Origin: Terriglobia bacterium
Lineage (GTDB): Bacteria; Acidobacteriota; Terriglobia; UBA7540
Direction: 5' to 3'
Assembly: GCA_035712365.1 (NCBI GenBank)
Contig: DASTAW010000059.1
Span: 1 to 49,060, forward strand
DNA: 49,060 nt
Of the stretch, positions 1 through 49,060 are shown in pieces. The translations under genes and the position numbers were made by a program. The notes under the pieces are model-generated. The model had not been told where the DNA came from. It did no database searches and saw nothing but the letters and a program-made list of their open reading frames with translations. Position 1 is the stretch's first letter; each line of letters opens with the position of its first letter.

Positions 1-46
1 GCACAAAGTGTTGGAACTGCTCCGTCATCGGTGCTACTTTCGCCAT
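1..46 (-). CDS. 5' end of a probable IS256-like transposase gene (cut by window edge)
   Basis: Reading leftwards, an ATG at 46-44 opens 15 codons that run off the edge, giving MAKVAPMTEQFQHFV. A strong AAAAGGAG ribosome site lies at 57-64, ten bases before the ATG, which supports a real gene start. From memory, an N-terminus of the form MTEQFQxF is typical of IS256-family transposases in Acidobacteria; fifteen residues cannot prove it. The gene body lies outside the window, so function rests on this resemblance and on the inverted repeat just upstream. A cellular gene with a chance match remains possible. Confidence 0.45.
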   Translation of the reverse strand, partial: MAKVAPMTEQFQHFV

Positions 47-47
47 G

Positions 48-108
48 GGGTGTAAGCTCCTTTTCTAAGGATTTGGTTCCGCTTGCTCGGCGAAACCAAC
101 TTACACCC
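48..108. repeat. Inverted repeat at probable insertion-sequence end
   Basis: GGGTGTAAG at 48-56 is repeated in inverted form as CTTACACCC at 100-108. A nested TTGGTT/AACCAA pair lies between them (74-79 and 94-99). The repeat spans the leader of the truncated gene at the left edge, as expected near the end of an insertion sequence. The exact element boundary and any target duplication cannot be fixed because the other end is not in the window. Confidence 0.4.
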
Positions 109-612
109 TCCTCACTTTTACACACACAAATTTACGTCACCTCCTCGATTGATGCATAAATATATGAAATTACGAGCTTTAATTGCTCAACTCGATTGGC
201 CAATCGCTCTCAGGCGATGGGTCTTCCCGGCTGGAATTCATAGGGAATTTCCGCAGCGCAAATAGGTGGATTCCCTGATTGTTAGCATCTCTGCTCCGAG
301 TTACTTTTGCGTTAAGGGTTCACACAGGTAAAGGGGGAAAATCGGCAGATCGCATCAGCCGACAGTCCCAGGAAAGCCAGGCATCACCCAGCACGCCGCA
401 TGAAGCGAGCGGATGATGCCGCGCATTTCTGGTCAGTATGGCCAGTGATTGTCAGTCGCCGAACGTGAAAGTTTGTACGGGGGAGACGGCCAGCGGCGCC
501 CTTCCAGTTGAGGGTCACCGGCTGGAAATTCGCTGGCGGGAGGGGGATTTTCAAAGCAAGAGCGCACCATCAGCGGGAACGAGTGAGCTGAGAGTAGAAG
601 GGGGATACCGGA
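109..612. other. Gene-poor stretch next to the left-edge element
   Basis: About 500 bases with no recognisable gene. The left part (110-260) is AT-rich and unlike the GC-rich chromosome around it, fitting element flank. A 60-codon open frame at 438-620 ends just inside the next gene, but shows no family features or clear ribosome site, so it is not called. Confidence 0.5.
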
Positions 613-876
613 ATGATTAATTCTGAAGACAAGGTGAGATTGGCACTGGAGATGCTTTGCATTGCTATGGTGTGGGTTGCTGGATTGGAGTGGGTGGCAG
701 CGGTGTTGTTGCTGACAGTTCTGCCGTGGAACCCCCTCTACCCGGCATTAAAATTGTTGGCCGCTCTTGGTGGATGGCTGGCGGAGCCAGTGGCAGACAA
801 GGTGGAGGAACGGCTCGTCAGCGCGCAGCACGCAGATTCTGTCGCAAAGCTGGAGGAGATGGTCAGGATCGGGTGA
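613..876 (+). CDS. Small predicted membrane protein
   Basis: An 87-residue product of no family I recognise. A hydrophobic stretch from about residue 12 to 52 (rich in V, A, L, W, with an internal PWNP) could form one or two membrane helices, followed by a charged amphipathic tail with VADKVEERLV. A purine-rich AGAAGGGGG lies about 12 bases before the ATG. It has no same-strand partners; the next gene is convergent. Size and composition suit a small inner-membrane protein, but a chance frame is not excluded. Confidence 0.35.
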   Translation: MINSEDKVRLALEMLCIAMVWVAGLEWVAAVLLLTVLPWNPLYPALKLLAALGGWLAEPVADKVEERLVSAQHADSVAKLEEMVRIG

Positions 877-1032
877 TCCTGACAGTTAGCCTGGCGCGAC
901 GTGCGGAGCGCGCCTTCGCCGCCGCGATATGTGCGCCACCGAAACTGATTGCCCGTGGTCGCGGCTTCGCGAAGGGGCCTGTAGGCGCCCGAGATCATGC
1001 TTCCTGCAGGCGGGGACGGCACAATGAGCAGC

Positions 1033-1845
1033 TTACGGTTGGAGGCTGAGCGCCTGCTCGGCCCAGGCGTTAGAAGCCTCGTGAGAGGGAGTATGGGCCG
1101 AGCGGGGCTGCAGTCTGAATTCCGCCACGACCGGCAGATGGTCTGAGGCAACCAGCGCCTTGCGGCTGCGGTGGAGCGCCAGCCGGTGGAGCTTGAGGGT
1201 ATCGTCAAAATAGATGTGGTCAAGCCGCAGCAGCGGCAGGACACAAGGGTACGTCCGCCGGTGGGCGAAGCGTGACCGACGGGCCCAGCCGAAGTGGGCG
1301 GAGAGCAGCCGGGTGGCTTCTCCGGGAATCCACTCATTAAAGTCACCCAAAACGATGCGCGTTCCGGAGAGTTCGCTGTTGCAGAGGATTCGCAGGCTGG
1401 TCAAGTGGCGGGCCTGCTCGCCCCGCTCGCGGTAGGCGGTGCCGAGGTGCACGTTGAACAGGTGCAGGACGCATCCGTCGGGCAGCCGCACGTCGGTTCG
1501 GAGCACGCCTCGCGGCTCGCGGCCACGCGTTGTGATGTCGTAATTCCGCCATCGGACAATCGGAAAGCGCGAGAGCAGCAGGTTGCCGTAAGCCGCCCCG
1601 TTGTGCCGCCTGTTTTCGCCGAAGGCCGGATGATAACCGAGTGCGTCCGCCACGTAGCAGGTCTGGTCCTCGCACATAGGTGAACCGCACCCCACCACTT
1701 CCTGAAGTGCCACAATGTCCGCATCGATTTCTCGGAGCACCTGGGCAATCCTACGGGGACGCACGCGCTGGTCGAGTCCGCGGCATTTGTGGATGTTGTA
1801 AGTGGCTACGCGAAGGGTATGAGACCGTCCTGTTTCAATTTCCAT
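1033..1845 (-). CDS. Endonuclease/exonuclease/phosphatase family hydrolase
   Basis: A 270-residue Mg2+-dependent phosphodiesterase of the EEP (DNase I-like) superfamily. The signature residues are in order: TYNIHK with Asn17, LQEV with Glu49, GDFNEW with Asp168 and Asn170, LDHI with Asp209 and SDHLPV with Asp235-His236. The full set suggests an active enzyme; the substrate (nucleic acid, phospholipid or inositol phosphate) cannot be read from sequence. It lies 137 bases downstream of the phospholipase D-like gene on the same strand; EEP and PLD genes are often paired, suggesting a lipid or envelope role (inference). No signal peptide is seen. The gap between them carries two copies of a dispersed GCGCTACA repeat. 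Confidence 0.85.
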   Translation of the reverse strand: MEIETGRSHTLRVATYNIHKCRGLDQRVRPRRIAQVLREIDADIVALQEVVGCGSPMCEDQTCYVADALGYHPAFGENRRHNGAAYGNLLLSRFPIVRWRNYDITTRGREPRGVLRTDVRLPDGCVLHLFNVHLGTAYRERGEQARHLTSLRILCNSELSGTRIVLGDFNEWIPGEATRLLSAHFGWARRSRFAHRRTYPCVLPLLRLDHIYFDDTLKLHRLALHRSRKALVASDHLPVVAEFRLQPRSAHTPSHEASNAWAEQALSLQP

Positions 1846-1863
1846 AAGCGGATTAGCCCACTG

Positions 1864-1912
1864 GGTTGAAGCCCGGCGCTACAAACCCGTGAAATGCCGG
1901 GCGCTACAAACA
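1864..1912. repeat. Dispersed repeat, CCCGGCGCTACAAA family (two copies)
   Basis: The string GCCCGGCGCTACAAAC is followed at once by a variant, GCCGGGCGCTACAAAC, separated by CCGTGAAAT. The same CCCGGCGCTACA word recurs near 36689, and a palindromic relative lies at 39651-39703. Such short intergenic repeats are common in acidobacterial genomes. It sits between the PLD-like and EEP genes. Confidence 0.6.
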
Positions 1913-1982
1913 CCTGCCCATCTAATTATTAGATGCAAAGCCGGCGGCCGTCGGCTGAGTTTGGCGGAAAATTTCTGCTGTC

Positions 1983-3497
1983 TCAGGGCGATTCCAAGGG
2001 AGCGGGCGGGCTGCCCTCGGCGTCTCTCGCGTGCTCGGCCGGCTTCTTCCGTGGAAAGCGCAGCCGCCATGCCTGCACGAGGAGCGTCAGCGCGATCCAG
2101 GCGGCCAGAAAGGCCAGCACCCCGGCAACCACTTTGGGTAACAGGACGGCAAAGGCCACAAGCCCCAGAAGCGTGAGTCCCCCCGACAGCATCACGGAAG
2201 CCTCCGCCGGCCCCAGAACACGGCTGCTGGTGACCGCAGCGCCCACTGCCTTGCCGAGTCGCAGCACTCCCGTGGCCGCCCAGGTGGCGCTGCCACGGGC
2301 AGCCCCGCGGGGCCTCCTGCGCATTCCTCGCGGCACGACAGGGCTGGGATGGTGCTTGGCAGACAGGACAATCTCAGTGGCGCCGTGCAGATCGTCCAGA
2401 TACATGGCCTGCATCTCGCCCGCGAATCCTTCGTCTTCTACAATCACGTCGAGTTCCCAGTTGCTGACCCAGCTCGCGATGTTGAGATTGGTTGAACCTA
2501 CGCGCGCCCAGCGGCCGTCTGCGACCGCGGTTTTGGCGTGGAGCATAGGGCCATTCCACTCGAAAATACGCACGCCGGCTTCGAGCAGCGTGCGGTAACC
2601 GGCGCGCGAAACGGCCCGGATAAACGGCACGTCGGAGGCGCGTGGCAGCAGCAGGCGAACGTCCACACCGTCAGCCGCGGCGGCACAAAGGGCCTGGACG
2701 TAGGATGACGTTCCTAAAAAATAGGCATCGGTCAGCCAGATGGATTCCCGCGCCACGGCGGCAATCAACTGGTCGAGCCGGTACATCGACGCCACGCCCG
2801 GCTGGGTGGCGATGATCCGCAGGGCTACATCCCCCGTAGCCTCAGGGCAAGGTCGGCCGATCCCCAGATCGCTCTCAGGCAGCGGCGCGCCGCAGGTGGC
2901 CCAGGTTGACGCAAAGGCCCGTTCAACCTCGGGCAATGCCGGCCCTTCGATTGAAACGCCTGTGTCGCGCCAGGGAGCGATACGCCGCGCGGGATTGCCC
3001 GCCCACTCCCGGCCCACGCACAGCCCTGTGACGAAGGCGATCTGGTTGTCCACAATAATGGTCTTCCGATGGTCACGGCTGAGCCAGCCGAAGGCGCTAT
3101 CGACGCGCGGCGGGTTAAAGCATCTCACCTCGACTCCGGCGCGCCGGAGTCGCCGCCAAAAGCTCCACCCGGTGCGGGCGATGGCTCCCATCCAGTCATA
3201 AAGCACCCGCACGTGGACGCCTTCGCGGGCCTTGCTGACAAACAGGTCTGCGAATTCGCGCCCTATGTCGTCGTCGTGGATGATGTAACTTTCAAAATGG
3301 ACCGTGCGCCGGGCTTCGCGAATGGCTTTTTTCCAGGCGGGGTAATTCTCTTCCGCGTCGCGCAGCAATTGGACTCTGTTGCCGCCGATCAGCGGCGCCC
3401 CCGCCGCGCGCGAGAATGCCTGGTCAGCAAGCACGCGAACCGACGAAGGCGCGTTGCCTGCCACGGGCACAATGGGGATGTCGGGTGCGGCCATCAA
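1983..3497 (-). CDS. Phospholipase D-like protein (cardiolipin synthase type)
   Basis: A 504-residue protein with two complete HKD motifs: H143-x-K145-x4-D150 in HRKTIIVDN and H320-x-K322-x4-D327 in HAKTAVADG followed by GSTN. Two such domains in this order are typical of cardiolipin synthases and other phosphatidyltransferases, which join phospholipids by a phosphatidyl-histidine intermediate. Unlike ClsA, the membrane segments are at the C-terminus (about residues 432-478, two helices) rather than the N-terminus, as in some PLD proteins of this phylum. The start gives Met-Met; either may be used. It probably heads a transcript continuing into the EEP gene. Upstream lies a MITE-like element. 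Confidence 0.85.
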   Translation of the reverse strand: MMAAPDIPIVPVAGNAPSSVRVLADQAFSRAAGAPLIGGNRVQLLRDAEENYPAWKKAIREARRTVHFESYIIHDDDIGREFADLFVSKAREGVHVRVLYDWMGAIARTGWSFWRRLRRAGVEVRCFNPPRVDSAFGWLSRDHRKTIIVDNQIAFVTGLCVGREWAGNPARRIAPWRDTGVSIEGPALPEVERAFASTWATCGAPLPESDLGIGRPCPEATGDVALRIIATQPGVASMYRLDQLIAAVARESIWLTDAYFLGTSSYVQALCAAAADGVDVRLLLPRASDVPFIRAVSRAGYRTLLEAGVRIFEWNGPMLHAKTAVADGRWARVGSTNLNIASWVSNWELDVIVEDEGFAGEMQAMYLDDLHGATEIVLSAKHHPSPVVPRGMRRRPRGAARGSATWAATGVLRLGKAVGAAVTSSRVLGPAEASVMLSGGLTLLGLVAFAVLLPKVVAGVLAFLAAWIALTLLVQAWRLRFPRKKPAEHARDAEGSPPAPLESP

Positions 3498-3536
3498 CCA
3501 CTATCATACCGCGTGGAATGCAAGGAATCTCTGGTA

Positions 3537-3636
3537 GTGGCTCAGTTTGATTTGTGCACGGGCGTCCTCGCCCGTACTGCCGCGAAAAGACACGGCCAGG
3601 ATGGCCGTGTCACAAATAGGAACCAAACTGAGTCAC
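3537..3636. mobile_element. MITE-like nested inverted repeat, about 100 bp
   Basis: The outer arms GTGGCTCAGTTTG (3537-3549) and CAAACTGAGTCAC (3624-3636) are inverted copies with one mismatch. A second block, ATTTGTG and CACAAAT, follows inside. The centre carries two more hairpins, ACGGGCGTCCTCGCCCGT and GACACGGCCAGGATGGCCGTGTC broken by short spacers. It has no coding capacity. It fills the divergent gap between the PLD-like and DUF1801 genes. The layout suits a miniature inverted-repeat element or a large REP/BIME-type repeat. Confidence 0.55.
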
Positions 3637-3741
3637 CACCGAATCTCGCCCTGACTTGCGGCGCCGTTATGGAAGATTAGGACCCCGGGCCTGGAATGAC
3701 GAATGCGGAAATAAGGCGGGAGCTCTTGTAAGATTCCAGGC

Positions 3742-4149
3742 ATGAAGAAATTGAAATCCGGCAAGGGCGCCGCTGTGGCGAAAGCCAAAGGCCCTGCGAA
3801 AAACGTCGATGAATATCTTGCCGGAGTCCCGGAACCAGCCCGAAGTACGTTGCAGAAGGTTCGCGCGACGATTCGATCCGCGGCTCCGCCCGAGGCCACT
3901 GAGACCATCAGTTACGGAATGCCCGCACTCAAGCACAATGGAATTCTGGTGTGGTTTGCCGCGTTTTCGAACCACTGCAGCCTGTTTCCAACCTCATCAG
4001 TCATAGAAGCCTTGAAGGATGAACTGAGGGGACTCCACATTTCAAAAGGAACTGTCCAATTCCCCACGGACAAGCCGTTGCCGGCTGCGCTTGTTAAGAA
4101 GATGGTGAAATTGCGGGTCACGCAGAACGAAGACAGGAAGCGGCGCTGA
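3742..4149 (+). CDS. DUF1801 domain protein (YdhG/iron-chaperone-like)
   Basis: A 135-residue protein. After a basic, disordered N-terminus of about 22 residues, the DUF1801 fold begins at VDEYLAGVPEPAR and runs through the hallmark ATETISYGMPAL, a LVWFAAFSNHCSLFP strand pair, and the KGTVQFPTDKPLP loop to the end. Members include YdhG of Bacillus and frataxin-like iron chaperones, but for most, including this one, no activity is shown. It is probably cytosolic and monocistronic; the neighbours on both sides are on the minus strand. The assignment to the family is firm, function open. Confidence 0.8.
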   Translation: MKKLKSGKGAAVAKAKGPAKNVDEYLAGVPEPARSTLQKVRATIRSAAPPEATETISYGMPALKHNGILVWFAAFSNHCSLFPTSSVIEALKDELRGLHISKGTVQFPTDKPLPAALVKKMVKLRVTQNEDRKRR

Positions 4150-4205
4150 CCTCACAGTTTGTCTGCTGTTTTTGCCTGGGTGGGTCTTGACGCGACCACC
4201 AACCA

Positions 4206-5348
4206 TCAGCCCATCACTGCGTCGCCGATAATTCTGGCCGCAACCGGGCAGCCGACGGTGAAGCCGAAGAAGGGGCCGAAGTCGCGCGTGGCGGCCAGGC
4301 CGCTGATATAGAGGCCGCGGAGATTGGTCTGGAATTCCGGGTCGAGCGCAGGAAAACCGTCAATCGTCGCCAGCCGGTCAAGGACCGTATCGCGGTCCAG
4401 GAAGCCTACATTGCCCATGGCCGGGCGGTAACCGGTGGCGAGGATGACGTGGTGCACATTGCACCTTGAGTTGTCGCTCAACTTGACTTCATACGTGCCG
4501 TCGGCCTGCGCGCCCGCCGATTCGATGCAAGCCTTCTCGTGCCGGTGGATGTTGGGTTGATCGACGCGCGCGGCGAGCCACTCTTCCAGGACCAGTCGGC
4601 CCGCCATCCAAAAATCCTTTTGAATTTGCTCCCGCTCGCCGGACCCGAGCTTTCTCCACCAGGCATGGTCCTGGAGCGTTCGCCACACCATGGGCTTCAC
4701 CCACGACCAGTCCGGCCCCGTAAAACTGGGCGTGGCATGGCGGTACACCACGTGGACTTCCTCTGCGCCATGCTCGCGGATCAGCGCCGCCCATTCGAAG
4801 GCGCTCTGGCGTCCACCGACAATCAAAACGCGCTTACTTCGGTACTGCTCGAAATGGACTGCGTCGCAGGTGTGCGTGAATGAGCCGGGAGGCAGTTTCC
4901 GGGTGAGATCATCCGGGTAGTGTTTGAAACAAGCGAACCCAAGACCGAGCAGGATCTTGCCGGCGCAAAGGCGCGATCCGTCGTCGAGCGACGCGACATA
5001 GATGCCCCCGGACCACATCAAGTGAACGACGTGGGCATTGCGCGGGATGACGCCGTATTGCCCCATGAACCACCCGGCATAATCGAGAAAGGTGTCGAGC
5101 GGCACGGGGCTGGCTTCGGCGGGCGTCAGTTCGCGCCCGCTCAGGTAGGCTTCAAACGTGGCGGTCTGGCGCGCATCAAGGTGCCAGTCCCGGCCTGAAC
5201 GCAGGAACATGCCCGGCGGCATATTGCTCTTCCAGAAGTCCAGGGTTTTCCCGACGATAGTGACGCTGATTCCGAGCGATTGGGCATATGCCGCGGCAGC
5301 AAGACCGTATGGTCCCGCGCCAATAACGAGGAATTCAGTCCGTTCCAA
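4206..5348 (-). CDS. FAD/NAD(P)-binding oxidoreductase (flavin monooxygenase-like)
   Basis: A 380-residue two-dinucleotide-domain flavoprotein. The FAD site is GAGPYG at residues 10-15, a second Rossmann motif GGRQSAFEWAALI follows near mid-protein for NAD(P)H, and ATGYRP near the C-terminus is the conserved motif of flavin monooxygenases and ornithine-hydroxylase relatives. The start is TTG at 5348-5346, chosen because GGAGG lies ten bases upstream and no other start lies before the FAD motif. It follows the alcohol dehydrogenase by 25 bases and is very likely co-transcribed with it. The substrate is unknown; an N- or Baeyer-Villiger-type oxygenation, or a disulfide-independent reductase role, all remain possible. 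Confidence 0.8.
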   Translation of the reverse strand: MERTEFLVIGAGPYGLAAAAYAQSLGISVTIVGKTLDFWKSNMPPGMFLRSGRDWHLDARQTATFEAYLSGRELTPAEASPVPLDTFLDYAGWFMGQYGVIPRNAHVVHLMWSGGIYVASLDDGSRLCAGKILLGLGFACFKHYPDDLTRKLPPGSFTHTCDAVHFEQYRSKRVLIVGGRQSAFEWAALIREHGAEEVHVVYRHATPSFTGPDWSWVKPMVWRTLQDHAWWRKLGSGEREQIQKDFWMAGRLVLEEWLAARVDQPNIHRHEKACIESAGAQADGTYEVKLSDNSRCNVHHVILATGYRPAMGNVGFLDRDTVLDRLATIDGFPALDPEFQTNLRGLYISGLAATRDFGPFFGFTVGCPVAARIIGDAVMG

Positions 5349-5373
5349 CCCCTGATTTCCTCCTCACCCTCGT

Positions 5374-6432
5374 CTATTCCGACCTGAGAGAAGCCATATC
5401 GATGGAGAAGCGGTATTTGACGTCGGACTTGAGCAACCTCTCATACGCTTCGTTGACCTTCTGAATGGGGATGACTTCGACATCGGAGGTGATGTTGTGC
5501 TGGCCGCAGAAATCAAGCATCTCCTGGGTCTCGGCGATGCCGCCGATCAGCGAGCCGGAGAGACTGCGGCGCCTGAGCAAAAGCCCGAAGGCGCCGACAC
5601 TGAGAGGCTTTGCCGGCGCGCCAACCAGCGTGATGTTACCGTCGCGTTTCAGCAGGTTGATGTAGGCGTTGATGTCGTGGTCAGCGGAAACGGCGTCAAG
5701 GATGAAGTCAAAGCTGTCGGCATGCTTCTGCATCTCATCGGCATTTCGTGAAACCACTATTTCATCAGCGCCGAGGCGTAGCGCATCATCCTTCTTGCCG
5801 GGTGAAGTGGTGAAAACAACCACGTGGGCTCCGAGCGCGTTGGCAAACTTCACTGCCATGTGGCCAAGCCCGCCAAGACCCACAACCCCAACTTTCTTCC
5901 CCTTGCTCACGCACCAGTGCCGCATGGGCGAGTACGTTGTGATTCCTGCGCAGAGGAGAGGCGCCGCCCCGGCGAGGTCGAGGCCGGAAGGAACCCGCAG
6001 CACGAACCGCTCGTCAACCACTATGCTGTCGGAATAGCCGCCATAGGTGACGCCCCCGAGGTGCTTGTCCGGAAAACTGTAGGTGAGGGTCACGTTTGGG
6101 CAGAACTGTTCCTGGCCGGCACGGCACTCCGGGCAGGTGCGGTCGGAATCAACCATGCAGCCGATCGCGGCGATGTCGCCGGATTTGAACTTCTTCACGG
6201 CGGAACCGACTTTAGTGACGCGTCCGACGATCTCGTGGCCGGGGACGCAGGGATAGCTGGTGGGCATCGCCTCGCTCCATTCGTTACGGACCGTGTGCAG
6301 ATCGGAGTGGCAGATGCCGCAGAACAGTATCTCAAGCTGCACATCGGTTTCAATCGGATCGCGCCTCGAAATTACCGCCGAGGCAAGTGGTGATGTGGCG
6401 CTCGAAGCAGAATAGGCCTTCGCTTTGTACAT
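5374..6432 (-). CDS. Zinc-dependent NAD(P)-alcohol dehydrogenase (YahK/CAD type)
   Basis: A 352-residue medium-chain dehydrogenase. Catalytic zinc ligands are Cys38 in CGICHSDLH and His66-Glu67 in GHE, and the cofactor site is [13 protein letters not shown]. The sequence is closest to the cinnamyl-alcohol-dehydrogenase/YahK branch, which reduces aldehydes to alcohols with NADPH. The structural zinc lobe has Cys100, Cys103 and Cys111, but position 97, normally the first cysteine (DSC in YahK), is Asp; an aspartate could still bind zinc. It lies 25 bases upstream of the flavin oxidoreductase and about 190 bases downstream of the cupin, all on one strand, suggesting a small aldehyde/carbonyl-metabolism group. 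Confidence 0.88.
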
Positions 6433-6624
6433 GGATTCAAGCTCCTATATAGAAATTATACTTTGCGTGCAGGGTGGGCCGGCGCGCGAGGCCAATAACA
6501 GGTCGTTGATCATGAATCTCCCGCTCCGCCGCAATCCTGCAGGGTCTCGGGCTTTGATGCTCACTTTCAAGTTCGGTTGCGGGCAAGCTGTCTTCTCCCG
6601 TTCTCCCCAAAATGGTCTCCGGAC

Positions 6625-7020
6625 TTATTTCCGGTATTGTTCGTCGGATACCTTCTCCATCCACTCGACCACCTTGCCATCCTTTTTTTCGTGGACGGCG
6701 ATGTGCATCATGGCGGTGGCCGGCGTGGCCCCGTGCCAGTGCTTTTCGCCTGGAGCGAACCAGACCACATCTCCCGGCCGAACCTCCTCGACTGGTCCGC
6801 CCCAGCGCTGCACCCAGCCACAGCCGGAGGTAACGATGAGAGCCTGGCCCAGAGGATGGGTGTGCCACGCAGTGCGCGCGCCCGGCTCGAATGTTACGCT
6901 GGCGCCTTGAACAAGCGCTGGATCAGTCGTCTGAATAAGCGGATCAATCCGCACCGTGCCGGTGAACCACTCTGAAGGACCTTTCACAGAAGGTTGCGAG
7001 CCCACTCTTTTGATTTCCAT
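6625..7020 (-). CDS. Cupin, manganese hydroxynitrile lyase-like
   Basis: A 131-residue single-domain cupin. Start chosen at ATG 7020-7018, eight bases after AGGAG; a GTG three codons upstream lacks such spacing. From memory it matches the Mn-dependent hydroxynitrile lyase of Granulicella tundricola along its length. The metal ligands fall at the same numbers, His53, His55, Gln59 and His94, and His106 matches the catalytic histidine. Residue 110 is His, where the Granulicella enzyme has Gln and where a laboratory Q110H change raised activity. The in vivo role of this family is unclear: cyanohydrin cleavage may be a side activity, and many relatives are called carboxymuconolactone-type or quercetinase-like cupins. 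Cytosolic; first gene of the cupin-dehydrogenase-flavoprotein group. Confidence 0.85.
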
Positions 7021-7874
7021 TCGCTGCACTCCTCTTGTCGATGCTGAGAATCATAGATTTCCTGTTCCCGGTTCACTGCCGCTGTCGAAAGGGAACCGGC
7101 AATTACACAGACGTCTTGGCTTCGGCCAGCATTCGATCGATCTCTTCCGTTCACCGAACCCCAAGGGTGGAGACTTCCAAGTTTACTCCTTTACGCTGCC
7201 TGGCAGGAAGAAGATACGACTCTATGTCCGTAAATGGACGGGCGCTCGTCCTAAAGCTTTGAAGCAGGGGAGGGAGGATGGCCGCGCCCGCCAAAGAAAG
7301 CAAGTCAACCGGCAGGATATGGATCACGTGCGGCGCTCAATGCTGTTGTGCTTTACACGCCGGGTTTCCAACCGTGCTCGATAAGTGAACCCCGGGGTAG
7401 AAATCCTGGTTGGTTTTCGAAATCGGATAGGCGCGGCTGGCGAAGTATAGATCCGCCCGGTCCAAGTTCCCACCGAGAAGAACTGCTGCCGAACCAAGCT
7501 CTCTTGCATAACGAACACGGGTGGTCAAGCGTGGCAGTGGGCGTTTACAGACAGTACAGAGTCATCCAATTAGCAGGAGCACTCACCGGCCCGATTACTG
7601 CTTCTCCTCCGTGTGCGCCGTTGGAATCGTGCGGCTGGCGCGCCCGGCCCGCCTTCCCGGGATACAAACAGCTTGTGTGCTTCACACCGCCTGCCTCTCA
7701 CAGATATCTCAGCAGACGATTGCAGCGTTTTTTATCCGCAGCAAAAAATTAATTTATCCAAAAGTTTTTTATCGCACGCAACATAACTATTGATTGGACA
7801 GCAAATACACAATTTCATTATGGTAACCACGCTGGTTGGGGCAGAACTCCAAAAAGACAAGGAAGGGCCCTGGA
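7021..7874. other. Long divergent intergenic region
   Basis: About 850 bases between the minus-strand cupin and the plus-strand porin. Open frames here are short, overlap on both strands and match no family. The last part (7735-7830) is strongly AT-rich with A and T runs and probably contains the promoter of the porin-ammonium transporter block. I could not find a convincing sigma-54 (GG-N10-GC) site, nor a clear -35/-10 pair. Confidence 0.5.
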
Positions 7875-9188
7875 ATGAAACTCTCACGGCTTACCGTGGG
7901 GCCAATGGTGGTCTTCTTCACAATTGTAACGAACTGTTTCTGGTTGAATGCCCAGCAGGCCCCTGGAACGGCAGGATCGACAATCGCGGCTGACGCTTCT
8001 GCGAAGATCGAGGAACTCCAGAAGGAACTGGATGCGCTCAAAGCCCAAATTGATCAATTGAAGAAAGCCCGGGAAAAGAATGAGGCGCCGGCAGCCGATC
8101 CGGGATCTGCGGTGGTGACGCCAGTGCCAGCCGCGACCGCCCGGAAGCCAGGCTTGGCGGAAACCCTCTTTGATTCCACTACGATCAGCGGTTCTGTTGA
8201 TGGGTACTACGGACTTGATTTTGAACACCCGGCAAGTCGTCAGGCGGGGCTGAGAGTCTTTGACAATTACACCAACCAATTCTCGTTGAACCTTGCTGAA
8301 CTTGTTGTCAAAAGAAGCCCGGACAAGAACACCCGGTTGGGTTACAACCTGACCTTAGGATTCGGAAATGCCATGCACGTGGTTAACGCATTGGAGCCGG
8401 GAGGAGAATCGTTTGCTCAAAATGTGAAGGAAGCATATCTTTCGTACCTTGCGCCAATTGGCAAGGGAGTTCAAATCGACTTCGGGAAATTTGTAACTCC
8501 AGCAGGTGCAGAAGTGATCGAATCCGCTCCCGGCTGGAATTACAGCCGGGGCATCCTGTTCGGTTTTGCCATCCCGTTCTACCACTTTGGACTTCGAGCT
8601 GCATACTCCTTCAGCCCCAAGGTCGCGCTGACGGGTTATCTGGTCAACGGCTGGAACAATATTGTTGCTGTCAACACTGGAAAGACCTACGGGTTCAGCC
8701 TGGCATTGGCGCCCAGCTCCAAGGTGAGCATCACTCAAAATTATCTGGGCGGGCCCCAAACGCCAAACACCAATGCACATTGGCGGCATCTGTCGGACAC
8801 GGTGGTTCAGTTCAACGTAACCCCCAAATTCTCCCTGCTGGAAAACTTTGACTACGGAGCCGGGGACATGATCCCAGGAGTAAATTCGGTGAAGTGGACC
8901 GGGATCGCAACCTACGCGCGATACGCGTTCAATGACAGGAACGCATTTGCCGCCCGGTACGAATACTACGACGATCAAAACGGCTTCACCACCGGGACCG
9001 TCCAGCACATCCAGGAATACACCCTAACTCTGGAACGCACTTTCGCTCATGGGCTGATCAGCCGCCTGGAATTCCGGCGCGACATGTCGGATGTCCCATT
9101 CTTTCGGCGCAGCGTGGACCTGACGAAGAACCAAAACACCATGGAATTAGGTCTCATCTACGTCTTTGATATTCATGGGGCCAGGTAA
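7875..9188 (+). CDS. Outer-membrane beta-barrel porin (BBP2 type)
   Basis: A 437-residue exported protein. Start chosen at ATG 7875, preceded by AAGGAAGG. A signal peptide (MKLSRLTVGP..., cleavage probably after NAQ) is followed by a coiled coil at about residues 38-65 (KIEELQKELDALKAQIDQLK), a Pro/Ala linker and a barrel of alternating amphipathic strands from about residue 95 to the end. The pattern, including GYYGLDFEHP and FGKFVTPAGAEVIES, fits the putative beta-barrel porin-2 family. The coiled coil probably trimerises or spans towards peptidoglycan. It lies 119 bases before the ammonium transporter, so it may admit ammonium or small nitrogen compounds (inference). The protein ends VFDIHGAR, not the usual terminal aromatic. 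Confidence 0.82.
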   Translation: MKLSRLTVGPMVVFFTIVTNCFWLNAQQAPGTAGSTIAADASAKIEELQKELDALKAQIDQLKKAREKNEAPAADPGSAVVTPVPAATARKPGLAETLFDSTTISGSVDGYYGLDFEHPASRQAGLRVFDNYTNQFSLNLAELVVKRSPDKNTRLGYNLTLGFGNAMHVVNALEPGGESFAQNVKEAYLSYLAPIGKGVQIDFGKFVTPAGAEVIESAPGWNYSRGILFGFAIPFYHFGLRAAYSFSPKVALTGYLVNGWNNIVAVNTGKTYGFSLALAPSSKVSITQNYLGGPQTPNTNAHWRHLSDTVVQFNVTPKFSLLENFDYGAGDMIPGVNSVKWTGIATYARYAFNDRNAFAARYEYYDDQNGFTTGTVQHIQEYTLTLERTFAHGLISRLEFRRDMSDVPFFRRSVDLTKNQNTMELGLIYVFDIHGAR

Positions 9189-9307
9189 GTGTCAGACATG
9201 GCGTGTTGAAGAATGAAATTCAAGAGCGATTGCACATTTCACATTCAGGGCGAACCCGAACCATATTGATGCCCATTGTATTCTTTTCGTCGAAAGGAGA
9301 AAAACTG

Positions 9308-10948
9308 ATGTCCGCCACTCTGAGAGAAGGCCCACAGCTTTCAATGTCAGAAAAACTCTCGCGACTGCGGAAGCGGTTGCGCGACCCTGAATGGCGCCAG
9401 TACGGGAAGATTTTGCTGGGCGGCAAGGCATTGGGAGTGGGACTCGTGATCCTCGTTGTGATGATTGGCGCCGGGAAATTTTTCACCAGCGCATACGCCG
9501 CTGACACGCCGGTAAAAGCAGGCGACGTGATTAACCCGGTGAACACTGCATGGACCCTCATCGCGGCGTTCCTGGTTTTCGGTATGCAAGTCGGCTTCAC
9601 GATGCTTGAAGCCGGTTTCTGCCGCAGCCGCGAAACCGTTAACGTGCTCGTCGAATGCGTGGTAGATACTTGCCTCTGCGGCATCCTGTTCTACGCCGTA
9701 GGTTTCGCATTTATGTTCAGCCACGGCAATGGGTTCATCGGCTATCACTGGTTTTTTCTGCAGAACGCGCCCGCTACCTACGAAAGCACCGGTGTGGCAT
9801 TTTTAGCGGTTTGGATATTCCAATTCGCATTTGCCGACACGTGTTCGACCATAACCTCCGGTGCGATGATTGGGAGGACCGGATTCGTCGGCGATCTTCT
9901 CTACAGCATCTGCGTCACGGGGTTTATTTACCCGATCATTGGACACTGGGCGTGGGGCCCCGACGGATGGCTGGCGACTATGGGAAGCTCCGGACATTTC
10001 TTCTCAGCCTTGGGGACGGGCTTCCATGATTTTGCGGGGTCGACAGTCGTCCATACGATAGGTGGATTCATCGCGTTGGCGGGCGCCATCGTTTTGGGTC
10101 CGCGCCTCGGACGGAAATTCAAACGCGACGGCGGCGCTCCGATGCTTCCCCATGATTTGACCATCGCCGTCACTGGCGGACTGATTCTGTGGTTCGGCTG
10201 GTACGGCTTCAACCCGGGAAGTACTCTATCCGCCATGGACTTTGAAGGCATCGGCCGGGTTGCAGCAAACACGACCCTGGCCGCGTGCGCTGCCGGCCTT
10301 ACGTCCATCCTTTACGGCTATCTTAGGAACCAAAAATGGGATGCGGGCTATACCACGAACGGATTTCTGGCCGGACTCGTTGCAATTACCTGTCCCTGTT
10401 ATTGGGTCAGCCCGACGGGCTCAATATTGCTGGGCGGAATCGCCGGAGTACTGGTCATTCTGGGAGTTGACTTGCTCGAATGGCTGCGAATCGACGATCC
10501 CATCGGCGCAGTTCCCGTCCATGGTCTTTGCGGTATTTGGGGAACCTTATCGCTCGGACTTTTTGCCTGTGGCAGTTATGGAGCCCCCGGACCTCTTGCC
10601 GCCGATAACTCTGCTCCTCTAAAGGGACTGTTTTACGGGGGCGGAACCCATTTGCTGGTTGCGCAAGCGATCGGTAGCGCAATCGTCACATCGGCGACAT
10701 TTGCAATCGCCATGGCCGTTATGCTGGCTGTGAACGCAACCGGAACCCTTCGACTTTCACCAGAGGCGGAACTCTACGGTATGGATCTGCATGAACACGG
10801 GATCTCAGCTTACCCAGAGTATCAGATTTCACCGTTCGCCGCGCCGACTGGGCTGGCTGTCCAAACTGATGCCGCCACCAAAGCCTCGGGTCTTTCAGCC
10901 AAATCGCTGGCTCGTGCCAGTGTCTCCCCTGAGGAATTAACACCCTGA
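9308..10948 (+). CDS. amt: Ammonium transporter
   Basis: A 546-residue Amt/MEP/Rh family channel for NH4+/NH3 in the inner membrane. Start at ATG 9308, seven bases after AAAGGAG (9294-9300). Residues 40-65 form an extra N-terminal hydrophobic segment ending SAYAA, probably a cleaved signal. The core starts at NTAWTLIAAFLVF. Family residues are present: Asp241 and His249 in HDFAGSTVVHT (matching Asp160 and His168 of E. coli AmtB), the second pore histidine in PVHGLCGIWG, and FQFAFAD for the phenylalanine gate. The cytoplasmic tail of about 80 residues is longer than usual. The P-II gene follows, the classic amtB-glnK pairing in which GlnK plugs the channel when nitrogen is plentiful. Confidence 0.95.
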   Translation: MSATLREGPQLSMSEKLSRLRKRLRDPEWRQYGKILLGGKALGVGLVILVVMIGAGKFFTSAYAADTPVKAGDVINPVNTAWTLIAAFLVFGMQVGFTMLEAGFCRSRETVNVLVECVVDTCLCGILFYAVGFAFMFSHGNGFIGYHWFFLQNAPATYESTGVAFLAVWIFQFAFADTCSTITSGAMIGRTGFVGDLLYSICVTGFIYPIIGHWAWGPDGWLATMGSSGHFFSALGTGFHDFAGSTVVHTIGGFIALAGAIVLGPRLGRKFKRDGGAPMLPHDLTIAVTGGLILWFGWYGFNPGSTLSAMDFEGIGRVAANTTLAACAAGLTSILYGYLRNQKWDAGYTTNGFLAGLVAITCPCYWVSPTGSILLGGIAGVLVILGVDLLEWLRIDDPIGAVPVHGLCGIWGTLSLGLFACGSYGAPGPLAADNSAPLKGLFYGGGTHLLVAQAIGSAIVTSATFAIAMAVMLAVNATGTLRLSPEAELYGMDLHEHGISAYPEYQISPFAAPTGLAVQTDAATKASGLSAKSLARASVSPEELTP

Positions 10949-11124
10949 CGCCGAGATCCATAGGGCAGGCCGGAAACTCGGCGAGGTCTTCCAACAAAGG
11001 CGAGGTCGACAAAACTTGAGCCACAGGCGCATCGTTGGCAGTACCCTATGACGCGACAGAAGTTACGGGCGATACGGAATCACGCGAGCCCAGGTGATAT
11101 CCGCGCTGCAAAAGGAGAACGATG

Positions 11125-11463
11125 ATGACGAAGGTCGAAGCGATAATTCAGCCTGCCAGATTCGAGTCTGTCAAACAGGCGTTGATTGAGATTGGCATAG
11201 AGGGAATGACGGCCTCGGAGGTGCGCGGCCACGGCCGGCAGAAAGGCCATACGGAAATGTATCGCGGTCACGAATACAGGTCCGATATGTTGCCGAAAAT
11301 AAAATTCGAGATTGTGATAGACGATAAGAGCGTGGATGCCGTACTGGATGCCATCATTGAGAATGCTTCCACCGGGAAAATCGGCGATGGCAAAATTTTC
11401 CTTTCCAAGATCGACGATGTCATCCGGATCCGCAGTCGAGAGCGCGGGGTCGCAGCTCTATAG
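11125..11463 (+). CDS. glnK: P-II family nitrogen regulatory protein
   Basis: A 112-residue P-II protein of standard length. The T-loop GRQKGHTEMYRGHEY ends in Tyr51, the uridylylation site; the B-loop TGKIGDGKIF binds ATP/2-oxoglutarate; and VIRIRSRERG is the C-terminal signature. Two in-frame ATGs (11122, 11125) follow AAAGGAG; the second gives the canonical MTKVEA start and better spacing. As a trimer it senses 2-oxoglutarate and ATP/ADP and gates the ammonium transporter encoded 176 bases upstream. The gap holds a 7-bp inverted repeat (10949-10955/10977-10983) without a T-run. Naming it glnK rather than glnB rests on its place next to amt. Convergent with the P-type ATPase. Confidence 0.93.
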   Translation: MTKVEAIIQPARFESVKQALIEIGIEGMTASEVRGHGRQKGHTEMYRGHEYRSDMLPKIKFEIVIDDKSVDAVLDAIIENASTGKIGDGKIFLSKIDDVIRIRSRERGVAAL

Positions 11464-11481
11464 CCTGGATCGGCTGAGGAT

Positions 11482-14208
11482 TCACGGAGCTATCGACTGC
11501 CGGCGCGTCACCCACTTCTCTAGCTCAACGGCGGCGAGGACTATCGAGCTAACCGCGGCTGTCAGCAGTAGATCTGGTACCGGCAGGGCGACCGTTTTGA
11601 AAATCGGTTGGAGGAACGGCACATAGATCAGGGCAAGCTGCAAGACTACCGTCAGCCCTACCGCGCCCAGGAGCGGCAGGTTGGATTTCAGCCCGATTTC
11701 AAAAACAGACCAGCGCTCTGACCGGATGGCCATAACGTGCGCCATTTGCGAGAGCGTGAGGGTCGTGAATACCATGGTCTGCCAGGCGGGATCATGGGCC
11801 TTCCAGTACTCGTAGCCGACAGCGAGAGAAAGGATCCCCATCAGCACTCCCACCCAGAGAGTGTGCCTTCCCAGGCCGCGCGCGAACATGCTCTCCTGCG
11901 GCGGTCGCGGCGGGCGCCGCATCACATCGGACTCTGCCGGTTCCACGCCGAGGGCAAGGGCTGGCAGGCCGTCCGTCACGAGGTTCATCCACAGTATCTG
12001 GAGCGGAAGCAGAGGCAGGGGCATTCCCAGGAATGGGGATGCCAGCATCAGCCAGATTTCGCCCGAGTTCGTTGCCAGGATGTAACGGATGAATTTGCGG
12101 ATGTTGTCATAGATCACCCGGCCTTCTTCTACAGCAGCGACAATGCTGGCAAAGTTGTCATCCAGCAACACCATGTCAGCAGCTTCCTTTGAAACGTCTG
12201 TCCCCGTTATTCCCATGGCGATGCCGATGTCGGCTTTCTTCAGCGCCGGAGCATCGTTCACGCCATCACCGGTCATCGCGACGATATGGCCGCGCCGGTG
12301 AAGGCCCTCCACGATCTGCAGCTTGTGCTCCGGAGAAACCCTTGCGTAAACCGCGGCGGATTCCGTCAGTTGCGCAAGTTCCGCGGGCGAGGTCCGCTCG
12401 AGTTGCGTGCCTGTCACGACCGTCCCGCCATCGGAGATTCCAAGCTGGCTGGCGATATAGCGGGCGGTCAGAGGGTGGTCGCCGGTGATCATCATTGGCC
12501 GGATGCCGGCCGCCTTACAGGTGCTGACCGCAGCCGCGGCTTCCTGCCGGGGCGGATCAATCATTCCAATCATGCCAACAAAGGTGAGATTGCGTTCCAC
12601 ATCTTCCACATCGCCTTTGGGCGGGGCAGCAGCCAGGCAGCGATAGGCCACGCCGAGCACGCGCATCCCGTTGGCCGCCAGGTTGTCGTTCTCAGCAGAG
12701 AGCCGGTCACGCCAGGCGCCGTTCAAAGGCTCTTGCTGGTCGCTGAGCCAGACGGTATCCGAAAGGCCCAGGAGAACATCAACCGCTCCCTTGGTGAAGG
12801 CGATATAGAAGGCAGGCCTCATGTGGCAGGCCTGGTGAACTGCCGGAGGGAGGTCCGCGCGATCGGAATCGTAACGGTGGACTGTTGTCATTCGTTTGCG
12901 TTCAGACGTGAAGGGGGCTTCGGCAATTCTCGGCAGTGAGAGATCCAACTCCGGCTTCAGGAGACCTGTCCGGGCTGCCGCCACAACCAGAGCGGTTTCG
13001 GTAGGATCACCCAGAGGGCCAGACTGCTTCGAACTGCCGTCGGTTGACCGCATCACGGCGTCATTACATAACGCGGCTCCTGCGAGCATCAGGTCGAATC
13101 CAGGCTGCCTGAGTTCAGGAAACTCCTTGCGGTAGTCGTCCGAGCCGCGGTTTTGCAATTCTACCCTGTGATCGGCAAGCTGGAAAGAGGTCGCAGCCAT
13201 CCGGTTTTCGGTCAACGTTCCGGTCTTGTCCGAACAGATCACCGTAACGGATCCCAGGGCTTCGACAGCAGAAAGCTTGCGGATCAAAATCCTGCGCTTC
13301 AGCATGCGCTGGGCGCCCAGTGTCAAAGCGATGGTCATGATGGCTGGCAGACCCTCCGGCACGGCAGCAACAGCAATGCTGACGGCAGTCAGAAAAAGGA
13401 CCTTCAGGTCTTCACCCCGAAGCCAGCCAAGGGCGAAGATCAGAAGGACGATTAATAACGCCGCCGCAGCCAGGATCTTTCCGAGCTGCACTAGACGCTT
13501 TTGCAGCGGCGTGGCTTCCTGCCGCACGGCCTGGATCATGCCGGCGATCCGCCCCAATTCCGTCCGCATGCCGGTTTCCGCAACAAGAGCTTCTCCTCGC
13601 CCTGAGGTTACGTGGGTCCCCAGGTAAACCATGTTGTGGCGGTCAGCGAGCGCCAGATCGGGTTGCAGAAGCGCCGCGCTTGTTTTCCCGACGGGCAGTG
13701 ACTCGCCGGTCAGAGCGGCTTCCTGAGTCTGGAGATTCGCGCTTTCTAGAACACGGCAATCAGCGGCAACAGAGTTACCCGCCTCGAGCAGGACGACGTC
13801 GCCGGGAACGAGTTCCTTGGCGGAGATCTCGCTAATTTCTCCGTCCCGCCGCACTTTCACTGTTGGTACGGCCAGCTTCTTCAGGGCCGCCATCGCCTTT
13901 TCCGCTCGATACTCCTGGGAAAAGCCGAGGACCGCGTTGAGGATCACGATGGCCCCGATGGCAATGGCATCATTGTAGTCGCCGAGTAGAGCGGAGACTA
14001 TGGCAGCGATGATCAGGATGACCACCATCAGTTCCTTCAACTGATCGAGGAAAATCAGCCAGGGGCCCCTGGCTCCGCTCTCTTCAAGTTCATTGCGGCC
14101 GAACTCGGAGAGCCGCCGTGTGGCTTCAACCCTGGTCAGACCGGTGACGGGATTACTCCCCAGTTCTTTTGCCGCGGACTGTGGATCGATCTGGTACCAA
14201 TTGGCCAT
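11482..14208 (-). CDS. Ca2+-type P-type ATPase (P2A)
   Basis: A 908-residue cation pump. In order: an N-terminal cation-ATPase domain, TGES at 167-170 (actuator), VPEGLP at 283-288 in M4, the phosphorylated Asp327 in DKTGTLT, the nucleotide-binding domain, [17 protein letters not shown], and six C-terminal membrane helices. Calcium-site residues of SERCA are kept: Glu in PEGL, Asn and Glu in NSGEIW (M5), and Asn, Thr, Asp in NLVTDG (M6). This supports Ca2+ export, though Mn2+ or Na+ pumps share much of the pattern. No clear ribosome site precedes the ATG. The gene is alone on its strand, convergent with glnK. Confidence 0.93.
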
Positions 14209-14400
14209 GGAAATAGCGGGCTGTGAAGGATCCGCTGCAGCAGATGGCGAAATCTAGGCCCTGGTGTCTATCCTCGGTTGAGAATACACGAGAAGGAGAG
14301 GGATGCAAAGTTGCACCTCGACGAATCTTCCATCTCTCCCGATTTCCGCGGTCCGCGCGAGAACGGTGTTTATCGTAACCTACAGACTAATAAGCGCTAA
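14209..14400. other. Upstream region of the P-type ATPase
   Basis: About 190 bases of divergent spacer between the minus-strand ATPase and the candidate plus-strand RNA. I looked on the minus strand for a yybP-ykoY manganese riboswitch, which often precedes such pumps, and did not find its conserved loops. No gene is seen. Confidence 0.4.
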
Positions 14401-14610
14401 ATCCCAAGGAACAAAGCAGTTCAATTCGGGACTTGATTCCTGCCCGAGACGGTGGTACTTATGGTTACATGGACAGGCAAAGTCCACCGGAAGTAACCGT
14501 TTCCTGATCACACCGCTCTTGCGGTGCGGACCGACCCAGCGGCTAATCACTGGGCGACGGTCAGAGAGGAACCATGGGGGGAGCCACACGGCTCCCCCAT
14601 TTGCTTTTTC
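14400..14610 (+). ncRNA. Candidate structured non-coding RNA
   Basis: A stretch without a plausible reading frame forms a series of hairpins ending in a strong intrinsic terminator. Seen in sequence: CGGG/CCCG around 14427-14445; ACGG-TGG-TACTT at 14450-14460 with AAGTAACCGT at 14491-14500, enclosing GGAC/GTCC; CACCGC-TCTT-GCGGTG at about 14510-14526; GACCG/CGGTC enclosing CCCAG/CTGGG at about 14529-14562; then the terminator. I compared it by eye with 6S RNA, tmRNA, SRP RNA, RNase P and c-di-GMP riboswitches and saw no match. The 5' end is a guess; no good promoter is visible. Alternatively it is the 3' part of an unrecognised small transcript or a repeat-rich spacer. Confidence 0.4.
14574..14610 (+). 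terminator. Rho-independent terminator
   Basis: ATGGGGGGAGCC and GGCTCCCCCAT form an 11-bp stem with one bulged G and an ACAC loop, followed by TTGCTTTTTC. No plus-strand protein gene lies within 3 kb upstream (glnK is separated by the opposite-strand ATPase), so it implies an unannotated plus-strand transcript, here proposed as a non-coding RNA. Confidence 0.75.
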
Positions 14611-14918
14611 TCGCGCGCGGAGGGCCTGCAGTTTCTCAATCGGAACCCATCAGTTAGCACCGGTCCAGCAGGATGTGGTTAGGGGTGGGGGGCGGCGAAA
14701 CCGCCGTCTGGCGTGCGCCCAAAGTCCCAGGCGAGATGCTTGCTGGCTTCAGAAGTTCGCAATTTTTGGAGTTGGTCTGCCATCCCTATTCCCCAGTACA
14801 ACATCCAAGCGAGAGTGAACCAAGCCGCCAGCATGGGTTGCCAAAAAGGCATTGTCGAACCTACTATTGAAGCTTGCCTGATTCTGCAACACAGAGGGAG
14901 GGGGTTAATAAGGTCGAT

Positions 14919-17375
14919 TTGAGGACTATTGTTTATTTTGCTCTGCTGTTGCTGGCCAGTTCGTGCCGATGTCTTGCTATTAGTCCCGGCACATGCTCTG
15001 CCGGCACTCCCGTCACTCAGTTCCGCCTGATGCTGGTCCCGGAGCATGGCCAGCCTCCGCTTCCAATCAATTCGGTCAACGAGGTGCTGCGCGGTGAGAA
15101 GCTGAAATACGAACCGCCATCCGCCGATCAGAAAAGTGCGCCCAGAGGAAAGATCACCGTTATCCTTGTTCCCGCATCGAGCGGCCCATCCAGCAAGATT
15201 GAAGTCCTCGATCCCAAACCCGCGAATGCGGTTCAGGAATGGAACGTACCAGCCCGCGCGTCCATTGTTGGCGTGGTTTATGGACCTCATGGGCTTGATG
15301 TCAAGAAGTTCAATTCTCTCATCGAGCACAACCAAAACCTGATACCGCAGCTTGCGGATTATGCTGAAAAGGCTGCGACGGTCGAAGCCCTGGTTCAGAC
15401 CCTTTCAAATTACGAGCAATCGCCGCCGGCCAGTCGCGATCTTGATGCCGTGCTTAAGGGATTTTCGTCGCAGTATGGAGTTTCGCTGCCCTCGATCAAT
15501 TCGACCGCTCCGGCAGACCAGCAAGCCTCACAGTTGCTGCACGCCGTCGTTCCGGTGCTTTCTTCGTACGATCCGCTGGCAGAACGGAAAAGTTCGGCGG
15601 CGCTCCAGCAGTCCGCGGGTGTCGCCGCCTGGGTAGCGGCCTTGTTCTGGGGCAGCACTCCCGTCGGGTTGGCGGCGGGCGGAGCCTCATTGCTGCAGAA
15701 TATGATGACCCTTATGTTTCCTGACACGGACTTCCGCGCCGCCTTCGCGCAGACCACAAGCTCGAAGAATTTGGAGCTTTGCACCACCCAGAAGCAGCCT
15801 GCCAAACGCATGCGGACGGCTTTCTTGTGGGTGCGGCGGGTCCCCAACTCCGGCCCGCCGGCGGCAACGCTTCCTGCGACGGCGTACGTCCCGCTTGACT
15901 GGAAATCGGAGGTCCAAGTGACCTGTGCCACCCGGGTTCAACTGAGAGACCTCTCGCGCGCCCGCGAATGGCGGCTGGTTTCGGATGACCACCACTCCTC
16001 CGTCCCGGTCGATGTTACTGTGGGTTCTGCCGCCGACACCTTGACCTTGGACCTCTCGAAGGCAAGCCTTTCGCCGGGCAAATACAAGCTGGCTGCCCTC
16101 TGGGACTGGACGCCCTTTGATGTCGGCGGAACGCTGGAACTTCACAAGTTTGCCGATCTGTCTTCGGCAAAGGTTGAGCAGGAATCTGAAGACAACCTTG
16201 TGCACGGAAGCGGAACCGTTGCTGTCAAGCTGACCGGACCCGACTTCGAATTCGTGAACAAGCTGGCCCTGGTGCGGGCGGGCAGCCAGAACGCCACGGC
16301 GAAAGACCTGAGCTTCACGCTTGACAAGGGTAAACAGGGAGGCGAGCAGAAGGCCCTGCAGACGGAAGTTGACACTTCAACCCTTGAGCCGGGGCGGTAT
16401 CTGCTGATGCTGACTCAGTTGAACGGGGCGATCCAGGATGTGCCGCTCACCATCCATCCGCCGAACCCACAGCTTTTGGACTTGCCGCTACGCGCGAACC
16501 TGGGTGAAACGACGCAAACATTGACGCTTCAAGGCTCCGGCCTCGATCGTATTACCCGGATTACAAGCGATGGCGTCGAGTGGGCCCTTGCTCCGGAGCC
16601 AGAGGGCGAAATCAAACAGCGCAAAGCCACCCTCCATCTCGCTCCGAAAGTACACAAGGATGAACTTCTGAGTGCCAGCCTTTACGTTCGAGGAATTAGC
16701 AAGCCGCTGCCGGTTGCGGACATGGTTCACGTGGTGGGTCCGCGCCCGAGAATCACGGACGTGCGGGTCTCGTTCCCGAAGGACACCTACATCTCGCTGG
16801 AAAAGAATGAAATCCCAGCAGGCTCGGTGGTCAGCTTCGCCATCGAGACCGAACATATGGGGCCGAGCCCGGTTCTCGCCCTGGACTGCAGCAATGACAG
16901 CGATACCCGTCAGACGCTCACGTTACATCCCGGCGACAGGAATGGACCAGCCCAGCTTGATTTCGCTGGCAGCGGAGCCCTGTTTCTTTCAGTTGAACCC
17001 GGCGTGGTGGGCCAGTCGGGGTGCACGTTGGCCGCTACCGTAACGGACCAGACGACCGGCAGCTCAGATCCCTATGCACTTGGTCGCGTCACAAGGTTGC
17101 CGCAGATCACCAAATTCACCCTGAGCGATCAAAAAGTAGAAGACTCGCTTTATGCCGGGACGCTCACTGGGCAGGACCTGCAGATGATCGAAAAGACCGG
17201 GTGGGGTCCTGGAACAGGCTACCCGGTGCAGGGTATTCCTACTCCTGTTCCTGGAAGCGCCCAGTCCCAGACCCTCAAGATTGAAATGCCCTGGCCTCCG
17301 CCCAGCCCCCACGCCCCCATTTACATCTGGCTGAGAGGCGAAAATACAGGCAGATTGACCGAGGTGCAGTACTAG
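14919..17375 (+). CDS. Large secreted protein of unknown function
   Basis: An 818-residue protein I cannot assign to a family. The frame is open from a TTG at 14874; I chose the TTG at 14919 because it follows AAGG at close range and gives a short basic n-region (LRT) before the signal core IVYFALLLLASSC, cleaved probably after CLA. The N-terminal third is mixed helical with an Ala/Gly-rich hydrophobic segment near VAAWVAALFWGSTPVGLAAGG. The rest reads as repeated beta-sandwich units: TLTLDLSKASLSPGKYKLA, LQTEVDTSTLEPGRYLLML and LTLQGSGLDRITRI resemble Ig-like or IPT/TIG modules that state a maximum followed by G-rich turns. Probably periplasmic or outer-surface. No operon partners; the start is uncertain. 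Confidence 0.7.
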   Translation: MRTIVYFALLLLASSCRCLAISPGTCSAGTPVTQFRLMLVPEHGQPPLPINSVNEVLRGEKLKYEPPSADQKSAPRGKITVILVPASSGPSSKIEVLDPKPANAVQEWNVPARASIVGVVYGPHGLDVKKFNSLIEHNQNLIPQLADYAEKAATVEALVQTLSNYEQSPPASRDLDAVLKGFSSQYGVSLPSINSTAPADQQASQLLHAVVPVLSSYDPLAERKSSAALQQSAGVAAWVAALFWGSTPVGLAAGGASLLQNMMTLMFPDTDFRAAFAQTTSSKNLELCTTQKQPAKRMRTAFLWVRRVPNSGPPAATLPATAYVPLDWKSEVQVTCATRVQLRDLSRAREWRLVSDDHHSSVPVDVTVGSAADTLTLDLSKASLSPGKYKLAALWDWTPFDVGGTLELHKFADLSSAKVEQESEDNLVHGSGTVAVKLTGPDFEFVNKLALVRAGSQNATAKDLSFTLDKGKQGGEQKALQTEVDTSTLEPGRYLLMLTQLNGAIQDVPLTIHPPNPQLLDLPLRANLGETTQTLTLQGSGLDRITRITSDGVEWALAPEPEGEIKQRKATLHLAPKVHKDELLSASLYVRGISKPLPVADMVHVVGPRPRITDVRVSFPKDTYISLEKNEIPAGSVVSFAIETEHMGPSPVLALDCSNDSDTRQTLTLHPGDRNGPAQLDFAGSGALFLSVEPGVVGQSGCTLAATVTDQTTGSSDPYALGRVTRLPQITKFTLSDQKVEDSLYAGTLTGQDLQMIEKTGWGPGTGYPVQGIPTPVPGSAQSQTLKIEMPWPPPSPHAPIYIWLRGENTGRLTEVQY

Positions 17376-17433
17376 CTGCTTGTTTGGTGGGCGCCGAAGT
17401 GAGTTCTGCTCTCCGGAAAAATTGGTCCGGGCA

Positions 17434-18345
17434 TCAGACAGGCAGGCTCCAGCCTTTGGCGCCTCGATTGTCGGGCAGGAGAATGGAGTAACTCGACTCC
17501 ACGCCTTTTTCTCGCAAGACCCGGCAGATGGCCTCGCCCACCTCAGGTGCGTGTGTTTTGGTGAACGCCAGAATCGATGGTCCGGCGCCGCTCAGGCACA
17601 GGCCCAGCAAGCTCGAGTGTTTCAACGCAAGAACTTCACTCAGGCCGGGCATCAACTCCGCGCGGTAGGGCTGGTGCAGGCGGTCGTCAAAGAGACCCGG
17701 GTGGAAATCCACCTTGCCTGAAAACATCTGTGCTGACAGCACTGCGGCCCTCTGGATGTTGTGAGTTGCATCTGCCCGTGAATATTGGGCCGGCAACACG
17801 GCGCGGGCCTTTTCTGTAGCAAGCGCGTAATTGGGAATCACCAGCACCAGGTGGAACAAGTCCGGTACGGGAGAAGAATAGGCCACCACGCGCTGCTTCT
17901 CCTGCATCGCCACGGTGAAACCTCCGTGCCACGCCGCCGCAACATTGTCCGGGTGCCCTTCAATCTCGGTCGCGAGTGAAACCATCTCGTTATCGTAAAG
18001 CGCCCGCTCCGTAAGCCAGTGGGCCGCTGCGATGGCGCCAACAATAGCTGCCGCGCTGGATCCCAGTCCCACGCCTACCGGAATCTGATTGTTGATTTCC
18101 AGGTCGAATCCGTAGTCGTTGCCCCATCGCTGCAGGATCTTCTTCATGCTGGAGGCAATCAGATTATTTTCGTCGGAAGGGATTCTGTCCGGATTCGTGC
18201 CCTTGTAGTGGACACTGACGCCGAGGTCAGACCGCCGCGTTACGTGGATGTCGAGGTAAAGGTTCAGGGCCAGCGCCGCACAGTCAAAGGCACATCCCAG
18301 ATTGGCGCTGGTGGCAGGAACTCGTACTGAACCGCGCTGGGGCAT
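17434..18345 (-). CDS. thrB: Homoserine kinase
   Basis: A 303-residue GHMP kinase that makes O-phosphohomoserine from homoserine and ATP. Motif 1 is PATSANLGCAFDCAALAL (family form NLGPGFDCLG; here CA replaces PG), motif 2 the phosphate loop PVGVGLGSSAAA at 89-100, and motif 3 LCLSGAGPSILAF near the C-terminus. Length is normal. It is the last gene of a riboswitch-led operon, 36 bases after the sulfur-carrier gene. Its product is the substrate of threonine synthase and, in organisms that use it, of homocysteine formation, so it could serve threonine and methionine branches alike. The ribosome site (AAGG two to three bases from the ATG) is weak, suggesting translational coupling. Confidence 0.92.
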   Translation of the reverse strand: MPQRGSVRVPATSANLGCAFDCAALALNLYLDIHVTRRSDLGVSVHYKGTNPDRIPSDENNLIASSMKKILQRWGNDYGFDLEINNQIPVGVGLGSSAAAIVGAIAAAHWLTERALYDNEMVSLATEIEGHPDNVAAAWHGGFTVAMQEKQRVVAYSSPVPDLFHLVLVIPNYALATEKARAVLPAQYSRADATHNIQRAAVLSAQMFSGKVDFHPGLFDDRLHQPYRAELMPGLSEVLALKHSSLLGLCLSGAGPSILAFTKTHAPEVGEAICRVLREKGVESSYSILLPDNRGAKGWSLPV

Positions 18346-18381
18346 GGCCTTGCTGCGTCCGGGGAAGAGTGGTTCGGTCGC

Positions 18382-18666
18382 TTATACTGCGGCGCCACCG
18401 GCGATGGCAGGAATAAGCAGTATCTCATCGCCATCATTAAAACTGTACTGCGAGCCTCCCAGGAAGCGAATATCCTCATCATTGACGTAGATATTCAGAA
18501 AGCGTTGTGGCGTGCCGTCCTCGGCACAAAGCACCTTCTTGATGCCCGGAAACTTCTGATCGAGCCCGTCGAATAATTCACCGAGATTCTGGGCCGCTGT
18601 GTCAACGCTTTCGGCGCCATCGGTGTATTTTCTCAGCGGGGGTGGAATACGAACTGTGATCTGCAA
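18382..18666 (-). CDS. MoaD/ThiS-family sulfur carrier, CysO-like, with masked C-terminus
   Basis: A 94-residue ubiquitin-fold protein. Start is TTG at 18666-18664, nine bases after GGAGG. The stretch RFLNIYVNDEDIRFLGG and the end IPAIAGG closely resemble mycobacterial CysO (RFVNIYVNDEDVRF, ending AVAGG; from memory), which carries sulfur as a C-terminal thiocarboxylate for cysteine synthesis. Here the Gly-Gly is not terminal: Ala-Ala-Val follows before the stop. A tail of this kind must be cut by a JAMM/Mec-type peptidase before activation by an E1-like enzyme, as known for carriers such as QbsE. Neither partner is in this window. It lies between the threonine-synthase-like gene (83 bases upstream) and homoserine kinase (36 bases downstream). 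Confidence 0.88.
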   Translation of the reverse strand: MQITVRIPPPLRKYTDGAESVDTAAQNLGELFDGLDQKFPGIKKVLCAEDGTPQRFLNIYVNDEDIRFLGGSQYSFNDGDEILLIPAIAGGAAV

Positions 18667-18749
18667 TCGAATCTGCCTCCAGTCTTACAAGTGTCTGTGA
18701 TGGTCCACAATGCCTCAGTCGGCGCGTCATCCTTCTGCGCTGCGGCGCT

Positions 18750-19997
18750 TCAGGCGCTTGCCGCCGCGTGAAGTTTGAGGTAACGGTCCTCGAAATCCGC
18801 CAGCTTCGGCCGGATTGCTTCCTCGGCGCTGATGGCTTCCCTTACGGCCCCAATGGTTTTCAGTCCGTTTCCGGTTATCGCCAGCACTGTTGATTCATCG
18901 GGATTCAAAGTGCCATTTCGGATGAGCTTGCGCGCCACGGCCACGGTCACACCGCCCGCGGTTTCCGCGAAAAAGCCCTCAGTCTCGGCCAGCGATCGAA
19001 TGCCTTCAACCACTTCGGGGTCTGAAACATCCTCCCCCGCGCCGCCGGTCTCCTGGATCACCTTGGAAGCATAAAAGCCGTCAGCCGGGTTGCCGATCGC
19101 GAGAGATTTTACGATCGTGTTCGGCTTCTGCGGGACGATTTCGCAGGTACCGTTCCGGGCAGCCGTGGTGATGGGAGAACATCCAGTGGCCTGGGCCCCG
19201 TAAAACCTGGTTGCCGCCGGCTCAATCCACCCGAGCTTCTTGAACTCTCCAAAGGCCTTGTGGATTTTTGTGATCAGCGATCCACCGGCCATAGGAACCA
19301 CAATGTTCTGTGGTACCCGCCAGCCAAGTTGCTCCGCGATTTCATAGCCGAAAGTCTTCGAGCCTTCAGAGTAGTAAGTACGCAGGTTGACGTTCACCAT
19401 CCCCCATGAGTACTTCTGTGAGATTTCGCTGCAGAGCCGGTTCACCTGGTCGTAATTCCCGCTCACCTTCACCAGAGTGGCGCCGTAAATTTGTGTGTTG
19501 ATGAGTTTTTCCGGTTCCAGATCAGCCGGAACGAAAATAAAACTCTTGAACCCACCCGCTGCCGCCTGTGCGGCAACGGAGTTTGCCAGGTTTCCGGTCG
19601 AAGAGCATCCAACGGTCTCAAAGCCAAACTCTCGCGCCTTGCTAAGTGCTACGGCAACCACGCGATCTTTGAAGGAAAGGGTGGGGAAGTTGACGGCGTC
19701 GTTCTTAAGGTACAATTCCCGTACTCCCAGTGCCTTGGCAAGACGCGGAGCCGCTACCAGGGGCGTGAACCCCGTTGAGTGTCCCACAGCAGGCTCGCCG
19801 GTCACGGGCAGTAGTTCCTTATAACGCCACATCGTGGGCAGTCGCGATTCCACCTGTGTTCGGGGGACTTCCGCCCGGATCCGCTTGTAATCGTAAACCA
19901 CTTCCAGGGGTGCCCAGCAATTTTCGCAGGCAGCGATTGGCTCAATCTGATAAGTCTGCCCGCACTGTCGGCATTCCAAAAATTTGAGATAGCTCAC
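18750..19997 (-). CDS. thrC: Threonine synthase-like PLP enzyme with N-terminal zinc ribbon
   Basis: A 415-residue fold-type II PLP enzyme. A zinc ribbon (Cys9, Cys12, Cys24, Cys27) precedes the catalytic domain. HSTGFTPL, the PLP lysine Lys110 in SFKDR, and SSTGNLANS (phosphate and substrate loop) are family hallmarks. Threonine synthase converts O-phosphohomoserine to threonine. Start chosen at GTG 19997-19995, four bases after GGAGG; an upstream in-frame ATG at 20102 lies inside the terminator hairpin of the leader and is unlikely. A SAM-I riboswitch controls it, unusual for threonine synthesis, and a CysO-like sulfur carrier follows. It could thus be a homocysteine or other sulfur-transfer enzyme using O-phosphohomoserine (inference). 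The homology-based name is kept. Confidence 0.85.
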   Translation of the reverse strand: MSYLKFLECRQCGQTYQIEPIAACENCWAPLEVVYDYKRIRAEVPRTQVESRLPTMWRYKELLPVTGEPAVGHSTGFTPLVAAPRLAKALGVRELYLKNDAVNFPTLSFKDRVVAVALSKAREFGFETVGCSSTGNLANSVAAQAAAGGFKSFIFVPADLEPEKLINTQIYGATLVKVSGNYDQVNRLCSEISQKYSWGMVNVNLRTYYSEGSKTFGYEIAEQLGWRVPQNIVVPMAGGSLITKIHKAFGEFKKLGWIEPAATRFYGAQATGCSPITTAARNGTCEIVPQKPNTIVKSLAIGNPADGFYASKVIQETGGAGEDVSDPEVVEGIRSLAETEGFFAETAGGVTVAVARKLIRNGTLNPDESTVLAITGNGLKTIGAVREAISAEEAIRPKLADFEDRYLKLHAAASA

Positions 19998-20065
19998 ATT
20001 TCCTCCAAGCGTCGCTACGGTTCCAGAGTGGCTTGGGGTCGGTAGGAGATTTGGAGAGGGCAAAC

Positions 20066-20099
20066 TAAAAAAGCCTCCCCGGTTCTCATCGGGGAGGCT
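20066..20099 (-). terminator. Riboswitch expression platform: intrinsic terminator before thrC
   Basis: On the minus strand AGCCTCCCC (20099-20091), a ten-base loop and GGGGAGGCT (20080-20072) are followed by a T-run. The 5' arm CTCCCC (20096-20091) can instead pair with GGGGAG from the aptamer 3' side (20133-20128), which would break P4 and P1 of the aptamer and form an antiterminator. This mutually exclusive pairing is the normal design of a SAM-I off-switch: high SAM lets the terminator form. Confidence 0.88.
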
Positions 20100-20122
20100 C
20101 ATACAAAGACTTACGTCCCCTT

Positions 20123-20228
20123 CTCATCTCCCCCAATCACGGGCGGGAGTTAGCACCTGACCCCGGACTTACTTCCCGGGCGGTTGCCGTGGCGTCTTAG
20201 GGCCCGTCCCTCGGCCACTCTGGATGAG
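20123..20228 (-). promoter_or_regulatory. SAM-I (S-box) riboswitch aptamer
   Basis: The minus strand carries the S-box consensus in order: P1 5' strand CTCATC (20228-20223), CAGAGTGGCCGAGGGACGG then GCCC (kink-turn and P2), CGGCAACC (P3 loop region), GGTGCTAACTCC (core joining P3 and P4), a short P4 hairpin, and P1 3' strand GATGAG (20128-20123). It binds S-adenosylmethionine and turns genes off by termination. It sits about 125 bases before the start of the threonine-synthase-like gene and should control the whole three-gene operon. Confidence 0.95.
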
Positions 20229-20261
20229 ATACAGGTCTTACACAACCAAATTGTAGTCTCC

Positions 20262-20291
20262 ACTCTAAGCCAAGCTCAGCCGTCTTGTCAA
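20262..20291 (-). promoter_or_regulatory. Sigma-70-type promoter of the riboswitch-thrC operon
   Basis: Minus strand: a perfect -35 TTGACA (20291-20286), an 18-base spacer and TAGAGT (20267-20262; four of six matches to TATAAT). Transcription would start near 20255, about 27 bases before the aptamer. It starts only 37 bases after the restriction endonuclease stop codon, so the operon has its own promoter rather than reading through. Confidence 0.65.
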
Positions 20292-20327
20292 CTGGATTGC
20301 GCCGTTCTGTGACACTTTTGTCATGTG

Positions 20328-21125
20328 TCAAGGCGACTCTACAAACGATCCCGGTCGGGCATGCTTTTTGAAGAACGTGAGCCACTCCCGAGCCGAAATT
20401 CCTCTAACACCTTTTGCAGTCGTCTTTTGGACGTAGTCGCTCATAACCCCATAGCGCGCTAAACGTCCAAAGTTCTTTCCGGGGTCATACGCTGCCCGAT
20501 CGGAAATCTTGTCTTTCTTGAGTGGATAAGTTTTGATGTCTACTGCGGGAACGACGCTGCTATCGCCTTCGGCAGTTCTTTCATGCTCCCAGTAGTAATT
20601 TCTGTGCTCGGCGGCGTACCGACCTATTTCCACAAATACATCGTAGACCACAGGAGAGCCGGAAATCACGTTTGAAAGTACCCATGGCACTACCACAATT
20701 AGGTCCCATGGGTTACAGCAGCCAGGATTGACGGTGAATCGGAAGTTCGGCATGCCTTCATTGTTGAGAAGATACCAGCCCTTTAACTCGATACCGAGAA
20801 GAATTTCGGTTCCGTTGTTCTTTTTACGTAGCAGCACGTCAGGGAACGTTTGGGGCTGGCGGACGAACCCATATGTCTCATAATTTTTGTCAGGGTCCCA
20901 CACGGACCGAATACGATTTAAGGTTTGGACAACCTCATCTTCGATGGTTGCTCCCAGAGCAGCGGCAAGCGTGAATACGTCAGGTGCGAGCATACCATCG
21001 ATTGTTGTCGGCGAACTGAAATGGCTAGGAAGAGCAAAGATAGCTTCCCGTATGCGTTGCCACAGCTTATAGTGTTCCCATTTATCGGGTTCTTTTCTCA
21101 CCGGAAGGGCGGGTCGCTTTGGCAT
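20328..21125 (-). CDS. Probable type II restriction endonuclease (PD-(D/E)xK)
   Basis: A 265-residue protein with no close family known to me. The nuclease core is visible: Pro95-Asp96 in TFPDVLLRK, then Glu113-Leu-Lys115 in LLGIELKGWY, a textbook PD-x16-ExK metal site. NPWDLIVVVPW follows. Start chosen at ATG 21125 (MPKRPALPV), which overlaps the end of the methyltransferase by 44 bases; the frame is open further up to 21263, so longer forms are possible. Base composition is clearly richer in A+T than neighbours, suggesting transfer. Paired with the methyltransferase, it should cut DNA at the same unmodified site; the recognition sequence is not readable. The assignment rests on motif plus context. 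Confidence 0.7.
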   Translation of the reverse strand: MPKRPALPVRKEPDKWEHYKLWQRIREAIFALPSHFSSPTTIDGMLAPDVFTLAAALGATIEDEVVQTLNRIRSVWDPDKNYETYGFVRQPQTFPDVLLRKKNNGTEILLGIELKGWYLLNNEGMPNFRFTVNPGCCNPWDLIVVVPWVLSNVISGSPVVYDVFVEIGRYAAEHRNYYWEHERTAEGDSSVVPAVDIKTYPLKKDKISDRAAYDPGKNFGRLARYGVMSDYVQKTTAKGVRGISAREWLTFFKKHARPGSFVESP

Positions 21126-22230
21126 GGTTATTAAGTCTTTCAACGGCGGCGGCGTAGAACTCTGGGAGTATTTCCGCCGCATAATATTTTCGGTTAAGGT
21201 CACAGCAGACAACCGCTCCTGGACAAAGGCCACCGAAAGGCTCCCAAACGACGTCACTTTCATCGGTGCAGGTTCGGATGAGTAGCTCGATTAGGCGGCG
21301 GGGTTTCTGGCTGCCATGCAGACTGGCGAATTTGTAACGCATTCCATTGCGCTGGCCCTGAATGCGCTCGATGCCAGACACTTGCGGTTCGCGCCACACA
21401 TTCGTGACGCCCGCTTCGCACTTAAATTTGGCGCGTAATTTCGACCAGTCGGTTGCGCTGATAGGAGCTAACCTGTCGGTGCTGAAGTAGGGTTTCCCTT
21501 CTGGCCTCCCGTGCTCGTTGGCAAAACGAGCCAGTTTTTCAAACGCTTCCGGAGGCGGGTAATACCACAGGTGGTCCGCAGTAAGGTACTTGCGCGTCGC
21601 AGCATTCGCGACTTCGCACGCTTCGTTCGCCAGATGGAATGGAAGGCCCGTGCGTTTCCATTCGTAGCGGAGCCAGTCCTGCATAGAAAGACTACAGCCC
21701 GCAATTTCGAATCGCGGCGGCTTAATGTATTGGACGCAAACCTCTGTGACAACAGGCAGTTTTCTCAGTGTCTGAGTGTTAGAGTTACCTGCGACATGGC
21801 TCATTCCCTTATCCCAAACGTGACACGCGCGGTACTCCCACTCATTCCGAACGAATATAGGATGGACAGTTGCCCAGCCAATCTCAGTACACCAGAACCA
21901 AAGCGTTGTTCGCGGAGTTGAATACTTGGACCATTGCTCGATATGCGGCTTGTACCACTCAGCTAAGTTACCATGGGCGGGCAGATCTCCCGGAAAGCCA
22001 GCGACTCCGTAGGGCCCATCGACGATGATGCAGGTCGGAGCTGGCCACTTGCGATAAAGGGTCTCTGCTGGCTGGAAGTATATGGTTGATTCCCGTACCT
22101 TAGATTTTCCCTCATGGTTCGGCAGACGGTTCCGCTCCTGCAGCAATCTGCCGTTTCCTGCGGGAGGCCCGAACAGACCTGGGATGATTTGGGCAGTTTT
22201 GTTCAGGATTTTACTCTTCATTGACATCAC
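21082..22230 (-). CDS. Site-specific DNA methyltransferase (beta class, N6-A or N4-C)
   Basis: A 382-residue amino-methyltransferase. Catalytic motif IV appears first as DGPYGVAGF (a DPPY variant), a target-recognition region follows, and the SAM-binding FxGxG-type motif VWEPFGGLCPGA lies near residue 345, preceded by LHGSQKPRRLIELLI. This order marks the beta class, which methylates the exocyclic amine of adenine or cytosine. With the overlapping nuclease gene it forms a type II restriction-modification pair; the methyltransferase comes first, protecting the host before the nuclease is made. Lower GC than surrounding genes points to horizontal gain. The start gives Met-Met; MKSKIL is an alternative. 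Confidence 0.85.
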   Translation of the reverse strand: MMSMKSKILNKTAQIIPGLFGPPAGNGRLLQERNRLPNHEGKSKVRESTIYFQPAETLYRKWPAPTCIIVDGPYGVAGFPGDLPAHGNLAEWYKPHIEQWSKYSTPRTTLWFWCTEIGWATVHPIFVRNEWEYRACHVWDKGMSHVAGNSNTQTLRKLPVVTEVCVQYIKPPRFEIAGCSLSMQDWLRYEWKRTGLPFHLANEACEVANAATRKYLTADHLWYYPPPEAFEKLARFANEHGRPEGKPYFSTDRLAPISATDWSKLRAKFKCEAGVTNVWREPQVSGIERIQGQRNGMRYKFASLHGSQKPRRLIELLIRTCTDESDVVWEPFGGLCPGAVVCCDLNRKYYAAEILPEFYAAAVERLNNHAKATRPSGEKRTR

Positions 22231-22412
22231 TTTAGCTTCCCAAGTTTATCTCAAAAGAGGTGTTTGTTCCAACAACCAAACGCTGTGTCATTGGTCTAGT
22301 CTGCGGGCTTTGCTTCCAAGCCTTCAAAATGTGTATTCGTCGAATAAATGCCCAGCCATGATGCTGATTTAGGAGGTCTACTCGTAAAGCAAAGGCAGAT
22401 ACCCGCACACGG

Positions 22413-22443
22413 GGCGCGGGAATATTTCTGAGCGTGCCCCGTA
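22413..22443 (-). terminator. Weak hairpin downstream of the GH2 gene
   Basis: ACGGGGCACG and CGCGCCCCGT on the minus strand can form a stem with one G-U or mismatched pair about 25 bases after the GH2 stop codon. There is no T-run, so it may be a processing or stabilising hairpin rather than a true terminator. The remainder of the 22231-22466 gap shows nothing else. Confidence 0.35.
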
Positions 22444-22466
22444 CGATGAGTCTCAGGAACCGGTAA

Positions 22467-25133
22467 TTACTCTTTCTCCGCTGCCACGGAACCGGCTGAA
22501 ACATTCCAGCCGTCGATAGCCACATACGGCGTGGCGCCTCGTAACGCATCCTTCGAGTAGCTGGCAGTAATCTCCCGCTCCTCGCCCGGCATCAGCTCAA
22601 AGTAGTTGTCCTGCCACAGCACCGGGAGGATCTCTGGGCCGCGGTCGCCCTTGTCAATGCGGAGATGAGTAAAAAAGGCCAGGTGCGAAGATCGGTTCCT
22701 GACTGTCACGCTGGTCACCTCAATTGGGCCGTCCACACGCGTGGTCGCATGGAGGTTCAGGCCGACCTTGGGCAGGTCCTTCAGCGCCGTGAAGTCGGCA
22801 TAGCTGCTGACCGGCGTGTAGTACCACCTGGTCTTTGACCAGTCGAGAACATCCGGTTTTGTGGAAAGCCAGTAGAAGTTTGTGCTCGCCAGTTTTCCGG
22901 CTGAATCCTTTAGGGTCAGGCGGATGAAATACGTGGTCGAGAGGCCCTGAAGCTTGGGAATGGGAAAAACGCGCGTGCTGCTGTTTGGAGCGATGTTGAC
23001 ACTTCGCTCCCGGGAGAATTCCTTTTTCAGATTGATGTCATAAACCGTGGCGCCGACCGCAAGCTTTTCATACGGGCTCAAATCTGAGTTAACAACCACC
23101 ACGGAACGGTCATCATAGGAGTACTGGACGTGAAGCGGTTCGCACGCTTTCTTCGTGCCGAAATATCCACCCGCCGGCCGCAAATAATAGTCGTAGAGGT
23201 GCCAGATCAAGCCCGGCCAAGCCGTGTTCAGCATCCACTGGATCACGCCCGTAGAAACAAATTTATTCCGGCGGTAGCCCTCAAACATGGCTCGCTCGCC
23301 TTCATAGGTCATCAGTTGCGCTTTCTCGGCGTAATCTGCAACCCCGGTTGCCTGGCCGTAACGCTCATCGAGTGCTTTATTAAAAATGCCCATGCTCTTA
23401 AATTCGCCCCCGCCTGCGTGGAAGTCCCACACGGGGTTGATGGGCCAGAGGTCTTTTGCGGGCATCATCATCCTCAGAGAGGATAGCGGCGGCACAGCCG
23501 GACCGGGGCTGATCTCCGTCGCAAACCCAAAGGCGCCTCCGTTCTTCGTATCCAACAGCCAGTAGTTTGGCGGAACCCAGTCGTAAGGACCGTTCATCTT
23601 TAATCCTGAGGGGCCGGTCAGAGTTGTGGTCTGCGCGGTCGCCGAGGACTGGTACGGATTCGGCCAGTGGGATTCCGCCAGTACCTGCAAATACATCTTC
23701 TCGACGCGGGGAGGCGGCGCGTTATCACTTCCGTACAGCCAGTCCAGCATGCAAGGATGATTTCGCACGCGGCGGATCTGGTCTCGCAGAGAGTCTTCCG
23801 CCACGGTGTAATCTTCCGGTTTCCAGGTCTTCCACTTTTCCCAATAATCACAGCAGCACCACCCCGCCTGCACTAGAATTCCGTACCTGTCGCACAGGTC
23901 GAAGAAATGTTTGTCAATAATCTTACCTTCGAGGCGGATGGTGTTCAGGTGCATGTCCTTAACGTATTGGATTTCCTCTTCCGTCCTTCCCGGATCGAAG
24001 CGAAGCATCATGTCGGGGGCCCATCCGGCGCCCAGGATCAGGATGGATTTGCCGTTCACCATGAATTCCTGGTAGCCATGTGCATTCAGCTTGGAGGTGA
24101 TTTCACGAATGCCGAACTGGGTCTCGTTGCTATCCGACTCCGCGCCGTCAGCCTCAAATTCCATCTCCAGGTGATAGAGATTTTGAGGCCCCATCTGCCA
24201 GGGCCACCACAGGCGGGGATTGTGGAAATTGAGCTGCGAAAAATGGTCCGGGAGGAAGTTGACCTCGCGCGTTTCATGGGGTTTCAGTTCCACCTCCTGC
24301 TGAAAGCTGACATCGCCGATGCTTCCTTTTAGAACGCCCCGGACGGCATCACCGGATCCATTTGCGAGCTCTGCGCGGACGGTCAGATGTGCGACATCGA
24401 GGCTCGGCAGGTCGAAGTTCGTCACCACCTGAGGATCACGCAACGCCACGGGCCCCGTCGCTGTCACGGTAACTCCCTGCCAGAGTCCCATGTCCTTGTC
24501 AGGGGGCGCCGGATTCCAGTCCACCCAGGTGATGCCGAGATCGTCGGCGCGCTGCGCGGTAACCTCGACGGCAAGCGAATTCGTTTTCCCCGGCAGGGCC
24601 TCGTCCGTCACATTGAAATCATAGGTTCGCCACATGCCGACCACCTGGTCGGGCCCTGCAATCTGGTGTCCGTTCAGCCAGATGGTGGCGCGATAGTTGA
24701 TGCCCCCAAAGTGCAGCCAGATCTGCCTGCCGGCGAAGTTCGCGGGCAGCGGGAAACTGGTCCGGTACCACCACGGCACATTAAATGGGCTGTCAGGCGG
24801 CATCGGAAGGTTGGAAAAATTCTTGCCGATGGGGTAGGTGGTGCCGGGAATCTTACGAAGGTTCATCCCGAAATAGGGATCGCGATACAGGTTGTTGTTA
24901 ACCAGCGCCGCCAGAACAGTGGAAGGAACGCTGGTTGAGTACCAGCCGGAGGGCTGGAAGCCTTCCTGTGAAATGACATCGCCCTGCTGCGGCACTTGCG
25001 CGGAGGACTGAAGTTTCCAACCCGTGGCCAGATCCAGGCGAAGCGGCGTGCCGTTGCCCGAGGCTTGCGCTCGGAGACCTGAACTCAACGTGATCAGCAG
25101 TGAAAGAAGGAAAAGGCAGACACGTAATCGCAA
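22467..25133 (-). CDS. Secreted GH2 exo-beta-D-glucosaminidase-like enzyme
   Basis: An 888-residue glycoside hydrolase with a signal peptide (cleavage probably after LRAQA). Order: GH2 sugar-binding jelly-roll (about 30-225), Ig-like domain, TIM barrel from about 350, and C-terminal Ig domains. The acid/base position reads GSDNAPP with Ser469-Asp470, and the nucleophile is Glu540 in FATEISPG. Most GH2 enzymes have Asn-Glu at the first site; Ser-Asp is the mark of exo-beta-D-glucosaminidases such as CsxA (Ser468-Asp469, Glu541, from memory), which release glucosamine from chitosan ends. Beta-mannosidase is the main alternative. It is the most downstream gene of the minus-strand arm of a glycan-use locus with a TonB receptor; the three-Cys WCCCDYW stretch is unusual for an exported protein. 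Confidence 0.85.
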   Translation of the reverse strand: MRLRVCLFLLSLLITLSSGLRAQASGNGTPLRLDLATGWKLQSSAQVPQQGDVISQEGFQPSGWYSTSVPSTVLAALVNNNLYRDPYFGMNLRKIPGTTYPIGKNFSNLPMPPDSPFNVPWWYRTSFPLPANFAGRQIWLHFGGINYRATIWLNGHQIAGPDQVVGMWRTYDFNVTDEALPGKTNSLAVEVTAQRADDLGITWVDWNPAPPDKDMGLWQGVTVTATGPVALRDPQVVTNFDLPSLDVAHLTVRAELANGSGDAVRGVLKGSIGDVSFQQEVELKPHETREVNFLPDHFSQLNFHNPRLWWPWQMGPQNLYHLEMEFEADGAESDSNETQFGIREITSKLNAHGYQEFMVNGKSILILGAGWAPDMMLRFDPGRTEEEIQYVKDMHLNTIRLEGKIIDKHFFDLCDRYGILVQAGWCCCDYWEKWKTWKPEDYTVAEDSLRDQIRRVRNHPCMLDWLYGSDNAPPPRVEKMYLQVLAESHWPNPYQSSATAQTTTLTGPSGLKMNGPYDWVPPNYWLLDTKNGGAFGFATEISPGPAVPPLSSLRMMMPAKDLWPINPVWDFHAGGGEFKSMGIFNKALDERYGQATGVADYAEKAQLMTYEGERAMFEGYRRNKFVSTGVIQWMLNTAWPGLIWHLYDYYLRPAGGYFGTKKACEPLHVQYSYDDRSVVVVNSDLSPYEKLAVGATVYDINLKKEFSRERSVNIAPNSSTRVFPIPKLQGLSTTYFIRLTLKDSAGKLASTNFYWLSTKPDVLDWSKTRWYYTPVSSYADFTALKDLPKVGLNLHATTRVDGPIEVTSVTVRNRSSHLAFFTHLRIDKGDRGPEILPVLWQDNYFELMPGEEREITASYSKDALRGATPYVAIDGWNVSAGSVAAEKE

Positions 25134-25235
25134 GGCACCCTCCCCGGGCCACTCGGTTCGTTGGTCTTCGGTTTAATCCGCCATTATACAGCAATCATCC
25201 TGGGAGGCAGTTTTGCGACGGCGCACTAGATTGCC

Positions 25236-27014
25236 TTAGCGCGACACGACCGGCAGCACCAGGACGGAAAGATGCGCACTGTCGTGGTAGACCACGTTAG
25301 TCGCCTTCGCCCACCGCTTGGCGCTCTCCGGGCTGTTTCCGGTGTTAGGGTTGCGGTCAAACCGCGGAAAGTTGCTGCTGGAAACTTCGAGCCGAAGCTT
25401 GTGCCCCGCCTTAAACACGTTACTGGTTGACCAGAGGTCAATGGTAAATTTGTAGACTTGGCCTGGGTTCATGTACTCAGGCTTTAGCTGTGAACCCCGG
25501 TAGCGGGCACGGACGATGCCTTCCGTAAGATTCTGCGCAAACCCGTTGGGCCATACGTCCACCAGTTTTCCCGTAAAGTCGGTATCCACTGCCGACGAAC
25601 TGGCATAGAGCTCCAGCTTCACCGGGCCGGTAACCTCAAAGTCCTGCCTGAAGGCGGGAGTGGTGAAGACCAGCACATCTGGCCGGGCTTCATCAGGGCG
25701 CTGGTCAACGGGGCCTGGCATAAGGTGGGCGGCATCGCAGCAGAGCGGGCCTCCGAGGGTGGGCACAGGGTTCTCCGGATCGTAAACATACTGATCCTTG
25801 GGCTCCGATTCCGGGGCCTTCGTGGAAAGGCTGCCGTCACCTGTCAGAAGGTTTGAGTGGCCGCCGGAGTGGAGGTAGTATTCGGCGTTCTTTGCGCGTG
25901 CCAATGGCCAATCATCTTCGTCTCGCCATTGGTTCTCGCCCAGCACAAAAATCCTGACCGGCTTTTCATTCTCAATTCCGTTGTTGCTGCCCTTCAGCAG
26001 GTGGTCGTACCAGCGCAGTTCGATTTCATCCAGATCGAAGTCAGCCTGCGGCCCGAAATCGACCTCGCCAATCTTCCTTCCGCTGCCCGCATGCCCGCCG
26101 ATCTCGACCATCAGGCGGGTTTCATTGCGCGCGGCTTCCGTACCGCCGTGCGCCCTGATGCCGATATAATTTTTTAATGAGCCGCCCTGGAAGATGTCAT
26201 ACCAGGCAGCAACAATGTACGCCGGGACTTTGATGTCCGGATAGTGTTCCTCAATCGCCCAGCGTTTCCAGTAGTCGTCGTAGGACGGGTGCAACAGCCA
26301 GTCGATGAAGTAAGTCGCCAGCGCGCCCAGGTCTGTGGGCCAGGGCGAAGATGCGCCGAAATTGAACAGCGGATATTGGCTGAGAGGGAGAGTCCACATG
26401 CCCTCCCGCGCATTGGTTGCAGACGTAACCCTGCGCTCAAGGGTGTTCTGTGCTAAGCCGGACGTCCACGACTCGTTGAACCACTGCTCGAACGCTCCTC
26501 CCTGGTAGGTCCAACCATCGTGATAATTTGAGGCTGTCACCTCTGGAAAGATTCCGGCGAGGTGCGGCGGATGCACGATCGCGGTGAGCATTTGCGTAGC
26601 GCCCACGTAGGAACCTCCCACCATTCCCACCTTGCCGTCGGAATATGGCAACCCGGCTGCCCACTCCACCGTATCGTAGCCATCTTGCGATTCGTGCATG
26701 AAGGGATACCATTCGCCCTGCGAGGTGTACCGCCCGCGCACATCCTGGACGATGGCTATGTAGCCGCGCTCCGCGGCCTTCATCGCGAAACCGAGGCTGC
26801 CATCTTTATTGTAAGGAGTCCTCTCCAGGATCACGGGAAACTTACCCTGCGAGTCCGGCCTGTAAATGTCTGCATACAGCACCACTCCGTCACGCATGCT
26901 GACCGGAACATTGCGTTGGATGATGACGTGATATCGCTCCGCGGCGCATAGGGGCAGGACCGCTGTCAGCATCAGGACAGCCATCCCAAGTGGCCAGCGA
27001 GAGGTTCGCTTCAT
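25236..27014 (-). CDS. CocE/NonD family (S15-type) serine hydrolase, secreted
   Basis: A 592-residue alpha/beta hydrolase of the X-Pro dipeptidyl-peptidase/CocE family. Start at ATG 27014-27012, eight bases after GGGAG; the signal peptide ends after PLCAA. Ser135 in GGSYVG is the nucleophile; RTPYNK with Tyr68 supplies the oxyanion hole as in cocaine esterase; VQDVRGR is a family stretch. A C-terminal jelly-roll domain (about 430 to the end) begins near RPDVLVF. Such enzymes cut esters, amides or beta-lactam side chains; the substrate here is unknown. Placed 102 bases upstream of the GH2 gene, it could deacylate a substituted glycan or peptide-linked sugar (inference). Confidence 0.85.
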   Translation of the reverse strand: MKRTSRWPLGMAVLMLTAVLPLCAAERYHVIIQRNVPVSMRDGVVLYADIYRPDSQGKFPVILERTPYNKDGSLGFAMKAAERGYIAIVQDVRGRYTSQGEWYPFMHESQDGYDTVEWAAGLPYSDGKVGMVGGSYVGATQMLTAIVHPPHLAGIFPEVTASNYHDGWTYQGGAFEQWFNESWTSGLAQNTLERRVTSATNAREGMWTLPLSQYPLFNFGASSPWPTDLGALATYFIDWLLHPSYDDYWKRWAIEEHYPDIKVPAYIVAAWYDIFQGGSLKNYIGIRAHGGTEAARNETRLMVEIGGHAGSGRKIGEVDFGPQADFDLDEIELRWYDHLLKGSNNGIENEKPVRIFVLGENQWRDEDDWPLARAKNAEYYLHSGGHSNLLTGDGSLSTKAPESEPKDQYVYDPENPVPTLGGPLCCDAAHLMPGPVDQRPDEARPDVLVFTTPAFRQDFEVTGPVKLELYASSSAVDTDFTGKLVDVWPNGFAQNLTEGIVRARYRGSQLKPEYMNPGQVYKFTIDLWSTSNVFKAGHKLRLEVSSSNFPRFDRNPNTGNSPESAKRWAKATNVVYHDSAHLSVLVLPVVSR

Positions 27015-27125
27015 GTTGTGCTCTCCCAAAGATGATTTGCAGGGGGATGCCAATGCTCTGTCCAGCCCGCAAGGCGGCAAGTATATGTCACAAACGCCGG
27101 CATGGGAAGCGCGATCAGTGGGAGG

Positions 27126-28091
27126 CTAGGCAGCAGATGGATCAGGTTGCTTGGGGTCGCGTCTCTTCCAGCGGTAGGCGGCGACGGAATTCTTCCACAA
27201 GACTTTTTCTGCGGCCACGCGCCCTTTGCCGAAAAGATATTTGCGAACCAGAGTGAGTTCTTGCGGATACTCTTCAATGTGGTCGCTGTTGGGCCAGTCG
27301 CTGCCGTAAATCAGGCGGTTTTCGCCGAAGATGTCCCACAAGCGGTCGAGCGTGGGTTTGTAGACATTGAGGTCAAGGCGCAGGCGGCCGTCAAGACGCT
27401 GCAGAACCTCCGAAACTTTCACGTATACCTGCGGCCGTTTGCCAAGCTCCAGCAGATTTGCCTCGAGTTCTTTTTTTGCCCTGGGTTCGGTGGGCTCCTT
27501 CATTTGCGGCAAGTGGTCGATCACAATGCGCAGGTTGGGAACCAGGTCCGTCAGCCGGACAACTGCCGCGATCAGCTCCGGATCGGGATTCGCCGTGTCC
27601 ATTTCCAGTCTGGCGTCGGCAAGCTCCTTAAGACCGCGAACGAAATCCGGATTCCCAAGCTGCCTGCTTATGTTGCGGCCCCAAAGATTTCCACAGCGAA
27701 TTCCGAGGAACAGCGGGTTGCGGTGAAAGCGTTCGAGCTGCTTCGGAAAATCGGCCCTCTCCGGCTCCAGGTCGCCGACCATTCCCACCATCACCGGAGC
27801 ATTGGCGGCGGTGTCCAGCACCCACTGGTTGTCTTCCAGCCTCGGGCTGCATTCCACTTCAATGGCGCCCACAATGCTCTGCCCTTCGGTTACTTTCAAG
27901 TAGCGTTCCGGCAGTGCGGGTTTATAGAGCTTCGTGTCGTCCTTCGGCGGCCAGGGTATTCCTTTCGGGCGCCACGGATCGAACAGATGGATGTGGGTAT
28001 CGATGATGGGAATGCTTGTGGTTTTGGTGCTCATGTCGATGTCCACAGCGGCCGCGGTCGCCGCGATGCCGAGGAAGGTTCTGCGATTCAC
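27126..28091 (-). CDS. Amidohydrolase-2 family TIM-barrel hydrolase
   Basis: A 321-residue metal-dependent hydrolase. The strand-1 motif DTHIHLFD carries His33 and His35, IDHLP carries His193, and GSDWP carries the catalytic Asp265. This pattern fits the amidohydrolase-2 group, which includes L-fucono- and L-rhamnono-lactonases and 2-pyrone-4,6-dicarboxylate hydrolase. Placed in a sugar-use locus, a sugar lactonase is the most attractive guess. The N-terminus MNRRTFLGIAATAAA looks like a Tat signal that lacks a long hydrophobic core, so export is doubtful. It lies 111 bases before the CocE-type gene and downstream of the TonB receptor on the same strand. Confidence 0.85.
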   Translation of the reverse strand: MNRRTFLGIAATAAAVDIDMSTKTTSIPIIDTHIHLFDPWRPKGIPWPPKDDTKLYKPALPERYLKVTEGQSIVGAIEVECSPRLEDNQWVLDTAANAPVMVGMVGDLEPERADFPKQLERFHRNPLFLGIRCGNLWGRNISRQLGNPDFVRGLKELADARLEMDTANPDPELIAAVVRLTDLVPNLRIVIDHLPQMKEPTEPRAKKELEANLLELGKRPQVYVKVSEVLQRLDGRLRLDLNVYKPTLDRLWDIFGENRLIYGSDWPNSDHIEEYPQELTLVRKYLFGKGRVAAEKVLWKNSVAAYRWKRRDPKQPDPSAA

Positions 28092-28225
28092 GCCGGTATT
28101 CTAACGCAAACCACGTCTTCCGGCCGCACGAATCACGGGGTGACAAAGACTTCGAGGGCGTGGGACGGGAATCGAACGGGGGGCTTTAATTTAAGAGGCA
28201 GCTTCATAATTGCGGCTGCGCCCCC

Positions 28226-28248
28226 TGCGGGACTTTCTATGTCCCGCA
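28226..28248. repeat. Perfect 8-bp hairpin after the TonB receptor gene
   Basis: TGCGGGAC (28226-28233) and GTCCCGCA (28241-28248) flank a seven-base loop, 23 bases past the receptor stop codon. No T-run follows on either strand. It may protect the 3' end of the receptor message or reduce read-through to the amidohydrolase gene. Confidence 0.5.
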
Positions 28249-28270
28249 AGAGGCGTGAAGCCGCAGAGGG

Positions 28271-31200
28271 TTAGAAGTAGAACTTCAGAGCGAACTGGAT
28301 GTTGCGCTCGCCCTGTGAGCTGCGGATCTGACCGAACTGAGAGCTGGTCACGCTGCGATTGGGCGCGTTGAACACCGGAGTGTTCGTGAAGTTGAGGAAC
28401 TCACTCCGGAACTGGAGGTATTTGGACTCTGTAAAGTGGAAGTTCTTCATGACTCCAAGGTCCCAGCCCGTCAATCCAGGCCCTCGCACCGTCCCATTAG
28501 AGCAGGTGCCGAAAGCTCCGACTGGCGCCTGCGCGAAGGACCCAATGCTGAACCATGAGGTGTTCGGCCCTACCCCGTGTGGATAAGTGGCTGGAGCTAT
28601 GCAGCTTGCCTTGGCGCCGCGGCTCTTCGTCCCGGAGTTGTCAGGACCAGTGATGGTGATCGGATAGCCCGTGTGAGCGCTGACGATCCCGGAAATCTCC
28701 CAGCCGCCCAGCACGCCGTTGGTCACGGAGTTCCAGTTGCTTCCGAAGCTCTTGCCGTGGCCGAATGGCAACTGATAGACGTAAGAGGTGGTGAACAGGT
28801 GTGTGGTGTCGAAGTAGGAAGGACCCCATTCCGCCGCCATATTATACAGATTCTGCCAGTACGCAGAATTGGACGCCGCCTGCCCGCTGTCACCGTAGTA
28901 GCCAATGGAATTGGTCATGGTTTTGGAGTACGTGTAGGACACCTGAAGTTGCAGCCCATGCGTCATGCGCTTTGTCACGCTGGCTTGCAAAGCGTCGTAA
29001 CGCTGGTTACCGTTTGATTCCGTTCCGGAGATCTGCCCGATCGAGTTGTAGAGGAACGGGTTGCCGGACAGATACGGGCTGCCGCATGTTAGCACGGTAG
29101 ACCCCGAGAAGAAGGTGGCATTCGCTGATGTGCAACCAGCTTCACCCACCAGGCGTCGCTGAAAGAACGGCCTGGGAACCATCAAGTGCGTTCCATGCTG
29201 CCCAACATACGCCAACGACACCAGCGTTTGCGCGGGGAGCTGGTGCTCGACGCTGAGGTTCCATTGCTGGGTGGCATCCGGCCGTACGTTCGGATCCCAA
29301 AGCCGGATGTTGGTATTGACGAATGGATTGGCAGGAGCCGCCAGCACTGACAGACCCTGGCTCGAGGTCGAGCCGGGGAAGAAGAGGGCGCTGCCCGTGG
29401 TGTAATCGTTCTCGAATTCCGAGTTGAACGGAGGATTCAGAGGAAGGCGCAGGTTGGTGCCGGTTCCTTCCAGGAAAGAGGAGATGGTGTAAGCGCCGCG
29501 GACCACCGTGTTCTTGCTGAAGGCCGGCGTCCAGGCAAAGCCGATTCGAGGCTCCCAATCGTTCCAGTAATTGTTATAGAGGGCTCTGCAATTGCTGTAG
29601 GGGCAGTTGCCCTGGCCGGCAAAGTATTCGGTTCCGGTGATGGGCCCGAAGTTCGCCTGGCGATCATGGACCTCGGTAAAAGGCTGGGTGTATTGCCATC
29701 GCAGGCCGAGGTTGAGGGTCAGACCGTCCCTGATGCGCCAGTTGTCTTGAAAGTAGGGAGCATACATCCAGCTACGATGTCCCCAGGTTCCAGCACTGAT
29801 TCCGAGTCCGACTGAGGGTGTGCCGCCGGGCAATCCCAGGAGGAAATCCGCTTCAGAGAAGCCCTTGGCAGATGCCGGAGCACCCGGACCCGAACTCGTA
29901 TACTGACCGCTGTAAGCGAGCAACCCGAATTTACCGTTGTTGCCGGCGTAGAACGTGTTGATGATATACCGCAACGCCTGAAAACCGGCGTGCATTTCGT
30001 GATGACCCTTGGTCAAAATGAAATCGACCGTCGGTTCAAGCGTCGTGTCGGCGAACAACTGTTCGCTGTCAGAAGCGCCAAGATTGGTCGCGAAGCCATT
30101 GGTGAAGTTTAGCGCCAGGAGGCCTGGGCCATGAACGTTGGCGTCTCCGATACCGATCTGAGTGCCGAAATTTCCCAGAGCCGCGGTGGTAGCGCCGTTA
30201 TTCAGATAGATGCGATTTATTCCCATTCTTGCATCCATCACCATGGTCGGGCTGAACGTGTGGGTCCAGTCGAGCACCGCGCCGTGGTAAGGAGAATTGT
30301 TAAAGCCCTGGGAGAGCAGCGGAAAAGAGTTCGTGCTGGGAATTGTCTGGAACCCCTGCGAATAACGGCCCCAGATGTGGTTGCTCTCATTGACCATGTA
30401 ATCGACTTTGACGTCGCCCTGGTCATTCTTGGTTTGGCTACTGCTCGTATTGAGAGCGTTGTCTTGGAGCGGAAATGGAAACGCCGAACCCGAGGGATTC
30501 TGGATCGTCGGGCCGGGATATTTCCCGGAGTTAAAGAGATTTTGCGATACCGGATCGAGCATGCTGGTAGGAATGACGTTATCCGGAAGTCCGGTGTTAG
30601 CCGTGGTAAAGGGCAAGCGAGGACTCGCCCCCGGGTTCGCAGGCGCCGTGCACGGTCCGGAGAAGGACGCGCAGGGATTGTAAAGCTGAATCCCCTTCTC
30701 GGATAACAACTGCGAGAAGTCACCATTGCGTTCGGCGGGGGTCAGGACGGTGATGACTCCCGTCACGGGCGGGTTGTCCAGCCGCTCTCCCTCGTAATCC
30801 GCAAAGAAGAACAGCTTGTCCTTAATGATCGGACCGCCAATCGTGCCGCCATAAGTGTTCCAGCGCAGGCCAGGCTTCCCAAGACCCTGCCAGTTGCGCG
30901 CCCAGTTGTTGGCGTTGAGCTTGTCATTGCGCAGGAATTCAAACACGTCACCGTGGAACTGGTTGGTGCCCGACTTGATGGTGGTGCTGATCACGCCGCC
31001 CTGGAATTGGCCGTACTGGGCTGGGGCGTTGTTTGTGATCAGATTGAACTCCTGGATGGCATCCGGACTCGGTTGATAGGACGTGAGATTATCGGACGTC
31101 TGGTTGTTGTCGATCCCGTCCAGCAGAAAGTTATTGGCCTCCTTGCGGTTCCCGTTAACATAGGGCCGGCCGCCTCCGCCGGTCCGCTGGCCGTTTACAA

Positions 31201-31756
31201 ATGAGCTTGGGTTTACGTTGGTCACGCCAGGCGCCAGCAAGGTCAACTGGATAAAGTTCCGCGTGGCGAGCGGCAGGTTGACATTGAAGTTCGAGTTGGT
31301 GACAAAGCCTCTCTGCATGGTGTCCGTCTGGAGCAGAGGCGGGGCGCCCGTCACCTCTACGGTTTGTGTCACCTGACCAACTTGTAGTTCGAGGTCTACG
31401 CGGGCCACTTGGTTCATTTGTAGCTCAAACGCCGATTTCGTAACGGTCGCGAAACCTGAGGCTGACGCCTTAACGGTGTAGCTTCCAGCGGGAAGTCTTG
31501 GAAAGTTGTAAACGCCCGCTGAATTCGTTGTGGTTTGCCATGTTGTGCCGCGCACCGTGTCAGTGGCAACAATAGCGGCAACGGGCACAGCAGCATGGGA
31601 GGGGTCTGTTACTGTGCCCGTAATGCCGCCTGTAACTTCCTGGGCAAGAAGAGGCATTCCGCCGCACAAGGTCAATACTCCAACTGCAATAATTGCAACC
31701 AGGAGCCGTGTGACAGTACGGAATAAACGGCCCCGCAGTACACGCAGTCCTGCCAT
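28271..31756 (-). CDS. TonB-dependent receptor, Oar-like (receptor 1)
   Basis: A 1161-residue outer-membrane protein. GGAGGA lies six bases before the ATG. A long signal peptide ends at LLAQ; residues 40-125 form a carboxypeptidase-regulatory-like domain (GGITGTVTDPSHAAVP to LELQVGQVTQTVEV); a plug domain follows with NNFLLDGIDNN and SGTNQFHGDVFEFLRN; the barrel fills the rest and ends in the aromatic-rich LKFYF. Such Oar-type receptors are expanded in Acidobacteriota and import large substrates with TonB energy, much as SusC does. No SusD-like partner is present. It heads the minus-strand arm of the glycan locus, so the substrate is probably an oligosaccharide. Its promoter resembles that of receptor 2. 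Confidence 0.93.
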   Translation of the reverse strand: MAGLRVLRGRLFRTVTRLLVAIIAVGVLTLCGGMPLLAQEVTGGITGTVTDPSHAAVPVAAIVATDTVRGTTWQTTTNSAGVYNFPRLPAGSYTVKASASGFATVTKSAFELQMNQVARVDLELQVGQVTQTVEVTGAPPLLQTDTMQRGFVTNSNFNVNLPLATRNFIQLTLLAPGVTNVNPSSFVNGQRTGGGGRPYVNGNRKEANNFLLDGIDNNQTSDNLTSYQPSPDAIQEFNLITNNAPAQYGQFQGGVISTTIKSGTNQFHGDVFEFLRNDKLNANNWARNWQGLGKPGLRWNTYGGTIGGPIIKDKLFFFADYEGERLDNPPVTGVITVLTPAERNGDFSQLLSEKGIQLYNPCASFSGPCTAPANPGASPRLPFTTANTGLPDNVIPTSMLDPVSQNLFNSGKYPGPTIQNPSGSAFPFPLQDNALNTSSSQTKNDQGDVKVDYMVNESNHIWGRYSQGFQTIPSTNSFPLLSQGFNNSPYHGAVLDWTHTFSPTMVMDARMGINRIYLNNGATTAALGNFGTQIGIGDANVHGPGLLALNFTNGFATNLGASDSEQLFADTTLEPTVDFILTKGHHEMHAGFQALRYIINTFYAGNNGKFGLLAYSGQYTSSGPGAPASAKGFSEADFLLGLPGGTPSVGLGISAGTWGHRSWMYAPYFQDNWRIRDGLTLNLGLRWQYTQPFTEVHDRQANFGPITGTEYFAGQGNCPYSNCRALYNNYWNDWEPRIGFAWTPAFSKNTVVRGAYTISSFLEGTGTNLRLPLNPPFNSEFENDYTTGSALFFPGSTSSQGLSVLAAPANPFVNTNIRLWDPNVRPDATQQWNLSVEHQLPAQTLVSLAYVGQHGTHLMVPRPFFQRRLVGEAGCTSANATFFSGSTVLTCGSPYLSGNPFLYNSIGQISGTESNGNQRYDALQASVTKRMTHGLQLQVSYTYSKTMTNSIGYYGDSGQAASNSAYWQNLYNMAAEWGPSYFDTTHLFTTSYVYQLPFGHGKSFGSNWNSVTNGVLGGWEISGIVSAHTGYPITITGPDNSGTKSRGAKASCIAPATYPHGVGPNTSWFSIGSFAQAPVGAFGTCSNGTVRGPGLTGWDLGVMKNFHFTESKYLQFRSEFLNFTNTPVFNAPNRSVTSSQFGQIRSSQGERNIQFALKFYF

Positions 31757-32485
31757 ATCAGTCCTCCAATTTGCAGGTGATGCCCTAGACCCTTTTTTGA
31801 CAATGCCCTTTCAGGCAAAGACTTCATGGAGGGACGAGGTAGCTATCGAGATCATCTTGAAGAATGCAGGTGGCGGGTTACTACTGCAAGCATGCGGTCG
31901 CGATGGTAACTTTTATTGAACGCGCAACCGCCCCGCGGGTTCGCACTAAGTTACCTCAGCTTCCTTTGTAACTCTCTGTCAAGGAAGTGTCAATAGAATT
32001 TTCGTAAAAAACCTCCTAAGCATACGCATGATGTTCGTCAAATAATCGGTACTACAGGTACCAAGCTTTGGTAAACGGGCGCCACTTGCCAGGTAGTCCC
32101 CACGCGGGCGGCACTAGCGGGCAGGCTTACGGATCTGTCAGTCTCAATGAATAAGTTGCGGTCAAAGCTCTAAATGCTTGAAACCTTGGCTGTTCCAGGC
32201 GCATATGGCTTTAGCCCCAATTTTGGCATCAGGGAGATGTTCATTGAGAGCTTGCTACAGGGAGCGCCTTGGGTGTAAAAATGTCCCTTAATTTGTGCAG
32301 TAAACCGAGTGCCCGCTATCTGAGCGCGTCGGCAAATTCTGGATTTTGCGATGCGATGTTCCGGTGTTTCCTAGCCCGATTTTCGCCATCTAGCGGCGGT
32401 CACGCGGACAAAAAAGCTCGTCTCCGGCTGGTTGTTCAGTCGGGCCTGGATCAAATTCGTTACCTGAGACGAAGAACAGGACCGT
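31757..32485. other. Divergent control region of the glycan-use locus
   Basis: About 730 bases without a credible gene, separating receptor 1 (minus) from the sugar isomerase (plus). It holds the receptor promoter and an AGGTACC/GGTACT near-repeat (GGTACTACAGGTACC at about 32048-32062) that could be an operator but is unproved. A short hairpin, TGCC/GGCA, lies at about 31804-31817. A 75-codon frame at 32269-32496 overlaps the next gene and has no family features. Confidence 0.5.
31965..31993 (-). promoter_or_regulatory. Promoter of TonB receptor 1
   Basis: Minus strand: -35 TTGACA (31993-31988), 17-base spacer, -10 TACAAA (31970-31965; four of six). The start ATTGACACTTC is identical over 11 bases to the promoter of receptor 2 at 41 kb. 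It predicts a leader of about 200 bases, long enough for post-transcriptional control. Confidence 0.6.
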
Positions 32486-33241
32486 ATGTCATCTAAAACG
32501 TACTTTTCTCGAATCAACGAAATCATCAAACAGATCGAACAAACCCAGCAGGGAGCGATCGAAAAGGCCGCGGCGGCCATGGCCAAGTCCATCAGTTCGG
32601 GCGGGCTGGTCTATCTTTTTGGGAGCGGCCATTCGGTGATTCCCGTTCTCGACATTTTTCCGCGCTATGGCAGCTTTGTGGGTTTCTGTCCGATTTACGA
32701 TCCGCGGCTGATGTGGTTCAACGTCGTCGGGCCGGGAGGCGCGCGCGAATTGCTGTGGCTGGAACGCGAGGAGGGTTACGTCAGGAACGTTCTGGCGAGC
32801 TACGCGCTTGAGTCACGCGATTCCATCGTGGTCTTTTCGCATGGCGGATTGAACGCCGCTCCTGTGGAGGTGGCGCTTGAAGCCAAAAGCCGGGGCCTCA
32901 CGGTTGTGACCGTTTCTTCTGATCAGAACTACCGCCAGGCGGCCGCTACGCATTCCACCGGCAAGAAGCTGTCAGACTTTGCGGACGTCGCCATCGACAA
33001 CTGCGTGCCGCCGGAAGACGCTCTGGTGGATATGGAGGGAATCAAGGAGAAGTTTGCGGCAGGCTCAACCGTCGCCGGCGTAACCATCGCCATGGCTCTG
33101 GTGGCTGAAGTCGGCTCGCTGCTGGTGAAGAGCGGACACAAGCCTGCCACTTTTGTATCGCCCAATGTGGGACTTGAACCCGGCCACAACCAGAATGTTT
33201 TCGTGGAATTTGCGCGGCGCATTTCCCAGCGAGTTCCATAA
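32486..33241 (+). CDS. SIS-domain sugar isomerase (UPF0309 type)
   Basis: A 251-residue cytosolic protein with a SIS (sugar isomerase) fold: VYLFGSGHS near residue 43 is the phosphosugar-binding loop, SRDSIVVFSHGGLNAAP the second, and GSTVAGVTIAMALVAEVG the C-terminal helix. The form fits the UPF0309/SIS_2 group seen next to sugar kinases and glycosidases. Enzymes of this fold isomerise or deaminate aminosugar phosphates, or act as sugar-phosphate sensors; glucosamine-6-phosphate handling would fit the GH2 glucosaminidase nearby (inference). First gene of the plus-strand arm; 75 bases before GH42. Confidence 0.82.
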   Translation: MSSKTYFSRINEIIKQIEQTQQGAIEKAAAAMAKSISSGGLVYLFGSGHSVIPVLDIFPRYGSFVGFCPIYDPRLMWFNVVGPGGARELLWLEREEGYVRNVLASYALESRDSIVVFSHGGLNAAPVEVALEAKSRGLTVVTVSSDQNYRQAAATHSTGKKLSDFADVAIDNCVPPEDALVDMEGIKEKFAAGSTVAGVTIAMALVAEVGSLLVKSGHKPATFVSPNVGLEPGHNQNVFVEFARRISQRVP

Positions 33242-33316
33242 CAGCGCGCAAACATGCGCGCAGTCTCGCAATGGAGCCGGACTGCCGCTTCGAACCAGCA
33301 AGGGTAGGGGTTCATA

Positions 33317-35623
33317 ATGAAGGTCGCGAAGATAAAGCTCGGCTGGCGCGGAATTCTCGCCGCAGCGTCGGTCCTCGTCCTCACCTGGGCAATGGCGGGC
33401 CAGGGCGCGCCGCAAACCGCCCCTGCCTCGCTGCCGTTCTTTCCGGTAGCCGTTTGGTACGGAGGCGGCAAAGCGCGCGCTCCCATGCTGGAGCCGGTGG
33501 ACGCCTCGAGCGCTGACCGCTGGGGCAGGGACCTTGACCAGATCAAGGCGGTTGGCTTCAACACGGTCAAGTGCTGGGTGGATTGGGCCACTGCCGAGCC
33601 CAAGCCCGGTCAGTTTGATCTCCAAAACCTCAACCTGCTGTTACGGCTCGCGCAGGAACGCGGCCTGCGGGTGATCGTTCAGATTTATACCGATTCCGCG
33701 CCCGACTGGGTGGGCCAGCGCTTTCCTGATTCCCGTTTCGTGGACCGTTCGGGGGCCGTAATCAATTCCCAGACCGCGCCCGGCTTCTGCATCGATGATG
33801 AGGCTGTCCGCAATGAGGTCGTGAAATTCATTGAGACGCTTTCGCAGGATGCCAATCATTACAACGCGCTTTACGGCTGGGATGTGTGGAGCGAACCGCA
33901 CCTGGTGAACTGGGCGGGATTCGATTATCTCAAGGACCCTGAGTTCTGCTACTGCCGCTACACGCAGGCGCGGTTCCGCCAGTGGCTGCAGGCGAAGTAT
34001 CAGACCCTCGCGGCGCTCAATAAAGCCTGGTACCGCGGATTCACAAGCTGGGATGACGTTGCGCCGCCGCGCTTCTCAACCATTCTCTCCTTCACCGATT
34101 ATCTCGACTGGCGAGACTTCATCACCGCCAAGCTGGCCGCCGATCTCAAGGCCCGCGTCGATGCCGTCCGCAGCGCCGACCACATACACGCCATCACCAG
34201 CCATGCCGCCGTGCCGGGCCTCTTCACCGATCCGCGCGACGGTTACGGCGAGCCGGATGACTTTCTGATGGCGGGCAGCGCTGACTTCTTCGGTACTTCG
34301 CTCTATCCCAAGCATGCCGAATCGCGCAGCCCCTGGACTTATGAACACCTGGCCGCTGGTCTCGACTTCTCGCGCTCGGCCGGGCACAGCATGGGCAAGG
34401 GTTTTTGGATCGGCGAACTCCAGGCGGGCCAGGGCGTCACCGGGATGCGCATCGCCGAGCCCGTCACGGGCCATGATGAAGCGTACTGGATGTGGCAGGT
34501 GGTCGCTCACGGCGCACCCGAAATCGCCGTCTATGCCTGGTATCCGATGAATGCGGGCTACGAGTCGAACGGCTATGGCCTGATCAATCTGGACGGCACG
34601 CTCACGCCGCGCGCGCATGCCGCCGGTGAAACGGCGAGTGCCATCGCGCAAAACGGCGCGTCCCTCGACCAGGCCCAGCCGGCCCCGGCTGAGGTGGCCA
34701 TCCTTTACAACAGGCTCTCTTACATGGTGGGCGGAACGGAGCCGTCGCTTTCTACCCTCGGGAATGCGGAGCGGGATTCGCTCGAAGGCCTGCACCGCGC
34801 CTTTCTCGAAAAGCAGATTCCAGTCGATTTCGTGAGCACTCAGGACGTGATCGACGGCAGGGTGAAAGCCTACAAGATTCTGTTTCTCCCCTACGCGGTG
34901 ATGATCTCCCAGCAGGTCGCCGAGGGTGTGAAGCATTACATCGAGCAGGGCGGGACGGCGGTGGCCGGGGCGCGCCTGGCCTGGAACAACGCACGCGGGT
35001 TTGCCAGCGACGTCATTCCCGGCTTCGATCTTGCGCAGGTGTTCGGCGCGCGCGAAAAAGTTATTCGACCGGTCGAAGCCGCCCGCTTGCTGATGGAATC
35101 TTCACCCAGCCTTCCGGGCATGAAGGCCGGTGAATCGGTGCGCGGCGACAGCTTCGAAGAGGAGCTTGAGCCGCTGGCTGGAGCGCAGGTTCTGGCGCGC
35201 TTCGCAAACGGCCAGCCTGCCATGATTGAAAAGGAATACGGCAAAGGAAAAGCCATCCTGGCCGGAACCTTTCTCGCGCTTTCCTACGAGCGCGAACACG
35301 ATCCATCCACCGGGCGGCTGTTGCGCTCACTCGCCCAGGCCGCCGGCGTCAGCCCGGAAGTGAAAGTTTCGGGTGAGGGCACGAACGAAATCGAAGTCCG
35401 CCGGCTGGTGAGCGCGTCGGAGCAGTTGATCTTCGTTTTCAATCACGACCAGAAGCCTGCTCAGGCTTCCATTTCGATCCACGTTCCATGGAGCGTCCAC
35501 GAAGCGCGAGACGTTGTGACCGGCCGCCCGGTGGCATTTAAAGCCGCGAATGGCGGTGTGGTGCTCGATAAGAATCTGAGCAGTGGCGAAATCTGGGTGG
35601 TGAAGCTGAGCGGGGCGGGATAG
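33317..35623 (+). CDS. Secreted GH42 beta-galactosidase-like enzyme
   Basis: A 768-residue glycoside hydrolase with a signal peptide (cleavage near AMAGQG-A). The TIM barrel carries the acid/base Glu193 in GWDVWSEPH and the nucleophile Glu367 in GFWIGELQAG. A trimerisation (Rossmann/glutaminase-like) domain follows from about residue 455 (PAEVAILYNRLSYMVGG), then a short C-terminal beta domain. This order is that of family GH42, which usually cuts beta-galactosides inside cells; an exported form is less common and suggests work in the periplasm on imported oligosaccharide. Ribosome site GGTAGGGG. It sits between a sugar isomerase and a ROK kinase. Confidence 0.88.
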   Translation: MKVAKIKLGWRGILAAASVLVLTWAMAGQGAPQTAPASLPFFPVAVWYGGGKARAPMLEPVDASSADRWGRDLDQIKAVGFNTVKCWVDWATAEPKPGQFDLQNLNLLLRLAQERGLRVIVQIYTDSAPDWVGQRFPDSRFVDRSGAVINSQTAPGFCIDDEAVRNEVVKFIETLSQDANHYNALYGWDVWSEPHLVNWAGFDYLKDPEFCYCRYTQARFRQWLQAKYQTLAALNKAWYRGFTSWDDVAPPRFSTILSFTDYLDWRDFITAKLAADLKARVDAVRSADHIHAITSHAAVPGLFTDPRDGYGEPDDFLMAGSADFFGTSLYPKHAESRSPWTYEHLAAGLDFSRSAGHSMGKGFWIGELQAGQGVTGMRIAEPVTGHDEAYWMWQVVAHGAPEIAVYAWYPMNAGYESNGYGLINLDGTLTPRAHAAGETASAIAQNGASLDQAQPAPAEVAILYNRLSYMVGGTEPSLSTLGNAERDSLEGLHRAFLEKQIPVDFVSTQDVIDGRVKAYKILFLPYAVMISQQVAEGVKHYIEQGGTAVAGARLAWNNARGFASDVIPGFDLAQVFGAREKVIRPVEAARLLMESSPSLPGMKAGESVRGDSFEEELEPLAGAQVLARFANGQPAMIEKEYGKGKAILAGTFLALSYEREHDPSTGRLLRSLAQAAGVSPEVKVSGEGTNEIEVRRLVSASEQLIFVFNHDQKPAQASISIHVPWSVHEARDVVTGRPVAFKAANGGVVLDKNLSSGEIWVVKLSGAG

Positions 35624-35629
35624 CAGCGG

Positions 35630-35660
35630 GCCTCGCGCAAAGGTGCCAAGACGCAAAGAT
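35630..35660 (+). repeat. Dispersed CGCAAAGG-type repeat, copy 1
   Basis: CTCGCGCAAAGGTGCCAAG continues with ACGCAAAG, a diverged copy of the repeat found at 36711-36780 and 40836-40902. A partly inverted relative (GCTTTGCGCCGCTGCGC) follows at about 35693. It lies in the gap between GH42 and ROK and accounts for the spurious N-terminal extension of the ROK reading frame. Confidence 0.55.
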
Positions 35661-35744
35661 TGCAAAAGCGCGCTGCGACAAAATGAAGCCCCGCTTTGCG
35701 CCGCTGCGCCTGGGCGCGAAAGGCTCTCCCCGGCAGTTGTCGAT

Positions 35745-36665
35745 ATGACAGCGTATAAAAGGAAACTGCGGCAGCCCAACGCTGTTTGGGCAGTGGATAT
35801 TGGCGGAACAAAGATCGCCGCTGCGCGCGTCAGCCGAAAAGGCGAACTGTCGGACTATGCCGAAATCCCGACGCCTCCAGCCGGCGGGCGCAAAGTAGTG
35901 GAAGCTGTAGTGGAATTGCTGGAGCACATGCCGGCCAAAGGCATCGGAGCCATTGGAGTTGATGTTCCTGGCCTGGCATGGCCGGACGGCCGCGTGTGGG
36001 CCCCGAACATTCCCGGCTGGAAGCGCATGCCGCTGGGTCCGATCCTCAAAAAGCGCTTCGGGCTGCCCACGCTGGTGGAAAGCGACCGCAACGCTTTTGT
36101 GATGGGTGAAGCCTGGCATGGCGCGGCGCGCAACTGCCGTGACGTGGTTTTCCTGGCCGTAGGCACCGGCATCGGCGCCGGCATCCTTACCGGCGGGCGG
36201 CTGCTGCGCGGGCATGGAGAACTGGCCGGGTCGGTGGGCTGGATGGCGCTGCGCAACCAGTACCAGCCCATCTATGAATCAATCGGCTGCTTTGAAGCCC
36301 ATGCCAGCGGCACGGGGATCGGCCTCGCAGCGAGCAAAGAACTCGGCCGCAAACTCTCAGCCCGTGAACTCACGCTGATGGCGCGGCGTGGCAACCGGAA
36401 GGCAAAGCGAGTGCTGGAACGCGCCGGACACGACCTGGGACTTGGCCTCGCGAACCTCGTCGATGTGCTCAATCCGGAAGTCATCGTAATCGGCGGCGGG
36501 GTGGCTGCGGCAGGAAACCTGATTCTCGATGTGGCGCGGAAAACAATGAAACAGTGGGGACAGCCGCTCGCCGTAAGGCAAGTTCGCGTGGTGCGCAGCC
36601 GCCTGGGTGCGCGTGCGAGCCTGCTGGGTGCGGCCAGGCTGGCGTTTGATTTTTGTGATCGCTGA
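35745..36665 (+). CDS. ROK-family sugar kinase (glucokinase-like)
   Basis: A 306-residue ATP-dependent sugar kinase. Start chosen at ATG 35745; the frame continues upstream only through a dispersed repeat. DIGGTK at 18-23 is the phosphate loop, ESDRNAFVMGEA contains the catalytic Asp, VGTGIGAGIL the sugar loop, and VIGGGVAAAG the adenosine motif. The usual ROK zinc knot (CxCGxxGC) is largely lost: only the final GCFE is present. Without zinc the enzyme may be differently stabilised or have altered substrate choice. Probable role: phosphorylating the hexose or aminosugar released by the two glycosidases. Followed by an MFS transporter. Confidence 0.82.
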   Translation: MTAYKRKLRQPNAVWAVDIGGTKIAAARVSRKGELSDYAEIPTPPAGGRKVVEAVVELLEHMPAKGIGAIGVDVPGLAWPDGRVWAPNIPGWKRMPLGPILKKRFGLPTLVESDRNAFVMGEAWHGAARNCRDVVFLAVGTGIGAGILTGGRLLRGHGELAGSVGWMALRNQYQPIYESIGCFEAHASGTGIGLAASKELGRKLSARELTLMARRGNRKAKRVLERAGHDLGLGLANLVDVLNPEVIVIGGGVAAAGNLILDVARKTMKQWGQPLAVRQVRVVRSRLGARASLLGAARLAFDFCDR

Positions 36666-36673
36666 TCGCGCCG

Positions 36674-36702
36674 TGCCGGGCTGAAGCCCGGCGCTACATT
36701 GT
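36674..36702 (+). repeat. Dispersed CCCGGCGCTACA repeat
   Basis: GCCGGGCTGAAGCCCGGCGCTACA forms a small hairpin (GCCGGGC/GCCCGGC split here by TGAA) and matches the two copies near 1870. It lies directly after the ROK gene. Confidence 0.6.
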
Positions 36703-36710
36703 TGATTGCG

Positions 36711-36780
36711 GCCGGCTGGCGGAGCGTACGACAAAATCCTGAAAGGCTAATCTCACGCAAAGGCGCTAAGACGCAAAGCC
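36711..36780 (+). repeat. Dispersed CGCAAAGG-type repeat, copy 2
   Basis: About 70 bases beginning CCGGCTGGCGGAGCG and ending CTCACGCAAAGGCGCTAAG, ACGCAAAGC. Nearly the same string occurs at 40836-40902 in the same orientation. It fills the ROK to MFS spacer. Confidence 0.7.
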
Positions 36781-36790
36781 CCATAACACA

Positions 36791-37951
36791 ATGGCCAATG
36801 ACATCGAGATTCGCCGCTTTGCCCTGGTGCTGACCGCCAATGCGTGCATGTTCGTGTTTGGCGTGGTGCTGCTGCTGATGGGCTCGCTGCTGCCGTCGCT
36901 GGAAGTCAATTACGTTCAGGCGGGCAGCCTGGGGTCGTTTCCCCTGGCGGGTATTCTGGCCGCCACCATTCTGGTAGGGCCGGTGCTCGACACCGTGGGA
37001 GCCAAGCCCGTGCTGGCCGCGGCACTGGCGATGGTGGCGGGGGCCGTGGCGCTGATGCCGTCGCTCCACACCTACGCGGCGCTGGCAGTCGCGGCGCTGG
37101 TCTACGGGTTCGGCGGAGGCGTGCTGAATACGGCCACCAATGCCCTGGTGGCGGACCTCAGCGCGTCGGGGCGGGGAGCGGCGTTGAACCTGCTGGGATT
37201 CTCATTCAGCCTGGGCGCGCTGGCGGCCCCGCTGCTGATGTCCACCGTGGGCGGAAGGTCTGGAGCGGCTTCGGTGCTGTACATCCTGGCCATCGTCACC
37301 GGGCTCATCCTGGTCCCGGTGCTGGCGTTTCGCTTCCCCAAGCCCAGCTTTGCCGGAACGCGCCTGGCGGAACTGCTGCGCGTGTTGAATCATCCCATGG
37401 TGTGGCTTTTTGGCGCGCTGCTGTTTTTTGAGTCAGGCAGTGAGAACAGCATGTTCGTCTGGGCGGGGAAGCTTGTGGCAGGCACGTTCCACGCGGGGCC
37501 CGAACGCGCCAACTGGGCGCTGGTGGGATTGAGCGCAGCGATCGGAGCCGGGCGGCTGGGCGCGGCGTTCCTGCTGCGGGTGCTGGGCAACCGGCGGACC
37601 ATACTGCTCTCCACCGCTATCGCCGTGACCGGCGCGATGGTGGTCTATAACAGCCGAGCGTTCACGGTCGCGGTGCTGGGCATGGCCGTTATCGGACTTG
37701 GCCTCGCACCCATTTATCCCACGGCGCTGGGCGTTGCGGGTGACCGCTTCCCGCGCCAGACGGGCACCGTGTTTGGCGCCATCATGGCGGTTTCGCTGGT
37801 GGGCGGAACGGCCGGGCCAAGCATCTGCGGAAGCCTGGCGTCAACCGGGTTGCGGAACATTCTGTGGGTCCCCATGATTGCAGCCGTGGCCGTGGCAACA
37901 TTCACCATTCTGGCCACGCGCGAGTCGCGGGAGATGGTTTCCAAAGGTTGA
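36791..37951 (+). CDS. MFS transporter
   Basis: A 386-residue membrane protein with about twelve predicted helices, nearly all Ala/Gly/Leu/Val. Helix 1 is FALVLTANACMFVFGVVLLLMGSLLPS; the loop after helix 2 has VLDTVGAKP, a form of the MFS A-motif (DxxGxK); a charged segment at about residue 178-195 marks the central loop. Position after GH42 and ROK suggests sugar import across the inner membrane (GlcP/FucP-like), but efflux cannot be ruled out. The ATG has no good ribosome site. Confidence 0.85.
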   Translation: MANDIEIRRFALVLTANACMFVFGVVLLLMGSLLPSLEVNYVQAGSLGSFPLAGILAATILVGPVLDTVGAKPVLAAALAMVAGAVALMPSLHTYAALAVAALVYGFGGGVLNTATNALVADLSASGRGAALNLLGFSFSLGALAAPLLMSTVGGRSGAASVLYILAIVTGLILVPVLAFRFPKPSFAGTRLAELLRVLNHPMVWLFGALLFFESGSENSMFVWAGKLVAGTFHAGPERANWALVGLSAAIGAGRLGAAFLLRVLGNRRTILLSTAIAVTGAMVVYNSRAFTVAVLGMAVIGLGLAPIYPTALGVAGDRFPRQTGTVFGAIMAVSLVGGTAGPSICGSLASTGLRNILWVPMIAAVAVATFTILATRESREMVSKG

Positions 37952-37985
37952 TCGCCCCTGGCAAGCTGCTGAAAGATATCGTCGC

Positions 37986-38066
37986 GTCATGCTGAGAGAA
38001 GCGAAGCATCCCCGTATTTGGCTGGAGATAAATGCAGAGATCCTTCGCTGCGCTCAGGATGACAGG
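37986..38066. repeat. Dispersed intergenic repeat (TCATGCTGAG/AGGATGACA type)
   Basis: CGTCATGCTGAGAGAAGCG begins and TCGCTGCGCTCAGGATGACA ends a segment whose two halves are inverted copies (TCATGCTGAG.GAAGCGAAG against CTTCGCTGCGCTCAGGATGA). This repeat type is very common between genes in Acidobacteria and other soil bacteria. A shorter relative (CGGATTCCTCTCCCGCTCTG, GCGGGATCGGAATGACA) lies at about 38803-38840. Confidence 0.65.
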
Positions 38067-38164
38067 CGGAAAGACCCGGGAATAAATCTCGCCGCCACTG
38101 GTATTTTACAAATGAGTGGCTGCGAAAATAGCGGCGGACGCATCTCAGGTTTAGGGAGGAAATC

Positions 38165-38770
38165 GTGAAATCTGGTCCTGTTAAGAATGAACCTGGCATG
38201 CGAGCCGGCCGCAGGGCCTTTCTTGGATGGTCCGCAACTGCCCTGGCAGGCTTTGCCGTGGCGCGAAGGTTGGAACCGAGCGCGGCGTCCGGGAAGCCCA
38301 CAAAGACCGGGAAAACGAAGATGGTTCGAATCGTAGAGTTTGACAGCAACGGTTTGCGTCGGGGCGTGGTGGAGGTTCCGACGGTAGTAAAAAGCGACGC
38401 CGATTGGCGTGAACAGCTTACGCCCACTGAATTCGAGGTCGCGCGCAAGGCGGGGACCGAGAGGGCATTTTCGGGCGCTTACTGGAACCTCCACCAGAAG
38501 GGTTTATATCGGTGCATCTGCTGTGACACGGCGCTTTTCAGTTCCAGCACCAAGTTTGAGTCCGGCACCGGCTGGCCCAGCTTCTGGGAGCCGATCGCCA
38601 AAGAAAACGTTCGGGAAATTGCGGACTACAGCATTGGCATGAGCCGGACGGCGGTTTCCTGCCGGCGGTGCGACGCGCACCTGGGCCACGTGTTTGACGA
38701 CGGTCCAAAACCCACCGGACTGCGCTACTGCATGAATTCAGCGTCACTGCGCTTTGTAAAGCTGGCGTAG
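38165..38770 (+). CDS. msrB: Exported peptide-methionine (R)-S-oxide reductase
   Basis: A 201-residue enzyme that reduces R-methionine sulfoxide in proteins. Start is GTG with GGGAGG six bases upstream. A Tat signal [16 protein letters not shown] at 15-30 precedes the catalytic domain (about 80 to the end). Zinc ligands are Cys117, Cys120, Cys166 and Cys169; the catalytic cysteine is Cys189 in [14 protein letters not shown] and [10 protein letters not shown] are family motifs. Export as a folded zinc protein through Tat fits a periplasmic repair role. It is 121 bases before msrA, also exported, so the two isomers of oxidised methionine are both covered. Confidence 0.95.
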
Positions 38771-38891
38771 TCCGCCCTTTTTGCGGGGGAGCGGGCACGA
38801 AAGCGGATTCCTCTCCCGCTCTGCGGGATCGGAATGACAAGGTACTGGAATTTTTGACATCCTAATCAGTTGCAACACGGAGATGATTGAA

Positions 38892-39572
38892 ATGAAGAAC
38901 TCATGTGCCAATCCGTTCCAGAAAGCGGTTCTAATACTGTTGCCTTTGGCTGTGCTGGCAGGGGCGGGCTGCTCGACCAGCGCCAACGGTCAGGTTCCGG
39001 CCTATGCAGGACCGGCCAATGTCTCCGCAGTGCAGGGCAAGGAGACGGCCGTTCTGGCGGGAGGCTGCTTCTGGGGCGTCGATGCCGTCTTCAAACACGT
39101 GAAGGGCGTTGAGAGTGTCGTTTCCGGCTATTCGGGAGGAGCCGCCGGCACGGCAGAATATGAGACGGTCAGCACAGGATCGACCGGCCACGCCGAGTCC
39201 GTAAAGATCACCTATGATCCGTCACAGGTTCGGTTCAGCGAACTGCTCCGAGTCTTCTTTTCAGTGGCTACCGATCCCACACAACTCAATCGCCAGGGGC
39301 CGGACGTGGGCTCGCAATACCGCTCGGTGATTTTCTATACCAATGACCAGCAGAAGCAAGTCGCGCAGGCTTACATCCAGCAGCTTGACAAGGCCCGCGT
39401 GTTCTCACGGCCCATCGTGACTCAGGTGGTTGCTTTCAGGGCTTTCTATCCTGCGGAGGCCTATCACCAGAACTTTCTTGAGCGCCATCCCAACTATCCG
39501 TACATCGTCTTCAACGATCTGCCCAAGCTGCGATCGCTGAAGAAGGAGTTTCCCGACTTCTACAAGAAATAA
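38892..39572 (+). CDS. msrA: Exported peptide-methionine (S)-S-oxide reductase
   Basis: A 226-residue enzyme for S-methionine sulfoxide. Start chosen at the second ATG (38892), nine bases after GGAG; the first ATG (38883) abuts that site. The signal VLILLPLAVLAGAGC contains a relaxed lipobox with Cys27, so the protein is probably a lipoprotein. Catalytic Cys59 is in GGCFWG; STGSTGHAESVKI, DVGSQYRSVIFY and AEAYHQNF are family motifs. Only one cysteine lies in the catalytic domain, so recycling must use a single-cysteine route or an outside thiol. Confidence 0.94.
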   Translation: MKNSCANPFQKAVLILLPLAVLAGAGCSTSANGQVPAYAGPANVSAVQGKETAVLAGGCFWGVDAVFKHVKGVESVVSGYSGGAAGTAEYETVSTGSTGHAESVKITYDPSQVRFSELLRVFFSVATDPTQLNRQGPDVGSQYRSVIFYTNDQQKQVAQAYIQQLDKARVFSRPIVTQVVAFRAFYPAEAYHQNFLERHPNYPYIVFNDLPKLRSLKKEFPDFYKK

Positions 39573-39650
39573 CCGCGCGGCGGCAGCGTGTGGATCAATC
39601 TTTCCTGAAAGCCGCTTACTGAGGATTGCATAATGGACTGATGAGTTTCT

Positions 39651-39703
39651 GTAGCGCCGGCAGCTTACGGCCCTGAAAAGTGCCGCCGGGACGGCGGCGC
39701 TAC
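39651..39703. repeat. Palindromic repeat GTAGCGCCG/CGGCGCTAC
   Basis: Perfect 9-bp arms (39651-39659 and 39695-39703) enclose a GC-rich centre with its own GCCG/CGGC pairs. Related to the GCGCTACA repeats at 1.9 and 36.7 kb. It lies between convergent msrA and hemH and might act as a bidirectional transcription block, but no T-runs follow. Confidence 0.6.
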
Positions 39704-39734
39704 GAAAAAGCGTTGTCACTATATTTGGCAATCC

Positions 39735-40742
39735 TCACTGCGGTCGAGGCAAGCAGCAGCCGGCGGGGCAGAAGTCGGGCCACGGGCCCAAAGTTCCCAG
39801 GCTCGGGCGGTCTGACTTTTCTTCGATTCTTTCTACAATCAGTTCACGCACCACTCGCGCAAATCCAGAATTGGCGCCCACGGCCGCGGCGCGGACCATA
39901 TTCAGACCGAGTTCCTCGCAAAGCTGGCCTGCTTCCGTATCGAGATCATAAAGCACTTCAATATGATCTGAGACAAAACCGACGGGGACGATGACCACGT
40001 CTTTCACTTGCCCTTTATCCCCGATTGCTCGCAGGTACTCCAGGATGTCGGGACCAAGCCAGGGCTGCGTGGGCGGGCCGCTGCGGCTCTGGTAAACCAG
40101 TGGGTCGCCCGATCTGCCCAATGCGACGGATACCAGTCGCGAGGCTTCATGCAGTTGCTGCTCATACCGGCAATTCTCCGCCATTCCGAGCGGAATGCTG
40201 TGCGCCGTGTAAACGATGTGGGCGGCGCTCCTTTTTCCCGCCGGGACTTGCTCAAGAGCATCCAGCACCTGCTCCGCCATGGCGGCAATGTAGTCGGGAT
40301 GATTGTAGAAGGGCCGAATTTTGTCAATCACCGGAGCGCCCTCGCCCGCGGCGGCACGGGCATTTTCAATATTCTCGAGGTACTGACGGCAGCTCGAATA
40401 TGAACTGTAGGCCGCCGTGGCAAAGGCGAGCGCACGCCTCACTCCCTCGGCCTTCATTTTGGCCACCGTATCTGTGAGCAATGGATGCCAGTTGCGATTG
40501 CCCCAGTAGACGGGAAGATGCGGCCCGTGGGCAGCCAGTTCGGCTTCAAGCGCACTGATCAGTTGCCGGTTCTGCTGGTTGATGGGGCTCCGCCCGCCGA
40601 AATGGTAGTAATGCTCTGCGACGGCCAGCATGCGTTCGCGAGGAACGTTTTTGCCGCGCAGCACGTTCTCAAGGAAGGGAATAACATCCTCTTCCTTTTC
40701 AGGCCCGCCAAATGAGACCCAGAGGATTGCATTGTACTGCAT
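39735..40742 (-). CDS. hemH: Ferrochelatase (possible iron-sulfur form)
   Basis: A 335-residue enzyme that inserts Fe2+ into porphyrin at the end of heme synthesis. Catalytic His181 is in TAHSIP and Glu262 in SDHIEVLYDLD; YYHFGGRSPINQQNR is the N-terminal family motif. The C-terminus has WPDFCPAGCC (Cys325, Cys329, Cys330) and there are internal cysteines at 118 and 191. A C-terminal cysteine cluster with one internal cysteine is how actinobacterial ferrochelatases bind a [2Fe-2S] cluster. Whether the substrate is coproporphyrin III or protoporphyrin IX is not settled by sequence alone. No membrane segment. No operon partners. Confidence 0.92.
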   Translation of the reverse strand: MQYNAILWVSFGGPEKEEDVIPFLENVLRGKNVPRERMLAVAEHYYHFGGRSPINQQNRQLISALEAELAAHGPHLPVYWGNRNWHPLLTDTVAKMKAEGVRRALAFATAAYSSYSSCRQYLENIENARAAAGEGAPVIDKIRPFYNHPDYIAAMAEQVLDALEQVPAGKRSAAHIVYTAHSIPLGMAENCRYEQQLHEASRLVSVALGRSGDPLVYQSRSGPPTQPWLGPDILEYLRAIGDKGQVKDVVIVPVGFVSDHIEVLYDLDTEAGQLCEELGLNMVRAAAVGANSGFARVVRELIVERIEEKSDRPSLGTLGPWPDFCPAGCCLPRPQ

Positions 40743-40835
40743 GGATTTATCTTAGCCGACCGCCGCTCGTTCCACTAGATGCGCGTGGGTGCGTGCCGCC
40801 GCGGGGCAAAGCCAGCGTGGCATCCGATGCTTCGA

Positions 40836-40902
40836 CCGGCTGGCGGAGCGGAGGAAAAAATCTGAAAGAGCAGTCTCACGCAAAGGCGCGAAGGCGCAAA
40901 GC
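40836..40902 (+). repeat. Dispersed CGCAAAGG-type repeat, copy 3
   Basis: CCGGCTGGCGGAGCG at the start and CTCACGCAAAGGCGCGAAG, GCGCAAAGC at the end match the copy at 36711-36780 over almost the whole length, same orientation. Confidence 0.7.
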
Positions 40903-41001
40903 TCCCTTGTTGTCGCAGGTGACTTGCGCAGCATCATCCCTCTTCCTGCAAGACCTGTAACAAGTTGGAACCATTTTCACGGTTAGCTTGCGATTTCCTC
41001 A

Positions 41002-41029
41002 TTGACACTTCTCAACAATAGGTGATAAA
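41002..41029 (+). promoter_or_regulatory. Promoter of TonB receptor 2
   Basis: -35 TTGACA (41002-41007), 16-base spacer, -10 GATAAA (41024-41029; four of six). The first 11 bases, ATTGACACTTC, are the same as in the receptor 1 promoter at 31.99 kb. Confidence 0.6.
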
Positions 41030-41173
41030 TACGGCTTAGGTCCTTTTCCGAAAGAACTTGAAGATGTAGGGTAGCAAACGAAACGTCGTTTGTAAGTACT
41101 CGGAGGGCCGGGGTTTAGCTAGTCCCGGGTGGTCACGAACCGCTAGAGAAGGTTACCCGTAAGGAGGACGACC

Positions 41174-44100
41174 ATGCGTAACCGTCTGTTAAAAGTGGTT
41201 GCCATTGGGATATTTCTGGTTATCGGTTCGGCTGTGAGAGGATTTCCCCAAGTTGACACCGCGACCATCGTCGGAACCGTCACGGACACAAGCGGAGGGG
41301 TAGTTCCCGGCGCTGCGATAACGGCGACGGAAGTTAATACCGGGATCACCACAGCAGTGAAGAGCGGCCCTGACGGCAATTACGTGATCACACCGCTCAA
41401 GATCGGGACGTATTCGGTGACGGTTGACGCCCAGGGTTTTCAAAAAGTGGTGCGGCAGAACGTTGTGCTCAACGTCCAGGCAGGGGTGCGCGTGGATTTC
41501 AGCCTGCAGGTCGGCTCGGTGACGCAGACGGTGGAAGTCAGCGGCGCGCCGCCGTTGGTGCAGACGACGGACGCTTCACTGGGCAGCATTGTCGCCAGCC
41601 AGCAGGTGGAACAGTTGCCCCTGAATGGACGCCGGTACACTGATCTTGCGGCCCTGACTTCAGGCGTGGCCAAGGTCATCGAGGGACCCGTCAACGGCGG
41701 CAGCTCGCCGACAAACGGGAACACAGGCGGCAGTTTTGCCGTGAACGGGACGCGCGGCGACCAGAACAATTTCGTCCTCGATGGCATCCAGAACAATTCC
41801 AACGATAACGGTGACATTTCGTTCCTGAGCAGTCCTGACGCCATCGCGGAATTCAAAATTCAAACCACAAACTACTCGCCGGAATTCGGCCGCAGCGCCG
41901 GAGGCGTGGTCAACGCCACAACGAAGTCCGGCACGAACCAGTTCCACGGAGACGTGTTCGAATTCCTGAGAAATGAAGCTCTCGATGCGCGCGGATTCTT
42001 TGAACCCGCAGACCAGCCCAAGGCCCCGTACAAACAGAACATGTTCGGTGGAACTCTGGGCGGCCCTATTGTAAAGGACAAGACCTTCTTCTTTGCGGAT
42101 TACCAGGGCAATCGGATCCACCAGGCGAATACGTACCATTATAAGATCCCAACCCCATCCGAGCGCCTCGGCGATTTCTCCGAAATCCTCGACGTGAGTT
42201 CCACAAACGGCACGGATGCGCTAGGGCGCCCGATATACCAGGGCGAAATCTATGACCCATCGACCACCCGCACCGTGAATGGAAGCGTGGTCCGAGACGG
42301 TTTTGGGTTTGATCCGACGACCGGCCTGCCTACGGCAACGGCAAACATGATCCCCCAGGCGAGCATGAGCCCATTGGCCCTGAACGTCCTCAGTTTATAC
42401 CCAAGTCCCACCCAAAGCGGTGTGGAGGGTAACAACTACGTGGTCAATAAACCTGCCACGAACCAGGCGGACCAGTTCGATGTGCGGATCGACCAGAACG
42501 TCTCGACACAGACGCAGATTTTCGGAAGGTATTCGTTCGACAAAGAACTACGCGTTGTGCAGCCGCCATTTCCCGGAATTGCCGATGGCGGAAGCTACAA
42601 CACGGGCACGCGGCCTTTAAAGGCACAGGGGGCCGTGTTTGGCTGGACTCAGACTTTAAGCCCCACAATGGTGAACTCGCTTCGGCTGGGTTTCAACCGG
42701 GCGCATTATATTGCCAACCAGCCTGCTTATGGCCAGGTATATCCGCCGGCAGGGTTGGTTGTTCCGGGCCAGCCCGATGATCCCGCGATTAACGGCCTGG
42801 CTGTGTTTTCGCCTTCATCGTACCGCCGCGTCGGCGAGCCGACGTTCACACCTACCACGAGCGTGAGCCAGCAGTTCGTACTGAATGACACCTTTAGCTG
42901 GATCCACGGAAAACATACCATCAAGACGGGTCCGCAGATCGTCGCTGACCAGTTTAACCTGCTTCAGATTGGCCAGCCCCGCGGCAATATCGGGTTCAAT
43001 GGCCAATTCACGGCCATTGATCCGGGCAACAAGCAGGGCACGGGTAACTCGGTTGCCGATATGCTCGTCGGCCTTCCGAATTCCGCCAGGATTTCCACTG
43101 TCACTTACTTTGGCAACCGCCAGAAAGTCTTCGGTGGATTTGTGCAGGACACTTACAAATTCAGCCAGTCCCTGACGCTCGACCTCGGTTTGCGGTATGA
43201 TTACATAACTCCCCTCGGAGAAGCACATAACCGAATAGCCAATTTCTGGTACCCGACGGGGCAGATCATTACAGCCGGGACTAAAGGCTATCCCTCGAAC
43301 CTGGAGGTGACTGACAAGGCCGATTTCGCGCCGCGCGTCGGCATCGCCTACAGCCCGCTCAGTTCCCAAAAGTTGGTTTTGCGTGCCGGATATGGGCGCT
43401 TCTTCTCGCCTCAGGAAATCCGGACGGGCGATCCCCTCCAGGTCGGCTACAACCTGCCGTTCTTCTATGAGCCCATATTCACAAGCGACGGGCTGACGCC
43501 GTCGATCACGTTGGCTTCCGGATGGCCTTCCCTCAATCCGGCGAATGCCGTGCTGCCGAGTGTCACCAGCCAGGACTGGTACCCTCACAATCCCGTAGTA
43601 GACGAATGGAACCTGAATGTGCAGTATGAGCTTCCCGGTCAGGTCCTGGTGACAGGGGCCTACGTTGGCAATAAAGCCACTCACCTCCAAGTCCTTGTTG
43701 ATCGGAACCAGGTTCCCACTCCCGGGCCTACGTTCGACCAGTCGCTCAGGCCTTATCCACAGTATGGGCCGTTCACTTCCATCGAGAACCACGGAAATTC
43801 AACCTATGATGCCTTCCAGCTCACAGTGGAGAAGCGAACCAGCCATGGCCTCTATCTTCTCAGCGCCTTCACGTACGGAAAAGGCATCAACGACCAGCCG
43901 GAGATATGCTGCAACTCGCCCTGGCCTCAGAACAGCTATAACCTTAAAGCTGAGAAGGGCCTTTCGGATTTTGACAACCGCGCGCGCTGGGTGACGAGCT
44001 TTGACTATGCTCTGCCCGTTGGCCAGGGTCAGAAGTTTCTAAGCCAAAATAGGGGCCTTGACTATGTTTTGGGCGGCTGGCACGTGGGCGGAATCGTCAC

Positions 44101-44518
44101 TTTCCGCTCAGGTTTCCCCTTTTCGCCTCAGACCGACACCGATCCAACTAACACAAGCAGCCAGGGTCTGTTGCGGACTAATCGCATCGGCAACGGTACG
44201 CTCTCGAATCCCACTCCCGATCTGTGGTTCAACATCGATGACTTTCCCGTGCCGATCTGTTGTTCCTTCGGCAATGCCGGCAAGAATATACTGGAAGGTC
44301 CGGGCGAAAAGAGCGCAGACATTTCGCTGCGGAAATACTTCAGCTTCACTGAGCGATACCGCCTGGAGTTTCGCGCTGAGTTCTACAACGCGTTCAACAC
44401 CCCGGTGTTCTCGCAGCCCGATCCATTCATCACAGATGGCCCCGGGTCGGCGGGCGTTATTACCGGCACTGTGATACCGCAGCGTCAGATCCAGTTGGCT
44501 TTGAAGTTCCATTTCTGA
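41174..44518 (+). CDS. TonB-dependent receptor, Oar-like (receptor 2)
   Basis: A 1114-residue outer-membrane importer with the same plan as receptor 1: a signal peptide (cleavage near VRGFPQ), a carboxypeptidase-regulatory-like domain at about 30-115 (TATIVGTVTDTSGGVVPG to FSLQVGSVTQTVEV), a plug with NNFVLDGIQNN and SGTNQFHGDVFEFLRN, and a barrel ending LALKFHF. AAGGAGG lies seven bases before the ATG. The barrel sequence is only distantly like receptor 1, so the substrates probably differ. It is followed by exported enzymes whose products or substrates it may import. No SusD-like lipoprotein or TonB gene is in the window. Confidence 0.93.
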   Translation: MRNRLLKVVAIGIFLVIGSAVRGFPQVDTATIVGTVTDTSGGVVPGAAITATEVNTGITTAVKSGPDGNYVITPLKIGTYSVTVDAQGFQKVVRQNVVLNVQAGVRVDFSLQVGSVTQTVEVSGAPPLVQTTDASLGSIVASQQVEQLPLNGRRYTDLAALTSGVAKVIEGPVNGGSSPTNGNTGGSFAVNGTRGDQNNFVLDGIQNNSNDNGDISFLSSPDAIAEFKIQTTNYSPEFGRSAGGVVNATTKSGTNQFHGDVFEFLRNEALDARGFFEPADQPKAPYKQNMFGGTLGGPIVKDKTFFFADYQGNRIHQANTYHYKIPTPSERLGDFSEILDVSSTNGTDALGRPIYQGEIYDPSTTRTVNGSVVRDGFGFDPTTGLPTATANMIPQASMSPLALNVLSLYPSPTQSGVEGNNYVVNKPATNQADQFDVRIDQNVSTQTQIFGRYSFDKELRVVQPPFPGIADGGSYNTGTRPLKAQGAVFGWTQTLSPTMVNSLRLGFNRAHYIANQPAYGQVYPPAGLVVPGQPDDPAINGLAVFSPSSYRRVGEPTFTPTTSVSQQFVLNDTFSWIHGKHTIKTGPQIVADQFNLLQIGQPRGNIGFNGQFTAIDPGNKQGTGNSVADMLVGLPNSARISTVTYFGNRQKVFGGFVQDTYKFSQSLTLDLGLRYDYITPLGEAHNRIANFWYPTGQIITAGTKGYPSNLEVTDKADFAPRVGIAYSPLSSQKLVLRAGYGRFFSPQEIRTGDPLQVGYNLPFFYEPIFTSDGLTPSITLASGWPSLNPANAVLPSVTSQDWYPHNPVVDEWNLNVQYELPGQVLVTGAYVGNKATHLQVLVDRNQVPTPGPTFDQSLRPYPQYGPFTSIENHGNSTYDAFQLTVEKRTSHGLYLLSAFTYGKGINDQPEICCNSPWPQNSYNLKAEKGLSDFDNRARWVTSFDYALPVGQGQKFLSQNRGLDYVLGGWHVGGIVTFRSGFPFSPQTDTDPTNTSSQGLLRTNRIGNGTLSNPTPDLWFNIDDFPVPICCSFGNAGKNILEGPGEKSADISLRKYFSFTERYRLEFRAEFYNAFNTPVFSQPDPFITDGPGSAGVITGTVIPQRQIQLALKFHF

Positions 44519-44656
44519 GTCTTCCTGCCCCGGAGCGGGAAGAGCTGCAAGCAGCCAGACGAATTGCGGTGCTATCTAGGCCGCTGCGGGGATCGTGTGT
44601 CTAAGGCGCTGCGGCAGGCGAGGCTAGCCAATCTTTATCTGAGATTTGGGAGGATG

Positions 44657-46324
44657 ATGCGGCGACGCGACTTTGTGAAGATGGGCGCACTTCTGGCGGG
44701 GGCTGGCAGCGTCGCACCTGGACGCATCCTGGCGGATGTGCCTGACCACTTGTGGCAGGGATACAACTTCGGTCCCGGTCCGCGCGTTCCCAATCGCCTT
44801 AATCAGGGGCCCTTCGGCGTAGGGCAGGACCAGGGCTGGTTTACCATCCACGTCACCGAACCCTCGACAAAGCACATTCGAAATTTCGGGACGGGCCTGG
44901 TGGGCTATTCCTGGGAGGAAAACGGGCCGGCGTTGGGTGTGAAGTGTGGCAGAGAAAAGCTGGAAGCGGCCGTGGAAAAGATGGCGGCGCTGCCGTTCGT
45001 CGATGTTCTCTACATACGTTGTGACTGGCGCGATGTGCAGGACCAGCCAGGCAAACTGGACCTCAATCCGGTTTGGGAAGCCACCCTGGACGCCGCCAAA
45101 CGCCATAACCTGGGCGTGGGCTTCCGAATCCAGCTCTCCAGCCCAAACATTCAGCCTGCAAAGCTCTCGATGCCGGATTTTCTGAAGGGGAAGGTTCCCA
45201 TCTTCAACATCGGCCACAAATCAAGGGAACACCGTGTAAGCTTCGACTTCTATGAGCCGCGATACGATTCCCCGGAGTTTCTGAAAGCCTTTACGGAGCT
45301 CAATGAGCTTCTCGCCGCGCGGTTTGACGGAAACCCCATGATCGAGTACATGGACCTGATGATGTACGGCTTCTGGGGCGAGGCCCACACCAACGACTTG
45401 CCGAATCCGTTTCCCGACTATCTGACGGCCGAGAAAACTTTTGTCCATCTAACGCAGTTGCAGCTTGACGCCTGGAAACGCACGCCTCTGGCTGTCAACA
45501 TGGAACCCGACATTTCTTCGGTTGGCAACCGCCAGGTGCAGGATATGGCGGTCCGGGCCGGATGCTGGCTGCGCTCCGACAGCCTGATCATGGATGAGCC
45601 GATCCAGATCGAGGCGCTCGCGCATCGTCCCCCGTGGGTGGCCACAGTGCTCGAGGACGGCGGAAATCGTCACTACGTTCTTCCTGAATGGGAAGCTGAA
45701 GAAAGGGCCTGCATCGAAAAGCTGGGCGGTTCCGCGCGCATGTTCATGGGTGGCGATCGGGAGACGCCTTCTACGGATGATTATCCGCGCGGTTCGGGCG
45801 GCCCCATGGACCGGCCTTATCGCGAGGTCGCGGGCTTTCACGCTCTGGATATCGACACAAACTATTTCGGTCTATGGACGGAGGCGGACAACATACGGCG
45901 GTACTACGAGAAATATCCGGATTCGTTGCGCGCACTCGAGCAGCGGCTTGGCTACCGCGTTCGGCCCTCGCTCGTCTGGCAGAGGAAGCGCTACGATACG
46001 ATGGAACTGATTCTCTGCATTGCCAATGACGGCGTGGCGGGCGTGCCCGGAGTGCTGGGGATCTATGCCGAAACCCTCGACGGACGCGTCAAGGTGGGCG
46101 GTAACCTTGATGCGGGGCACCCTTACGGCGGACAGATTCGCGAGGCTTCATTCATCCTGCCAAAAGGTATGGATGGACAGCAGGTGGTTCTGCGGGCTGA
46201 ATTGGAGACCAAAGGGACAACCCGCCCGGTCCGGTGGGCCTGTTACGAACCCACAAATCCCGATGGTTCACTGACCATCCGGCTTAAGAAAGGCAGCGAC
46301 ACGAACTGGCGAAAGGGCGTGTGA
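44657..46324 (+). CDS. Tat-exported TIM-barrel-like protein, possible glycosidase
   Basis: A 555-residue protein I do not assign to a named family. Start chosen at the second of two adjacent ATGs after GGGAGG. The N-terminus RRRDFVKMGALLAGAGSVAPGRILA is a Tat signal. The central part has a glycoside-hydrolase look: VDVLYIRCDWRDVQ, then YMDLMMYGFWGEAHT with a candidate catalytic Glu at a strand end, and a later segment with LRSDSLIMDEP. From memory DUF4832-type and GH-A-like proteins share the YGxWGE pattern. The C-terminal 110 residues form a beta domain (MELILCIANDGVAG to end). It follows receptor 2 by 138 bases and overlaps the leader of the metallo-hydrolase gene, suggesting one operon. 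Confidence 0.7.
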   Translation: MRRRDFVKMGALLAGAGSVAPGRILADVPDHLWQGYNFGPGPRVPNRLNQGPFGVGQDQGWFTIHVTEPSTKHIRNFGTGLVGYSWEENGPALGVKCGREKLEAAVEKMAALPFVDVLYIRCDWRDVQDQPGKLDLNPVWEATLDAAKRHNLGVGFRIQLSSPNIQPAKLSMPDFLKGKVPIFNIGHKSREHRVSFDFYEPRYDSPEFLKAFTELNELLAARFDGNPMIEYMDLMMYGFWGEAHTNDLPNPFPDYLTAEKTFVHLTQLQLDAWKRTPLAVNMEPDISSVGNRQVQDMAVRAGCWLRSDSLIMDEPIQIEALAHRPPWVATVLEDGGNRHYVLPEWEAEERACIEKLGGSARMFMGGDRETPSTDDYPRGSGGPMDRPYREVAGFHALDIDTNYFGLWTEADNIRRYYEKYPDSLRALEQRLGYRVRPSLVWQRKRYDTMELILCIANDGVAGVPGVLGIYAETLDGRVKVGGNLDAGHPYGGQIREASFILPKGMDGQQVVLRAELETKGTTRPVRWACYEPTNPDGSLTIRLKKGSDTNWRKGV

Positions 46325-46380
46325 GTTGTCCGCTTCGCCTGTTTGAGCAGAAACTTCAGTCACTAATCAGGGAGTGCCAG

Positions 46381-47295
46381 ATGATGCGACGCCGGGAATT
46401 TATCGCTTCCATCCCCATTGTTTCCGCAGCGGCTTATGCTCAAGCGATTCCTTCGCAGCGCGTCCGGAAGCTGGCGCCCTCGGTTTACTGCTGGATGGGA
46501 GACCGGGCGACACACCAGCAAACCAACGTGGGATGGGTGGTGTTCCGCGATTACGTCCTGGTGATCGATGCAAACTTTCCCTGGGCGGCGCCGAAGATCA
46601 TCGCTGAGATCAGGAAGACCGCCGATAAGCCGATCCGGTTTGTCTTCAACACTCACTACCATGCCGACCACAGTTACGGCAACATCGTGTTCGTGCGGGC
46701 TGGAGCAGCCGTGGTGGCCACGCAGGCATTCGCCCAGGAGTTTGACCGTTATGCTCTGAAGGATGCGCGTGACCAGGTGGAAGCTCCGCCCGCTCCGTAC
46801 CCGTTCCAGTGGCCGCTTGCCAACGCCAGCGTGCGGTTCCGTGATTCGCTGATTTTTGATGATGGCGAGCAGCGCGTGGAACTGATCCGCAAAGGGCCGG
46901 CCCACACCTCAGGTGACGCTGTGGCTTATTTCCCCAAGCAGGGAATACTCTTCGTCGGCGACCTGGCGGTCAACTGGACGCTCGGAAACAACTTTTCTGA
47001 TCCTGAAGCGAATTATGAAGGATGGCTCCGCGCGCTGGATGAAATGGCTGGATGGAAATTGAAGGTCGTCGTTCCTGCTCACGGTGATCTTGGAACGGCG
47101 GAAACGCTTCGAGCGCAGCGCGTTTACTTCAACGCCGTCCTGCGCCAGGTGAGGGCCGGGATTCAGCAGGGAAAACCGGTCGATCAGCTTGTCCGGGAAA
47201 ACGATCTGGCCCGCTACAAACCCTTTGGCGGAGATGCGAGAGAGAATGCCGACGCCATACGGGACGCCTATCGCTACTACACTTCAAAGCGTTAG
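46381..47295 (+). CDS. Exported metallo-beta-lactamase-fold hydrolase
   Basis: A 304-residue MBL-fold enzyme. Start at ATG 46381, six bases after GGGAG, with a second ATG next to it. MMRRREFIASIPIVSAAAYAQA is a Tat-like signal. NTHYHADHSYGN is the zinc motif HxHxDH; GPAHTSGD supplies the third histidine, GDLAVN the bridging Asp and PAHGD the last histidine. The C-terminal helix region (about 245 to the end) resembles that of exported MBL proteins next to TonB receptors. It could be a lactonase, glyoxalase or true beta-lactamase; the sequence does not decide. Same strand and probably same transcript as the TIM-barrel gene. Confidence 0.85.
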   Translation: MMRRREFIASIPIVSAAAYAQAIPSQRVRKLAPSVYCWMGDRATHQQTNVGWVVFRDYVLVIDANFPWAAPKIIAEIRKTADKPIRFVFNTHYHADHSYGNIVFVRAGAAVVATQAFAQEFDRYALKDARDQVEAPPAPYPFQWPLANASVRFRDSLIFDDGEQRVELIRKGPAHTSGDAVAYFPKQGILFVGDLAVNWTLGNNFSDPEANYEGWLRALDEMAGWKLKVVVPAHGDLGTAETLRAQRVYFNAVLRQVRAGIQQGKPVDQLVRENDLARYKPFGGDARENADAIRDAYRYYTSKR

Positions 47296-47345
47296 CTCGA
47301 GTGTGCCTGCCTGGCGCCTGCAAGGTCGTACTGCGAGGTTGGTCG

Positions 47346-48608
47346 TCACGCCGCGTTGTCTTGCGCCTTCTTGAGAATGTTGATGGCGTTGTCGTGATAG
47401 ATATTTTTGAGCACGTTGTCCGGCAGCCCGAAGGCGTTCAGCGTCCAGTGATAATTGAAGTTGAAATTGGCGGTATCAACCAGCCCGCGCTCGTAGAAGT
47501 GTTCATCCTCGGTTTCCAGGATGCGAAATGTGGTGCTGAAAAACGGCTTGCTGTAGGTCACGTCGGTTCCATAAACGACGCGGTCGGGATACTTCATCAG
47601 GAACTGGCGGGTGAACCGAGGAATGGTGGCCGTTTCCGCAAAGCGCGCCGCGATATCGGCGTAGAGATTGGGATGTCGGTCGAACATCTGGCCGAGCCGC
47701 GCAAGATCGTAATCGAGGTTGGATAGATGGCAGGCGATGAAAGTAGTTTTGGGATGACGCCCCGCCGTTTTGTCCAGGCTGTCAACAAGCTGATTGTGAT
47801 CGTACATCCCAGGTTCGACAACGATGCGCCAGCTCCATCCGTTCATGAGCCCATCGTTGGTATGGTCCATCTTCTGGTAGGACCAGATAGGGTCTGAAAC
47901 ATGAATGCTGATCGGCATGCCGAGCTGGCCGGCACGGTCCCACAAGGCATCGAGGCGCGGATCGTCCGCGTGAGGCCCGCTGGGACCGTTGGGACTGGGC
48001 GGCATGGGAGGACGCGTGTACGTGGGCCCTCCATTCAGAGGCATACGGGCGAGACGGGAAAATTGGGAGCTCCGGGGACGCCTGCCGGAATATTGCCAGG
48101 TGAATCCCCGGCCCTTGTCGTGGATTTCTCCGACGCCGTGCGCGCCGGCGCGACGGCACTCCTCCAAAGACTTCAGCGCCGATTTTTCAAAATCGGGCTT
48201 CCCGAAATCGTCCAGGTCGAACATGCACCACATGTCGAATCGGCCGGGGTAGGCGGAATACTGGCGGCTGATCTCGGTGAAGTGGTGGGCATCCCAGGCG
48301 CCGGTGAAAACGACCCCTTTTTCCACTCCGACCTCGTCCATGATGCTCACCATCCGGCGGACACTGATGTCTCCGCGCCCATGGCAGTGGGCGTCATAGA
48401 TGGGGAATTTTGATTTGTTAATGGTCGTTACAGGGATTTTGTAGATGGAATGCGGGATATAGTCATTTAAAAGGATGGTAGGCGGTGAACCCGAAGGCGC
48501 TTCCTGCGACGACGGCTCAGGACGCGCCGTGGCGTGCTCCTGCGCTGCGGTGACGGCGGGCGTGATGCCAAGCGCCATGCCGGCCAGCATCAGTTCTCTG
48601 CGATTCAT
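47346..48608 (-). CDS. Exported amidohydrolase-family protein
   Basis: A 420-residue TIM-barrel metal hydrolase. Start chosen at ATG 48608-48606, about eight bases after AAGGGGG; upstream codons in frame have no ribosome site. MNRRELMLAGMALGITPAVTAA is a Tat-like signal. YDAHCHGRGD holds His74 and His76, VGEIHDKG a mid-barrel histidine, ACHLSNLDYD another, and YGTDVTY the catalytic Asp. A Pro-rich insert (RPPMPPSPNGPSGP) lies near mid-protein. The family covers decarboxylases and lactonases of the amidohydrolase-2 group. Convergent with the MBL gene; perhaps the same pathway on the other strand. Confidence 0.85.
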   Translation of the reverse strand: MNRRELMLAGMALGITPAVTAAQEHATARPEPSSQEAPSGSPPTILLNDYIPHSIYKIPVTTINKSKFPIYDAHCHGRGDISVRRMVSIMDEVGVEKGVVFTGAWDAHHFTEISRQYSAYPGRFDMWCMFDLDDFGKPDFEKSALKSLEECRRAGAHGVGEIHDKGRGFTWQYSGRRPRSSQFSRLARMPLNGGPTYTRPPMPPSPNGPSGPHADDPRLDALWDRAGQLGMPISIHVSDPIWSYQKMDHTNDGLMNGWSWRIVVEPGMYDHNQLVDSLDKTAGRHPKTTFIACHLSNLDYDLARLGQMFDRHPNLYADIAARFAETATIPRFTRQFLMKYPDRVVYGTDVTYSKPFFSTTFRILETEDEHFYERGLVDTANFNFNYHWTLNAFGLPDNVLKNIYHDNAINILKKAQDNAA

Positions 48609-48909
48609 ACGATGATCCCCCTTATCAGGTGTGTCAGGCGGACGGTTTTGAGATCCACCTTGCCATGAGTGGCACAGGATTTTTGAGCAGCGCGCCGCTC
48701 GCGCGGGCATGCTTTTTCTCGGCTGGTGTTAGGCCCTTCGCGCCCAGTCAAGTTCTCAATGCCGCACCGCCGCCGGAGCGAGACAATATAACAGTTTCAC
48801 CCGGGATGCAATGTCACCAGGGCAGCGCTACTCAGAGGGGACAGCAAACGACCAGCCATTCATGAGACCTGGGACGATTCAGTGTAGGGAACTGATCCGG
48901 CTGAAGCAC
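48609..48909. other. Spacer between amidohydrolase and tRNA
   Basis: About 300 bases with no gene, terminator or clear promoter. A 78-codon frame at 48629-48865 has no family features and is not called. Confidence 0.5.
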
Positions 48910-49003
<94 letters not shown>

Positions 49004-49060
49004 GGCGATTGAGCGTTAATTCTAACCCGCGGCGCCCGCCCATGGCTAGTCTAAAACCAC

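Follow-up and report, generated by a model that had tools for sequence, protein, structure and literature searches.

The window (the whole 49,060-nucleotide stretch analyzed here) encodes a cupin that is an ordinary new member of an already named family, that of the (R)-mandelonitrile lyases and the Granulicella tundricola hydroxynitrile lyase (GtHNL). On balance we favor a reading in which this ordinary family cupin would help the cell to cope with aldehyde stress, cyanohydrin cleavage would be secondary, and the histidine at residue 110 would be a tolerated alternative. The gene adds a new sequence to a family used in biocatalysis and shows that one of the engineered residues exists in nature. 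Its neighborhood is a more useful lead than His110, and the recurrent combination of cupin, aldehyde reductase, and YqhC-type regulator among its relatives suggests a cellular function for the family that can be tested.

Table 1. Positions of the features described in the text, numbered from the first nucleotide of the window.
Feature	Position	Strand	Remarks
Flavoprotein: FAD/NAD(P)-binding oxidoreductase, Pyr_redox_3 like	4206..5348	-	25 bp after dehydrogenase
YahK/Ahr-type zinc alcohol dehydrogenase (aldehyde reductase)	5374..6432	-	192 bp downstream of cupin
Cupin, (R)-mandelonitrile lyase family, GtHNL-like, Mn expected	6625..7020	-	131 aa
BBP2 porin gene, then ammonium transporter-like and P-II-like genes	7836..11463	+	divergent from cupin; last two named by eye
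Homoserine-kinase-like gene	17434..18345		named by eye
Threonine synthase-like gene	18750..20102		named by eye
SAM riboswitch (RF00162)	20121..20230	-	78.3 bits
tRNA-Ser (GCT)	48910..49003	-	

The cupin belongs to an already named family

The cupin open reading frame runs from an ATG at 7020-7018 to a stop codon at 6627-6625, although an in-frame GTG at 7029 could lengthen the protein by three residues. Its best phmmer matches among solved structures are 4bif_A (E 6.1e-71), 4uxa_A (2e-70), and 8oz8_A (1.6e-69), all of which are GtHNL, followed at a greater distance by Thermotoga maritima TM1010 (2f4p_A; E 9.5e-27), and these values exclude chance similarity. A gap-free comparison with GtHNL (4bif) gives 102 identical residues of 131 (78%); the two proteins share their length, the ligand positions, H96, and H106, and differ by 29 substitutions, including Q110H in the window protein. 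TM1010 shares the fold and has the aligned H.H...Q and H.H motifs and the later histidine, but is only ~41% identical and its PDB title gives no function. The window cupin scores 207.3 bits against the NCBIfam (R)-mandelonitrile lyase model NF049940 (cut-off 140), and within its own genome this cupin is the sole match at E 0.001 or better. Five AlphaFold models were made from a 30-row alignment, the best with a mean pLDDT of 87.3 and the weakest two with 67.4 and 44.5; the top PDB match of the best model is 4bif (TM 0.90, rmsd 3.1), a cupin barrel like that of GtHNL. Together, the NF049940 score, the match to GtHNL, and the fold model make the gene a plain member of the named family and bear out its preliminary description as a hydroxynitrile-lyase-like cupin.

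The preliminary description also placed all of the metal ligands and the catalytic histidine of the Granulicella enzyme at the same positions in the window cupin. Residues H53, H55, Q59, H94, H96, and H106 are indeed all found where GtHNL has them, and they are present in each of 125 distinct sequences of relatives, as is V42. We take H53, H55, Q59, and H94 to be the metal ligands and H96 the catalytic acid/base; the PDB titles of the GtHNL entries include 'manganese-dependent hydroxynitrile lyase' and 'variant (H96A)'. The protein should carry out (R)-selective cyanohydrin cleavage or formation in vitro; we infer the identity of its metal, its activity, and its cellular substrate.

Residue 110 is a variable position

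Residue 110 had been singled out because histidine there is one of three changes made in the laboratory to improve GtHNL, and the native gene was accordingly proposed to encode a naturally more active relative. The alignment to the Granulicella enzyme confirms that the position is equivalent to GtHNL Q110: it is His in the window cupin (codon CAC, one base away from a Gln codon), Gln in GtHNL, and His in the engineered 4uxa. The improved triple variant is given in a review as A40H/V42T/Q110H (PMC8097096), and the window cupin has A40 and V42, as does wild-type GtHNL, in place of the His40 and Thr42 of the engineered type.

Among relatives we tallied residue 110 in two samples, both of which represent the closest relatives as distinct from the whole family. 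The first consists of 30 loci (the window being one) and the 80 best matches and still holds two rows with internal stops (L047 and L069); it has 95 Gln, eight His, four Val, two Ala, and one Asn. The second joins same-order relatives to these and omits partial, broken, and identical rows: 139 loci less three with no match at 1e-15 and eight that are partial or have an internal stop leave 128 rows, of which 125 are distinct, the window included. Their composition, with the typed GtHNL row left out, is 107 Gln, eight His, six Val, two Ala, one Asn, and one Thr. Histidine is absent from all 19 distinct relatives within the order (20 rows besides the window, L127 and L137 being identical), and the nearest relative, which is of the same genus, has Gln.

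In a tree built without column 110 (130 columns, 126 rows, most forks poorly resolved) the eight His rows require at least seven changes, and we rejected His110 as a clade marker on this ground. The residue likely arose more than once, as these changes suggest, although the strongly supported branches alone force one change and 68 of 500 label shuffles are equally low. The variation among relatives marks position 110 as a variable site at which His is one tolerated state; as far as the sequences tell, nature accepts His there as well as Gln, and His110 by itself says nothing about activity. That His110 makes the window cupin a naturally more active hydroxynitrile lyase would agree with its place among the three engineered changes, but we consider it quite improbable given that only that one change is present, that V42 is invariant, and that His110 recurs in eight of the 125 sequences, with the repeated changes on the tree noted above.

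Aldehyde reductases and AraC-type regulators recur beside related cupins

We called and clustered the open reading frames in the flanks of 120 further cupin loci (the 80 best matches and 40 loci from a genome search). After the cupin itself, the commonest clusters are an aldo/keto reductase (PF00248), a YahK-type dehydrogenase (the cluster to which the window's dehydrogenase belongs), and an AraC regulator carrying an AraC_N domain (PF06719), with Pfam domains read from one aldo/keto reductase, one regulator, and the window dehydrogenase. When 12 randomly drawn members of each cluster serve as queries, one or more of the three are found in 18 of the 40 genome-search flanks and in one of 40 control stretches of 12.5 kb drawn from other parts of 20 of these genomes (Fisher p 4e-6), a comparison that is supportive but not blind, since the clusters were picked as the commonest in these same flanks and the bias favors the cupin flanks. 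The flanks amount to 447,109 bases and the controls to 500,040, and the counts are unchanged when query matches to their own locus or to an identical twin are ignored. For the flanks from the 20 control genomes the contrast is smaller, with six of 20 positive against the same one of 40 controls (Fisher p 0.004).

Half of the flanks in the set of 80 best matches (40/80) also have at least one of the three partners. These positive loci span ten titled phyla, although many come from metagenome bins, which can be mislabeled, and include 16 of 27 Acidobacteriota, eight of 25 Pseudomonadota, four of eight Verrucomicrobiota, and three of three Cyanobacteriota; the AraC_N regulator occurs at cupin loci of Acidobacteriota (eight), Cyanobacteriota (two), Chloroflexota (two), Planctomycetota (one), and Pseudomonadota (one). 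Merging three pairs with identical cupins gives 117 distinct loci, the best 80 matches included, at which 56 have at least one partner and 12 have all three; the other 61 have none of them in the flanks examined, with 37 of the 120 flanks shorter than 10 kb.

Tautomerase and SDR genes also lie near the cupins of some relatives. Their presence would suit a different type of enzyme, such as an isomerase, dioxygenase, or tautomerase-like protein that uses a reactive carbonyl or quinone and is active on cyanohydrins by accident, and so would the low-identity fold neighbors of the AlphaFold model, which include phosphomannose isomerases, DMSP lyases, and acetylacetone dioxygenases. The commonest neighbors are nevertheless reductases, and we consider this explanation rather unlikely.

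The window shares one of the three partners

The dehydrogenase downstream of the cupin has E. coli YahK as its best solved relative (1uuf_A, 1.9e-131) and scores 304.8 bits against the NCBIfam Ahr model, under the cut-off of 470. Eight YahK orthologues of at least 78% identity are found in the order, and five of them adjoin a cupin: that of the window (G000), those of two genomes of the same genus (G433 and G434), and those of G425 and G398; the three in G399, G426, and G431 do not. The aldehyde-reducing dehydrogenase reported as a neighbor in the preliminary description is thus well founded, being of the YahK type and recurring beside the cupins of relatives.

The flavoprotein that follows, which had been proposed as a further pathway partner, is not seen in this position in the other genomes searched. 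Its PDB relatives are weak, and it has no match at 1e-40 in G433 and G434, the other genomes of the genus searched. Close orthologues within the order are found in G425, G426, and G431, none of them sharing a contig with the cupin or the reductase; in G431 both genes are at contig ends and the two contigs have no exact end overlap, such that adjacency is not settled there. Directly after the cupin and reductase of G433 come DUF1801 and phospholipase-D genes, which in the window lie past the flavoprotein, and this arrangement, together with the location of the orthologues on other contigs, makes the flavoprotein of the window a local difference. We rejected it as a member of the unit because, in the genomes searched, it is not retained alongside the cupin (adjacency in G431 aside), and it probably plays no functional part in the cupin unit.

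A scan of positions 4100-7900 for promoters and terminators returned counts near chance (2 found versus 0.9 expected, and 7 versus 4.0), with no minus-strand terminator-like site between the cupin and the dehydrogenase. No aldo/keto reductase match at 1e-25 is found in window positions 1001-13030 and AraC_N (PF06719) has no match in the window's own genome, and thus, of the three types of partner, the YahK-type aldehyde reductase beside the cupin is the only one present here. The suggestion that the neighborhood represents a carbonyl-handling pathway stands in so far as reductases and regulators are enriched at related cupins, but not for the flavoprotein, and the window itself contributes YahK alone. 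Divergent from the cupin is the BBP2 porin gene, followed within the same interval (Table 1) by ammonium transporter-like and P-II-like genes, both named by eye.

Related loci within the order, on plasmids, and in phage records

In 40 genomes of the window's order there are 14 AraC_N regulators in 12 genomes, and for eight of the 14 the distance to a cupin match is less than 5 kb (G398, G399, G405, G414, G417, G421, G432, and G434), a count that is less exposed to the bias of cluster choice than the enrichment in the flanks. At three of these loci the cupin is incomplete or interrupted, as a short fragment in G405, split over two pieces in G398, and with an internal stop in G432. The last of these (G432:C1:123092-123484; L047/L125/L154) has an internal TAG, stands about 4 kb from the AraC_N regulator, and is a probable broken copy; the L047 cupin has Arg in place of His at residue 106.

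Every one of the 40 genomes has at least one nitrilase-superfamily match, but among the matches listed none is within 6 kb of a cupin match, and the window's own genome has no match to aldoxime dehydratase. With nothing of this kind beside the cupin among the matches listed, we rejected the idea of a nitrile pathway. These results also bear on the possibility that the cupin is a true physiological hydroxynitrile lyase that, like those of plants and millipedes, works on naturally occurring cyanohydrins. Such a role would fit the high identity to an enzyme titled hydroxynitrile lyase in the PDB and the NCBIfam family name, which describes (R)-mandelonitrile lyase activity, but neither nitrilase-superfamily genes nor aldoxime dehydratase accompany it in the matches just described and the neighbors are often aldehyde reductases, and we regard it as very unlikely.

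Cupin matches are present in 402 plasmid records, of which four, chosen by hand, were examined. On the Leptolyngbya, Agrobacterium, and Rhodobacter plasmids the cupin has genes for aldehyde or alcohol oxidoreductases no more than 5 kb away, and on the Deinococcus deserti plasmid none is that close. The annotated Leptolyngbya gene order is AraC-cupin-SDR-SDR-ADH-AKR, and on Agrobacterium fabrum pAt1D1478 (L222) the cupin stands by a LysR gene, the paoABC aldehyde oxidoreductase genes, a tautomerase, and an aldo/keto reductase. A carboxymuconolactone decarboxylase family gene is also near the cupin of pAt1D1478, a plasmid typed as conjugative. The phage collection has 17 records with cupins of less than 60% identity; the Acinetobacter phage MD-2021a records (H41 and H42) have a 48% identical annotated cupin and may be host DNA.

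A possible role in aldehyde handling

The partner genes resemble those of an E. coli response to reactive aldehydes. E. coli YqhC is described as activating YqhD, an aldehyde reductase, in response to glyoxal and furfural; furfural also leads it to activate an aldo-keto reductase (PMC5297802). Vanillin is described as raising YahK, YqhD, and DkgA (PMC6561319). AraC_N regulators, aldo/keto reductases, and YahK-type dehydrogenases likewise recur beside the cupins of relatives; unlike these loci, the E. coli response has no cupin named in the passages cited, and the window lacks the regulator and the aldo/keto reductase. For GtHNL, addition of cyanide to ketones is reportedly absent (PMC5413884), which fits an aldehyde site, and nitroaldol activity is reported in the review cited above (PMC8097096).

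We suggest that the metal, a divalent ion (Mn in the case of GtHNL) coordinated by H53, H55, Q59, and H94, would bind an aldehyde or an aldehyde adduct through its oxygen, with H96 serving as acid/base. In the cell the cupin would act on reactive aldehydes or adducts alongside aldehyde reductases, YahK in the window, and in relatives it may work with aldo/keto reductases and YqhC-type AraC_N regulators; the cyanohydrin and nitroaldol activities would be side reactions of the aldehyde-binding site. An aldehyde-binding cupin encoded with the same kinds of proteins as the E. coli response is most simply seen as part of aldehyde handling. More broadly, we tentatively propose, at chances somewhat short of even, that in nature the family belongs, as a component that depends on metal, to a YqhC-type response to reactive aldehydes in several bacterial phyla, its cyanohydrin and nitroaldol reactions being incidental. 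Because the window has the reductase alone and its genome is without AraC_N, the aldehyde reading for this gene rests on its relatives, and the gene neighborhood, from which we read the role, does not identify a substrate. A link between the cupin and YqhC or aldehyde reductases was not found described in the open-license literature searched, and may be in print elsewhere.

Other features of the window

Further along the window, the SAM riboswitch lies directly upstream of the threonine synthase-like gene, with the homoserine-kinase-like gene also listed in Table 1. The tRNA-Ser gene (anticodon GCT) is on the minus strand.
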